Below, one piece after another: positions 1 through 64,000 of a stretch of 64,000 nt of DNA. The notes beneath the pieces are model-generated. The model did no database searches, was not told the origin of the DNA, and worked only from the letters and a program-made list of their open reading frames with translations. The stretch is from contig FN649734.1 in the NCBI GenBank assembly GCA_000310025.1, positions 3,973,664 to 4,037,663 on the forward strand. Direction: 5' to 3'. Position 1 is the first letter of the stretch. Every line of letters starts with the position of its first letter. The position numbers and the translations under genes were made by a program. Source of the DNA: Ectocarpus siliculosus. Its lineage: Eukaryota; Sar; Phaeophyceae; Ectocarpales; Ectocarpaceae.

Positions 1-1905
1 AGAGAAGGAGTAGTCGTGACCCTGTTCAAAAAGGGGGATAAAGCTGACCCGGGGAATTATAGAGGGATAACCCTGTTGAGCACAGTGGGGAAACTGTTTG
101 GCAAGATGATAGACAATAGAATGGGAGACATGTTGGAGGGGAAACAAAAGATCAGCGAAGGACAAGCTGGATTTAGACCAGATCGTAGTTGTGTAGACCA
201 TGTATATACGTTGAGTAAAATCATTCAAGGTAGGAAAGACGCCGGCGTACGACATACTGTTTCTTCCTCGATATACAAAAAGCCTACGACACCGTATGGC
301 GCAATGGATTGTGGAAAAAGATGTGGGACATCGGCATCCGGGGGAAAATGTGGAGGATGTTGAAAAAGATGACAGAATGCACAAGAAGTGCGGTGATGTT
401 GGATGGGGAAATTTCGAAGTACGTGGATATACTCCAAGGAGTCGCACAGGGCTGTACGATGTCACCCACTCTTTTTAAGATTTACATCAACGATTTGATA
501 AGGGCGGTTGAAGCAGTAAGACAGGGAGTCCAAGTAGAGGGAAAGAGTGTGTCCGGACTGATGTTTGCAGATGATTTCGTGGGGGTATCCGAAACACCAG
601 AAGGGTTGCAAGAACAAATAGATGCGGCGGTAGGATACACCCGAAAATGGAGACTGTCGGCGAACGTAGGAAAATGCGCAGTAGTGGTCTGTAACGAAGA
701 TAAGAAAATCCCGTAGAATTCAAATGGAAATGGGGGGAGGAAGAACTACCGGTAGTAGACAAGTATACGTACCTGGGAGTAGAGATTTCGAAGGAGTGCT
801 CATGGGACGCACACATAGCGAAGTTGATTGGGAAGGGTAAAGCTCAGATAGGCAAGATGGACGAGATCCTTACGGACCCACACCTAGACACTAGGATTAA
901 GAGGTGTATTCTCTTGAAGGTGATTGTACCTAAGCTAGAGTATGCTGGAGAGATATGGGAAGGTAACGAAAAGGCCGTCAAGCAGCTGGAAACGGTGCAG
1001 ATGGCAGCGGCCAAGAAAATACTAGGATGTTCAAGTACAACGAGCAACACTGTATTGAGAGCAGAATTGGGAATGTACTCTCTTAAAACAAAGAGACATG
1101 CAGAAGTTGAAGTGGCAGTACAAGGTAAGTAGAATGTCGGACGATAGACTACCAGCCATGGTTGACGAGGCAGCTTGGGGAAAAGCGACTCCAGGGAAGA
1201 AGGGAATCAGATGGGACAAGGTGGTAGAGAAGGTTTGGAAGGAGATAGGAGACGAGGAGGAGACGTTGGACACGGAAGGGTTCGGGGGGTTCAAGACGAA
1301 AGTCAAGGAGATGCTAGAAAGTAGGGAGGAGACAACCCTTCGGAAGAAGGTACGAAGCGAAGACCACTTGGAGATATACGGGAAGTTGAAAGAAGGGATA
1401 GGGATGAAGAAGTACTTGGACGGCCCCATGGACTATGCGAAAAAGCTGAAATTGCAATTTCGAGTAGGCGATCTGGACTTGCCAGAACGGAGGAAGAGGT
1501 ATACCAGCCGTAGGAGAGAGGAAGAGGAGGATAGACACACATGTCCATGTGGCAAATCGGAGGAGAGTAGACCCCACATAGTTGGGGAGTGTGAGTTGTA
1601 CAGGAAGGAAAGAGAGGATCTCGAGGAGGAAATGAGACAGAGAGGGTGTGACATGGACAAGTTTGGGTAAATTAGACAACAGCGAAAAAACGATCGCGAT
1701 AATTGGGGATAGATGGTGGGCACAAGAGGCCCTAGAGGACGGGGATAAGTTGTGCAAGAAATTTTTATGGAGTTTGTGGCAGAAACGTAAAGAGCTCCCA
1801 AATGTTGGTGGTGTCTCTAGTAGGTGTAGGAACGGTGCTCCGTCTCGAAAGGGACGCGTGGTCAATGGTCAAATGACTACGGCAAGCAACAAATGAGTAC
1901 GCCCC
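1..1905 (+). mobile_element. Decayed LINE (non-LTR retrotransposon), 5' end outside the window
   Basis: Reverse-transcriptase sequence is read in successive frames. An N-terminal palm region (GNYRGITLLS, then GQAGFRPDRSCVDH) is followed by the motif-A stretch LDIQKAYDTVW, the SPTLFKIYINDL stretch, the catalytic box FADD near 560-580 and a thumb with YLGVEIS and LEYAGEIWEG. A C-terminal Cys/His segment (CPCGKSEESRPHIVGEC, about 1540-1600) is typical of LINE C-termini. The reading frame shifts about four times (near 245, 700, 1110 and 1660), so the copy is dead. The left edge of the window truncates it. The 3' end lies near 1900, with no clear poly-A. It sits antisense to the MYB gene and ends against a duplicated MYB exon tail. 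LINE identity is firm; the clade is not determined. Confidence 0.9.
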
Positions 1906-1930
1906 CTCCGTGTCCTCGTCGAACACAATT

Positions 1931-2096
1931 CACCTGCATCAACGACAGCATCCTCTCATCCTCCACTCTACATTAGTTGATGAATCCCCGACGTGCTTGG
2001 TTCAACTCCGTCATATACGGCCCCCCACTCGTAGAGCAGTCTCGAATTCAATGAAAATCACCTGCACCAAGGACAGCATCCTCTCGTCCTCCACCG
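1931..2096 (-). repeat. Tandem copy of a MYB exon 3' end and its splice donor
   Basis: The 38 bases at 2059-2096 (end of MYB exon 8 plus the start of its intron) recur at 1931-1968 with a few differences. The copy still reads VEDERMLSLMQ and ends at its own GT donor (gtgaat). It lies inside the downstream intron, directly beside the LINE end. Confidence 0.75.
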
Positions 2097-4218
2097 ACTG
2101 CCACGTGCCCGTGCCCTTGACGGTAGCGTTCCCGTTGAGAGCGAATCTCCAGTGGAGCATGCACTGCCGTGTAGCGTCGTGATGCACGAGGCGGCGAGAC
2201 GAACACGTTGCGTTCTTGTAAAAAATCGTGTGTGTGTTCTTGTGTGATGAACGGGATATGGAGAAAGGTCGAGGTACGGCGGTACTGGTGTTGCTGCTTT
2301 TATGTCTGGTGGGTCGACTGTTGGAAATAGCAGAACAAGGGAGCGCTAAAGAGACAGGCCATAGGGAATCCGTCATGTCGGAACAACCTCCCTTTCCCTC
2401 CCCCCCAAGGCGGCGTCGAATAGCCCCTTCGCCACGGTGCCCCACTATGCACTACTCTGCGTACGCTTGGTTGGCTACGCAACACACGCCCCTAGACGGT
2501 GTTAACCCCATCCCCTTGTCAACTGGGTCTCCCTGTTGCTCATAAATCACGTGGTCACACCGCCACACCCTCCTTCTAACTTGCCCTGGCCTTCCCCCCG
2601 ACGTCTGCCTACCCTACCCCTCTTCGCGAACAAGAATAATAACCTCTCTGTGCCTAATCTTGCTCCCACACGAACTCCCATTCCCACCACCACCCCAAAC
2701 CCCGCCCTGCCCAAGCAGCGTTTCTAGAAGAGAACACACAAACATCGTCAACACTCCCAGTTCACGTGTCTGGCAACGTACCGCTGCACTCTAATTCCCC
2801 ATGCAACCAGCCCACGTACTGTGGGGGGGGGATACTCAGCACTCGTTACTGATCTACGGAGATCTTTCGTGTATCATTGGTGGTGGTACGTGTTGGTAGA
2901 GGGGCGGTCCCCCCTTCTGTTGTGCATGGGCGAGCATGCCCGGCGCACTCGTTAATGGTGTCAAGGTCTTGGGGTCAAGGTCTTGGATCAACCTTCTCCT
3001 CTTAGCTTCTGATAACAAGCTGCCCGCCTCCAAACTTCCCATCCATCGTCCCCCGTTACCTGGGTCTCGATCTTGGTGGCAACCCCAACATGACTCCCAT
3101 ACATCGTCCCCCCCTTACCTGGGTCTCCGTCTTGGTGGCCACCCCGGCCGAGATGATACCCCAGTTGGTCGGGCCGTACATGCCCACCAGGTGGGCCAGA
3201 ACGCTCGCTTCCTGCTCCGTCCACTCCTGCGGTAGGTACGGCTCCACGTTGCCCTCGTTCAGCACCGCCTCGGCTGCCGTTCAGCAGTGGCCGGTAGAAT
3301 CACATGTACGCGGTGTTAAATGACGTGTATTTACATGTGTGTACCTTGGCTGCGGCGGTACAGCGGTAAATTTACACGTACGCGGTGTTTTCGTAACGAG
3401 TATTTACTTGTGCGTGCGCGCGCGCGTTGTGCAAGCAGGTGTCATCCAGAGAAACGTGAGGGGGAAATTGTTCGTGCGAGACGGGTTCGGCAAATGGCGT
3501 CCGCTGGCCTACGCCGTCGTTGGCAATCAGCGTTCGCAACCACTCGCGTTTGGCAAAGGGTCAGCGCTGCCCCCTCCGCCCTCCAAAAAACGCCCGACAC
3601 CTTGACCGCGTGAGACGGAGAAAAACATTTCGAGGTTCTGAAAAGGGGGGCAGCTGCAGCAGTACAGGCTTCGAATGAGCGTCATAGCTCGTTGCTACCA
3701 TCCCCTCTGCGACGCCAGAATGAAAAACCGAATACCAAAAAAAGATGCCAACCACGTCACGCCGGCGAAACATACACATAACACCGCCACCTCCTACTCG
3801 ATCTGAACTCTTTGTGGGGTGCTTCGCGAGGCACGCGGTAACCTTGCCAACGTCGTCTAAGGAGGTGGCAAACCAGGGATGCACAGAAGAAAGACCAAAG
3901 ACAAGAACTGTTGAAAAAATTATCCCCCATCCTCACGCGTAGCAACGGCCAAGGGAAAGAAAGCTAGGCGTTCTCTCTCTCTACCTGGTGTCTTCTTGTG
4001 CAAGGTGCGGATGTGCGCCCGCTGGTGCTTCTGAATCTTCTCCAGCTGGTGGTGGTGGAAGATCATGCCCCCCTTGGGACCCCCCTTGTGCCGGTGGTCG
4101 CACGTCGCGTGGTAATGCCGCCTGCTCGAAATCCCGGTCGTCTTGTCCTGAAAACATCACCAAAAATAACAACAACAACAACGAGTTGACACAGACGAAG
4201 ATCTGACAGCTACAACAC

Positions 4219-4260
<42 letters not shown>

Positions 4261-7200
4261 GGGAGTGGTTCCAAACAAACTGGTATCCAGACAACGACAA
4301 AAGCTCCAGCCAAGAAGGGCGATCGAGGGGATATTGTACAGCTGGACCGAAGGAGGTGTGCGGTACCTCCCGCCGAACGCGGGGAACATCTCTAATTTAC
4401 ACGAAGCAGGCGAGGCAGGTACCATAGATTTCAAGGTGGGATACATGACTAGAGACGCACACTCCAAGTTGACAATCATCGCCTTCACTGGACATATGCG
4501 AAACCTCGAGCCTCCCTGTCCAATCGCTCGCTTCTATTCGCGGCCCACTTACCCCAAAAACAAGGCACACGACACCTTTACAGACCTTGTAAATGCATTC
4601 GTTCGAAGAGCAGTGCTCTCCGCGCTCACGCACGATCCACAGATCAGCGTCCAAGACCATCAGATCGCTCTGAGACGTATCGAGCTGCGACAGCGCCTCG
4701 GGCTTTTTTTTGTCGGGCAGGGACAAAAATGGCAAAGACATCGGGGGGGGGCGGGGGGGTAGGTTCATGATGTACTGATACTGAACAAAGGGTAAACACT
4801 TACTGGATGCCGGAGATCTTGAGAATGCGGCTTGACGCACGTAAAAACACAGGGGTCCCGTAGGGGGATCCCGGAAAATGCATTCACTGAGGAGACAACC
4901 CCGTCCCCCCGGTTCAAGCTTGTCGGACGTCACTCTTCGCGTGTCCCAAATAGATGAACACCCACAGCAGCACCCACATGCACGTATGCGCTACCGAAAA
5001 AGAAAACACAACCCGCAACGACCCCAACGACGTCTTCGGCCCAGAACACAACAACCATACCATGTTTTACCACCAGCATTTATTTTCCGCCGTGACTACA
5101 AACGACCTTTACGCCTCTGCCTAAACCCCCACCACCCCCCCCCACCCCCGCCGGCGGACAAATCCTGTCAAGCTCACCTTGCTACAAAACGACCCAGGGC
5201 CGCCCCCCTTGGTCCCTTGCGGCTTCGACACGGGGGCCTGGACCGCCGGCCGCTGGCCCCCCACGTGCCCCTTCGCCTTGGGCTTCCCCTTCTGCCTGCC
5301 CCCCCCCGCCGCAGCAGCGGTGGAGCCCCCCCCCTTGCTCTTCCCGCCGCCCCCCTGAGAAACCCCTCCACCGCGGCCCGCTCCCCCCGCCGCTTTCTTC
5401 TTGTTGTTCCCCACCCCGCCGACTTCCGGGGGCGGGGGCGGGAGGATGCGGATGGCTGCGGCAGCCGCGGCGGCGGCCGGGTTGTGGTACGAGGCGGACG
5501 CGGCGGCGGCGGCACGCGAGAACGGGGACGGCGGCGGCGGGGACAGGGCCGACGATGGCACCGCGGAGGAAGACATCAACGGCGACGACAAGGGGCCCGC
5601 GCCGCCGCCGCCGCCGCCGCTGCTGCAGCTAGGGTGGTGCAGCATGTGGCCGTGAACGCCGGCGGGAGACTTGGCGCCCCAGCCGCCGCGTGCACTTCTT
5701 GGTGATGTCACTGAGGAGAAGGATGGTCCAGCTCCTGCTTGAGAGGCGGCACCGGCCCCGGACGACGACGCCGGCACCACGTTCTCCACAAGATCCTGTT
5801 TTGGCGGGGGACGGACCGACGGACGGACGGACGCATGATAAGGAGTTCCAGCGGGGGATGGACGGCAAAACAGGGTTCGCCCGCACCGTCACCACTCACC
5901 AGTAGACCACGCTTCACAACGAGGGACGGAAAAATAGCAACGGCGGTGCCCACGGTGCCGATCAGCTCAACCCGCTTCTTTTTTCGTTTTCCAGGTGTCC
6001 ACACGCATAAGCAATCCGATATCTCGACTCTTTCACCGCAATAGTTCAGCGTGCTTCCCGCATGCCCACATTGACCCCCCCCCCCTCCCTGCTGCTCGCA
6101 CGCTTAAAAAAAATGGGCAGAAAACAATCAACAACACCGCTGCACTGCTGCCGCCTGTCGTCAATAACGCCGCCTCCGCCGAAACAAAAGCTCTTCTCGC
6201 CTGCGAGTTGAGAGGGGGGAACAAGCCATGGTTCGCGGGTCCCGGCGTCCCCTTGCCTCCCCCTCCCTCTCCTCCATCTCCGCCCGCCCCGCTGCTCCGA
6301 CGTGCCGAGCGAGTGAGGTCCGACTGCGGCGTCCAGGAACGGGCGAGATGAAGCATCGTAGGGAACGGGAAGGGCATCGGGCGGAACGGGGTGAGGAATC
6401 CCATGTGTTGCGTGAGGCGTTTCGCGGAACGAGGCACATCGACGGGACACGGGACAGATGAGGCATCTAATGGAACGGGAAAGGCATCGGGCGGAACGAG
6501 GTGAAGGGTTTCATGGGACGGGTGAGGCGTTTCGCGGGACGAGGCGAGGAACTTCCACGGGACAGGTGATGCCTCGGACGCGACGCGGTGAGGGATGTTT
6601 TTCATGGGATGGACCGCGCAAAAAAGGAACAGTATTATTTATGCCGAACATGAGCCAGTCAGGACCTTCCATCGGATCTGTATGGGGGTACGAGAGGAAG
6701 CACCACACACCAACAAGGAATCGGGTCATTGCTGCTCGCGATGTGGAATACAAAAATGCACCCTCGAGAAACACCAAGAGAAAAGCGAAGAAAAGCCGCC
6801 GGTCTCTCAATCGAAAAGAGCTTGGAGAGCAAGAAGGCAACTCATCCATCTGCATGCTTAGACCCTGCCGCCAGTATCACCACGGCGCGTCTCTCCGTCT
6901 GCCGGCTGACGCAGACATTCACACACCCGTACAAACACCTTCACCTTCCGCCAAACACCTCTCCTTTACCAACCACTGCTGTGCCCGCCACACACGTAGT
7001 TGCAGTCGTCCAAGGCCCCCCGAGCAAGCTGAACAAAACACCCTCTCAACCACCCAGAGCCCGCCACACGCCCAGCACACACCTGGGACCCGCTGCCTCC
7101 CGACAGCTGCAAGAGGCTCAGGGCCTGGTCGATGTCCTTCCTGCTCCCCGTCGTCGGCTCCGGCGTGGCGAGGAACGGGTCGTTCATCAGCGACTCCCCC

Positions 7201-10200
7201 AAGGGCTGGTTCATCTGAGGGTCCTCCTCCATGGCGAAGCGGTGGGTGTCGTCGAACGTCACCTGAGCGAGCCAGGTCGTGGGGGCAACAAATTTCGGCG
7301 CGGGTCAAGACACAAGTATGTAGCAAGCCCCACCATGCTGTAATGCCGATGGAAAAGGAAACGACAACGGTAACAATCTTGGCCCGGAAGTAGTGCCGGT
7401 GGAAAAGGAAACGACAACGGTAACAACTTTGGCCCGGAAGGGCGGGGGTAAAAAGACACAAGTCACGCCGTGCTCTAATGCGGGTGGAAAAGGAAACGAT
7501 GGTATGCATGGTATACAGCCTTCCGACTTCGATTCCGCAAAACATCAGCAGTCATGAATTGGTGAACACAAGGGCCATGAGTGGAAGCAAGACAGCGAGC
7601 TGAAAAGCAAGCCTACATGTGAAGTATATTGACATGGCTAGTGAGAGAGGACGGATGAAGCCCCCAGATTCAATACCCAAGTCGACAAGGACTTCCCATG
7701 AACTGCATCAGTCGTGGCCACAAACACATCGCAAAGGTAAGAGCCGGACCCGCCCTGTCTCCTCGCCCCCCTCTCGTTACCGGAGCCCGTTCATGCCAAG
7801 GGCAAGATCAAGCACACCAAAAACAACAACACCCTCTACAGCTCGACATCGTGGGCATATGCCGTGCCAAATCGACAGCAGCACCAGCACCAGCAACAAG
7901 AACAGCAGCACCAGCACCAGCACCACCATCAGTCCCGTCAAGAACAAATGCATCCCACAAGGAAATCTCATGGCAACGACAACAACTTTCCGCCGCGCGG
8001 CATCCGGCAGGCACAACAGACCTACCTGCATATACGCCCCGTCCTTGTGCACGGTGAGTCTGGAGTTCGACAACACTCTGGAAGCGTTCTTGGGACCGCC
8101 GTCGCTGGGGAACGGGGACGGGGCTCCGTTCTCGTCTCCGAAAGTCGCCAGCTGCGAGTAGTTGCGCTTTCTCCTGCTTTGTGTGTGCGCGCGTGTATGT
8201 GTGTGTTTTTGTTGTTGGCATGCGCTAGGTGGCCGACCAATGAAAAGACGTTAGTCTCAGTGCAGTTGAAACAACAAAATGCTCATAAAGGACATGTGTG
8301 CGTTTTTTTTTTAATATTAGCATCGACCGCGCTAACCGGCTGACCAATGAAAAGCCGTCAGTCTCAGTGCGGTTGAAAAGACAAAACACTTCAAAATGCC
8401 ATTAAGTGGGACCGCGTCAGGGGGCGGCACGGGGGAGACTAATCTATTCTCCTGATCAAAGAAAACGGTACAATTAGCAGAAGAAAACTGCACACGTCTA
8501 CGAAGACTGCTATGCATACGTTGCACTCGAGTTCGTTTGGTGTGTGTGTGCTTGTTAAATTGGAGTGGCCCGCTCTATGCGACCCGCTGAGCAATGAAAA
8601 TACGTCAGTCATGCACTACATGCAGCGGGACAAATAAGCGAAGATGGCCGACCCCTTTCGGCGTGCGCTCCTCAAAAACTACCGTTCACCACGCAACCGG
8701 CCGAACCATCAAAAAACAAACCCACATATCATACATGCATCTCTATCCACAAGAAACCGTAACACGTTCCGTCGACAGGCTACATTATCTAATACATTCC
8801 GTTGGTCAATCCAATTGCGCCGGCTCGTGAACGACGAACGAAGCCAAGCGCATAGGAAAAAAACGCGGTAGAATGAGTCGAAGAAAACAACAACGTACCC
8901 CCCCCCCCCACCCCCACCTAACAAACAAGCCGACTTACTTAGGAGACCTGGACCCGCTCGCCGCCTCTGCCCGCCCCCTGCCGGAGCCCGCTCTTGCCGG
9001 AGACGATGACGGGTCCAGCTTCACGGGGGAGTTCCTACGGACCCGAGTGAAGTGGCCGTGCCGGGCGCTCGAACGAGGAGTCTTCAGGCCCGTCGAAGAG
9101 GCGTTCGACAAACTCGCGGTCGTCGACGAAACGGCGGCGGTACTGCTGCCGCTGTGGTTGTTGCTTCTGCCGTCCTCCGACGCGCCGTTCCCGGAACCGA
9201 TGCTCATGCGGCTCACGCTACTGTCGCCGCCCGCGCTGCTGCGGCGAAGTCGGAGGTTCGGTGTCGCGCGGGCGCAGCTCCCGGGAGCGGTAGCGCCGCC
9301 GGCGTAGCTGCCGTTGCTGCTCCGCCGAGCCGTTGATCCTCCGAAGGGGGTCATGCTGCTGTTGCTCTCGAGACTCTGCAGCAGTGGCAACCGATTTGCG
9401 CGTGGGCCAAGATCAATGAACATTCTTTGTGGGATTACGAAGTGATGCTGCTGCCTGTGCGTGCGGCAATTCTTGAAAAGTATCTCCCCGGAAGGAAAGA
9501 CGTCTGTTGAGAAGCAACACGACCTGTTTGATGTACGCCGGACTGCTGTGCGCTGCTGTGAACGACATTCGAACAGGACTTTCAGCAGTTCAACAGCAGC
9601 AGCAGTCTGCAACAGTAGCGCAGCAGTTTGTGCCAGTGGTGCAACAGCAAAACGCGTTCAAAGAGTTCAACGACTACGTTTACACCTAGATGCACACGGC
9701 GAACAAACGGAGACACCGCAAGAACCCCCTCCGCAAGCATCAAACATCCGAGGATGTGTGCGCAAGGACAGCACTTGCTGAAGGTTGCCGCCGACCGACC
9801 CTTGATGAAGCAACAGTCTTTTACGTATGCTATAGCGGCGGAAAAAAACAAAATTCTGGCTTTGGCAGACTGCATAGGGCCTTTCAGACAATCCGTTCGC
9901 CAGTGGGGACTTGAAGAACCCACTGCGTAGGGTATTGCCCTACTCCTGACTGCTGAAACTTCGTCAAAGAGAAGTACGGAAATGTTTCCCAATGCCGCAT
10001 CTATCTCGGTACTACTGCTGTACAGGGGCAAAAACAGCCTGGTGCAACTCCAAGAGTCGACGAGAAAGCGGCTGAGATGGTGACATACTTTGCTGTAGCA
10101 CGAGCGCCTGTCTCGCTACAAGCAGTAAGGCTCAGCAAGTAACCGACGACCATTGTCTGCTGTGCGCAAGAGAGGGTCGTGCTACACCGCTGCTGCCGTG

Positions 10201-10966
10201 TGTGTACCAAGAGAGCACAAGGGAGAGAGTCACTTGGAAGACAGAAAACGCGAAAGAAGAACACAAGTTAGGCGACTTGCTATGTACACATAGCTGCGTT
10301 TCGAAGAGGTGGTGTGAGCACGCGACCGGCAAACTACCCCCAACTGGCAATGCAACCGCTGAACTGGAGGTGTGGTGTGGGGCTGATATGCGTCGGGAAA
10401 GTGAGAGGCTCGTCCGCCAAAGCCCGGCCATGGCACTTTTGTGCGCGTGCGTTAACGGCAATTTGAAAAATGGCGGCGGACACAACGGGGAAGGCAGGCA
10501 GAAGTTTTCGCCACAAAAAGGTCCAACGAGGCGGTACGGAAAGAAGAGTGCCGCTTGCGAAACTAGCAACCCGTGTCTACCCGGACGTTGCTGTGGGGTC
10601 AAGGTTTCTCCAGACCCAGGGAGCAGCGCACAGGGAGGAGCCGCACCGTCATGGGGACAACATACGAACCCTTTTTTTCTAGCAACAAACAGCTGACGAC
10701 CCACAGGCAGCGCAAGAGGCACACAAGCTAACCTGCCGTTTGTCGAGGTGCAACGGCTGGCCGTCTGGGGAAAAGGTGCCAAGGGACTCCATGAACTTAT
10801 CCAGCGAATAGTTCGGCTCGAACGCGCCGCCACTGCTTGCCCTGCCGCCGCTGCCGCCACCACCGCCGGACATGGGTGAGCTCAGCGAGGCCGGTGAGCA
10901 CCCTACCATCTCCTCCTCCCTTCCTCCTCCTGTTGGTGACCCCGCGCTTCGACGTTTGTCCGCCAT
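2062..10966 (-). CDS. MYB/SANT-domain protein, eight exons, 3' part beyond the left side
   Basis: Exons on the minus strand: 10966-10733, 9375-8939, 8173-8026, 7262-7083, 5795-5178, 4147-3985, 3273-3119 and 2163-2062. All joins use GT-AG and intron phases agree (0,2,0,0,0,1,0), giving 679 open codons with no stop. The start is ATG 10966 (MADKRRSAGS). The N-terminal half is low complexity (Ser/Gly/Ala/Pro). Exon 6 is His/Lys rich (RRHYHATCDHRHKGG, then LEKIQKHQRAHIRTLHKK) and I do not recognise it. Exon 7 gives a MYB repeat (WTEQEASVLAHLVGMYGPTNW). Exon 8 completes it (CMLHWRFALNGN) and starts the next (KGTGTWQSVEDERMLSLVQ), so consecutive MYB repeats are split by an intron. A nuclear DNA-binding role is inferred from the domain. 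The rest of the second repeat and the stop are not seen; the LINE occupies the sequence downstream. A chromatin SANT protein is an alternative to a MYB transcription factor. Confidence 0.8.
3044..3144 (-). repeat. Tandem copy of a second MYB exon 3' end and donor
   Basis: The true end of MYB exon 7 and its donor (3102-3144; ACCCAG then gtaagg) is repeated about 60 bases into the intron at 3044-3084 (ACCCAG then gtaacg). The copy also encodes ATKIETQ, so it could act as an alternative donor or be a slippage product. Confidence 0.75.
4220..4258 (+). repeat. (CAG)13 microsatellite in a MYB-gene intron
   Basis: Thirteen uninterrupted CAG units, within the 1.03-kb intron between MYB exons 5 and 6. 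Poly-Ala/poly-Cys reading frames over it are artefacts of the repeat. Confidence 0.95.
6348..6568 (+). repeat. 110-bp tandem duplication in a MYB-gene intron
   Basis: Two adjacent units of about 110 bases, each starting ATGA(A/G)GCATC and containing CATCGGGCGGAACG and GAGGCGTTTCGCGG. No coding role is seen. Confidence 0.7.
7343..7502 (+). repeat. 50-bp minisatellite, two full copies plus a partial one
   Basis: Units at about 7343-7391 and 7392-7441 share GGTGGAAAAGGAAACGACAA or a close variant, with TTGGCCCGGAAG at the end. A third partial unit lies at 7478-7502. It is in the intron between MYB exons 4 and 5. Confidence 0.75.
8222..8385 (+). repeat. Dispersed repeat family, tandem copies
   Basis: Copies at 8222-8271 and 8313-8385 share GACCAATGAAAAG, GTCAGTCTCAGTGC and a following GTTGAAA. 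A shorter relative lies near 8580-8615. An inverted relative is at 40341-40417 and a weak one at 33507-33540. No terminal repeats or coding capacity were found. Confidence 0.65.
9461..9930 (+). other. Unassigned open stretch inside a MYB intron
   Basis: On the plus strand, opposite to the host gene, there is an open frame at 9507-9689 with a glutamine-rich tail (AVQQQQQSATVAQQF, then FKEFNDYVYT), followed by another short open frame. It could be a decayed element or chance. I see no splice structure or known domain. Confidence 0.2.
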
Positions 10967-10968
10967 GC

Positions 10969-11021
10969 TCCTCTCTCTCTCTCTCTCTTTCTTTCTCTCG
11001 CTCTCTCTCTCTCTCTCTTGC
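10969..11021 (+). repeat. CT/GA tract just upstream of the MYB start codon
   Basis: A pyrimidine tract of mostly CT dinucleotides; on the gene strand it is a GA repeat ending three bases before ATG 10966. It probably lies in the 5' UTR. GA/CT repeats near start sites can act as promoter elements, but that is only inference here. Confidence 0.7.
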
Positions 11022-11480
11022 CTCTAGCCCCAAGCGGCCTGCTATAACCTCGACCTGATGCTGAAGATTCAACTGCTGGCGATTTGTGGATACCAGTGCT
11101 CGACGAGACGGGGAGAGATGAAGGGCACCCCCCAGGTTGTTGCGCGCCGACGTGAATTTTTTTTTGCAAAATCGCAAACGGCCAATTTTCGTATTATTTA
11201 GAGAGAAGGGGTGCCGAGAAAAAAAAAAAAACGCGAAAAAGGTTCGAGATGGTGTTCATGTTGCTCTTCGGGGCGATCGGTCGTCCACAACGGCGGTCGC
11301 AGCACACAGCAGAGGGCAAAACAGACAGATCCAGACGCCAGAGAACGACGCCGAGCAGCGTACCAGAAGCGGCCCGGGGCGGGGAGCGTACCACGGGTGC
11401 ATCATTCAGAGAGTGCGTGTCGGAACAACCGCCTCCTTCGTGATGTACCGAACTCCTCCTGCACAGCACAAGTCATCTGC

Positions 11481-11481
<1 letters not shown>

Positions 11482-11514
<33 letters not shown>
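11482..11514 (+). repeat. (TGC)11 microsatellite
   Basis: Eleven perfect trinucleotide units about 0.5 kb upstream of the MYB start. Not within a supported exon. Confidence 0.9.
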
Positions 11515-12489
11515 GAGCTGGCGAATGCCAAACCGAAAGAAATTTGAGGGAAACGGTGTGTCAGTCCAATATACAGATTTACTGAGCACGAAGATTACCC
11601 CGGCGCACTGCTGGAACTTGCAGTGCACATTGCATTGTTCTTCTCGACGGCAAGGGCGGCTTGGTGTTGGGGCGAGAGAAGAGAGCGTAGTCGTTATCCG
11701 GGCGCATAAGCTGATTTGCTCACAGGTATGCACTCCAACCAAGGGTGCCGTTCGAAACACAGCACGTCAGGTTTTGCCGGGTTGATACAATAGGATTGGA
11801 CTACAGCTGTTCGTCGGAAGAAAAATCACACAAGTTGAAGATGACCAAAATCGGATACAGATGATTGACTCTCCAGAGTATGTTTGCTTGGTCCTTGAGA
11901 AAATGATGGCGATCGTATGTACTTTCGGCTGTGAACGTCACGTACCCTCAGACGATCGTTCACCCTGACTACTATCGCAGAATAGCAGAATTACGTTGAC
12001 TACACTGCTGTGCATAGGGCGGGGTAATGAGCCGCGGGCTAGCCGACTCAATACCTTGCAGTAGTCTATCTGCAATGCTTTTTGCGGTGGCGAGTGCACC
12101 CGACCGTTGAATATTGCATCCGAGTCATCATCAACAACAACATAAAAAAGAGGCTCTTCCTCTGCAAACGCACGGACGGCCGTTGGGATTCGTGCGCCAC
12201 AGCAGTAGTCTCTCCGTAGATGACACAAGATACCACACCCTGAACCAACTTCCAAAGCTCGGTTGCTCCACACCACAAAGAGTGGCGGTGCCGAAAACGG
12301 TGGCGTGGGAACCGTCTCGTCAAGAGCTTTCCGACAACGTCTCGCTGGGTTTACGCATCCTGTTCGTCGTGGAATAATCGAGCTGAGAAGTATCGATACA
12401 GGGGGTGTGGTATCGTATGTCCCCGACGGTACAGCAGTAGACCGGTGTGCCATACGCATATGCACACGTGCGTTCCATATCGGAGGTGA

Positions 12490-12788
12490 ACCCTCCCCGC
12501 ACACCTAAGCAACAGCACTAACAAATGTATCCGCCACGAGCTGTGTCCATGCTCCGTTTTGTGTAGCGATTGATACAAACCAGGAGGATCTAGGACGCCC
12601 AGAAACTGCGAGCGCGAGGGTGTGGGAGGGACAGCCCGAAAAAACACCTGCCGCGTCTGCTGGGATCAGTCGTATGTTTTTCCCGCTCTGTCTGGCGAAG
12701 GTTGGGTTTTGCTGATGATTACCCTCCACACACCTAAGCAACAGCAATGACAATGACATCCGCCACTAGCTCTGCGTATGGCTCCCTT
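12490..12788 (+). repeat. Direct repeat of about 65 bp, copies 230 bp apart
   Basis: Sequences at 12490-12558 and 12721-12788 share ACACCTAAGCAACAGCA and ATCCGCCAC(G/T)AGCT with similar flanks, and diverge elsewhere. Confidence 0.65.
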
Positions 12789-13761
12789 CCCCCGCCAGTG
12801 CTGTCTTGCCAATCCAGGCGGTGTTGCGTGTTTCGCTGAGTGCTTCCTCTGTTTCTCCTGGTGTGAACCAAGCAACCGCGTGTGTCTGTTGGGTGGGAGA
12901 TCTACGATGCCTTGGCTTGCATTTCTCTACAACTCCGCGGGGGTCGGGGTGAAAATCTCCTATGGTTTTTGGGTACAGATGACGGCCATCTGCTGTCGGA
13001 GCACAACCAAACCGGTGTGGTGAAGAGCGCCCTATTTTTCTTGTTCCTCACAAGCCAGCAGGTCGTCAATCAGTGCTCTTATGGGCCTCGTGCTGGTCGA
13101 AAAGGATGGAAAATTCAGGCGGTCGTTTATTGAAACTTGGGCCTCTGGTAGATAGGGCCTGTTTTTTCCCTCCTCGGACGGAGGGAAAAGAACGGTCGCG
13201 CTTCGCGCTCCGTGGCTCATTATGACGCACACACATCTGCATCTCCGCTTAAAAGTACTAGCAGTCTGTGCTGTAGATGTATGTCTGTTCGTGAAGAGAA
13301 GAGAAGATAACTAGTTTGGCCGGGCCAGTGGAAAACCATCGACGACAAACACACCCCGGTGTCAAAGTAGTGCGAGGATAGTTCAGTCGGGATTGCTAAT
13401 AATGGTTCTCGTGCGCACAAGTAGCACCCGGCGTTTCGGAGATGGAGCAAAGGGGTCGAATACACACAGCGAAGCGCTTGACCTCTCCCGGTGGTCTTGT
13501 GGGCAACCTCATAAGCCTACCACAGCAGGTCATGAGTCAAACCTCTCTCTGGAGAGAAAACAAAACGTAGCTGTGTTCGGCGGGAAAACGAGTATGGTAC
13601 ACACTTCGACCGCAATGTCGACGGGGGAAAGGGACGGCTTGAGTCTCCCGATAATAATTTATGCAAGCAGCACAGGAGCCAAGATATAGGAAATGAGAAC
13701 GCTCTTTGCGTGGTCTCAGCTGATACGCGAAACATCACCGAAAGGTATTGATTGGTGTCAG

Positions 13762-13851
13762 AAAATGTGGATCTACATGTATGTATGGGAAGATTTGTGA
13801 TTGTACAAAATGTAGATCTACATGTATGTATGGCAAGATTTGTGATTGTAC
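13762..13851 (+). repeat. 45-bp tandem duplication
   Basis: Units 13762-13806 and 13807-13851 differ at only two positions and contain ATCTACATGTATGTATGG. The 45-base unit keeps a reading frame open, but there is no other sign of coding. Confidence 0.9.
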
Positions 13852-15088
13852 GATATTGCTACGTCCTGGACACGATGGCTGCTACCACTTCAGGACTTTC
13901 GCTGATCAATGAGCCTATTATTAACGTTCTTCGCGTTCCTTTTATCTTGTCTTTTTATTGCGCGAAAAAAGAAACCTCACTTACAAAAACGCTCCTTACG
14001 TTGTCCAAAAAGTACGTTTTGGGCCTTCCCCAAGAAAAGGGCAAGTCTTTTGAAAACCCCCTTGCCGTTCTTTTTGATCAAGTCTTGGTCCAGGGTGGGG
14101 CTGTGGTCCAAAACAGCAGTCGTCCTCTTGCGATCAGTTCACTGTCTCTTCTACGTCCCACATTGAGAGCGCCACCAAAACACGCTTGAATCTCTGGACG
14201 ATTGGTCTCCGTATCCACTGATGGTAGCCACACGACGAACGGTAATCTATGGCTATGGCTCATGGTGGGCAGCATGGGCACCGCCTTTAATTTTCAATCG
14301 CCCGGACGCGTTAGGTGCCAACTCGATGTGTGCGACAACCGAGCCCAGAGAGCTGGACGAAGCCGCGGTTTGGGTACCTTTTTCGTGCATTCTCGTGGTC
14401 GATTTCTAGGGGTCTAGCCGCCTCCCGGTCTCTATCAACCACCACACACATAAGGCGCACCGTACACACAGCGTGTGCGGGGAAGCGTTGCCAATGCTGT
14501 TGCTTCAGTTGTCGGCTCTCGTCCACCCCAATTCCCGTGCTTCGTATCGTCTCGTGAGGTATAGAATTCAAACTGCTGTTGCCTCAATTCAGAGAGGTTG
14601 CCGAAAAAACTTGTCGGTGGCAAATTGCACCAATCGTTGCAGAGCTATTATCTTTTGGTCGATGACTCGGAAAACACCAGCAAGATCGACTGCAATGACG
14701 TGTTTCGTCCAAACCAGCTATCCTAAGTGAGTCAATCCAAAACCGTCAACATAGGAAAATCATTTGGGCTGCGAAAAATGAGGCCCATGGAACGTAAGAT
14801 TAATCGCATGTTCTCCCCAAACCCGTTAATAAGGCACCACAGTTGAATTATTAAACGTATACTACTTTCTTTGGCTAGCTTGTGGCCGTTGAAACATAAC
14901 TCTTCCCCAAAACACTTTGCGAAATACAAAGTATCCCCCGCAGCGATGGCGATGGTTGCAGTGACAGCAACGCCAACAAGTAGATGTCGAAAAATAATGC
15001 CATACGTGTACCGCACCTGCTGTGTCGGCAAACCTCATTTTTATCCACGATGTTTCAAGCTCTTACCTTGCGAACCACACATGTGTAG

Positions 15089-15979
15089 GAGAATTGACAA
15101 ATGGTGTATACCCCGGGTGTTGAGGCACAAATTGAGATATGTTGTTTTGGTGTGGGGCGCAACGCCTGACGCCAGGTGGGCGCCATTAAACCGCGTTCTA
15201 GCGATAGCAGCGGCATGCGCCAGGTCCTTAGGAAGGGCACCCAACTGTTTTTTTCCACCCACAGGAACAGGGTTAACTATGTAGGGCCTGGAAGAGAGGA
15301 GCTTGTTGGAGAACCCCATGTTGATCACGAGACCACAGGTTACGCCCTCCTGTATCCTATTTTGTTCACAATCGTACCCCAAAATGTTGAAGGCATGCCG
15401 CTTCTTGTTCTGGAGTGACGCTCCTGCGGACCGCCAAAATGGCAACTAACGGCAGACCACCAACCTCTACATCTTGTGTCTCCTTGTCGCGCCGCAGCAA
15501 CAAAATCTGCGCGTTGCACCGCAGACCACCATATCTCCGTATCCTCTTTCTGCTGTCGCGCCGCAGACCACAACACCAGCGTACTGCACCGCAGACCACC
15601 ATAGCTGTGACGACATTATGGGGTATGCTGGTGAAGAACATGGGGTTATAGCAAGGTATAGACAAACTTTACCAGACAGGGGGTTGTACCCCGCGGTTTC
15701 GTGAACAAAATGGGTTCCTCCAACAAGCTCCCCTCTTCCAGGCCCTAGATGACCCTGTTCCCGTGGGTGAAAAAAAACGAAACGTTGGGCGTCTTTCCTG
15801 AGGACCTGGCGCATGCGGCTGAAGCACTAGAAGGCGGTTTGAAGGCGCCCACCCGGCATCAGGCGTTCCACCCCAAACCGAAGCCCACCCGGCATCAGGC
15901 GCTCCACCCCAAACCGAAGAAAAACACACCCCGTTTTGTGCCTAATTACTCGGGGTATACTCCATTTTTGTCAATTCCC
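15089..15979. mobile_element. Fold-back / long-TIR non-autonomous element
   Basis: The left arm (about 15091-15340) and right arm (about 15690-15979) are imperfect inverted copies over roughly 250 bases. Both begin GAATTGACAAA at the outer ends, then share GTATACCCCG, CGCATGCGCCAGGTCCT, GGGAACAGGGT-type sequence and GAGCTTGTTGGAG. The right arm has an internal 36-bp tandem duplication. The spacer (15415-15615) has short repeats built on CCGCAGACCACCA. No transposase is encoded and no certain target-site duplication is visible, so the superfamily is open. Confidence 0.75.
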
Positions 15980-16027
15980 CCAGAAGGTATTACCCGGTCA
16001 GCGAAACCTTTTGGTGAGGGAAGATAG

Positions 16028-17188
16028 ATGCCGTCTACTAGACGCCCATGCAACACAAAAACTGATGATGGTATGGCAGACGGAACGTGCCAAGACCTAC
16101 AAACTGGTACTGTATCAGGTTATTTCAACTTGAGAATGCACAACCTTGACTGGGTGAGTAATTTAATGCCGAACGGTACTTTCGCATCGTACAACGTCCT
16201 GCCGCCGGTAACTCGCCTTGTTTGCACAGCGGAGGACGGACGGTCGAGGGGATCTCGCGGACGCGAGCCAGCCATGCCATTAGCTCCGCGAGAGACCTTG
16301 GGCTCCCGTACCGTCGAGGCCGAGCCTCAGCTGGAAGAAGATGAGGCCAAGCCGTCACAACAAGAGGAAGGTAAGTTTTTCGAGCTGCAGCAGCAACGAG
16401 GAAAGGCAAATGCATTCTTCTGCGACCACTTGGGCCCTAGGCTACCACTCGAAAGCCCGGGGTATTCACTCCTTATCGCATAGACCTTCTTTGGCACACC
16501 ATCAATCCGTTCTGATACCGAAGCGCTCGAGTAATAACGGGGTACTGAAGAGGCATACACGCAGCACTTGGCTTTTCTCCGACCCTAAGCACCGACAAAC
16601 CCTGTCAACATATCTGCACACCCGGCATTTCATCTTTGCCCCATGCCGTGAACATGCCCAGGTGCACCCTCTTTCGTTTCGCCCTCCGAAGCTGACGGCA
16701 TGGCGGTTGACACGGTACAGGAAGGCATGGACAACTCGTCGGATGATCCTACCAGAAAACTGTCACCGCGACCACCGATCCCAAACGCGGAAAACGTACC
16801 CCCTCGATTGGTGGGCGACGGGATAGAATCTCTGCCACCCACGCGGCTGGGGGGCCTGACGCTCCCGCTGCTGGAATCGTATGACCCAACCAGGTCGCCG
16901 CTGGTATGCCTTCCGCCCTCCGCCTCAACCGGGTACACCGATGAAGTCGACGCGGTCAGCCCAGCCGGTAGCGCAACTTCTCCAACCAGCAGCAGGCACA
17001 AGGTCCACCAAACGCTCGCGTTTTCGAGAGTGGCGCCAGAGGGAGCAGGTGCACCAAGGCGTAAAGAGGGTCAGGATGTTGCTGCTATTTCGCCGCCCGC
17101 GCACAAGTTGCTCCGCTTTCCGCGCGGAAGGCCCGGGTCGTTTTTCGTCGACAGTCACGAGGAGCCCGCCAACGAGATAAAGGCTTGA
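16028..17188 (+). CDS. Two-exon gene of unknown function, acidic/proline-rich protein
   Basis: Exon 1 is 16028-16370, intron 16371-16661 (donor gtaagt, acceptor ccag), exon 2 is 16662-17188. The phase-1 join is exact and gives 289 residues. An in-frame TAG lies just before ATG 16028, which supports that start unless an upstream exon exists. Exon 1 ends in an acidic/glutamine run (QLEEDEAKPSQQEEG). Exon 2 is rich in Pro, Ser and Arg (MAVDTVQEGMDNSSDD, later LLRFPRGRPGSFFVDS). No signal peptide, membrane segment or known domain is visible; the protein looks largely disordered. The function is unknown. Confidence 0.5.
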
Positions 17189-20100
17189 TGACGGGACAGT
17201 GTCGAGTTCCACGCGATTTCGATATTTGGTTTCTTTAAGGTGACGAATTTTACCCCCACACCTACCCCCACTCTTATGTATTCATCTCCGCATTTGACGA
17301 CGATACGAATGACACCAGTAGTGCTCAGCGTTCACCTAATTGTAAATATTCTCTTCGGGAGGAAACGCGTCCCACCAAATAGGCGGGCAGGCCCACGAGA
17401 AAAGAATGTGTGGGCATCTTTGAGAGGGTCGTTAACTAAGTTGCGCTTGCGATTGGTCATCCACATAATCGTTTACGATAGTCCATTGAGCGTTGAGCAC
17501 GAAAAGCCAGCTGAATTGTTGTAAGCCTTGAAGAATGAAAATTGCCGTTCGCGTTGCGACCCTTTCAGCTTGCGGGGGAACCACACGTAGTCTTACACAC
17601 GCTAGTGCAGTAGGCACAACGTGTTGTGTTGTGTTTGGGTTGCCTTATTCATATGTTGCTTGTGGGCTTCGATCGATTATCCCCAACAAATTACCCGCTG
17701 GGTGTTGCGTCAGTGCCATGGTGAAACTGCTGAGAAGCTTGAAATTCGTTCTGTGGTTTCATAGAGATTGTGGTCGCTTTTTGCCGACGTGCCGCGGGGT
17801 GCAGAGTGCCGAGATCGGGAGCTGTAGACTAATTGGTTAATTTTGGGGGGATCTCTGACGGTGTATTCCGCTGAAAAAAAGCGCTGTCGAGGTGATTGGA
17901 TGAACGCATCCTCGCGATTTACGAAATGTATTGCTTAGCTGAATCTAAATTGTGTGGTATTTTGCGATAATTCTTCCCCTTGCTTGGTGTCCTGTCTTAA
18001 AGCACGAAGTTTGGGTGGAAGGCTTGGCCATCCGTGCCGGTGCTTGTCGGGGGATTTCGTCTTGCTTTGGGCGTTCATCGGGGCTCTTAAATTTTGTCAC
18101 ACTACTAGCTCGTGCTTTCATTTATTATAGCCCAGGATAGCCCCGGCCTCATCTCAAGTCATTATATTTTTGGGTGAAGGCAAGAGAGCAATATATTAGG
18201 GTGACTAGGGGCTTGGCCACGGGAAGGGAGAGAACATTTGTTCGTGCGGATCATGGCGTGAGGTAGTCCGACGTATCACGAACAGGAGCAGCAGCAACAG
18301 CAGCGGACACACACACGCGGAAACCCCGCTCGCTCTTCCTCTCCGCAGAGGACGAGGAGAGCGTCTGTCTCGGTCTCACTCTCCATAGAGAGACATTATG
18401 ATGTATGGACAATTGTACCGCCGCAACCGGGTGTCGAGTTTTCGGACTTCCCGCGGAAACCTCGCCCGAGGGATGTTGATTGACGGTGTATGCAGCAAAG
18501 TTTATATAACCGACTTGTGTTCCAGGCAGTCGTTGCAGAGTAGTAAATCCTATTCGTTTTTAAACGAGACGCAACGTGTAGGAAGAAAGAAGACGATAGC
18601 AACCACCGGCCTCCTCCAATCCAGATAACAAGGCGGCGTCGTAAACAACCCGACGGGCGTGTGTTCACTTCTTCTACATTCCCCACTTCTTTCCTACTGA
18701 CGACCGGACTTTCTGGAGGGGTTGACTACAACAGACATGTATCACTCGCCCGTTGACAACAACGAAGCAACGTCAGAATTAACCGGAGGCGCACACCAGT
18801 TCATACAAAACCGCCACGACGTATGACGTTTGCGTACTTACGACCGTACGATGGAGGATGTGTTTCTTGCATTGGCTCACTGATTGGACCCGAGCGCAGG
18901 CCTCTGGGTTTCCGTCCCTATGACATTTTGTCAAGTGTCTGTTTGCACCCCCGCCCCGGGTGTGGGACGGTCCGGGTACTTGAATATAGAGAGTCAAGGT
19001 TCCTTCGTAGAGCTGCTGTGTTCGGACTTCCAATAGCCGTTTTCTTTTAGTTCCAGCAGAAACTCAAATATTAGGAGACAAGTCTCAAGAGACTTGAGAG
19101 CAGGCTTGAGCGAAAGACGCAACACAATACAAACGCAGCAAAGGACAGGCAGGTCCACCGGATCGCCGGGAGGATCGTCACCAACCAAATTTAGAGCTGG
19201 CTGTAGGTCCGAGCATTGCAAGGACAGATCAGCCCTCGCCGTCGCTGATTTTCTCTGTTCACCGTGGAGTTTGGTTGGAAACCCGAATCCACCTAAGATG
19301 AGAACAGGCTGCATTGAGCAAAGAGATTCCCCGGCAAATGTTCACGGCGTGCCACGAGTGCTGCAGGAAATAAACGGCCACGTGATATCCCCCTTTGCTC
19401 ATCTGCGGATCTGCGGCAATGCTACAGGCCATGTTCAGTCGAAGATAACAGCCATGCTGCTTTCTGCAGCACAGAAGAATATGATTCATCTTGCGTAACG
19501 CACAGCAATAGTGTTGCTTCTCTTGTTCTTGTAGAAACGCGAGGCGAACAACAATAACAAGAAGGGCCTCACCGACCGCACGAGATTCGTCGTGATCGAC
19601 GAGCTACGGCGTCAGCCACGTGCTGGCTGTTCGTCACTGTCCGTACCGTCAACAAAACAACACACAATTTTCGTACAGTACGCATCTAAACGGGCAAATC
19701 AACCACCCCGATGTGCGAAAAACGATAGGTGCACTCTCACCGAGCGCATCTCTCTCAACGCAACAATTTACACCTTGACCAGCAAGAAGGAGGGAGACAA
19801 CACTGGGCAACAAAGAGGTCAAGCGACGAGTATCTCGAGACCCAAGCGACGGAATCAAACTCCGTTTTCGCTGGATCCGTCATTCCCTCGCCTAGCTTTC
19901 CCCCAACATGTCAAGTTTATCGTCTCCCCCCTTCGTACCGCCAGCAGCCCCGACCCGATCCCAAAGACCAACAATCGCCACGTACGCCGCTTGATCACTC
20001 GCCGAAGCTCTGCAACTTCGAATCCACTACTGCTCGCCTCGGCAAGCCGACATTGGCCGCGGCGCAAGGCGGAACGGCTGGAAATAGCCAAGAGAGGGGA

Positions 20101-20414
20101 AGCGCACGGAAACAAAGAGAGAGTTGCTGGCTCATCTGTCGTTGCGCGACCCTGCCTGATGGTCGTGTGACACGGTGTGCCTCGCGTGTGCACGCAGAGC
20201 AGAGCGAAAATGCACCAAGTCCACACCCAACCCCACCGCCATCACACAGACAACTCCCGGTAGGGCTATCGTGCGCAGCTCTACAATACCCCCGTACACC
20301 CCTAGCTTTCCCGCGTGCGACCCTCAATATTTGCAGTAGTCCAGAGCAACGGTCTAGGAACAGTCAACCACGTCAAGGAACGGTCCCCGGGCCTTCATCG
20401 ACGATCTGATTGGT
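17189..20414. other. Intergenic stretch, no supported gene
   Basis: Short open frames only. A frame at 19535-19640 after a good acceptor (cttgtag) reads NNNNKKGLTDRTRFVVIDEL and could be an isolated exon, but no matching donor or partner exon was found. The right end should hold the 3' UTR of the selenoprotein W gene and its SECIS element. Confidence 0.4.
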
Positions 20415-21316
20415 CTACGAAGAGTCCAAGAACTTCTGGATTTGGTCGACCAGGGCCTGCACCTCGCGGGGGTCCTCGCAGCGGCCCTGGCCGCGGGTCT
20501 TCTTGCTGTGCAGCAGCTCCCCGGTGTTGCGCAGCACCACCTCGAAGCGCCCGGTGACCCCGGGGTCCTCGGTCTGGATGAAGCTGATGCGGTCGCCGAA
20601 CACCGCCTCCAGCTGGGGCGTCAGGCGGTTGTAAAACCGCACGTAGCCTCATCCTCCGCAGTACATGATCTGTCGGATTTTTGTTCGTTTGTGCGGTACG
20701 GCATTGAGCAAAAATGGAAGGGTTTGAAGAGAGGCGTGCGGTGAAGTGGAGAGCAGCCGTCAACTGCTCTAGCCCTCCGTGTTGCTTGTGACACGTGGGC
20801 TGAGATGCTACGTTTCGACGGTTGCCGGATAGCCGAACCTGATGGCGATGAGAGTGCGATTGTGCGGTTGAGGAGCTTCGTGCCGTCTACGCAATCGATT
20901 CGTCGTAAGTTGCGTGGTGTTATCGGCTGAACGAAAGCGACGGCCTGTGCCGATTCCCGACGCCCTCAAAGTGGACAAGGGCTGCGCTTTGTCCGAACGA
21001 GACATACCCCTCCAAGTGGTGGTGGTGGTGGTGGAGGTACAGCACACGGGACGGTTTTCGTACCACTGGAGTTCCTGAAACGCCCCGGGCGTGCTGACGC
21101 TCGCGTGGTTCGACGATGCAGGTTTGAACATACATGCTCGAAGACGAACCGGTCTAACACACGCTGGCTCATTGCTACTGCTCTTTAGCTTGTGAGTTGC
21201 TCTACTACCGCGCATCATCAGTTCGGTCCGAATGCATGTGCGGGGCGCTATGTATACGTGTCACGCACCTCGATTTCGGCGACGTCCTCGCCGCGTCCCG
21301 CTGTAGTAGTGGACAT
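20415..21316 (-). CDS. Selenoprotein W-like protein, UGA read as selenocysteine
   Basis: Two exons, 21316-21269 (MSTTTAGRGEDVAEIE) and 20669-20415, joined in phase 0 across a 599-base GT-AG intron, encode 100 residues. Exon 2 opens IMYCGGUGYVRFYNRL, in which U is an in-frame TGA at 20652-20650. The CxxU motif in a beta-strand/turn and the later GRFEVVL and LLHSKKTRGQG segments match the Rdx/SelW family, small thioredoxin-fold redox proteins. The frame stays open through the TGA and ends at TAG 20415-20417, and length and spacing fit SelW. A Cys-less pseudogene is the alternative, but conservation continues on both sides of the TGA. A 3' SECIS is required. I could not place one by eye. Confidence 0.88.
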
Positions 21317-22959
21317 GCCCGCGCTTGCGTTAAGGCTTCGGATATCAACTCTGTTCGCCGCACTTTTCGTTCCCACAGCCGGCAATCGGGCGAGAGAGGT
21401 GTGTCGGGAGATGCAGAACCGTTTCGCGTTGAAGACGTAGGATCAGGTGGGAGAAAAGTATTGAAGAGATAGACACGAGACACGAGGGGGGAACGGAAGA
21501 CGGGAATACTCCATGAGGTCGGGGCTGCAAGAGAGTATCCGAAAAACGTTCCAAGTCAAGCCGCACACACACAGTCGCCGTCGACATTGTTCGAATGTTG
21601 AAAGGTAGCCATTGTTTAGAACATTGGCCTTACTCACAGCGAAGACATCTAACGGATTGCGGACATAGTTGCGCCCAGCTACGTTTTCCGGCGCCTGTGT
21701 GTGTAATGGAGCGGTGAGTACCTACCTCAAGGAGGAGACAGGCGTGGCGAAAGCTTGCACGGTGGCGCTAAAGGGAGAGCACCGGAGTGCTGCAAGAGAG
21801 AGCAAGGCGATCCTCATGTGCGGTTCTTACAGCTTCCGTCTGCAGCCGGAAAGGGAAGATTCGAGAGAGGCGTTGAATAATATTTTACGTCGAGATTCTT
21901 AAGAAATCATACATGCACTCACAGAAAGACTGCCCGCTGGAGATAGCCCCCAATCCAAGGGATGTGTTACGTCTTAACATGAGTGACTGTCGAGAAAATC
22001 TGCTGGATACCCAGATCTGCGTCAGTTGGACCGCTACAGATGTTGGTACTCAAGGCTGTACTAACGTTAAGAAAACAACAACAATGCCGACCTGCAGAGA
22101 CTGCCGAAACAATTCCAACACCCCAACAGCACAACTCTCAAATGAGATCAAGCAACGGTATCGAGTAGTTTAATCCAGGGTCCTGCACTCTTCCTTAAAC
22201 ATGAAACCGCTGGCAAACACGGTGGAGTGGCAAAGAAAGGTGCTAAGGAAAATAATCCAAAAAACTAATGTGCCATATCCATTCCCAAAGTATTAAATAT
22301 CCAAATGGGAGCGGGGGGGGGGGGGTGGTATCTTGGGCGATGACGCTGCTCGAGGTCAAACATGGGTCGGGTATTGATCCTACGGTGAACCTTCTACCGC
22401 TGTATGAGGCGTGCATGGATGGATACTGATTTCGCGATGATGCCTCGAAATGAAAGCAGTAACATTGTCGGTCATGAGCTTGCGGGGGGTGAATTTTTAC
22501 GTGTCTGCTGACATCAGCAAAACTTCGTGAGTTCAACCGGCTGTGGACTTCCGCGTTCAACCGGCAGCCCCGAACCCCTATCCCATCTCATGAACTGGCC
22601 CACCGAGATCGCTGACCCGAAATGTGTGTAGCTTCAGCTCAACTCGCATCCGTTGGCCATTTTGCCGCCAACGTATTGGTGCGTCTGATAACATCAACAG
22701 GGTGATGTGGTGTCCCAAATCAATCAATCAATTGCTTGAAGAGCTTGAGGCAGCGGAGAAAAGCAAGAGACACTACACTTATCTCCCCCCGCAGGGAGTG
22801 TATAGCGGGATCAGACTTCAGCGAGGAACTACCCAGGGTATAACTCGACTGTTTTCCCGGAGTAAAGCTGGTGTTCTCACCGGAGCTGCCGCGCGTGGAG
22901 CCAAAGTGACGGAAGCACAAGCTGCGTTTCAATTTTAAACGCTGCTGCTCTCTCGGCAG
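21317..22959. other. Intergenic stretch, nothing recognised
   Basis: No phase-consistent exons or known domains. It contains a poly-G tract (about 22311-22325). Upstream exons of the 22960 gene may lie here but were not identified. Confidence 0.4.
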
Positions 22960-23311
22960 GTGATGGCCGGTATGCGGTACAATCTACGTTACAGCAGACG
23001 GAAAAAGGTACTTGGCATCCCCCAAAAAACAGGGTACACAATTGTACTTGTTCCCTTGGCCAACACCCACAGGCACCGGGAGCTACATCCTTCACTACAG
23101 CAGCTGCACAGAGGACACGAGGCACGACACAATGGCGGCCGTGTGCTTCGTGAGCTACGTGGCTGGCAAGGGCTCCTGCACCAAGGACGCTGATGGACCG
23201 CCAGTAGGCGAGGGCTGCGGCTTGGCCATGCGAAAGCTGTGTGCGGCTGATGAAGGCGGTGCGGCCAAGAGCTTGCTGTTGCCAGGAGCGAGCCCGGAGC
23301 ACCGGGCAGAG
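22960..23311 (+). CDS. Two exons of an unrecognised cysteine-containing protein
   Basis: Exon 22960-23007 (acceptor ctcggcag, donor gtactt) joins exon 23073-23311 (acceptor cacccacag, donor gtatgt) in a single workable phase. It reads DGRYAVQSTLQQTEK, then GTGSYILHYSSCTEDTR, CFVSYVAGKGSCTKD and CGLAMRKLCAADEGG. The third-position GC bias of the second exon supports coding. It starts and ends mid-gene: the upstream exon must end in phase 1 and the downstream intron is phase 0. Six cysteines suggest an extracellular or lumenal protein, but no family is recognised. Confidence 0.5.
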
Positions 23312-24966
23312 GTATGTGCAGGAGGCGTTGCAATATGGCTTGCTGCGGTCTCTGCGTGGTGTGTGCGCGCGCGATGCTCCACAGCTTACGTCACCGCGCG
23401 CATCGGTTTGAATTCCTCGGATGTGACTTGAGAGAATACCATATTGCGGAAGATACCACACACCCCGGACCCTGGACCGATATGACGGGCTCGATTGCTC
23501 TGCAGCAAGAGCGGCGTCGCCGAAAAATGGTGGCGTTCGGTTCGCCTCGTCGGGAGCTTTTCGAAACCGTATGGTTTGATTTTGACATCCTCGTGGTCGT
23601 TCCAATCCGAAGAGGATTGGTTTCAGCTACATACGGAAAGAACAACCAAAGAAACGTAGCGTTTTTGTGTTTTGTGTGTTTCGTCCTGTACGTATTCGAA
23701 GTATTTACTGCTGTTGTGGCGACAGCAGTGTAGTCTAGTCCCCATTTTCGTGGTGAGACGTGTGCTACACGTGATTCAGTGTATGTACGTAGTACACTTT
23801 TCAGCGTATTTTTTGTACATCTACAACCATCCAGGGTCACACAGAAGGGGGTAAACACCGGGGCTCTCTTCTTGTTTTGATTTTTATTCGTGCCACACCT
23901 TTCCTCCTTCATTAAATCAACAACAACAACAACAACACACAGCAACTCTCAATGCGTGCTGAATTTTGTTTTTTGTCGCTAGAAGGGTCCAGCCGTCCCT
24001 TTCCCTCGTCAACGGTGCTAACGTTGAAGGTTGGTACTCACGAACTTTTCACAATTCGTAAATATTTCACACCCCATGGGGATTCGAACCCACGACGTTG
24101 CCACTAATGTATTTAGCGGTTTCGAGGTTACCACTAGACCCGAAGGCGATATTTTGACCGCAGTCGATTTCTCTCAGCTCGCGAAAGCTTCGACCACGAA
24201 ATTGTGGCGGTGCCTTCTCGCGACCTATGCCTCGAAACTGTTTCCAAGGAATTTCAATCGAAGCGACACCGGTGCCAAACGCGAGCATTTACCACCTCCC
24301 CACAGGCGCCGCGCCGCGCCCCTGGAGCTCAAATCCACGCATTTTTTTGCCACGACACTCTCCGCAACCGAGCAAGATACAGCCCTACGCTAGCCACGGT
24401 TCGATGCGCTAGGACGGAATCGGGATGCCCCGCGAGTCTCGGCAACGCTGGTGGCGAGTAAAGCGAGCACGCTTACATATAGCGTTTGGCCAAATCCGAC
24501 TGCAATAATGCCGCCGGGGTCTGGCGCAACCGTCTTTTTTCCACATGGACAACTCCCCAGCCTGCTCACCGACGTCCACTAAACTTTGGCAGTCAACAAT
24601 GACCCAGTAAACACAACTGTGTGCCAAGCTTCAAAGCCATCCGATCTGCACGCCGCGTGCGACAGCACATTTCGCCTACCAGCGGCCGGCCTCGTCCGCC
24701 AGCAACACTCAGACTTGATCAGGCCGCATTTTCTCAACACATACATACGAATCCCCTCGACACATATCTTACATTGATGTGGAGCTAGAACTACACTTCT
24801 GCGTTCGATAACCATGTCTTTGGTGCATCTCCCTCATCGGATCACGACCAACAAAGTTTGTGCTAGGGGAAGACGCAAACTGCAACGCATGGACCATGGG
24901 GGTGTAAATATCCCGTCACGCGCCCCCTCAAGTGGCTGTCTCTGGGATTGCTTCTTACTCCCATGT
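23312..24966. other. Intergenic stretch with a tRNA-like sequence
   Basis: No supported exons. It includes the tRNA-like sequence at 24070-24148 and runs to the hAT target-site duplication. Confidence 0.4.
24070..24148 (-). tRNA. tRNA-like sequence, probably a pseudogene or SINE head
   Basis: On the minus strand an A-box-like GGTCTAGTGGTAA is followed by a good anticodon-like stem (CCGCTA / TAGTGG) and a B-box GGGTTCGAATCCC. Six of seven acceptor pairs can form when wobble is allowed. Against a working tRNA: the loop AATACAT lacks the invariant U33 and two T-stem pairs are mismatched. The A box resembles tRNA-Glu. Confidence 0.35.
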
Positions 24967-25691
24967 GCACAAGTTAGGGTTGTGTATCGGCGCAGCCGAA
25001 CGATATAATATGTATCGGAGATCGGCGCAGCCGATATAACGATATTTTTTCGATATATCGGCTTATCGAAAAAATATCGGCGAGCGAAGCGAGCCGTGGT
25101 TAGGGGCTCGCGAAGCGAGCCCCCCCTCGGCCCCCCGGCTGGTGAGGGGCCCCGCTGGAGGCGCCCCGCCGGAGGTGTTTTTTTACGCGATTTGGCTTCA
25201 CTAGAGCATATTTTTTGGGTGATTTTGGGGCACTTCGACCATGCCATTTTTTGGTGGGTGATATCCTGAAAACTACTGAAAAACGCTAAAACTTGGAAAC
25301 CATCGACAATAAATGACAGATGATTAGTCAGTTCTCTTTCGAAGCTTTGGTTGGGTGGTACAACACGACCACGTTTGAACGTCTTCACGAAGCTGCTTCC
25401 AAAACACGTTCCCACCTCCCTCGTCCTCCCTCTCTCTCTGAATCTTGTCATGTTTCTACAACACAGCCTAAGTTCTTCTCAACCCAAGCCCAAAGCCCAC
25501 CACCCGCCCGGCCAGCAACAATTTCAGACGCAGACATCCGGTCGGCCGTACTACCGTACTTCGAAAATGCGAGATCTAGATCTAGATAACTTCTCGACGT
25601 TGCGGTGGGTAAAAACCAACCGTCCACACGTGACCTGCTCCACACAAAAAAAAAAAGCGGAAAATCCACGACAATCACGACGACGTGCTGG

Positions 25692-28509
25692 TTAGAGCAT
25701 CGAAACAGCAATCTTCTTTTTGCGAGTAGCACTCTTCTTCCACTCATCCACTACACCCCACACGTTGCGCAAGTACACGAGGAGCTCGACGTTTTCGTCT
25801 AAAAGGCGACTCCGCGTGGGCGTCACGGTTAGCCCTGCCGTAGAAAACACGCGCTCGGATTGCGCTTGAGATGACGGAATGGCAAGCACACGACGAGCCA
25901 GCGCCGCGAGCAGAGGGTACTCCAATTGCTTCTTGCGCCACCTGTCCAGGGGATTGTTGAAGACCTTCTTGTCTCCCGTGTTGGTTTTCTGCATGTCCCA
26001 AACCCGTATCCCGGGTGCGGCCTTGAAGGCAGAGACCTCCATGTCCACGATGGCCACCAGTTGCTCGCGTTTCTCATCCGCGGAATCGCCGGCATTGCTA
26101 TCCCCTGCATCTGCAGCGTGGGCAGCAGCGGCGGCCTCGAACGCGCTCATGCGAGGGCGCTTCGAGGCTCCCTGGCCCCCTCCAAGTGGGGCCGGCTGCG
26201 TCTGGACGGGATCGGAAGCAGGTTTCTCCGCGGAGGCGGGTGCCTTATCGCCAGCGTGCTTCCCCAGAGCAATGTCCACCGCGGCGCTAGCGACAGCGCG
26301 CCATACGCCTGCGTGCTCTCGCTGCTGTATCCCGTAGAGGTGCTTGGCCCGCGGGTCGAGGGCCGTTGCGTACACCTGCTTCCGCTTGAACCCCTGCGGT
26401 TGGCGACGCTTGCCCTCCCTGTACTCGAGTATGTTGGAGCCGTCGCCCCAACGGTTGGTGAAATCCGCCATCAGGGCTTCCGCATCCGGACGAACGGCTT
26501 CCATCGCCTTCTGCGTAGTCTCTTTGAGCCCCTGTTGCGCAACGGCCTTGAGGTCTGTGATTGCGGCCTCAAGCCCTTCTCGCAACTCCGCCATTTTCCC
26601 GATGGTCATGCTACCCGTCACGTACTGGGCCCCCTCCAGGTCTTTCTGCGCCTTCATGAACGGTCGCAGGATTGGTTCGATCAACCGCAGCACCTCCCAG
26701 TCCGTGTCCGACAACAGCGGGTGGACTTCGTCCATCGACTCATGAAGCTTGATGGCCTTCATCAGGTAGAGCAGACGCACGACCATCGCCCATGTCGACC
26801 ACCACCTCGTCTCGACGTCTTGCATCACGGACAGCGGTTCCATCTGGAGGATGCCGCACAATTGGACGAGGCGAGCCGCCATCTGACTCGACTTTTTGTA
26901 GCGTCCTACTAGCGTTCGCGCAAGGCCCAAGGCGCCAAGACTCCTGCCGTTGAAGACCGATGACGTCGTTGACTCCATGCGGTGGTTCGAGCAGCCGATG
27001 TGCGAAATCGTACTCCCGTCCACCTCAAGCAGGCGACCCGCCTTGATCATAGACGGCTCGCAATCGGTGACGCATGCAATCACCCGACCGGTTAGGTCGT
27101 GGCGTTCAACCATTCCCGCCACCAACGCCGCCAAGTCCTCACCCGTGGTTGTCCCCGTGTGCTTCGCGCAGTCCAAAGAAAGATGGTGCAGCTTCCACTC
27201 GTAGTCGATGTAGGCCACGGTCAGCGACATGTAGGACTCGTTGTTCCGAGATGTCCAGCCGTCCGTGGTGATTGCTACGAACTCGGCATCCAGCATGAGG
27301 GCGACTTCGCTTTCGAGGGCCGTTTTCACAGCGCGCATCCTCGAAAGAAGCTCGCGGCGACTGGGAACCTTGGCTCTTTTGTTGAGTGCCGAGACCATCG
27401 CCTTGAGTTCCGAGTACTCGACAAACTTGCGAGTGATCAAAAGTGTCGAACGAGGGGAGATGTTGGGGCAACAGGTCAGAAAGGTGCCGCCTGTGAAAGT
27501 TGAAGCGTCAGCAGTCGAAAACCACAGTAGTTTCGTGCAGCCTGAAAAAACAGATGTCACCGCTTCGATTCCAAAAACAAAAAATGCAGACCGCTCGGGC
27601 ACACCAGTTTCTTTTTTTTTTTTTGGCAGCAGTGACCTTGCCTCCCTCTGCTCGCGGGCGCACCACACACACGCACACCCTCGGAAAAGCACTGCTGTGC
27701 CGCTAAAACTTTGAAAAGCACTGCTGTATCGCTGAAACGTTTACACATGATAATGCAACACAAGCATCCACGGAAAAGCACTGCTGTATCGCTCAACAAT
27801 GACCGAAACATTCACACTTGATACTGTCATGCAACACACGCATCGATCCGCGGAAAAGCACTGCTGTATCGCAGTAAAAGTTGCGCATGGCATACGCAAT
27901 ACAACACGCGCCTCTGTGGGAAAACATGAGCACCACTGCTAGCTAACCACTGCATCGCTGAAAAATACTCGTACCTCAATTTTAAAAACACGAAAAACTT
28001 ACGGACAGAGAGAGGTAGTTGTTGACGATGAGACGAACCAACTCGTCGTGCCAGATCGCCCCCCCCTCCTCCTTCGGGAGGAAGTTGGTGATCGCTGCTT
28101 GTCCTGTTGGTGCTGCAGCGGAGCCGGAGCCTTTTGCCTTCGCGTGCTTGATCGCGGTGTGTGCGTCCCTGTGTCCAACCTTGGAGGTGTCCAGATGGGC
28201 CAGGAGATTGGTAGGCGACCCTACCTTGAACTTGGTCTCTGCACAGTGAAAGTCGCCGTTTGCCACGCACAACTGACAGATCGCGATGCCCGAATGGCAT
28301 GGGTTCCGATACACGCTGAAATGCTTCCACACCGGGTGTGAGGCATTCGGGGGCTTGGGCAGCTGCGGCTCCATCTTGACCCTCTCCACCTTCGCAGCCC
28401 GCTCGTTTTTCTTCGAACGCTCTGCTGTCTCTGTGTCTGAAACTGGTTCTACTGCAACCACCGGCGTGGAGGACCCTCCATCCTGGTCCGCTGCTGGTGG
28501 GGTACTCAT
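25692..28509 (-). CDS. hAT transposase with N-terminal BED zinc finger
   Basis: Exon 1 is 28509-28003 (ATG 28509, MSTPPAADQDGG), intron 28002-27426, exon 2 is 27425-25692; together 746 residues. Exon 1 carries a BED-type finger (WKHFSVYRNP, CQLC, then HLDTSKVGH) and ends NNYLSLS. Exon 2 continues FVEYSELKAMVSALNKRAKV, matching the family order. The catalytic core shows ITTDGWTS and VTDCEPS, each with an expected Asp, and ETRWWSTW. The C-terminal dimerisation region is NPLDRWRKKQLEYPLL, then SQAQSERVFSTAGL. The acceptor I chose (cgcaag) is the only one that keeps both phase and family alignment; an upstream ttttcag at 27542 does not. It cuts and pastes the element by binding its ends in the nucleus. 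Confidence 0.9.
27680..27870 (+). repeat. Interspersed 20-25 bp repeats in the hAT intron
   Basis: About four copies of GAAAAGCACTGCTGT(A/G)(T/C)CG with AACGTTTACAC-type spacers lie in the transposase intron. They could be transposase-binding or splicing-related repeats, or a simple minisatellite. Confidence 0.65.
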
Positions 28510-29716
28510 GGGGTGTTCGGCTAGTGTTCGGTGTTCGGTCTGCTCTTCTGTGGTCCAAAGCAACAGCCGCCGCAACAGCGAGGCCTCATAGGGGGTCCAA
28601 ACGTGTAACTGTTGTAACATATGCCCCCTTTTTGATTCGCGGAGCCCCCTCAAATACATCGCCCAATATATCGGGGCTGACAATAGATATTCGATACGAT
28701 ATATATCGTCCGATTATATCAAACATATCGGCTCCGATACACAACCCTAGCACAAGTCCTTTGCAACACGCTGCAACGGGCATTTCGGCATCATTTGGCT
28801 GTCAGTTACCGAAGGAAGCAGCTCCCGAAAACGAGCATCGAAAGGGCTGCGTGCGCATCCCTTTACATTGAGCTCTTTGACGCTTGTAAGCGACGAAGCG
28901 ATATGCGCCAATCTGCATCACGTCAACCTCATTTTTTTTTTGTCTGTTGTGGTATTTCCACCGCATCTCCTGCTCCGAAGAGGCATGTCATGTCCACCTA
29001 ACCAGCGTTGCACAAGCAATTATTTTGCGACAGCGGTCTCCCCACATCTAATTTATGAGTACAGCGGTGTCGGCCGTGGTTTATGCAGCTCTACCGTACC
29101 TGTGTGTGGCACACTCCTGTTTTTTGTCGTGTCGTGTGTGTGTTTCCACCCGTCTGCAGTGTCAACACTAGTAATACGACAAAAAAATATGCTGTCTACA
29201 TGTATGCATATGAGGGACAAGGCATCTCATGTTGTTCCCTGACCCGTCAACTCCCCGCAATCCTCCGTTCGTGTCCTTCGCACATAACGTGTCGGGCGTG
29301 CATGGTGGAGTGCTTGGTGGACCCCGACCTTTGCTATAGCACTTTTTAGTAGACTCGACTGCAGGAGAACGTTGACACTCGATGCACACTCTTTTTCACG
29401 CCAACCGTATATAGATTTTCCTTGGAAATATTCTTGTCTTTTTGGGGGAGAACCGCCTCTTTCTCAGCTTCGCACCATCAAGTTGCACTTTACTCTCTGA
29501 CCGAGGGCAACCCACACCCGCAACACCACAAACGCCCCAAACCGCTCGCACGTGTCTCCTTTTTGACAATTCAAATCACCTGCCGAATCAATGCCTCCCA
29601 AGAAGACCGCCACCCCCAACAGGACAAAAGTGGTAACACTTCTCATCATGGTGGTACAGATGCAACGAGGCACCCGTTTTTTCGCCATCATCTTCGCCAA
29701 TCAAATCCATATCTGG

Positions 29717-30285
29717 AAACGGGTTCGCTTAAGCTCCTCGGGTGTGTGTCAGGCGCCCTTACCCGTGCGGCCTTTGCGTCGCCACGGCCGACAAGGCCGA
29801 CGCCGTCGGCACCAACGGCAAGCCCAGGGCACCTCCATGTTCCGAGGTGTGCGACACAACCATCCCGCCGTGCGTCGCTTACTGGTCGCGTAAGGTCACG
29901 AAAAAAAAAATGTTTTTTCCTACACACACGCCGACCCCGACATCTGCAACCCACCGTAGGTCGGTGGCGACGCTTGTGCCAACTGCCAAACAACCGATAT
30001 CGGTATCGGTTGTTTCGCAGTTGGCACAGGCGTCAGTAACGGCCTCTAGTGGGTTGCAGATGTCGGGGTTGGCGTGTGTGTCGGAAAAAAGAAGTTTTTT
30101 TTCCGTGACCTTACGCGACGAGTAAGTGGCTGACGGCGGGATGTTCGTGTCGCACACCTCGCAACATGGAGGTGCCCTGGGCTTGCCGTTGGTGCCGACG
30201 GCGTCGGCCTTGTCGGCCGTGGCGACGCACGGGTAAGGGCCCCTGACACACACCCGAGGAGCTCAAGCGAACTCGTTTTCAACTC
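29717..30285. mobile_element. Near-perfect palindromic (fold-back) element, about 570 bp
   Basis: Two inverted arms of about 280 bases meet near 30000 with almost no spacer (the centre is CCGATATCGGTATCGG). Both arms, read inward, keep the same open frame: CVATADKADAVGTNGKPRAP, later EVCDT(T/N)IPP and SRKVT. Divergence between arms is about 10% by eye. No transposase is present. The shared open frame may be a captured gene piece. Confidence 0.8.
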
Positions 30286-30497
30286 TCTGTCTGGTGTAGC
30301 CTTTTGCGTGGTAAGAACCACAACAAGGCCTCGTAGGGCCACAAGGATGTATCCACAGCGACTCGTGTTTTGCCGTCTTGGTTGCTCTCTCTTTATTTCT
30401 TCTCGTTGCGCTCCCTCACTTTTCTTCTACTTTGAATCACGTCGTTTTCTCGCTCTTTGTAACGACAGCTATTTGTTAGTACTCCATGTATATCTTT

Positions 30498-30608
30498 TCC
30501 TTCCCATACTTCTCCGGCATACTCTAGCGGCGGTACGATGACGCTCTTAAAAACTGTCATTTTGATGCGTGTATCGAGGTGCCGGTTTGTGAGTATTGGG
30601 TGCAGCAT
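30498..30608 (-). mobile_element. LINE fragment
   Basis: The minus strand reads ILTNRHLDTRIK, then VIVPPLEYAGEVWEG. This is a close relative of the thumb region of the LINE at the left edge (ILTDPHLDTRIK, then VIVPKLEYAGEIWEG). Only about 110 bases are recognisable. Confidence 0.8.
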
Positions 30609-31919
30609 CCCTGCTCGTGCTTTGCCCTTTCCCGCTACAGTACCTTGGGCATGTGTGTCCAGTGGGTTGGTGGTATCTTATGCAGCCAACGGTAGAGTCG
30701 CGTTGCTTTGCAGCCACAACACGCATCTCCCGCCGTCGATTCTCGATGGAAGAAAGGCACGGGTGCTGCTTCATAACTGCTGTGCGACTACCAAGGCATA
30801 ACCTGTAGACGACTGGATAGGTATGATAACGGTATCTCTCAATAGCACGTTCTTTGTGAGTGAGTATCCTCTTGTTCGTTTAAAGCTTCAAGCTTTGGCC
30901 GACAGTCTACAGATCTACGCGAACATCTTCACCGCACGTTCAGATCAAGACACAGCAGCTGCAGTTTTTGCAATTGTTCCGGTAAACTGCCGATATGTGC
31001 CAGGCCAAACGACCGGGTTTTTCCCAGAACCGGCATGACATAGGTAGGATTAGTGCTGGTATGGTGCCAAACCGGCACTTCCAGGGTTTGAGACGTCCTA
31101 TAAAATTGAAGCCGTTTTTTCGGCCTTGTACAGCAGCACTAACGAAACCATCGAGTGAAACAGCAACTGCGTGCATCGTTAAGGGGGTGCGGAACAGGGT
31201 TTGTGATTGTGGTCTGTATCCAAGAGGGAATAGTAGTCGAAGATGGCCTTCCGGCTCAGATAGTCAGATAGTCTCGGTCGCACATGCGAAATCAGTAGAG
31301 GGCATCATTGAGCTGCGACGTTCGGGCTGTGATGCCTCAGCTGCCGACGGGTCCAAAACTCTATGTTCCCTCAAGTCTGCATCCGAACCGATCTACTTCT
31401 ATGTGGGATAGGGGAGGGACGGGCAGCTGAGACCTTTCTGGTCTACCATGCGGGATGGAATCGGGTTAATGAGGCTGCGCGTTTTGGTCAGCACCCGATG
31501 GGGATCGGAAAGAGTACAGTAGGACGAGTACACACGAGAAAGAGGAGGTGGGAAAATGTCGATCGGGAACGCCTTCTCTCCTCCGACCGGGAGGAGAGCA
31601 TGATGCGATCGTTAGGGAAAGACAGCGGGAACGCGGTGGGGCAAGGCACGGGGGCACGCTTAAGACTTTCACACGCTGACCCCCCCCCCATAAGGGGGCC
31701 CACGTGACATTCGGTCACAGCTCTGACCCACGCGATGTTCTGTCACCATGTTGCTGACACCCTCTTTCATTTTGACATGTTTGCTACAAAGTGTGCATTT
31801 CGATATCGGCGAACACGAAACTGACCGGTTAAGGTCTACTCCCCCCGCGTCCCCCTGTTCACGTGCCCCCCTTGCCACCCTTGCCACCCTCCGTTGGGCT
31901 CCCCGACCGCACGCCTCAG

Positions 31920-34900
31920 GTTGACTCCTGGCTAGACTTCTCGACCTCGTTTTCTTCGGAGCACCTGGCGAGCCTGAACAAGCACCTCCCCGGCCGGTCC
32001 TTCCTCGCCGGCGGCGCTTTCTCGTTGGCGGATGTCGCGGTCTACTTCGCTTGCGCCGCGGCCGTGGCCGCCGCTCCCCCCGCGGCCGGGAAGCAACTGC
32101 ACTTGTGTCGGTGGTGAGGGTGGCGGTGACTCTGTTTTCGCTGTGCAAGATTGCCGTAGGGCTAAATGGGAGTGCGTGTGGCGTGATTTTGGGTCAGCCG
32201 TGATGTTGCGGGTTGTGTTGTGTCTCGAGAGAAGTTTTCAAGCACGCACCTCGCTGTTCTGCGTTGCCCTTGCTCTCCCCCCCGCATGGCATACCTGCTC
32301 CGATGCATAGGCACTCTCTCTCTCTCCGCTTCCAGGGGTTGTTGTTGTTGTTTCTGCTGACGGTGGTGGTAGAATGTCTGTTGAACGTTGTCTAGCACAG
32401 GCTGTGCTTCCTTCTGGTCATTTCTCGGTCACCAACCGACTGCCGTGCACCACAAACAGCCAGTAGAGGGCGCTCACCAGTGCCGGGTGCCCAACATAGT
32501 GCCGATGGAATCGCATGGCACAGACGGAGTGAATATTGCGGGATGACCGCCTTAGGGCCGTTTGCAGATTGATAGCATACGGCGACGTGCTGAGCCCCAC
32601 CGATTGCCCTTTCTTGCACAATTCCGCCCACCCGGCGTTTTTCCCTCAAGATGCCCATGGTCGTAATACCCCCCGTAGTTTCGTGTTGAAAATCTTGGTG
32701 TTGTTTCCTGAAGGCGGTGTTTTACTGCTTGCTCCTTCGCACGGAGGGCGACAAACGGAGTATCAAAACCACACCAAGAGTTCCTCGTCATACCGGCTAC
32801 TCGTGACCCCATACTCCGCCCCCCCCCCTTGCACACCTGCATCACGGGGCTGCCGTGCAGGTTCAACCAAGTGCAGCACCGCGTGAGGCTACTGGCGCCG
32901 TCTTGCCCTGTCCTCCCCCCAACCGTAACTCTCAACATCTTCTCGCCAGTGGCGGTGCCTCTGCCCGCTAAACAACCAGCCACCTCCAGCGGCGCGGCCC
33001 AATCGGCAACCGCGGGGTCGGCGGCCGGGGCCGCGGCGGCGGCGCCCGCTTGTGGTGTCGGCACAGAGAAATCGGCGAGCGCTAGCAGCCCTACAGAGGG
33101 CAAGAAGGACAAGAAGAAGAAAAAGAAGGGGGCGGCGGCGGGGGGTGAGGACGGGGACGGTAAGGCGGCGACGCCGGCGGCCGCGGCGAAGGGTGCACCG
33201 GGTGAGGCGAAGAAGGGGGCGGAGTCTGCTGCGCCTGCCGCCGCCGCCGCCGCGGAGGGGGACCCGTCGAAGCTCGACGTACGCGTCGGCACCATCGTGA
33301 AAGCGTGGGAGCACCCCGACTCCGAGAAGCTGTTCTGCGAGGAGATCGACCTCGGGGAGGTGGGTCGATCGCGGGAGGTCGAACCGATTCGGTTGTAGGG
33401 CGCACCCGCCATTGCTAGCCTTAGAGCCGTGTGTGTGTCTTGCTTTTAACTATGATAGCAGCGAGCTTTAGAGCCGTGTGTGTGCCTTGCTTTAACTAGC
33501 AGCGACCGGTTGACCAATGCATGAAAGGCGTCCGTGTCGGCGGAAGAAATCAGAGGCCCGGGAGGTACACATGTGCTGCGCGCTTTTCTTAGTTGTGTGC
33601 CATTGGGTTTTGGCCGAGGGAGAGATGGGGCCGGGTTGGAGACGAAGGGGAAGAGAGAAGGAGGAAGAAGCTAGTCGTACTTGCCTTTTGAGGAGGCTTG
33701 CGAGACCGGGTTTCAAGTAGTGGGGACGAACACGGAAAGGGAGTGTCCGCCGCGCAGTGTGTTGAAGTGATGCAAAGAACGCCAACGAGAAACTTCCCCC
33801 CTACACCGTGAACCCCCTCTCCCCCCCGCGCACCGTTTCCCGTCGGTGCTCCTCACGGCCTGCAGGGAGCAAACAGGAATATCGCCTCGGGGCTGCGAGC
33901 GTTCTACACCTTGGAGGAGATGCAGGGACGACGAGTTATCGTTTTGGCTAACCTTAAGCCCCGAAACATTGGCGGCTTTAAGAGCAATGGAATGGTGAGT
34001 CTTGCGAACACCACGCGCTCTTGGCACCAGCTCCTTTTTCTTGTTTGTTTTCTGGTTCCCTTTGGTCTTCGGCATCGCGTGGCTGCGCGAGTTAGTAGTT
34101 GATGCGGTGCGTGAGAATGGTCCCCAAGCGTCCCGATCGCAATCACCCTATCGCGCGACAAGCAGGAGGATCGGTTTGCACACCCGCTGGCATACCTCCT
34201 GTGTTGTGTCCTGCCTACCTGCACTTCATCTGTCCTTTTCTGTTTTCCTTCGTCTTCGTCTACCTCTTCCACCTGTCAGTCGGTCTTGTTGTCTCCATGA
34301 AGTTCAGTTTTCCGTATCACCGTCGTGGACTGAAAATCGGGTATCAAAGCCCTGAAACGCTGCCCTGGAGATATGGATTTATTTCCGGAAAGAAACAGCA
34401 GATATCAGCCATCGAGTGCTTTTCATGTTGCGAGGATATGACCTCCACCAACCTCGACGGAGATTCCTCCGTACAACACACGCTGTTCTCGTCCCCTGCC
34501 TCCTCGAATGTTGCGGTTGGCGCGAAACGTTCACGCAACAAGAACGTTCCCCCCTTCCTCGTACTCCCATAACACCTACTCCTGTTTGTCCTTAGGTCCT
34601 CTGCGCGTCCTCCGAAGATCACAGCGTGGTGAAGATCGTTGAGCCGCCGCCGGGAGCGGCCATCGGGGCGAGAGTCACCGTGAGCGGGACGGAGGGGGAG
34701 CCGGCAACGCCCGCTCAAGTGCAGAAGAAAAAGGTAATATTAGTTTTGTTTTCTTGTTTTTCGCGCCGCCTGCACGCTCGGCGTTGTGCACTGGACATCA
34801 GGGCGCTACCGTGAAAGTGCAGGCGAACGCAAACAGCTGTGCGATCGATTCTTCGACTTGATTGTTCCACAACCAAGGGGCTGCCAATACCGGAAATAGC

Positions 34901-35924
34901 GTGATTTTTGGCAGATATCGTAGAGAGCCTTCCGTGCACACTTCGGTCGAGTTTTTGACACCCTCTCGGTTATTGAGCAATCGATATTTTGGATGTCGAT
35001 CGCACATGTGTGGATTCACCCGTGTTCTCTCGATATGTACAGCAACATTTATTGATCTTGTCGCATTCGGGCGGCCAGGAAGAGGCCGACGGATTTGCGT
35101 ACCTTTGTGTTGCGCATACCTTTGCCCCAGCCCACATGCTTACATCAGGAGGGGATCGATCGCTGGGCGACGTTCGCCACCACTACTTTGCTGCGCATTC
35201 GGTAGCCTGTACAGCACTTCGCAGATGGCATCCCTTTTTCGAGTAGCAATGGCGGTGCACTGCATGAACGGGCAAGGGTATCGTATTTGGTCGACAATTA
35301 ATCGGTAAACTCAATGAATGTTGGGTCAATGGAACATGTCGGGGGAGAAGAGCCAATCGACATGCACCGAAACGGTTGTACGTACTTCGCTTAGCAATGG
35401 GTCGGCTACAGTGCATGGAAGAGGGGCTGTTGGCTGTGTGTGCCTTGTTCCAAGTGTTACCCGGAGTATTTCGCTTAACGAAAGAGAAATGAATGAGTGA
35501 GAGAACTCCGTGAATGGAAAGAAGGGACTGCCAGCTCTTTTTGTGCCTTGTTTCTGTTTCCTATGCTGGGTATGTCGCATTTGAATATAACCTTTTAGTC
35601 TAGCCATAGGGATTTTCAACGCGTTGCGTCTCGTTTAAACAATTCTGCCTCGTTCGTCTGCACAACCAGCATACGCCGTCATGACGCTTCCGTCCGCCTT
35701 CGATTTATGACGTATCATGATGCGTCCATCCTTGACCCCCAATGTTGCAATCGCTCCGCGTCTCCCCTGCCTCGAAACATGGAAAAATATTCCAGATTTT
35801 GGAGAAGTGCGCGCCCAAGCTCAAGACCAACAGCGACGGGCTTCCCGGCTACGACGGCGTGGGCGTCTTCAACGTCGATGGCGAGCCCTGCGTGGCGACG
35901 ATCCCCGGGGCTTTCGTGTCGTAG
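31920..35924 (+). CDS. AIMP1/Arc1p-type tRNA-binding cofactor (GST-C-like + EMAP-II domain)
   Basis: Exons 31920-32113, 32861-33359, 33866-33994, 34596-34733 and 35796-35924 join in phases 2,0,0,0 and end at TAG; 362 residues are visible. Exon 1 and the start of exon 2 form a GST C-terminal-like domain (VDSWLDFSTSF, FLAGGAFSLADVAVYFACA; the splice completes RWFNQVQH). Then comes an Ala-rich linker with a lysine run (KKDKKKKKKG). The tRNA-binding OB fold follows: KLDVRVGTIVKAWEHPDSEK, EEIDLGE, IASGLRAFYTLEEMQGR, VLANLKPRNIGGFKSNGM, VLCASSED and DGEPCVATIPGAF. The family docks tRNA onto cytosolic aminoacyl-tRNA synthetases (Arc1p, AIMP1). No catalytic synthetase domain is seen downstream of this part. 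The N-terminal exon(s) upstream were not found, so a synthetase-fused N-terminus cannot be excluded. Confidence 0.9.
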
Positions 35925-35994
35925 TCGGTATCCCTCTTGTTGTGACTGCGTATACTTTTGTTTTGAACCTAGTGTAGAGCGATCGAGCGGCAAT

Positions 35995-35996
<2 letters not shown>

Positions 35997-36023
<27 letters not shown>
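35997..36023 (+). repeat. (CAG)9 microsatellite
   Basis: Nine CAG units about 70 bases after the stop codon of the tRNA-binding cofactor gene, probably in its 3' UTR. Confidence 0.9.
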
Positions 36024-36026
<3 letters not shown>

Positions 36027-39000
36027 CAGCGGTGGCAGACGTTCACGCACAGTTCTTATGGCAGGGCGATGGAAGCCGTGAGCGGCAAAAACACATGGGG
36101 TCATACTCACTTTAAAGGTCCTTTGTGGGTCGCTACAGACATTGCAAGCGTTGATTCGGGATAGGGCCACCATTCGGTACGAACGACTCTTGTTTAGTGT
36201 AGGGCTGAGAGGAGGCTGGGGCAGCCTTGGGGGTTGGAAACAGATGCCAACGGCCAACAATAGTTGGGAAGCCCTGTCTTCCCATGTCAGATACTGTATG
36301 TCGAATACCTTTGGGCACATTTGTCTTGCGCTACGGCAGTAGGGCTTGTGTTGCACAGCCACGACTACTCTCAAGTTTGTTTGTGTTGCCGACTGTCTCG
36401 CCCTGACCCTGTGCAAGCCACCGGTCGTGCGTGGTTGTGGTAGCCGGCTGGCTTGGATTTTTGTTTTGTTGCAGTACGAACCACGGACTCCTTCCCGTGT
36501 TTTTGAGAGTGAAGGGAACGCACCGATGACCGATTTGTTCACTGGTGCTGCTGTTTGGAAATGGGTGTGGCACAAAGTGACGCCGCAGCCTCGGGGGCCG
36601 CGTTCCGTGAGCCTTCATTTTTCCGAGAGCTGTAGATACGTGACCTTGCGTGACCATGTGTTTTTTTCGTTTTTTCCTGATGTACCTCGCGGAGGCTTGT
36701 GGGGCCCTCTATCCAGGCTCATGTAACCCTCCTTTGCTCACAAGGGGACGGCTTGCTTCGTGTGCTTCACCGCATATTCCAGCGCAACCTCGAACAGCAT
36801 CTTACCAAAACTTCTCTCAAAAGTCGGGTTGATCGTTGTTATCCGGCCTAAGGCCCGACAACCCAGATGCGTGTCGCAAATGCCTTCCTCGCAACGCCAC
36901 TCACAAGAACAAAGAGTGTAGCACAGCTATGGTCGCGACGTCTCCTACCACGAAAAGAAGAGCAAATTGAGAGAAGCGGAAACACCTTGACGGTCGGTGG
37001 GATCCAAGTGCCGCACGAAAAACAGCAGATATAGTGGTAGGAATCTTGCCGCCAAAGGGCTGGCGATGTCCGGCGAGCGGAGAGCGGGTTACCGTCCGTT
37101 TCACGTTCAAATCACAACATCCACGTAAAATATAGGCCAACACCGCCGTGTACTTACAAGTAATTATGATGGCAACAACAAGATTGAAGCAATTTCCTGT
37201 GTACTTTGCGGGGAGGTTTCAACTTGAATATATAACTCTCTGATCTTTCTGCCATCGAATGTTCGTGTGCGAGGGTTCAACAAGTACCTCTGTGCGTGCG
37301 ATTTATGTACACATAAGAATGCTGCCGCAGAAAACGTGGTCACCCGGAGCCACTCCTCACCATTGGCGAAGCGCAATTGCACAGGTGTTCCTTCCTCCAC
37401 AGATAATAGTCACAGAGTGGGGCGCAGTCACCGCATCACACCCACGTTCGCGGCGTAGGATGTACGGAGTCTTTTGGACACGCGACAAAACCAGCTCACA
37501 GTCTTGCTCGAGCAAATCCGGAAGATCAACGGCATCTTTCTTGCACCCACCCATAAAAATACACAGAAAACAATTGCAGCCCCAAGAGCATTCACGTGTA
37601 GAAATCAGCACAGCAGTACATGTAGTGGCCATCAATAAAGCAGCGGGGGTATCGATCCATGACGCGTATTGAATCATGATGGGTCAACAATGCTGAGCGT
37701 GAGCAAGGAACACGTTCGGATCGTTGTCGAACCTCTGAAGACGCTCTGTCGCTCATCACATGAGGATCGTCGCGCTGAATGGACACACCCTCAAGCTGCA
37801 GCACACGGCCCACCATCAATACGACAGAATCAACTCAGGTGCCTGAAGCTCCCTGCACCCTTCGGATGCACGGCGATTGTGCACAGCAGTGGGGTCGGCA
37901 GAGATACTCCTCCCCCTGGAGATTTGGAGATGCGGAGAGATTTTTTCGAGGGACGACAACACAGCAATTGAGCAAACACCGCCGTGTTGAGTCTTTTCAG
38001 CAACTTCAATCATGCGGCGCGAGCAATCAGCCCACGCTTCTACCTCTCAGCACACACACATACAGCGAGGGAAGAGAAGCTTTGTGCATTGGTATATGGA
38101 CACCGGAGAGAGAGAGAGAGAGCTGGCTGTTGGTTCGTGGTGGAGAGTCAAGAAGCAGAAGCAGCCACGAGGGACATCGCGGATGGCAGTCCGAGCCGTA
38201 TGCCTACATACGTCATTCCTCTGATTCCTCCGCACATTCATTGAACTCAAACAGCCAGCAGCACAAGCCAGTCCGGCTATGAAGCCAAGTTCCTTTCATC
38301 TGGCCTCGCGCCTTGCGAACATCACAGACTGAAGGGAGGGGAAACCGGAGATCCGGGTTCAAGGTCTTTAAGGGGTGGTGTCGGAAAGGGCAGAGCAGAA
38401 GTGGAGACTCTCGTCTGGATTCCGCACACGTTAGTGTGGCCGTGTAGCCCCATATTCCTTCTCTTCTCGGCGGTGGGTGCCTGATTTGCTGCTGTACTAC
38501 CATATGCGTGTAGCTGTACCTCGCCCCATGTTTGCTGAGATGGTACATGTGGTGTGCGTATGCTCATGCTACATAAATTATGCATTAACAACTCCAAGCT
38601 GCTGCCGTCCGTGCCAGGCGTCTGTCACATCGAAAAATACCTGTGTGTATGTACGTGTTTTTTTCGGTTTTCTTCGGCTCAGATACAGGTTCTATATGAA
38701 TGCATAAGAAAGACTACAGCCGTATGTACGTCGCTTCCAGTCGTGGCACTGCTGCTGTTGTAAGAGGGTACCTTTTTACCTTTTAAGCGGGGGCGTCGGA
38801 ATCGGTTATCAAGGACTCGACCCGCTATACATACAGTAGGGTTTCTCTCTTAGGGTGTTTCTTATCGACCAATAAAACATGAAAAAAAAAACGAAACCGT
38901 GTTTTCTTGAACACATATTGTATGGAGGCGTTTTCCCCCGAAAGCGTGAAAAGAAGGAGCCGGTTTTTTGGGGGGCTTGCTACTTTAACGAATCCGTGTT

Positions 39001-40340
39001 TTTGACAGAAACATCGGACAAGCGCACCGCGGGCGTGGTAACATCACTGAGAACGCTAGAAAGACCTGCCAGACTCACGTCCAGGTCTATTGTGGAGATG
39101 GACAAGCGGCAGAAGCGGCGTTCAGTCCGTTCTTGGCCCAAAACTAGGCATTGCGTGGTGCTCTCGTCTTCAACTGCTGCTGTTGGTGCTTTTTTTTTTT
39201 TTCAATCACACATAGCAAACACGGAAACAGTAGAACGAGTACAGCAGTAGCACCAAGACCTCCAACGCGCTGATTCCTTCGGTTCGGCTGTCTATATGAT
39301 ACCATCTCCCGGCGCCGTGCTGCTTCGTGGGTATTGGGTGCTTGGATGCTGCTCAATAAAGTGTGTGAGAGACGTGTGCCACCTCACCAAAATGCCGTTG
39401 GAAAAAATGCGGCGAGATGATCTGTTTTTGGTCGGACGCATCAACATCAATCCAAGGTACCACGCAGCAGTAGAGCAACAGGGCCTCCGACACGCTAATT
39501 TTTTCGGATTGGCCATCTATATGATGCTGGCCGTCAGCGCGGCTGCCGCCCTATGATTGTTGAGCTCGTCTACCTTTGGGCAGGTGGTGGTCAAAGATGG
39601 GAGTCGCAACCGTGAAAAATGAGCTGGCAAACTGAAGAAATCGCAAGCAACACCAAGGTGGCGACACTCTGCCCTGCGCCTGTTGTTGCTGAAAACTGAA
39701 AACAGCAGGCCAGGTGGACGGGATCTTTCTAAGTGTGTTGTCCTCTGTGTCGGGTGCTGCTTGTTGCGCTTTCACCGCTGCTCTATGGTGAGCAATACCA
39801 TGTCAACCTGTTGTGTGTCGAGCAAAACGTGTACTCAGGGAAAGAAACGAACTCTTCGCGATGACATCACCATTAGAACAAGCGAAAAATAATCGGATCT
39901 TCCGTGAAAAGAAGCGTTTTTTTGTCGTTGCGTTAATAACGACCCTTACACATAGACCGGGCCTTTTAAAGTGGGGCCACGCCACTATCGAGGGGGTTAG
40001 CCCCACTGTAGAGGGGCTTGCCAGGTCGGAACTGTCGCCGGTGTGAGGGCCCTCGGTCCTTTCATTCACACATAACGCACCTTCCTCACAACAAACGCCG
40101 CAGGAATAGGGAGGAGCAGCCAATATATAGTGGTCTTTTGGTGAAAGTGGTGGTGAATGCATGGAGGATGATGGAAGGATCATAAAGCACTCCAAAACGA
40201 ACACGCTTGCAAAGTAGCATCCTTGGTAAACCCGCAGTTTCTCTGTGCTAGATACCAACTCTAAGAGTTATTCTGGCGAATAGCTTAGCCTCTCCCATGA
40301 CGCCCCCTTACGGGGACCCAGATCGTGACCTATTGAAACT

Positions 40341-40417
40341 TTTTCTGTGTTCAACCGCACTGAGACTGACGTACATTCTCATTGGCTAGCCGGCTAGCGC
40401 GGTCGATGATACTAATG
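40341..40417 (-). repeat. Inverted copy of the 8.3-kb dispersed repeat
   Basis: The complement reads ATCGACCGCGCTAGCCGGCT, then CCAATGAGAATGTACGTCAG and CTCAGTGCGGTTGAA, matching 8313-8385 with scattered differences. Confidence 0.7.
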
Positions 40418-41062
40418 AAACAAAGAAGAACACACACATATCGCGGCGCCAACTACAAGCAGGGAACTCTTTGGCTAGGCTACAATGTTGTTCGTTTCAG
40501 CATACGTTTCTTTTCCAGCACGGCATGCAGTCGTTAGGGAGCTATCGTAAATGTAGGCGGTGTGTACCCTGATGTCCCTTCGGCTGCACTTGCCGCTGTC
40601 CGCACTCGGATCCCTCTCCACATAGAGTATCTGAGATTGTAGGCCTTGCGATACACTGCAGACTAGCGGTCCGCGAATTTCCAAACGATCCTTTTATCAT
40701 CGAGATCGGTGAGCTACAAGCTGGATTGCTGAAGCTGCTGTGCGGTCCGATTTTGAAACGCTTCAAGCATACTAACATTGTACACGAGAGGGGGTCAGCG
40801 GACGGTTAATTTGCGACTGAAGTTTCGTTCTGGAGTTAGAATTTGGAAAACTGAGATATGCAGGCGTTTCCTGAATTTTTGAAGAGGAAAACTGCGATCC
40901 CCAGTGCGGCCTGAACCCCTTACCACGCACAGAAAATTCGGCGGTCTTGCGAAATTTCTGAAATGTAAGAAAAAGAGCGAACGACGCCTGCTGATTGGAT
41001 GGTGCAGACAGTTCCATCCCTGGGTGCAAGTGCAAAGCTGCCTTCCCACTTGAGCCGTCTCT

Positions 41063-41135
41063 TGTCTATAATCCCTATCAATTGTCCCCTCGATACGAGG
41101 GGACACGAGGGGACAATTGATAGGGATTATAGACA
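41063..41135. repeat. Perfect 30-bp inverted repeat (hairpin)
   Basis: The arm 41063-41092 (TGTCTATAATCCCTATCAAT and the ten bases after it) is exactly complementary to 41106-41135, with a 13-base spacer that repeats CGAGGGGACA. This is a stable cruciform/hairpin and may be the core of a small fold-back element. Confidence 0.95.
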
Positions 41136-41994
41136 GCAACTGGCGGAAGCGTGGTAAACGGGGCACGAAAAGGAGGTTTTCAAGATATTTCTCTAGAGGG
41201 AAAACGAGACCTTCTAACTCAAGCCCTAGGTTGCTTGGTGCCTCCTATCAACGGTGGTCTAGGTACTTCTTCCGCGCTTGCCCCTAGTAGCGCTTTCCAC
41301 CCAAGGATAAACAGACGCGGCGCAACTTCGCTGTTGAACCGGCGGCGTAATCGCCCCGCGATTCGACCTGTTCATTACCCTCATACTCCTCCACTCTACA
41401 AAGCATCCATACGAGACTAGAGTCGTCCCTGTGTACCCTGGCACCCCCCTGGTCGAGCAGTGCAAAGGAGGAGACAATCATGCCAATCTTCGAGGGGTAA
41501 AGCAGGCGAAGAAGATGGGGACAAAAAGTGTCCCCAAAAGGCGATCCAGCCCTAAAGGGGTTAAGACCCAACGGCACAGCAGCAGAGCGTAAACGATGTA
41601 TATGTGGTGGGCGGCAGGCGGAGGTACAGAGACCGTTGGTGTTGTGCAATACAGCAGTTACTTGTGGCCTGTGCATGGAGTTTCCCATGGTCGGAGAGGT
41701 GATCGAAGCTTGTTGTTCGACTGTGTATGCGTTTTGCATGCAGAAGCACATGTATTTTGCCACCTACAGTAGTGTCAATGGCCTCATGGCAATTGTTCTC
41801 TGCAGATTTCGCCACTCCATGCACGCACGAAACGTGAAACGGAACGCGTTACCGACACGCTCACAATCACCTGGCTTGCTTTGGGCATGCCGATTCGGGC
41901 AATTTGCCGACCACACGTGCTTTACAGCAGTTCGTACGTTGTTCTGTATTATTGTGAATGTGCCTGTCTTTGACGTTATTCCCTGTCCCCTTTG

Positions 41995-42043
41995 GAAGAG
42001 GGCACCCTACTATAGAGTGCCCCGATGCAAGAGGGTGCCCTCT
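41995..42043. repeat. 13-bp inverted repeat
   Basis: AAGAGGGCACCCT at 41995-42007 pairs perfectly with AGGGTGCCCTCTT at 42031-42043 across 23 bases. Confidence 0.85.
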
Positions 42044-42542
42044 TTTACCATTATACGTGGGGCCTCCGATATAAGACGGTCGAGGGCCTTTGTCACACCA
42101 CCCTCTTAAAACGGGGCCACGACTGCTGTGCCGACAAACGCTCGATCGGTCACAGCAGTTGAATGTACTGTCGTGGAATCCCAGGAGGATGGAGGTAGAT
42201 CAGAACGCTTTTTTGGTGTGAACAACAACAAAAACAACACCGTTTAGTCGATAGGGTGTGGTATCTTTGTCTCTCCTGCAATTCTTGAAATTCCAGCAGT
42301 TTCGTCTGGCGCTCTGTGCACAACTTTTGTAGAAAGCAAGCAGCGCGGCGTTCTTCGAAAGCATAGCTGGATACCGCTGATCGAACGATGTATTTGGCAA
42401 CTCGATTATTTCTCTCTTGAGGGCGCATAGCACTTTTTGCTTCAGTCAGTCGTGATCTGGATTCGCATGTATTGGCGGAGTGGTTCGGCTGTACCACACA
42501 ACCCACGTCGCTGATACTTTTCCTGCGCAGGTTCCCTGAGCG

Positions 42543-45500
42543 ATGGCCTTGACGGATCGCGATGCCCTGGTTGCCCTGTTTCGTTCGACCGGTGGCGCTA
42601 GTTGGGACAAGAAGGACAACTGGGACACAGCCGCTGAGATTGCGACATGGTCTGGAGTCCAAGTCAACGACGAGGGCCGTGTGGTGAAGCTGCGCCTCAA
42701 GAGCAACAACCTCCGAGGTATTTTTGTATTTTTCGGCCGTCACTGCTGGCACGTGCTTCTACCTAGAGGTAGACGTGCATGACCAGCCCAAGAATTCGCA
42801 ATCCGAGAGTGACCCTTCGCGAAAGGAAGAGTTGCTGCATTGGAGCGAATTTTCGAAGCTTGGGCGGGATAGGGCCTGCAGCGAATGAGCAAACAAGTGT
42901 TAGCGGCGAGTATTTTCCCTACCATATACTCACGCATCGACAGGATTCATGCATGGAATCGGTTTGAACCACCGCCAATTCTATTGTTCTCACCTGTGAG
43001 CTCGTTATTGGAGAAGGAAAGTGCCAGTTGCCTGCTGAGAACTCCCAGCTCCCGCGGGATGGGGCCTGCAGCGAACGAGCAATTACGCAGCAGCGGGGAA
43101 CAGCAAACATTTCTCCCACCTTTTCTAGAACACATATTCGCCTACGCGTAGCGAGTAGGCTTGTAGGGGCGAGCCGCACAACTCTCGAGTAGTAACTGGC
43201 AAAGCCTACGTCTCGCCTGTATGCTGGTGTGCATCCAGGGCAACCACCTCCAGCTTGCTGAGAGTCCCGAGTGCCTCGGGAATAGATCCTGCACAATAGC
43301 AACAATTTTGGGTTCATTCATTAGTGTTTGTCATGTTTGTGTAGTTGTTGAAAGTGCCATGCCAATGCGTGGGTGCCAATGTAGGTAGTCTTGAGAATTC
43401 CAGCAACAGAATATGCCCCTGCTGGCTCGCATTCCACAGGACCCATCCCGCCGCAGCTAGGGAATCTGAGCTTCTTGGAGAGCCTCGATCTCGGTATCAA
43501 CAAGTTAGGTGGTGAGTCCAGGAGATGGTTTGCATTTTTTTTATACTATCGCAGGAACAGAGTACATCAATCTCGCCGTCGCGTCGGCAGGATCGATGCT
43601 CTAGAAGCCGGGGGAATTTTTTAAACAATCTAAAATTCATTTTCGCATGCCCGCTGCTGTACTGCAAATGCAGGACACATCCCCAAGGAGCTTGGAGCTC
43701 TAACTATACTGGAGCAGCTTTGGCTGGAACGAAATCAGCTAACCGGTGAGGGTTGTGTCCGATGGGTAACCAATTATTTCTCCTTTGGTAGGCCGTTGGT
43801 CTTGCCAACGCGTACGCGGGATACATGTTCGGACACCACACCTGTAAGCTGGTTGACTCTCAACCAAAGCTCCTCCAGCTCGGAAAGGTCGCCCAGCTCC
43901 TTGGGTGCTGGCCCTGTGTAGAACAGCACGGCGACGAACCTAGGAACTACATCGTGTGATGAGGATTCTAGAATAACGGTCGCGGCAAACCAGAGAATAT
44001 ATCAGAATGTTGTTCCGGGCTCTAGACCACCTACGCACCCTCTAGAGTAGCTGTTCTAGAAGCTTCAAGAGGTTTTTTGCGATCCCACGCGAATCTCGTA
44101 TTTACCTTTGCACTTGCAGGCCCCATTCCACGGGAGGTGGGAAATCTCAGAGAGCTTAAGGCGCTGTGGCTCAGCGGCAACCGGCTCACAGGTGATTCAT
44201 ACATTTTTGTCGGTCGTTTTTCTTTTATCTCGAATTGGTTCCATGGATGAATCCCGCCGCTACGCGTAGGCTGGACGAATGTTCTCGAATCGAAAAAACT
44301 GCATCCAAACGCAATCTAACCATTTCGAAATCTACGCAGGTGCGATTCCGGCGCAGCACGGTGCTCTGAGCGAGCTATCCTGCCTCAACCTGTCGAAAAC
44401 CCAGCTCAGCGGTGAGAGACAATGTTGAAATTTGGATGTATACTGGAGATTTTTTGTTTTTTCTGGAGAATATGCATGTGTCCCGCCCACGAGCTGGTTG
44501 TTGGCCAGGTTGAGCCAGGTGAGCTTGTTGAGAGCGCCGAGCTGCGCCGGGATCGCACCTGCGCAGATATCGAAATTTTTTTATTGTGTTTTGGTGCATG
44601 CTTTCGATTCTAGAACATTCGTCCCGCCTACGCGTATGCATGCGCGGGACAGCATCATCTACGGAGACCGTCTCGTTCTAGAACAATATATGATGGGATT
44701 TTTCAATTTTTCTCGATTTGGTCTCACCCGTCAGCTCATTGATTCCCAGGTCGAGCGTTTTTAGGGCACCAAGGTTCCCCAGCTCAGGGGGAATGGGACC
44801 TGCAGCGCACGCAAAATAAGAGAGTTCAGAATGTGTGTCCCGCGGCCTCTAAACATGTACAGTATCGATCTCCGTAGATCGCATCCCGCCCACGCGTACG
44901 AGAGACACGTGCTGTAGAAGCAGCATATGTTCGGAACAAAATATGAAAGTACTCTCCCAACCTGTACGTGTAAGCTGATTTGAGTTCAGAAAGATCCTGT
45001 GGAGCTCCGCGAGGGCTCCCAGCTCCTTTGGTATCGACCCTGTACAAAGCAACGGAACAACAGCAACAACAAAATGAGGCATGGCGTGGTGAAATCGCGT
45101 GGCGAAACTTCAAGAATATTTGTCGTGCGCGAACGACCTTTCCCATCTCCCAAACCCCATGCAGGCGATACTGTATTCCGGCGTTACTTGGACAGCTCTC
45201 CAAGCTGGATTCACTCTACCTCCACCAAAACAAACTCAGCGGTAAGTGTCTCCGACAGATTCGGCGTGTACCCGTCGCACCAGATTGCATGAATCCCGCC
45301 CACGCGTTGGCTGGACCGCTGTTCTACTGTAGAAGCTTCATCACACTAAGATTCTGATTTGGTTTCCGGTTGTGCTGCTTTTGCTTTGTCCAGGGCCAAT
45401 ACTCAAAGAGCTGGGTGCTCTAACCAAGCTGACGTCCCTGTTTCTGCGGAGCAACAAGCTCACTGGTGAGAAATGTGCCAAAAGGAATGATTGCGTTGTT

Positions 45501-48500
45501 CTATTGAACACATATCCTTACATGATACCTCTATTTGTTTGGCTTCACTTTCGTGTCCTGCCGACGCCTCCCCGGGATTTATGCGTGTTCTACAGAGGCT
45601 CAAAGAAAGTACAAAAAACACTGTTCCATCTACCGAACTCACCATCTAGCTCGTTATTGCCGAGGACGAGGAACTCCAGGCGTCCACGTCTCCTAGCTGC
45701 GGTGGGATGTGTCCTGTAGGTGTGCGAGTCAAAGCAAGGCAGTTATTGAATTCGGAAGAATAAACCGACCTGTTAGAACACCTTATCACGAACTCATGGG
45801 AGAGTAGGTGTGTTCGAGAAGCCGGGGTACATACCTTTTCACTACCCCGCTAATGTGTTTGCCATTCCACGTACAGGTCCCATCCCGCCGGAGCTGGGAA
45901 AGCTCGCAGCACTGGAGAGCCTCGACCTTACGGGCAACCAGCTGACTGGTGAGTCACGATGTACAAGTGTGCGGCTAATCCCGCGTACGCTACGCGGGAT
46001 TTACGCATGTTCAGAACTCGAAAGAACGACAAAAGCTTTTCGATCTGTTTAACTCACCATCTATATTGAAGGAGAGGTAGAGGTACTTGAGGGCACGAAG
46101 ATCTCCTAGCTCCAGCGGGATGTGGCCTGTAGATCAACGAGCAAAAGGGTAACTTAGCGGGGTAAAGCAAAAAATATCCCCGGAGTTGTAGAGCACGGTC
46201 CCGCCTACGCCTAGGCGGGACGAATGTTCTAGAATCGAAAACACTGTACCACAAACGCAATCTATCTTTTTCGATATCTTCGCAGGTGCGATCCCGGCGC
46301 AGCTCGGCGACCTCAACAAGCTAACCGCGCTCAACCTTTCGAACAACCAGCTCAGCGGTGAGAGACGATGTTGAAATTTGGATACTGGCATACTTTTTTT
46401 CTGGAGAATATGCATGTGTCCCGCCGACGCGTTGGCAGAACACATAAGCAATGACGAAAATACTGTAATATAGAAGTAAGTATTATCTGTTGTATCGAAC
46501 GCAAACATTCCTTTCGGCACATTTTTCACATGTGAGCTTGTTGCGGTGATGAAACAGGGACGCCAGCGTGGTTAGAGCTCCCAGCTCCTCCCTTGGGTAT
46601 TGACCCTGGACAAAGCAAAAGCAGCACAGAGGGCGAAAACAAACCAGACTTGTAGTGTGATGAAGCTTCTAGAACAACGGTCCTGCCAATGTCAGGGAAT
46701 AGATGCCATGTTGTTCCGTCTTCTAGACCACACCCACTAGCGGGTGGTAGGCGGAGAAATATGTTGGTCAATTCTCTGCTTTTCTCGTGTTTGCTCTTCT
46801 GCTTGCAGGTCCTATCCCCCCGGAGGTAGGGAAGCTTGGAGCGGTTAAGCAGCTGGACCTTTGGGGCAACAAACTAAGTGGTGGGTAGTTAAACCATATT
46901 GCCATACCTTTATACATTTCTGCGTTGATGGATTTCCATAGAACGTGTGTCCTGCTCACGCTTGGGCGGGGTACATGCTCTTGTTGCTCTGTTGCAATAT
47001 GTACTATCAAGATTCAAATTTCAGCACCGTCTCTCACCGCTGAGCTCATTGTCGGAGAGGTCACGCCACGTTAGCTTCTTGAGAGCGCCGAGCTGAGCGG
47101 GGATCGCTCCTGCGTAGGTGCCTGAGCAATTTAGTTTGCTCTGCGGTTTTTTCGGTTCTAGAACATTCGCACCGCTTACGCACAAAAGGAGTATTGCATG
47201 CATAACTCCCACCCACGCGTTGGCAGGACCACTGTTCTACTGTAGGAGCTTCATGACACTGTACTGCAGGTTTTATTTCCCCGCTGTGCTGCTTTTGCTT
47301 CGTCCAGGACCGATACCCAAGGAACTGGGAGCTTTAACCAAGCTGGCGTCCCTGTTTCTTCGCAGCAACAAGTTCACTGGTAAGAAATGTTTGCGTTGTT
47401 CAATAGCACGCATAATACATACTTCATGATATTTGTTCCCTTCGCTTATGTGTCCTGCAAACGCATCTGCGTGGTTCATCAAGAAACCCAGTCCTTATCA
47501 ACCGTAAAAAAACTAGTACTTGTGAGGTTGTTGATGGCGAGCTGTAGCATCCGTATTTTGTTGAGAGCTCCAAGCTCCGGCAGAATGGAGCCTACAAGAG
47601 GATGAGCGAATACGAAGTAAGCGGGGAATGAGATGAAAAAAACACATTTCGTGTGATGCAGCTTACAATTGTCCTGCCAACGCGTACGCGGGACAAGATC
47701 TACGGAGATCGATCATTTAGAAAAAGAGAGCTGGTAGTATGTATATGTTCCCCGCTAATTCGCAACGCGCTTCTGCTCGCAGACCCCATCCCACCGGAGA
47801 TGGGAAACCTGTCAGCGCTACAGCACCTCGAGCTTCAGAACAATCAGCTGAGCGGTGAGTTACTACACAGGCAAAGTTTTCCGACCAGATTTCTTGATCA
47901 ATTCTGCCGATTCGTACGCGGGACACATGTTCGGAAAATAAACGTCCACCTCGACTCTAACCTAGTTGACGCTCAACCAAAGCTCCTCCAGTGGGAAAGG
48001 TCGCCCAGCTCCTTGGGTGCTGGCCCTGCACAACGCAGCACACGGCGACGACCAGAATAACACGACCGGATGATGAGGCTTCTAGAACAACGGTCCAGCC
48101 AATGTCAAAATCAACATGTTGTTCCGGCTGCCAAACCACCTACACTCCCACTGGGTGAGTACCGGTTCTAGAAGCTTCGAGAGGATTTCCTGCAATTCCA
48201 CGCTACATTCGTATTTGCCCTTGCGCGTGCAGGCCCCATCCCATCGGAGGTGGGAAATCTCAGAGAGCTGAAGACGCTGTGGCTCAGCGGCAACCAGCTC
48301 ACAGGTGATTTATTCTTCTACATTTAGGGCGGTCGTTTTTCTACAATTGGTTCCGTGGATGAATCCCGCCGCTACGCGTAGGCGGCACGAATCTTCTAGA
48401 ATCGAAAACATTACACCCCAACACAATCTAATTTTTTCGATATCTACGCAGGTGCGATCCCGGCGCAGCTCGGCGCTCTGAACGAGCTAACCTGCCTCAA

Positions 48501-51500
48501 CCTGTCGAAAAACCAGCTCAGCGGTGAGAGACGATGTTGAAATTTTGATATATACTGGAGCACTTTCTCTTGTTCTGGAGAATATGCATGTGTCCTGCCC
48601 ACGAGCTGGTTGTTGGACAGATTGAGCCAGGTTAGCTTGTGGAAAGCGCCGAGTTGCGCCTGGATCGCACCTGCGTAGACATCGAAATAGTTAGATTGTG
48701 TATGTGGTGCAGTGCTTTCGATTCTAGAATATATACGCGGGACACATGTTGTAAAAGCAGCATATGTTCGAAATATGAAAAAACATGTACAGCCCCACCC
48801 TATACCTGTGAACTGGTTGGAGTTAAGAAAAGGCCTGTGCAGCTCTGTGAGGTCTCCCAGGTCCTTGGGTATCGAACGTGCACAAAGCAACATTACAACA
48901 CAACAGCAACAATAAAATGAAGTATCGCGTGAAGCTTCTGTGATGTATCCTACGTACGCAAACGACCCTTCCCATCCCCCAAACCCCATGCAGGCGAAAT
49001 CCCGGCGTCGCTTGGGCAGGTCTCCAAGCTAGACTCACTCTATCTCCACCAAAACAAACTCAGCGGTAAGAATCTCCCATTGATTCGGTGTGTACCCGTC
49101 ACACCAGGTTGCTTGAATCCCGGCGATGCGTACGCGGGATACATGTTCTAGGCAGGGAGTGAAGTTGTGTGTTCTAGAAATGTGAAATCGTCGTGATGCG
49201 ACCTTTTCAAGTTTTCTGCTGTTGAACTGAACAGGATACATCCCCAAGGAGCTAGGGTCCCTGAGCAAGCTGGGGGTGCTTAGGCTCAACAACAACGACC
49301 TTACGGGTAAGGAGTGCACCAAATTTATCATATATATTCTCCTTTGTTGTCGTTCTCTTTCGTAGACCGTGTGCCTCGCCATCGCGTTGGCAGGACCACC
49401 GCTCTAGAAGGTTCCACGCCACAATATTTTTCTGATTTGTTTCCCCGCGGTCCTGCTTATGCTTTGTCCAGGGCCAATACCCAACGAGCTGGGAGCTCTA
49501 ACCAAGCTGACGTCCCTGTTTCTTGTCTGCAACAAGCTCACTGGTGAGAATGTTCCAAAATTAATGTTTGCGTTGTTCTATGCAACACATAATGCTTACC
49601 AGTACATGTTTTTTTTTCTTCGCTTATGCGTCCTGCCCACGCGCAGGCAGGACGCACGTTCTAGAATCGAAAACACGGCACCGCAACTCTAATACTTCGA
49701 TACCTACTCAGGTGCGATCCCCGCTCAGCTCGCCGCTCTCAAGGAGCTTACGCGGCTTCTCCTGTCCGGGAACCAGCTCAGCGGTGAGGGACGGTGGTGA
49801 AATTTGAATGTTAAATATTTTTACTGCGACATGTGCATGTCCGTGGGTGGGACACATACTGTACTCTCGAGCGCCCCGCGATAATCATTTTCCAAGATGT
49901 CCGCCGAATCTTAAGTTACCTGTAGACTGGCTGAAGCTGAGCGCCAGTTTCTGCAGCGCGCTGAGAGCTCCCAGCGCCTCGGGGATAGACCCCGCACACG
50001 TACAGCAAGAGAAATACAGCATCGAGAAGTTTCATATCATATGATCTTATTTGTTTTTAAGATCTTGTCCCGCCAAAGCTTCTGGAACATGGACGGCCTA
50101 CTGGCCAACGCGTGGGTGTGCAGGTGCAATAGAAGCTGCGGGAAAACACGTTGTTTTGCACACGTCTTTCACTGCAGGTCCCATCCCACCGGGGCTGGGA
50201 AAGCTACCATCGTTGACATGCCTCAATCTCAGGGAAAACGAACTCAACGGTGAGTCAGACCGTTCGCGTGGTACGCGGTTTTCCCCACGAAAGGATCAGG
50301 ATCAGTCCCACATATGCTGCGGGTGGGACACATACATATCCTCCAGAAAAAAAAGTACTCCAGTATGAATCCAAATTCCAACACGTCTCTCACCGCTGAG
50401 CTCGTTGTTGGACAGGCTGAGCCAGGTTAGCTTGATGCGAGCGCCGAGCTGCGCCGGGATCGCACCTGCGTAGACATCGAAATATGTAGTTAGAGTGTGT
50501 TGTGGTGCAGTGTTTTCCATCCTAGAGCATTCTTCCCGGGGCGACTAGGCCGTTCATGCTGGAACAGCTTTGGCGGGACAAATCCTTCTCCAAATGATTC
50601 GAATGGGCGGGACTGAATCTAGAAATTTGATGCTTTTTGTCACTCTCGGTGTTCCACTGTGCTGCTTTGGACAGGCCCGATACCTCATGAGCTGGGGGGG
50701 CTCACTGACCTGAAGGTGCTTGGGCTGAGCAAGAACAAACTTACAGGTAAATCGGCAGATACTGCACATTTATATTGGTTATTGAACTTGCCGGACGGTG
50801 TCCCTTGAATCATTTAGAAACAAAGCATGTATCCCACCCACACGTGTGCGGGACACGATATCGGAGATCGATACTGTACGTGTTCTAGTAGCCGCGGGAC
50901 ACACGCCCTGAAATATCTAAAGTTTGACTATTGTATTACATGTGCTGCAGGTCCCATTCCCCCTGAGCTGGGGAACCTTGGTGCTCTGAAAACGCTCGAC
51001 CTGGGGACCAATGAACTGACAGGTGAGAAGAAATCGTGCACAATTGAACGCTCATTTTTTATTTTCTATTTAGACCAAGACGGTCTCCGTAGATGCTGCC
51101 CCGCCATCACGTGGGCGGGACACATGCATACATGCGTTCTCCAGAAAAAAAAAAGTATTCCATTACATATCCAAAATTCTACATCGTCTCTCACCGCTGA
51201 GCTAAATTTAGTTGTTCGACAAGTTGCGCCAGGTCAGCTTGTTGAGAACGCCGAGCTGCGCCGGGCTCGCACCTGCGTAGATATCGACATAGTTAGATGT
51301 GTTTATGGTGCAGTGTTTTCGATTCTAGAAGCGTTCGCCCCGCCCAAGCACTATCGGGGAACAAAAATATTGTTTCTCCCGCCTTTCTGTAGTACCTACT
51401 TGCATACGCCAGGTCAGTTCTGAGTTGTGCCATGAAGAAACCAGGGCAATCTGCAGATGCGACGTGTCGATCTGTTTCGCCACAATGCGTTAGTTTGCGT

Positions 51501-54500
51501 TGTCATTGTCCCGTTTCACCTGATTTTGGAGTCAACACCTGGTAGACATACGTAGTTGTAGCCCCTTTATTGCTCCATATTTGACTCAACATATTGGGTT
51601 GGAAGCGTGCCAAAGAAAACCATTGTCGGCATGGTCGGGCGCTGAGCCATATGCCCTCGAATGAAATGCTTTAAGGGTCTAGCATGTGCGGGAAGATTGA
51701 TCAACAGATGAATGCTGGAATTAGAGCTTGTGTTTTGATGCAGGGACAACTATGTATTTTGTCCTCACACGGCACATCGTGGGCTCACGCCGACAATTCC
51801 TCACCATCTACGGGAATTACTGCGATGATGTTCCTGAGTTGCTGAACTGTTTGCTTCTCGATGATGCCTGCGAGCGTTAACAATAACCAACTATTTGCTA
51901 CCCCTGTGTACAACGGCCAGACGTCTCTCTCTAACATGGTTGTCGGCATTTACATCTGTTTGGCTATCCCGATGTGGTCGTCAGGTCTCTGGGATCACAC
52001 ATGCAATGCGGAGGATGTCGGGCAGGAGAGAGCCAAAAGGATGTCAGGTATGCCTACATGCAGCATTCTCTACACGACCATCGTGGGGCTACGGGTGGAC
52101 GCCAGATATATTTGGCGCGGATTTGCATATCTCGTTTAATTGCGAACGGGTGCATATCGCACGGCAGCATCATATACCTCGTCACTGGCTAAAACAACGA
52201 CCAGGCCCCTTCCATATGTGCATGCTCTGCACTACTCGGTAGGTGGAACCATTCCCAGTGAGCTGCGCCGCCTACTTGAAACCTTAGATGGTGCAGACAC
52301 GGACCTTGGGGGTAATCCATGGGCTGAGCCGCCAGAGTCCATCGTGACCAAAGGCATGGAAAGCATCAGAGGCTATTTCGAAGACCTGTATGCTGAACCC
52401 TGTCGCGTCCAGCGCCGCAGCGTCAAGGTTGTTCTTGTCGGGCAGGAAGGCGCAGGGAAGACGAGGTTAGTGAGTCGCGGCTGTTGATTTTGGAGGGCCT
52501 ACTCATTTTACAGGCATGGCAACACGCGGCAGCGACTAGCTTTGGGTTGATGTTGCCCCGTGAGCAATTACGTTCCTACGTCTTTTTTAACGCCACGATT
52601 GAGCAAAGGGGCGAGAGCCAAAGACCCGCAGAACTAGACGGGCTCAAGCATGCAAGGATATTTGGCTGCAACGCATTGTGGTTCAAACGCGATGTTCTTG
52701 CGTGCTTCGTGATTTCGTGCTCCGTTACGATTTTTTTGTCCCAACATCAAAAACGACTGTGTCAGCGATTTCGGCGAATAACATGTACCGCTGTACGCCT
52801 GATCACCCAATCCCGATATACCCTCTATCGTGCGTGTTGTCCATTGTTGGACACTCGCGTCTCTTTCATGCAGCTTGCGCCAGAGCATGAAGGCCAATGA
52901 AGCAACTCCCACGGGCGAGTGGAAGGAGGAGAGCACGGTCTTTGCAGACGTGCAACCCATGGAGCTAGAAGGCTCATCCGTGCGGGTTTACGATTGTGCT
53001 GGACAGGTAACAAGTCATTGTTGATGCTGATTGGAGTTGTAATCGCTTGATTGAGGCGGTGCTAGAGGCCGCTGCCCAACATCACCCGCTGTGCGCCCGA
53101 TGGGAGAATATTATCCATGAAGCATATATTTCTTGCGGTGCACTCTTACCCTTCCACTCAAAATGTTTTCCTGTCTGTCCTCCCCAAGGAATGTTCTCCC
53201 ACACAACCCTGAAACGTTAGGGCTCTGGTGCATAGTATCATATCCACAATAAATGTAACGCTCCACCACCGGCCTGTCATCACACGTATCACCGGGGTTG
53301 TGTATAGCAAGTTGCATCAACATGTTGGGGTTTCGGGATGCACCGAGTTTCGTGTTCGTCTCGGTACTTGCTTCAGGTTTGTTTTTGCGTTTGTGCTCAA
53401 TTGGCCGCGACGGCGACGGAAAAGCTGCCGACGCCATTTTGGTGGGTTGCTTTGGCCAGCCTCGAACAAACATTTACCAATCTCGCCGCTTTCGGCGCAC
53501 ACCCTTGCGGGTCTTCCTTAAGCGCCCGCTCGTTTGCGTGTTGAGAGCGCCCTGGTGGAGAGGACCCAGTGCGACTATGGTCCCATGTCGTCTTGTTCGG
53601 GATAGCTGGCACGAGCGAGACAGCAATGAGCCGAAGTGGCCACGGTAAACGCCTTTTCCGGAGCAAAGGGGAAGTGGGGCAAAGACATCTTGTTTCGCTA
53701 AAGTAGGGGGTGAAGCTGATTGTTTTTCGTGAGGGGTAAGTGAGTACCACAGACAGCGTGAGTACCACTGTCTCAACGCGTAGCTCACGACGAACTAAAG
53801 ACAAACTTGAAAAATGTCACTTGAAACTTAGATAATACAGAATATTCCGTCAATGGTTTATGTCATGCGCCTCATGGGCTGGAGGCTTCGACATGCCTAG
53901 TGTTGTCTGGTGGGGGGTACCTGCGACGCATTTCCGTGGTGTCGATTCGGAGGTGGTTCGGGTCTTGGAGCGCCTAGAAGGTTTCGATGGGGACTGTGCA
54001 CAAATGTCTGGGAGGTACACTCCTGAACTATGAGAGACCATGTTGTTTATTTATTTGGACATTCAACTGGCATACATGGACGCTCGGCAGGTCGGCTACA
54101 CGGGTCTGCTGCAGATGTTCCTAACGCCACGGTCTGTTTGCGTGCTAGTGTGCAACGTGGAGGCGTTCGAGCAGCGGCTAGGTAGCGAAGCCAATGGTCA
54201 GGTTCAGGAAGACTGTCGCAAGCTCGAAGAATTGCGCGTTTGCCATTGGCTGCGATCCATCTCTCGCCGCGTGCCTTACAGCGATGTCATCCTCGTCGCT
54301 ACCAAGTGTGACTTGGCGTGCGGGAACGCCGGGGACATGGGCAAGAGACTGGCGCATGCCTGTCGATTGTGGCTTTCGAACTGGGTGCGAAATGGCATGC
54401 AGCCCGTTCGGTTGGAGCACGGTGTTTGCCTGACGAGCTGCTGCCCGGCAGCAGTTAGCGAGCATGGCGAGAGTAGCCCTGGGAACCACTATGCGAAGGG

Positions 54501-57500
54501 GGGATGGGGGTGCGACTGGCGGGACCATAGAGACGATAGCTCTTCGCCCAGCTTGCTCCACCGGCTCGTCAACAAACTGGATGGAGGCGGTCTTCGAGGA
54601 GCCCAGATGGTTCTTCCTCGCAGCTGGGATATGGCCCTCACTGTTCTGGAAGCTCTCGAGCTTGGAAGGTGAAGTCGATGATGCTTGTACCCCGTAACGA
54701 CTTACAGGTAAGTATGTTAGTCGAACCAGGGTGAACTATAGAACCGCAACTCACGTCCCCTCCCGGGTTGGGCGGGTGGGGGTGAAAATCTCAACTAGGG
54801 GAGATTTCGCCAATTTTCTCTCAACCGCAGACGAAATCAGGGAGGCTTCGTGTGGTTCGCGCGTTGATCGACTTGTTTTGTGCTGCTTGCCGCGGCGAAA
54901 ATTATTGAACCCTCCCCGTTTGTTCAAGCGCTTGCGTTCCGCAACACCGTCACGTGGTGAAGGGCTCATGCGAACACCGCACAACATGCGTGCACCCAGA
55001 TAAATCGCTAGTGAAATATGGTACAGACGGATAACCCTTTCTCCGGTATGACGAGAAGGTGTCGACGACATCTCTCAAGCTGAATCAGCTACATACACCG
55101 GCTTTAGCGATGTGAAATCCAGGAGTCTCCAACTATATAGTCGCCGACAAAACGCAGTCAGTTTCACAAGCTCGATATTGGGCCCTACATGCCCTTATGT
55201 TGTCCATGAGTTTCCCCTGGTCGAAGTCATTATTTCGACGTTTTTGTTTCAACAGTGCTCGTGAGTCGCCCGTACCATCCCGGTGTATGGGTGCAGTCGT
55301 CGAACGTTGGTATGCTGTGCTGTTCCCGACAATTCACCGTCTGGCAGTGAATTGTGACCCCTGCAAATGCTGGACGTTACTTGCTCAGAGATCCCGTGGA
55401 GATGGTATTGCAGACGCTAGCTGGCGCTGACAGAGAAAACTTGACGGATACGGCCGAAGCCAACACAGACGTGTATCAGGGAATTGCGGTTGAGGACCTC
55501 AATGCCAAATGGCAGGCAACAGTTGACGGACTTGCGAAGGGAGGGATCGCAGTCACAAACGCGGACAACGCGTTGGAGGGAGCCCTCTCGATCAGGTAAA
55601 GGCATACTTCTACATCCTGATCACTAGAGATGCTTTCGGTTGGGCCGAAAAGTTGATGTGTGGTTGCTGAGAAAGTTCTGAGTGGTCACCCAAAACTGGC
55701 TCTGGGCGGGTGATAAGTGGATTGGAAGGAAAACATGTGTATTTTTACCACTCCTCGGTGCATTCGACGCTGCCTTTTCCGTGACAGGTCGTTTGAATCT
55801 CTGAAGCGGAATCGCCCATTCTTTCTTCTTTGCGGCATCATCATTCAGCCAGAACCTCAGCGCTACCTCTGCCCCCACCTCTGCCCCCCAATTTTCAGAG
55901 TTCAGAGTTGACCATTTTGTCGGCGTACTAGAGAAGGGGTACGTTGCTGCACGTCTCAACCCAAGCCAGTGAAGGGGAAATACTGAGAAATCGGTTGCTG
56001 TGAATGTGCGAATCGAAGCCCCGGGACGGGACTACGCCGAGCACCACAATATTGGAGAGAGATTGCTCAGAGAACAAGTGTGCTGGAACCAAGTATCGTA
56101 CAGGTTCCAAAAATGACGTGGCAACGCCATTTCTCTCAAGGCGCCACGCGACTTGTGACCTCCTCTTGGGTGTGTGGTTCTTCTGACTAAATTGTTCGTT
56201 AACTCCATGCATACAATCTGTTGTACACGGAGTACGATGGGTCCCTTATTCGTCACGAGACTTTTGTCTTTCTGGACGTCGTCTGGCTGGCAAGGATCCC
56301 CAAGCCCTTGCTTAACCACAAGGATGAAGAGACCTACGAAGGCTTTGTGAATCTCGGGGACACGGGCGACAAGCAGATCACCCTCGAGGATCCCTTGGAC
56401 ATCGCTTCGTGGTGGAGGCACAAGAACGAGGGTGTTTTGGAACCCAGATTGGCGTATTGCATGTGGCCTGATGGTCTGTCCGAGTACGTTCTCCCCACTC
56501 TTGCATCATTGGGCCTCACATTTCCGCTCGAAAACGATCCTACTGGGGGCCTGGTAGTCCTGCTACGGCTAAAACCAGACCGCCCGGAGCGCGTGGGCAA
56601 AGTGATCTACACGTTCTGCTTGGATCAAACACCGGCATTCAACGCCACGTGGAAGATTTTCCTCGGTGTACCGCCTGGCGCGATTGAGAAGGTGTTGACA
56701 CGGTGCTGCAGTCTTGGGGGCGTTCAAATATTCTGGCGGAATGGGGTGCTTGTGCATGGCGGCCTGGGTGACGAAGATGGATACGGGATATTTGCTGCGG
56801 TCTTGGAGTACTCGTCCGCCGAGAACGGGCTCACTGCCCAGATTTTCGGTGATACCAGCTTTTCAGCTGCGTGGGTGGCGCTTTCGTACGTCATGTCTGC
56901 CGTGAGTTTGATGCTGCTGGATTTCCCAGGACTGCGGTGGAGAGGCTCTCTGAAGTGTCCTCAGCATGGCGACACGATCCTCCTGACCAACAAGGTATAG
57001 CCATCAGCCGCGACATTGGTGTTGAGACCCATGGGTGTTCGAGTAGGGCAGGGGTACACTTTGTGATCGCTTGAAATGCAAGATGTCGTGGCTCAATCTG
57101 CCACTTACCGTCATTTTACCGTTGACTTAATTTGTGCGTCCAACCAGCACTTGAATCTATTATAATTGTTCATATTTGATCGTGGTCCCTCTGTCGTCAT
57201 GTGCGGCTGAGTTTGTGACTACACCTTGAGGGGAAAGTGATGTTTTATGTGTGGTATTGTTCCCGTGGGGAGCCCTCGAGGCGCACGCTTTCGAGGCAGT
57301 ATTGAAAGCTTGAACTAGCTCGCGTGAGACGCGATATTTGGGCCAGGTTTTGTGCTGTCAGGTTGTAGCACTATGTTGGTGTTTTCTGGAGCTGGTATCG
57401 TTGCCCTTTGGACTTTTCGGAAAGGCGTTGATGGTGTTGTTCTTGTGATTCTACTATCCACTTTTCGTATGATTTGATATCTGCGCGCATTCTTCGCGAT

Positions 57501-60500
57501 ATTTCGGGAAACTTGTGTGTCTTCGCTGCCATGTCTACCTTTAGGCTCTAGGTTTTGGGATTCTAAACAATATCCCAAGGAACATGCACCTAGGTTTCTG
57601 TGGCTATACTCTGGTCGAGATTGCTCTAAGGTGCCCCTGATTTCGGCAAACACTCATGAACGAACCCGAAATCACTCATCAGGTGACTCGCGCTGGAGAC
57701 AAATTTCTGGCAGGCAGTAGATGCCAACAGTGCAGTGCCGACACCAGGGCACTTGGAGCCGCAGCTATCGACCTCGTGCGCATGGTCAACGTGCGACTGG
57801 ACCGAGGTATGCACGACCAGTGGGGAGGTTGGAGTGCCGCAACAGTGCGAGTGAATGCAAGGCGTGTGGTTGATTTTTTTCCATGCACCATATCTACCTG
57901 GCGGTTTGTTTTGTGCACCCTTGCGACAAGTACACCGACTTCTGCCGTCGCTCCGGCCCATTTTGTGTCGATGTTCTCATGCAAAACCCCGTGCAGGAGC
58001 TCGGGTGTGTGCGATACTGAAGCAAATCGTAGCAGCGGTACCAGCGTTTTGTTTTTACTCCTTGCGGAATTGGACCATAGGTAATGTTGAATCGTACATC
58101 ACAGCGGAGGCACAGCTAAGTACGTGTGTTCATCCAGCAAGAAAGCAATACACAAAACACGAACACACAGAGAATCGGAGAACCCCAACGTCCCTTAAGT
58201 GCCGTGGAGAGCAGCGGGTGGTAGCTGGCAATGGTTGCGAGCTTGGTGGTGACAGTGTGGAAGGCACAAACAACGACTCAATAGTCTGCTGAAAATGACC
58301 AGTTTCTCTTCCAGCTTGGTCTGGGCTGTTCGTTTGATTTTCGGTTGCGGCATGTTTACTGTATTTCTTGGGTGCTTGGGTTGGTGGCCACCTTTCGTTC
58401 ACCGATCCAAAAAAAAAATCGATGTCATTCTTACGTCTGTGTACTACGTATAGCAGCGGCGCCCGGCTAGCGAAACACCAGACATCCACAAGGCACTGCA
58501 ACAAACCGCGACAGCTCAGCGTTGACACGAAAGCTCAAGCCCGAAACTGTGTTTGCCGGATTCGTCGCAACCCTCCAACCCCTGTGCGAAAACCTGTCGT
58601 ACACAATGTCATGTCGCGCTTGATATTTTTTGCAACCCTGTGCAATGGCTCCAACCTGCGCTGTCGCCCGCACAGTTTCGGCTACAGGTGTGTATTGAAT
58701 GAATTGGGCGTCATTGTACGATCGTGTTGACCGCTGAACGCTACATCTCCGGTGTTTCAGCCTGTTGGCCCAGTGAAAAACCGTACCCATTTGTAGAATG
58801 ACCTCGCGAGGTACTTGTACTTGTGTTGGGTTGTCTGCACCGCCCTTGTGGGGTCGCCATCAGGGTTGACTAACGGACATACGACCTTGTTGAATATTTT
58901 CGCAAGAGTCGCAACAGTTGCATTCACGTGCATGTCGTCGGACCCCCAGCCCATTCCGAGTCGGACCGTTGTCATCGCACACCTCGTTGCCGACTCATGT
59001 AGGGCAAACGCAGGCAATACGGCGCGCGTGAAAGTAGACATGCGGTTGTTGCTGAGCAATTTCCACCGCCCGTGTTGTTGACGCAGACGTGATTTTCCGC
59101 GAGGTGAAGGAGAGGTTTGTCGAGCTGGAGGGTCAGTACGTGTTCCCTTCCCCGGTGGTGAGAATAGTCTGCATGATGTTGGGCTGATTTTCGCCACATG
59201 TGTTCAGTGGGAAGCAAGTCGACCCACTCAACTTCTGGACTTCTTCAGCAGCGTACGACCCTTACGACTATGCTGTGTATCGCCAGACGTTGCGGGGTGT
59301 TGTATTGTCGTCGCTTGTGAGATGCGGGGACTGGGTTGATGGTGAACGGCACGATTGTAACAATCGTTTGCAGCATCCGATTGGTACAATTGACGTTGAA
59401 TGTTCGCCAGCGTTTTCCACCCGAACAAACGCACCGGTCATGACCCTGCGCGTTGTCCGCTGACGACGGGTCCCAACATAGATGGTGATTTTGTTGCGCG
59501 GTTGGTGTCTTCATTGGCTCAACCTTATGTAGGAAAGACAGGAAGCAGTTCATAGCACAGGCAAGGATGAGAGGAAACCTCCTTCTTACCTTGTATTTGG
59601 CTGTTCTTCTCGGTAACGTTAGGAGCGTGGTTATTCTACCCAAGTGTACGATACGAGAACTCCCCCCGAAAACACGGCGGGTAGGAACTGCAGTACAACA
59701 TCAAGCTATCCGACGAGCATCCAAACGCCCCAGTTCACACTCGGCCTTCCTAAAGCACACACTTGCCTGACCTAGTCCACAGAACCTCCGTTCTTCTCCC
59801 GTGTAGGCCACAACGTGTGATGAAGTATTGTTGATTACACATTGGTTGGGGGCGGAAGAGGGTGTGCAGTTGCTCGAGTTTTATGCATATCTGTTACGTT
59901 TTTCCAATCTCTGCGCCATTTTTGTCCCTTCTGTTCACAGGGTAGCTCCAAGGAGGAGGACTTACTGATTCGAAAGATCAACGAAGTGACCATAGCCGTA
60001 AACGGAGGGTTTGCCGAGACCAAGGCCGGGTTGGGCGAGGTGAAGGGCGAAATAGAGAGAGGAGCTGACGAGACCAAGGCCGAGTGGGGTGTCGTGAAGG
60101 GCGAAGTAGAGAGAGGGGTCGACGAGATTAAGGCCGGCTTGGGTGACGTGCAACACGAGGTGATGGGGGGGTTGAGCAAGCTGAAGGGAAGGCTGGATAC
60201 CGTGCTCGAGACCACCCAGGAAAGCCTCATGCGTCTCAAGAACTTGCAGGCTCCGAATTACCTTTACCCGGGCCTTGTGGCCGTGGAGGAAACTGGAGCT
60301 GACGGCACTCCGTCGGGGGCTCGTGGGATGAAGAGCATGCTGCACAAGGTTCGTGGCGTGGGGAAGGACATGACGCTGCACTTCTTGTGCCCGGTCGACA
60401 TGACCAAGGTGCCGTGCGGCTATGGCGGTAAAGGCTATCGGTTTCGGGAGACACGTGGCTGGGTCAAGAAGATATCGCCTGTGCTGCAGGTAAAACAAGG

Positions 60501-61126
60501 ATGTCAACAGTGGCAGGTCGGAGATGGTCCACATGAACACTATTGTATTTCAGACTCCCTCCGTTCCTAGCTAAGGTCGAAATCCGAAAATATATTACTC
60601 CCCCAACAATAGTGTTCGTTTGAAGGCCTTGAACACAGGGGCCGGGTTGTAGGTGTGATGGCTTGAAGGGTGAGAAATAATGTCCTGGCGTGCGTTTCTG
60701 TGTCGTCCTTTTGTGTGTTTTCTCTCTCCCAAGGTGGCATTGGTGACGGCCAAGGTGGCGCTCAAAGCAACGTCAGGACTGGACGTTGATCTCTCGGATT
60801 TCCTGAAGGACGTGAAGGACGGGTTGGTCGGTGAGCTGGTCGACCCAACCCTCGACGAGGATGCGCTGCTTCGGATTGTCTCGGGTGAGGAGGATGTCGG
60901 CGCCGACATGCGAAAGGATACAAGGGCCTCGTATGAAGCGCTGAAGAAGTTCATGGACAAGGAGCAAATGGACAGGCTCAAGAACGCCAGGGATGGTGAT
61001 GGCTACGTAGACTTCAGGGACAAGATGAAGCGTGTAGCGGACGGGAGAGGGGGGATGGTGTGGATTCGAAATGAAAACGTTCAACAGTGGACGGACTCGC
61101 GTTCGAATGCGGCCTTATCAAGTTAG
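42543..61126 (+). CDS. ROCO-family LRR-GTPase gene, many exons, possibly damaged
   Basis: The start exon 42543-42717 (MALTDRDALVALFRSTGG, later ATWSGVQVNDEG) is the LRR N-cap. Twenty plus-strand LRR exons follow, then the Roc GTPase, COR and C-terminal exons described separately. LRR exons are phase 1 at both ends, so any number can be joined in frame. In brown algae these proteins are candidate pathogen receptors: LRRs bind ligand and the Roc-COR module signals. Three problems in the sense gene are visible: one LRR exon of 77 instead of 72 bases, AC instead of AG before the COR exon, and a phase clash between exons 59087-59157 and 59208. It may be a pseudogene, or these may be sequence errors; other exon joins are consistent. 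Confidence 0.88.
42804..42875 (-). pseudogene. Antisense LRR exon remnant
   Basis: Minus strand, after an AG acceptor: GPIPPKLRKFAPMQQLFL. 72 bases stay open but no GT donor follows and the LRR consensus decays at its end. Confidence 0.6.
42994..43065 (-). other. Antisense LRR exon, intact-looking
   Basis: 72 bases, CAG acceptor and gtgaga donor on the minus strand; reads GPIPRELGVLSRQLALSF, ending NNELTG. Confidence 0.8.
43217..43288 (-). other. Antisense LRR exon with GC donor
   Basis: 72 bases, CAG acceptor, donor gcgaga; reads GSIPEALGTLSKLEVVAL. The C-terminal part (DAHQHTG) departs from consensus. Confidence 0.75.
43842..43913 (-). other. Antisense LRR exon, intact-looking
   Basis: 72 bases, CAG acceptor, gtgtgg donor; reads GPAPKELGDLSELEELWL, ending NQLTG. 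A decayed duplicate lies at 47962-48025. Confidence 0.85.
44487..44558 (-). other. Antisense LRR exon with GC donor
   Basis: 72 bases, acceptor gcgcag, donor gcggga; reads GAIPAQLGALNKLTWLNL. It converges with sense exon 44340-44411, 75 bases away. Confidence 0.85.
44728..44799 (-). other. Antisense LRR exon, intact-looking
   Basis: 72 bases, CAG acceptor, gtgaga donor; reads GPIPPELGNLGALKTLDL, ending NELTG. Sense exon 50951-51022 encodes the same repeat with one residue changed. Confidence 0.88.
44968..45039 (-). other. Antisense LRR exon, intact-looking
   Basis: 72 bases, acceptor tacag, donor gtacag; reads GSIPKELGALAELHRIFL, ending SNQLT. Its relative at 48806-48877 has lost the acceptor. 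Confidence 0.82.
45643..45713 (-). pseudogene. Antisense LRR exon, one base short
   Basis: 71 bases between a CAG acceptor and gtgagt donor; GHIPPQLGDV, then after a one-base loss LEFLVLGNNELDG. Confidence 0.75.
46058..46126 (-). other. Antisense LRR exon, one codon short
   Basis: 69 bases, CAG acceptor, gtgagt donor; reads GHIPLELGDLRALKYLYL and ends NIDG. The frame is kept. Confidence 0.8.
46530..46605 (-). pseudogene. Antisense LRR exon with 4-base insertion
   Basis: 76 bases, acceptor tccag; GSIPK, then a 4-base gain before ELGALTTLASLF. The donor side is altered (cacat then gtgaaa). Confidence 0.75.
47038..47109 (-). other. Antisense LRR exon, intact-looking
   Basis: 72 bases, acceptor cgcag, donor gtgaga; reads GAIPAQLGALKKLTWRDL, ending NELSG. 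Confidence 0.88.
47520..47591 (-). other. Antisense LRR exon, intact-looking
   Basis: 72 bases, acceptor tgtag, donor gtacta; reads GSILPELGALNKIRMLQL, ending NNLT. Confidence 0.78.
47962..48025 (-). pseudogene. Decayed antisense LRR exon
   Basis: 64 bases; GPAPKELGDLS, then shifted frame and early TAG before gttaga. Duplicate of 43842-43913. Confidence 0.75.
48599..48670 (-). other. Antisense LRR exon with GC donor
   Basis: 72 bases, acceptor cgcag, donor gcagga; reads GAIQAQLGAFHKLTWLNL. Duplicate of 44487-44558, 4112 bases away. Confidence 0.82.
48806..48877 (-). pseudogene. Antisense LRR exon lacking its acceptor
   Basis: 72 bases; the preceding bases are CAC instead of CAG. Reads SIPKDLGDLTELHRPFL, ending NQFTG, with donor gtatag. 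Confidence 0.75.
49920..49991 (-). pseudogene. Antisense LRR exon lacking its acceptor
   Basis: 72 bases; preceded by CGG instead of CAG. Reads GSIPEALGALSALQKLAL; donor gtaact. Confidence 0.75.
50394..50465 (-). other. Antisense LRR exon, intact-looking
   Basis: 72 bases, acceptor cgcag, donor gtgaga; reads GAIPAQLGARIKLTWLSL, ending NELSG. Confidence 0.88.
51195..51272 (-). pseudogene. Antisense LRR exon with internal stops
   Basis: 78 bases, acceptor cgcag, donor gtgaga; GASPAQLGVLNKLTWRNL, then two in-frame stops from a 6-base gain. Confidence 0.8.
52243..54668 (+). other. Roc (Ras-of-complex GTPase) domain exons
   Basis: Exons 52243-52465, 52874-53006 and 54091-54668 join in phases 2 and 0. 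The first starts with a degenerate last LRR (GGTIPSEL), a helix (SIRGYFEDLYAEP) and the P-loop GQEGAGKT at 52440-52463. The second carries SLRQSMKANEATPTGEWKEE and ends in the G3 motif DCAGQ. The third gives VGYTGLLQMFLTPRSVCVLV and the G4 motif TKCD at 54301-54312. These are the nucleotide-binding motifs of Roc GTPases. Confidence 0.92.
55389..55595 (+). other. Exon of the Roc-COR linker
   Basis: Acceptor gctcag; completes the Arg codon left by the preceding exon and reads DPVEMVLQTLAGADRE, ending NADNALEGALSI before gtaaag (phase 2). In frame with the Roc exons. Confidence 0.85.
56229..56994 (+). other. COR-domain exon without a canonical acceptor
   Basis: An open frame reads EYDGSLIRHETFVFLDVVWL, then WPDGLSEYVLPTLASLGLTF, VVLLRLKPDRPERVGKVIY, and ends CPQHGDTILLTNK before gtatag. 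The phase needed (AG plus one base, then GAG TAC) puts the exon start at 56229, but the two bases before it are AC, not AG. No usable AG lies close by in phase. Confidence 0.8.
57683..59290 (+). other. C-terminal ROCO exons with a phase conflict
   Basis: 57683-57806 reads VTRAGDKFLAGSRCQQCSAD, ending VRLDR. It splices in phase to 59087-59157 (DVIFREVKERFVELEGQYVF). The next exon, from 59208 (GKQVDPLNFWTSS, then AYDPYDYAVYRQT), needs phase 2 but receives phase 0, so about one base is gained or lost. Its 3' end is not certain. Confidence 0.7.
59941..61126 (+). other. Last two ROCO exons, coiled and C-terminal region
   Basis: 59941-60489 (acceptor ttcacag, donor gtaaaa) encodes a coiled region with three 18-residue tandem units (60013-60174; for example AETKAGLGEVKGEIERGA), then LQAPNYLYPGLVAVEE and FLCPVDMTKVPCGYGGKGY. 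60734-61126 reads VALVTAKVALKATSGLDVDL and ends NAALSS then TAG. Both are phase 0. Confidence 0.82.
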
Positions 61127-61360
61127 ATGCTGGGGTAGTAAATAATGCATCAGTGTGCACGGCTTACCATCCACAACTTTCGTAGCCCATTTGTGTTGCG
61201 AGACCTGGTAAGAAGGGGAGGTGCGGACCAGAATGCCGTGAAGCATTTGCTGAAAACCAAGGAGGGGGGAACTGGCGAAGGCCTCGGCCTTACGTCTGCT
61301 GTCATAGCGAACTACGTTCGAGGCAGACCGAAGCGTACAGAAGTGGATGCTAACGTTCTC

Positions 61361-61406
61361 AAGGAGCGGGAGTGGTTGATGCCAAGGAGCGGGAGTGGTC
61401 GATGCC
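61361..61406 (+). repeat. 23-bp tandem duplication
   Basis: AAGGAGCGGGAGTGG(T)TGATGCC and its neighbour differ by one base. Confidence 0.9.
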
Positions 61407-63052
61407 GATAGAGGCCACCTCGTTGTCCGCAGCTACTACAACACGTTTTCGATTTTGTGTCTGTCCGCTCTTCGGTGAGTCTCTCAGGTATCTGAAGTTA
61501 GCGTCAGTTGTTTTTCTATTACGTCATGCAGATTTTCCATGTGACTGGAGTGGAAAGCACTCCAAGAACGAGCTTGGTTTAGGGGCGGGCGTGGTTGCCT
61601 AGCCGCCGAGAGTCCCGCCTGAGCATGTCGGCAGAGCACGGGGTTGCGAAGTGGCGTATATCATAGGCCCTGTCTTTTTTTTTTTCGTTGGCGCAGATCA
61701 TGGCGAAAACCGTGGGTTGAAGAATGATTGATAGTGGATGGAGTCCGTTTGAATTGAACAGGAATACGAACATGCGAGTTTCTGCAAGGCGTGCCTAGCC
61801 GTGCCAGCGACACGATCTGTCGGATGCATGGGAAACGTAGTCATGACAAGTATCGTACCTGCAGGCGCCGAGGTTCCTTGTCTTTTGAAGCTGGGTGGCG
61901 CTACTATTTGCCTGCAATCCGTCTCCCCGCTCTTGCAGGAGGCGTGCTGTGTCCTGACGTTGCCCCCGCGTTGTTTTTTTTTCGATGGGTGTCGGCCTCC
62001 CCCCATGCTACCGAGAAGTTGTTTCTTCCGTTACCTCAATTCGGAGCAAAAGGCCATACTGTGTATTTCTGAGCTCACGGTTTCAAAGGCATCGGGTACT
62101 GGACGGATAGGTGGAAAGGTCGAGTAAGGCCTGTTGAGATTTTATCTCTAGTGTATTCGTTCGTAGTATTGTATGTGGCACTCCTTCCACGGGGGGCAAT
62201 TGACTCTGTTTCCCGACGGTTGAACGGAATACCAATTAATTGCCGCAGGTCTGCTGCTGATGCCACGAGGTAGATTGACTGCTGAACGATATTGCTGGAA
62301 TCGACTCGCCCCGTTGGAGGAGCTGACAAATCTTGTCTCGAAACCGATGGGCGATAGTCTATGAGCCTCTACTATTGTACGACTTTTCATCACCCTCAAG
62401 TGATACAAAATATCATACCACAACCGAATCGTGATGTGTCTTCGTTGACATCGAAAGTAACAACTCGCCCTGAAGTGCACCCCGATACCAGGCTATGGTA
62501 CTCACGAAAGAGAGGATGGAACGCAAAAATACTGCACACGTCTCAAACACGAGTACCTCCCCCACGAAACATACCCTTGCAACGTTTCGGCACTCACGGC
62601 TCCCGAAAAAATTCAACCTTTAATTACTCTTTCATCTACTCCTTCTAAAGAGGCTGGCCTCTACTAACCCTCCGCTGGGGTGGCCCCGACGTTGCTTCTT
62701 GCTCGTGAATCTGGCGATATCCACTCTCTTGCCGTGGCCAACAGCAGTAGATGATGCCCTTGCTCACCCCCTCTCCGCCGCCCCGCCATCACCTGGTTTG
62801 CCACTTGCTCCGGTTCGGAGGCGTTCGTTTTGCTGCGCGGACGTCGAGGCCGAGGTCGGTCCATGGGTCACCGCCAGGTTCCCCCGACCTGAGTCTCTAG
62901 CTCATTTTGAAGTAATGATATTCCAATTTGGCCGCCGCCATCACGAGGGACTGCTGGAGCTTCTCGCTCAGCAACTTCCCGTCCGAAACACACAAACCAA
63001 TCGCAAACAAAGGGTTGATTGCAAATATCGCAAACAGTCGCAAGCAATGAAA

Positions 63053-63094
63053 GCACCGCACCAGCCACCGTCAGCACTGCACCAGCCACCGTCA
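63053..63094 (+). repeat. 21-bp tandem duplication
   Basis: GCAC(C/T)GCACCAGCCACCGTCA twice in a row, just outside the stop of the FNIP gene. Confidence 0.9.
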
Positions 63095-63168
63095 TAGACT
63101 ACACCGACATTGTTGGTGCTTCCCCAGGGCCGCACCCAACCCAGTGACAAACAAAATATCTCCACCCT

Positions 63169-64000
63169 TCAAACGGCTGGGCTTGGCAGTGTCCACCAGT
63201 GCCGCCACATGCGATGCACGTCGACGCCGGGCCATGTCGGGAGCGGAGTGCCGACGGGACGGGCGATTGTGAGCCGCTTCAGATAGTCTGGCCACTCGAT
63301 GTGGTCTATCGTCGCTTGAAAGTCTCGGCTGAAGGTGAGCGCTTGGAGACGCGGAGGCCAAGATACGCTGTCAATCGGTTGGTTGAAACGCCAACCAAAG
63401 GAAAGCTCTCGCAGCGACACCGGCCACGATATGTCCTCAATTGGCTGGTTGAACTCGTCCCCAAATGTGAGATACTGAATCGATGAAGGGAACTGGACCC
63501 TGCTGATCGGCTGATTGAAGTAAATGCCGAACGTAAGCTCCTCCAGGGACTCCGGAAACGACACCCTGTCGACAGGCTGGTTGAACGCCTCGCCGAAAGT
63601 TATCCGTCTCAGCGTCGCCGGCCAAGAAACCTTGTGGATAGGTCGGTCGTACCACTGCCCGAACGTGAGGTCTTGCAGCGCCGGCGGCAGCTGGAGCCCG
63701 TCCACCCAGCGGTTGAAGCGCACGCCAACTCGACCCAGGCCGTGGCCCAGGACCAAGACCCGCACGTCGGCGAACACGTCGTCTTCCCCCCTGAGCGCGG
63801 CGATCGGCTTGTTCCACGTGACGCAACGGGGCCGAAAGGCCGGCACGCGCGACGCGCCGCCGTTGTCGATGCCGGCTTTGAGGCGGGCCGGCACGTCTCC
63901 GTCGACGGTGAGGTGCACCGTCGGGACGGCTCGGCACGCGGTGCAGAAGTCGAGCGACGCGAGTTGGAGCTGTGTCGTCGGCGTGTACCACCCCTGCCCG
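63169..64000 (-). CDS. FNIP-repeat protein, 5' end beyond the window
   Basis: One open frame on the minus strand runs from the window edge to a stop at 63169-63171. It begins GWYTPTTQLQLASLDFC and then has six to seven 22-residue repeats of the form PxxLxxLTFGxxFNQPIDxVSW (for example ATLRRITFGEAFNQPVDRV and SIQYLTFGDEFNQPIEDIS). This is the FNIP/IP22 repeat, an LRR-like solenoid found in amoebae, giant viruses and brown algae, probably for protein-protein contact. The tail WPGVDVHRMWRHWWTLP is unique. No F-box is visible in the part present. Confidence 0.88.
   Translation of the reverse strand, partial: GQGWYTPTTQLQLASLDFCTACRAVPTVHLTVDGDVPARLKAGIDNGGASRVPAFRPRCVTWNKPIAALRGEDDVFADVRVLVLGHGLGRVGVRFNRWVDGLQLPPALQDLTFGQWYDRPIHKVSWPATLRRITFGEAFNQPVDRVSFPESLEELTFGIYFNQPISRVQFPSSIQYLTFGDEFNQPIEDISWPVSLRELSFGWRFNQPIDSVSWPPRLQALTFSRDFQATIDHIEWPDYLKRLTIARPVGTPLPTWPGVDVHRMWRHWWTLPSPAV

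Follow-up and report, generated by a model that had tools for sequence, protein, structure and literature searches.

LRR-exon cassettes with palindromic joints, facing either way in many genes of Ectocarpus siliculosus, suggest how candidate receptors are reshuffled

A ROCO-like gene with LRR exons on both strands

The window (i.e., the whole 64-kb stretch of DNA analysed) harbors a gene whose array of LRR exon modules is flanked by the following exons:

42543..42717, +, start exon, MALTDRDALVALFRSTGGASW...NNLR, one base left over at its 3' end
42804..51272, both strands, LRR exon array, 20 sense and 18 antisense modules (38 in all), HMM
52243..52466 (3' end approximate), +, first post-array exon, carrying VLVGQEGAGKT

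An iterated nucleotide HMM retrieved from the window 37 modules at E<1e-3, all within 42989-51281 (20 on the plus and 17 on the minus strand), and a weak 38th one on the minus strand (42820-42881, E 0.046), in agreement with the 38 modules, 20 sense and 18 antisense, of a previous sequence-only reading. A 72-nt AG...GT exon without stops was found in 19 of the 20 sense modules, the only exception (45159-45246) being frameshifted:

43440..43511, +, intact LRR exon 1
43674..43745, +, intact LRR exon 2
44120..44191, +, intact LRR exon 3
44340..44411, +, intact LRR exon 4
45159..45246, +, frameshifted module, 77 nt, excluded from the spliced model
45394..45465, +, intact LRR exon 5
45877..45948, +, intact LRR exon 6
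46286..46357, +, intact LRR exon 7
46809..46880, +, intact LRR exon 8
47308..47379, +, intact LRR exon 9
47783..47854, +, intact LRR exon 10
48233..48304, +, intact LRR exon 11
48452..48523, +, intact LRR exon 12
48994..49065, +, intact LRR exon 13
49235..49306, +, intact LRR exon 14
49472..49543, +, intact LRR exon 15
49712..49783, +, intact LRR exon 16
50178..50249, +, intact LRR exon 17
50675..50746, +, intact LRR exon 18
50951..51022, +, intact LRR exon 19

On the antisense strand the exon is intact in 7/18 modules (at 42989, 43839, 44723, 44966, 47033, 47518 and 50389), matching the "about seven" proposed earlier (coordinates are HMM match limits):

42820..42881, -, degenerate, E 0.046
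42989..43071, -, intact exon
43212..43295, -, frameshifted
43839..43922, -, intact exon
44486..44567, -, exon end truncated beside a palindrome half (by eye)
44723..44804, -, intact exon; cassette missing in the second copy of a duplicated block
44966..45048, -, intact exon
45638..45718, -, stop and frameshift
46053..46132, -, frameshifted
46526..46614, -, frameshifted
47033..47116, -, intact exon
47518..47597, -, intact exon
47955..48033, -, stop
48598..48679, -, exon end truncated beside a palindrome half (by eye)
48804..48886, -, acceptor lost
49916..49998, -, acceptor lost
50389..50474, -, intact exon
51190..51281, -, stop

The start exon (42543-42717), the 19 sense exons and the exon from 52243 can be joined into a stop-free spliced model of 589 aa. 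Since one base remains at the end of the start exon, the exons are symmetric and in phase 1, as the sequence-only reading had stated (the same exons are termed phase 2 in PMC11378527, from which, as from PMC6564038, excerpts are cited here). The absence of antisense start or Roc exons, also stated in that reading, was confirmed by tblastn on 42001-52500, which disclosed one copy each of the start exon and of the first Roc exon, both sense. We infer that the array exons are spliced from sense modules only, the antisense modules being intron sequence.

Concerning the family, VLVGQEGAGKT presumably represents the P-loop of a Roc domain. The first post-array exon has no Pfam match at E 0.01 (three exon ORFs were tested and none matched), and DCAGQ and TKCD motifs can be seen by eye in later ORFs; the single genome match of PF16095 lies at another locus than the window gene. 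The array shows the 72-bp symmetric exons, with one 23-residue LRR per exon, that define brown algal ROCO LRR exons (PMC11378527, section 11), and the gene can be considered a ROCO-like candidate immune receptor, with a putative role in immunity.

Orientation of the modules and palindromic joints

Over 22 loci, 325 modules were counted, 167 on the plus and 158 on the minus strand, so that a co-orientation of the integron type is not observed; the TPR exon arrays that this genome also contains, used as a control, are co-oriented. Opposite neighbors are 167/302 in 20 arrays, vs. a null expectation of 152.6 ± 8.4, i.e., the orientation is close to a coin toss. The strictly alternating run of eleven modules previously noticed in the window is real and even longer, embedding 13 modules from 45385 to 48227 (permutation P 0.004 for the window array, and P 0.015 when all 20 arrays are allowed to provide a run of such length). 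This excess of alternation, left unexplained by the cassette model discussed below, counts against it. The module pitch, on the contrary, is not independent of orientation as had been claimed: the median spacer length, taken over the window plus 18 further loci, is 164 bp for ++, 163.5 bp for --, 136 bp for +- and 188 bp for -+ neighbors, which is due to unequal arm lengths and is expected if units flip about a palindrome.

Indeed, most spacers between modules contain a ~24-bp near-palindrome, ATCCCGCCNACGCGTNGGCGGGAT, missed by the sequence-only reading. In every orientation class it is located ~90 bp from the acceptor side and ~70 bp from the donor side. A palindrome above 7 bits is present in 172/253 spacers vs. 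5/253 after one shuffle of each spacer, and the palindrome-bearing spacers are alike in the four orientation classes (47/61, 35/52, 46/71 and 44/69). In the window, 22/37 spacers bear a palindrome, vs. a shuffled mean of 0.29, the model being trained without the window (palindromic joints and their scores in bits):

43356..43379, 14.3
43570..43593, 22.6
43799..43822, 27.5
44621..44644, 18.9; left edge of the first copy's extra cassette
44883..44906, 23.5; right edge of the first copy's extra cassette
45293..45316, 26.5; cassette-free counterpart of 49150-49377
45555..45578, 16.1
45783..45806, 8.3, weak
46198..46221, 27.4
46418..46441, 25.2
46949..46972, 15.7
47206..47229, 24.8
47452..47475, 12.8
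47671..47694, 28.2
47901..47924, 20.0
48365..48388, 7.9, weak
49117..49140, 23.2; left edge of the second copy's extra cassette
49373..49396, 20.0; right edge of the second copy's extra cassette
49630..49653, 22.2
50099..50122, 18.2
50831..50854, 18.5
51098..51121, 17.4

Three observations count against a model of cassettes meeting at such joints: 81/253 spacers have no site above 7 bits; at ≥9 bits the site is absent slightly more frequently from inverted-neighbor joints (54/140) than from co-oriented ones (34/113); and two sites (≥9 bits) are located in 6 spacers.

Single cassettes in different arrays

At the 22 loci, 283 block pairs at least 90% identical were retrieved, which derive from copy families and hence are not independent; 280 of them contain one module, 141 are inverted and 246 are inter-locus. 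These comparisons concern paralogous arrays of one assembly: a partner at ≥90% identity exists for 130/325 modules, none of them in the window, so that the evidence for mobility comes mostly from paralogous arrays. Block ends are located at palindromes in 46, 50, 58 and 66% of cases at ≥90, 93, 95 and 97% identity, respectively, vs. a null of 6-7%, and, without any motif model, 61% of 204 ends have GCGT or its complement no more than 12 bp away, as compared with 17% of positions drawn at random from the arrays. Nevertheless, 34-54% of block ends lie away from any detected palindrome, and 110/331 ends of ≥94% blocks are more than 30 bp from one, both of which count against the model. Similarity is linked in 686/1016 cases across the exon and in 28/972 across the palindrome; the unit is hence an orientation-blind cassette, with its joins close to the palindrome centers.

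The last figures also bear on the hypothesis that ordinary ectopic homologous recombination, or gene conversion, occurs between LRR exons, the palindrome being passive (e.g., a splicing hairpin). Ectopic recombination has been proposed for the LRR exons of Tetrahymena (PMC6564038), and an exchange between inverted copies would likewise keep the spacing; however, an exon exchange should keep spacers and break cassettes, and the opposite is seen. Moreover, 23/564 ends of ≥93% blocks are located in exons, and at many examined junctions similarity ends within a few bases of the palindrome center, making this hypothesis improbable.

Single cases point to the cassette as the unit as well. A 252-bp cassette is 100% identical on C11 and C15, with unrelated flanks; a cassette replacement distinguishes the paralogous arrays L010 and L027; and the middle cassette of a paralogous three-cassette segment has apparently been flipped in place between L026 and L028, one case, in which one edge lacks a strong palindrome. 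Together with the 141/283 inverted pairs, this apparent flip is what bears on a possible shufflon-like inversion about repeated sites. In the window, the two copies of a duplicated block differ by the presence/absence of two single cassettes, each a gain or a loss:

44619..44896, -, whole cassette in the first copy, absent from the second (48732/48734)
49150..49377, +, whole cassette in the second copy, absent from the first (at 45297-45326)

Where the gene direction of the loci is known, 130 inter-locus pairs reach ≥90% identity, and in 56 of them a cassette that is sense in its own gene has its partner in antisense, which supports the sequence-only reading in so far as the cassettes are discrete units found in both orientations; a sense partner was found for 29 of the 34 antisense cassettes having such an inter-locus partner.

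It might be argued that the same cassettes are moved by a specific transposase or site-specific recombinase, which cuts half-palindromes (terminal inverted repeats or half-sites) and targets existing joints. Conservation is indeed concentrated in the ~12-16 bp next to the palindrome center, and conserved half-sites occur on the donor and acceptor sides alike, as in terminal inverted repeats. The center is a self-complementary dinucleotide, GC or less often TA, and the half-sites assort independently except for it, since it is preserved as a matched unit (self-complementary in 190/207 vs. 148.8 ± 3.3, z 12.4). One of the window gains/losses has GC on both sides (by eye), and one cassette is located at 13 places in 8 loci at ≥90% identity, 10 of them, itself included, near full length. 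On the other hand, the left and right dinucleotides of a cassette agree weakly (127 pairs: TA/TA 4, expected 1.5; TA/GC 18), and in 23/195 junction pairs the two copies differ, GC vs. TA, mismatches at odds both with strict matching of overlaps and with a clean 2-bp target duplication; target duplication is absent in the two relics examined, one of which is interrupted by N. Nor is a transposon- or MITE-like dispersal independent of the gene family observed: in the 189 Mb searched (492 contigs), 38/41 sites with ≤2 mismatches are located among LRR modules (a reversed-pattern control gave 2 matches). The serine (PF00239; C16, beside a TnpB-like ORF) and tyrosine (PF00589; C76) recombinase profiles have single weak genome matches, neither adjoining an examined LRR array. 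On the whole, the action of such an enzyme is possible, yet doubtful.

As for an assembly artefact, some cassettes are near-identical and 7/22 module loci contain N (gaps or masked stretches), but chimeric joins would be expected inside identical stretches rather than at palindromes, and the mixing is alike in 20 arrays. Besides, the window stretch contains neither N nor any module with a ≥90% partner, and co-orientation is preserved in the TPR arrays, which come from the same assembly; an artefact is extremely improbable.

Fate of antisense cassettes and a possible mechanism

The state of the cassettes was compared in 11 arrays whose direction is known. When a copy at ≥95% identity exists, 35/37 sense and 23/23 antisense cassettes are intact, whereas the figures for the remaining ones are 68/80 vs. 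40/68 (49/60 vs. 32/50 excluding the window). Young antisense cassettes are therefore intact and the others less so, which fits an arrival in random orientation followed by decay. The latter figures do not support the silent, maintained archive previously suggested: the antisense cassettes are by-products and an evolutionary reservoir. The mixing looks like mostly inter-locus copying into palindromic joints, and less in-place inversion.

A programmed somatic or developmental inversion diversifying the receptors, along the lines of the inversion raised in the sequence-only reading, would find a suitable substrate in orientation-blind joints, and both the intact antisense cassettes and the apparent L026/L028 flip between paralogues might be ascribed to it. 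The decay of older antisense exons, however, points to poor maintenance, and according to section 15 of PMC11378527 neither a somatic recombinant locus nor a site-specific recombinase had been reported; such a program seems quite improbable.

The array very probably consists of cassettes recombining at palindromic joints. Each cassette comprises a half-palindrome, ~90 bp of acceptor-side intron, the 72-bp LRR exon, ~70 bp of donor-side intron and a second half-palindrome, adjoining cassettes meeting at the palindrome. Over evolutionary time, presumably in the germline, single cassettes would be gained, lost, replaced and copied between paralogous ROCO-like genes, sometimes flipped, with joins at the palindrome center or within a few bases of it. 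Because the joint is alike on both strands, a cassette may enter either way leaving its neighbors undisturbed. Most probably, breaks or stalled replication at a palindrome would be repaired by annealing to another palindrome, a dedicated nuclease being optional. The transcript would use sense cassettes only, and the antisense ones would decay unless copied or flipped back to sense. A further, rather unlikely, possibility is a eukaryotic exon-cassette recombination system in which a dedicated factor recognizes the palindromes of LRR arrays and swaps, inserts and flips single exons among immune-receptor genes, acting in germline cells and perhaps somatically as well, the palindrome being the missing recombination signal of the brown algal adaptive-immunity hypothesis.

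Several known systems resemble this organization in part. In bacterial shufflons, prokaryotic and rapid, coding segments of one locus are inverted about repeated, asymmetric sfx sites by a known invertase; segments with repeated sites are shared, whereas here the sites are symmetric, the loci many and the time evolutionary. Integron arrays consist of small, co-oriented coding cassettes with imperfectly palindromic joints, singly gained or lost and moved by IntI; palindromic joints and single gain/loss are shared, but the LRR cassettes face nearly at random and have no known integrase. V(D)J recombination, somatic, RAG-dependent and subject to the 12/23 rule, joins immune-receptor segments at short conserved signals, with inversion possible; receptor segments with joining signals are alike, but the array gives no evidence of somatic joining of the RAG, 12/23 type. 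In human PATRR translocations, a rare pathology, breaks at the centers of long AT-rich palindromes are joined to other palindromes; joining at the center is shared, while the joints are here ~24-bp, GC-rich and located ~200 times inside genes.

Tetrahymena LRR genes share tens of thousands of equal-length (90-bp) symmetric exons over many loci but, in the excerpts of PMC6564038, ectopic recombination, possibly with the REP retrotransposon, is invoked and "palindrom" occurs just in the name of CRISPR. Brown algal ROCO LRR genes likewise have 72-bp symmetric exons with one 23-aa LRR each, shuffled between genes (Teng 2024, PMC11378527), and the LRR-only loci regarded there as a possible reservoir are a further likeness; "antisense", "reverse strand", "opposite", "orientation" and "palindrom" do not occur in the text of that paper.

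Cassettes with palindromic joints, found facing either way in many genes, suggest how receptors reshuffle. Discussion of LRR exon shuffling in this receptor family dates from 2012, when somatic recombination was proposed for the brown algal ROCO LRR family (Zambounis, as cited in PMC11378527), and the palindrome is a concrete place to seek the long-proposed recombination. A repeated, orientation-blind joint accounts for the wrong orientation of about half of the exons and makes the question of mechanism experimentally addressable at a named ~24-bp sequence, in an example of exon shuffling from nature with joints visible almost base by base.

The mixed-orientation array of the window

The iterated LRR module HMM, whose seed was 16 sense exons, was applied to the 64-kb window and retrieved 37 modules at E<1e-3, every one of them within 42989-51281; one more, antisense and weak (E 0.046), came up at 42820-42881. 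The resulting set of 20 sense and 18 antisense modules confirms the mixed-strand array previously read from the sequence alone, and the same pattern extends to about 20 arrays. An exon of 72 nt bounded by AG/GT and without stop codons was found in 19 of the 20 sense modules and in 7 of the 18 antisense ones, in agreement with the earlier estimate of about seven intact antisense exons. Splicing the start exon to the 19 intact sense exons and then to the exon at 52243 gives a stop-free model of 589 aa, whose C-terminal VLVGQEGAGKTR we take to be a P-loop. Since Pfam gave no match for any of the three downstream exon ORFs, we infer the Roc-COR domains downstream of the array from motifs and from the family description in PMC11378527. 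The Pfam COR-A profile was useless as a marker for ROCO loci, with one match genome-wide, and Rfam returned nothing in the array at gathering thresholds.

By eye, 9 of the 38 window modules belong to a single cassette family.

Members of the AIPAQLG... family in the window (4 sense, 5 antisense; by eye)
44331, 44486, 46277, 47033, 48443, 48598, 49705, 50389, 51190

A palindrome at the joints between modules

A recurrent near-palindrome was first spotted by eye in the spacers of the window. When the window was scored with GTCCCGCCNACGCGTNGGCGGGAC, all the 20 sites with at least 16/22 matches fell inside the array, a result that is not an independent test because GTCCCGCCNACGCGTNGGCGGGAC was derived from those same spacers. 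The independent test was the rest of the genome (189 Mb, 492 contigs), where, allowing up to 2 mismatches, 66 strand matches corresponding to 41 sites were obtained, versus 2 matches for a reversed-pattern control. Thirty-four of the 41 sites are no more than 400 bp from a module in the fetched stretches, four of the remaining seven are located among LRR modules (two on contig C134, one on C29 and one on C9 at 5.27 Mb), and three are away from them (one on C13, two on C26). Modules were present in all five stretches fetched for their palindrome (C134, C25, C80, C26 and C477). In practice, the palindrome serves as a marker of LRR arrays, and a genome-wide MITE is rejected, since the sites are nearly confined to these arrays. 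Additional LRR modules, over and above the 325 modules discussed below, were reached via the palindrome only, at L039 (C29:362.5k), L040 (C9:5.272M) and L038 (C134:97k). Matches to a half-site plus TTCTAGAA outside the fetched arrays (C4:4931-4934k, C30:3097-3103k, C26:4902k, C33:927k and C459:126k) may represent further arrays or isolated ends.

The geometry of the joints was analysed with a symmetric motif model in the window and 18 fetched module-bearing loci (278 modules, 253 spacers). The motif exceeded 7 bits in 172/253 spacers versus 5/253 after a single shuffle per spacer, with similar rates in the four classes of neighbour orientation (++ 47/61, -- 35/52, +- 46/71, -+ 44/69). In all orientations the median distance to the palindrome centre was 90-93 bp on acceptor sides and 65-74 bp on donor sides; these constant distances account for the class-dependent spacer medians (164, 163.5, 136 and 188 bp for ++, --, +- and -+, respectively). 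Random intron breakpoints would often generate inverted joints with either no palindrome or two. At 9 bits or more, one site was found at 81 of the 140 inverted joints, none at 54 and two at 5, and the corresponding figures for the 113 co-oriented joints were 78, 34 and 1; most joints therefore retain one site, missing sites being modestly commoner at inverted joints. A model trained without the window recovered a site in 22/37 window spacers, as opposed to a mean of 0.29 and no more than 3 in 200 rounds of shuffling, and 2 sites in the other 54.9 kb. In score-preselected sites, each side of the centre carries about 1 bit of conservation per base for the first 8-12 bases, except at one free position; the signal weakens as far as about 16-24 bases and is near 0.1 further out.

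Among the papers listed from the literature searched, which did not extend to Zambounis 2012, no description of the palindrome or of the cassette boundary was found, and their novelty is provisional. The main text of PMC12477816, on Ectocarpus transposons, contains no mention of LRR, leucine-rich, ROCO, exon shuffling or palindrome.

The cassette as the unit of movement

An all-against-all comparison of the 325 modules at 22 loci (167 on the plus and 158 on the minus strand) disclosed 283 blocks of at least 150 bp at 90% identity or more, which derive from copy families involving 130 of the 325 modules and are hence non-independent; 280 of them contain one module, 141 are inverted and 246 join different loci. 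The proportion of distinct block ends at a palindrome (up to 12 bp on the inner or 16 bp on the outer side of its centre) rises with identity, being 46, 50, 58 and 66% at thresholds of 90, 93, 95 and 97%, against a null of 6-7%, and 23 of 564 ends fall inside exons (blocks at 93% or more). With no motif model involved, 61% of the 204 ends of blocks at 95% or more have GCGT or its complement no further than 12 bp away, versus 17% of random array positions. Of the 331 distinct ends of blocks at 94% or more, 221 are no further than 30 bp from a detected centre; they peak immediately ahead of it (30 ends), 2-3 bases past it (45) and 7-8 bases past it (32), positions that coincide with the limits of the conserved half-site bases. 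When two intron arms match (at least 85%), the partner arm across the exon also matches in 686/1016 cases, versus 28/972 across the palindrome.

An example of copies at two loci, and two pairs of loci differing by a single cassette, are the following.

Identical cassettes and apparent single-cassette events (L numbers are fetched loci with their own coordinates)
C11:4814678-4814929 and C15:2427091-2427342: 252-bp cassette, 100% identity, flanks unrelated
L010 5800-5960 = L027 4809-4969: replacement, left flank, 97.5%
L010 6174-6380 = L027 5192-5400: replacement, right flank, 97.1%
L026 8005-8196 = L028 4815-5005: flip, left flank, direct, 86%
L026 8458-8751 = L028 5280-5575: flip, right flank, direct, 90%
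L026 8212-8462 = L028 5268-5017: flip, middle cassette, inverted, 92%

Used as a query, the 252-bp cassette matched, among the best candidates, at least 13 places (its own included) at 90% or more across half or more of the query, on both strands; among the matches listed, 10 are near full length. These places belong to eight loci, seven of which are fetched arrays, the eighth (C477 at 58 kb) being also matched by an LRR exon. Between the matching flanks of L010 and L027 there are different cassettes in opposite orientation with palindromes at the edges; in the apparent L026/L028 flip, one edge has no strong palindrome. A further 148 empty/filled candidates were left out of the analysis, repeated arms making many of them ambiguous. 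A 39-bp stretch, GCGTTGGCGTCCACGAAACTTCAGAACTAGCGGGATAAC, flanks joints of recent cassettes (L026 ~7080-7118, L016 ~6072-6110 and others), with 19 matches at up to 3 mismatches, located at LRR loci; in places it appears to sit with no exon between a pair of palindromes, and may be an exon-less mini-cassette.

The window array is comparatively old, as no module in it has a partner at 90% or more. Its 41 self-similar blocks (22 inverted) have 82 distinct ends, 35% of which are at palindromes (null 7.5 ± 2.7%) and 10 in exons. One block is duplicated at 75-81% identity (43803-45567 and 47905-49642), each copy with an extra cassette.

Extra cassettes of the duplicated window block
44619-44896: first copy, palindrome sites 44621 and 44883
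about 49150-49377: second copy, palindrome sites 49117 and 49373

By eye, the latter, compared with the joint at 45293, resembles a cassette cleanly inserted or excised at GC; the counterpart joint of the former has lost one half-site. Also by eye, the antisense exons 44486-44567 and 48598-48679 end 4 nt early, a palindrome half abutting the exon directly, and are probably an old misjoined cassette, duplicated later along with its block.

As for the joining itself, the halves of 207 palindromes (at least 9 bits) are independent at positions 1-11 of 12 (z -0.9 to 2.4), and covariation between them, as a mark of a conserved hairpin, is rejected. The centre dinucleotide is self-complementary in 190/207 (GC 165, TA 25) versus 148.8 ± 3.3 with shuffled halves; therefore, it is not split by joins. 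In 195 junction pairs of copies at 90% or more, the outer half differs in 167, and 23 pairs combine a GC centre with a TA centre; the dinucleotide is not merely cassette-borne, and a strict match of 2-bp overlaps of the serine recombinase type fits poorly. A clean 2-bp target duplication is also a poor fit, the flanks of 127 cassettes being TA/TA in 4 cases and TA/GC in 18. Solo modules were of no use as a source for target duplications, that on C25 being truncated by N and that on C20 being a degenerate two-module relic. We take these features to reflect joining through annealing over the ACGCGT core and not a strict enzyme overlap; alternatively, an enzyme may act at the joints. Genome searches with PF00239 (serine) and PF00589 (tyrosine recombinase) gave one weak match each, neither linked to LRR arrays. 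The sole PF00239 match listed genome-wide (L044, C16:5121400-5123000) adjoins a TnpB/Fanzor-like ORF and, judged by eye on its sequence, resembles an IS607-type serine recombinase element.

Orientation and fate of antisense cassettes

Two of the 22 loci hold just one and two modules, and orientation statistics refer to the other 20, in which 167/302 neighbours are opposite. Orientation is thus near random, and strict alternation as a designed pattern is rejected; the 13 strictly alternating modules at 45385-48227 of the window are unusual even under random orientation (permutation P 0.004). TPR repeats of the same genome, in clusters of at least three among the 150 matches listed, served as a control: the 22 clusters (113 matches) include one minority orientation and 2/91 opposite neighbours. 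Three clusters (C6 at 3.06 Mb, C14 and C25 at 1.90 Mb; 18 matches) tend to co-orient by necessity, having several repeats per open frame; without them, the figures are 1/95 and 2/76. The 22 TPR clusters contain none of the 41 palindrome sites, and mixed orientation does not generalize to TPR exon arrays. Since TPR repeats are co-oriented and LRR modules mixed, mixed orientation is not a fault of the assembly at large, nor is it shared by exon arrays in general.

The 130 inter-locus pairs are sense/sense in 63 cases, sense/antisense in 56 and antisense/antisense in 11. In 259 close pairs, exons diverge by 6.6% versus 5.4% for the arms, and single-change codons comprise 566 replacement and 207 silent changes, sense and antisense pooled; strong purifying selection on these copies is not apparent.

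The sequence-only reading had proposed that antisense exons are a silent archive accessible by inversion. The inversion idea holds in part, in that units are found facing either way and meet at a palindromic joint; the archive reading found no support in the comparison of intactness (AG/GT, 69/72/75 nt, stop-free) in 11 arrays whose gene direction was given by a start or Roc exon. Overall, 103/117 sense and 63/91 antisense exons are intact. Among cassettes with a copy at 95% or more the values are 35/37 and 23/23, and among the others 68/80 versus 40/68 (49/60 and 32/50 without the window). Retention of antisense exons by selection is rejected, as older ones decay: antisense cassettes arrive intact, then decay.
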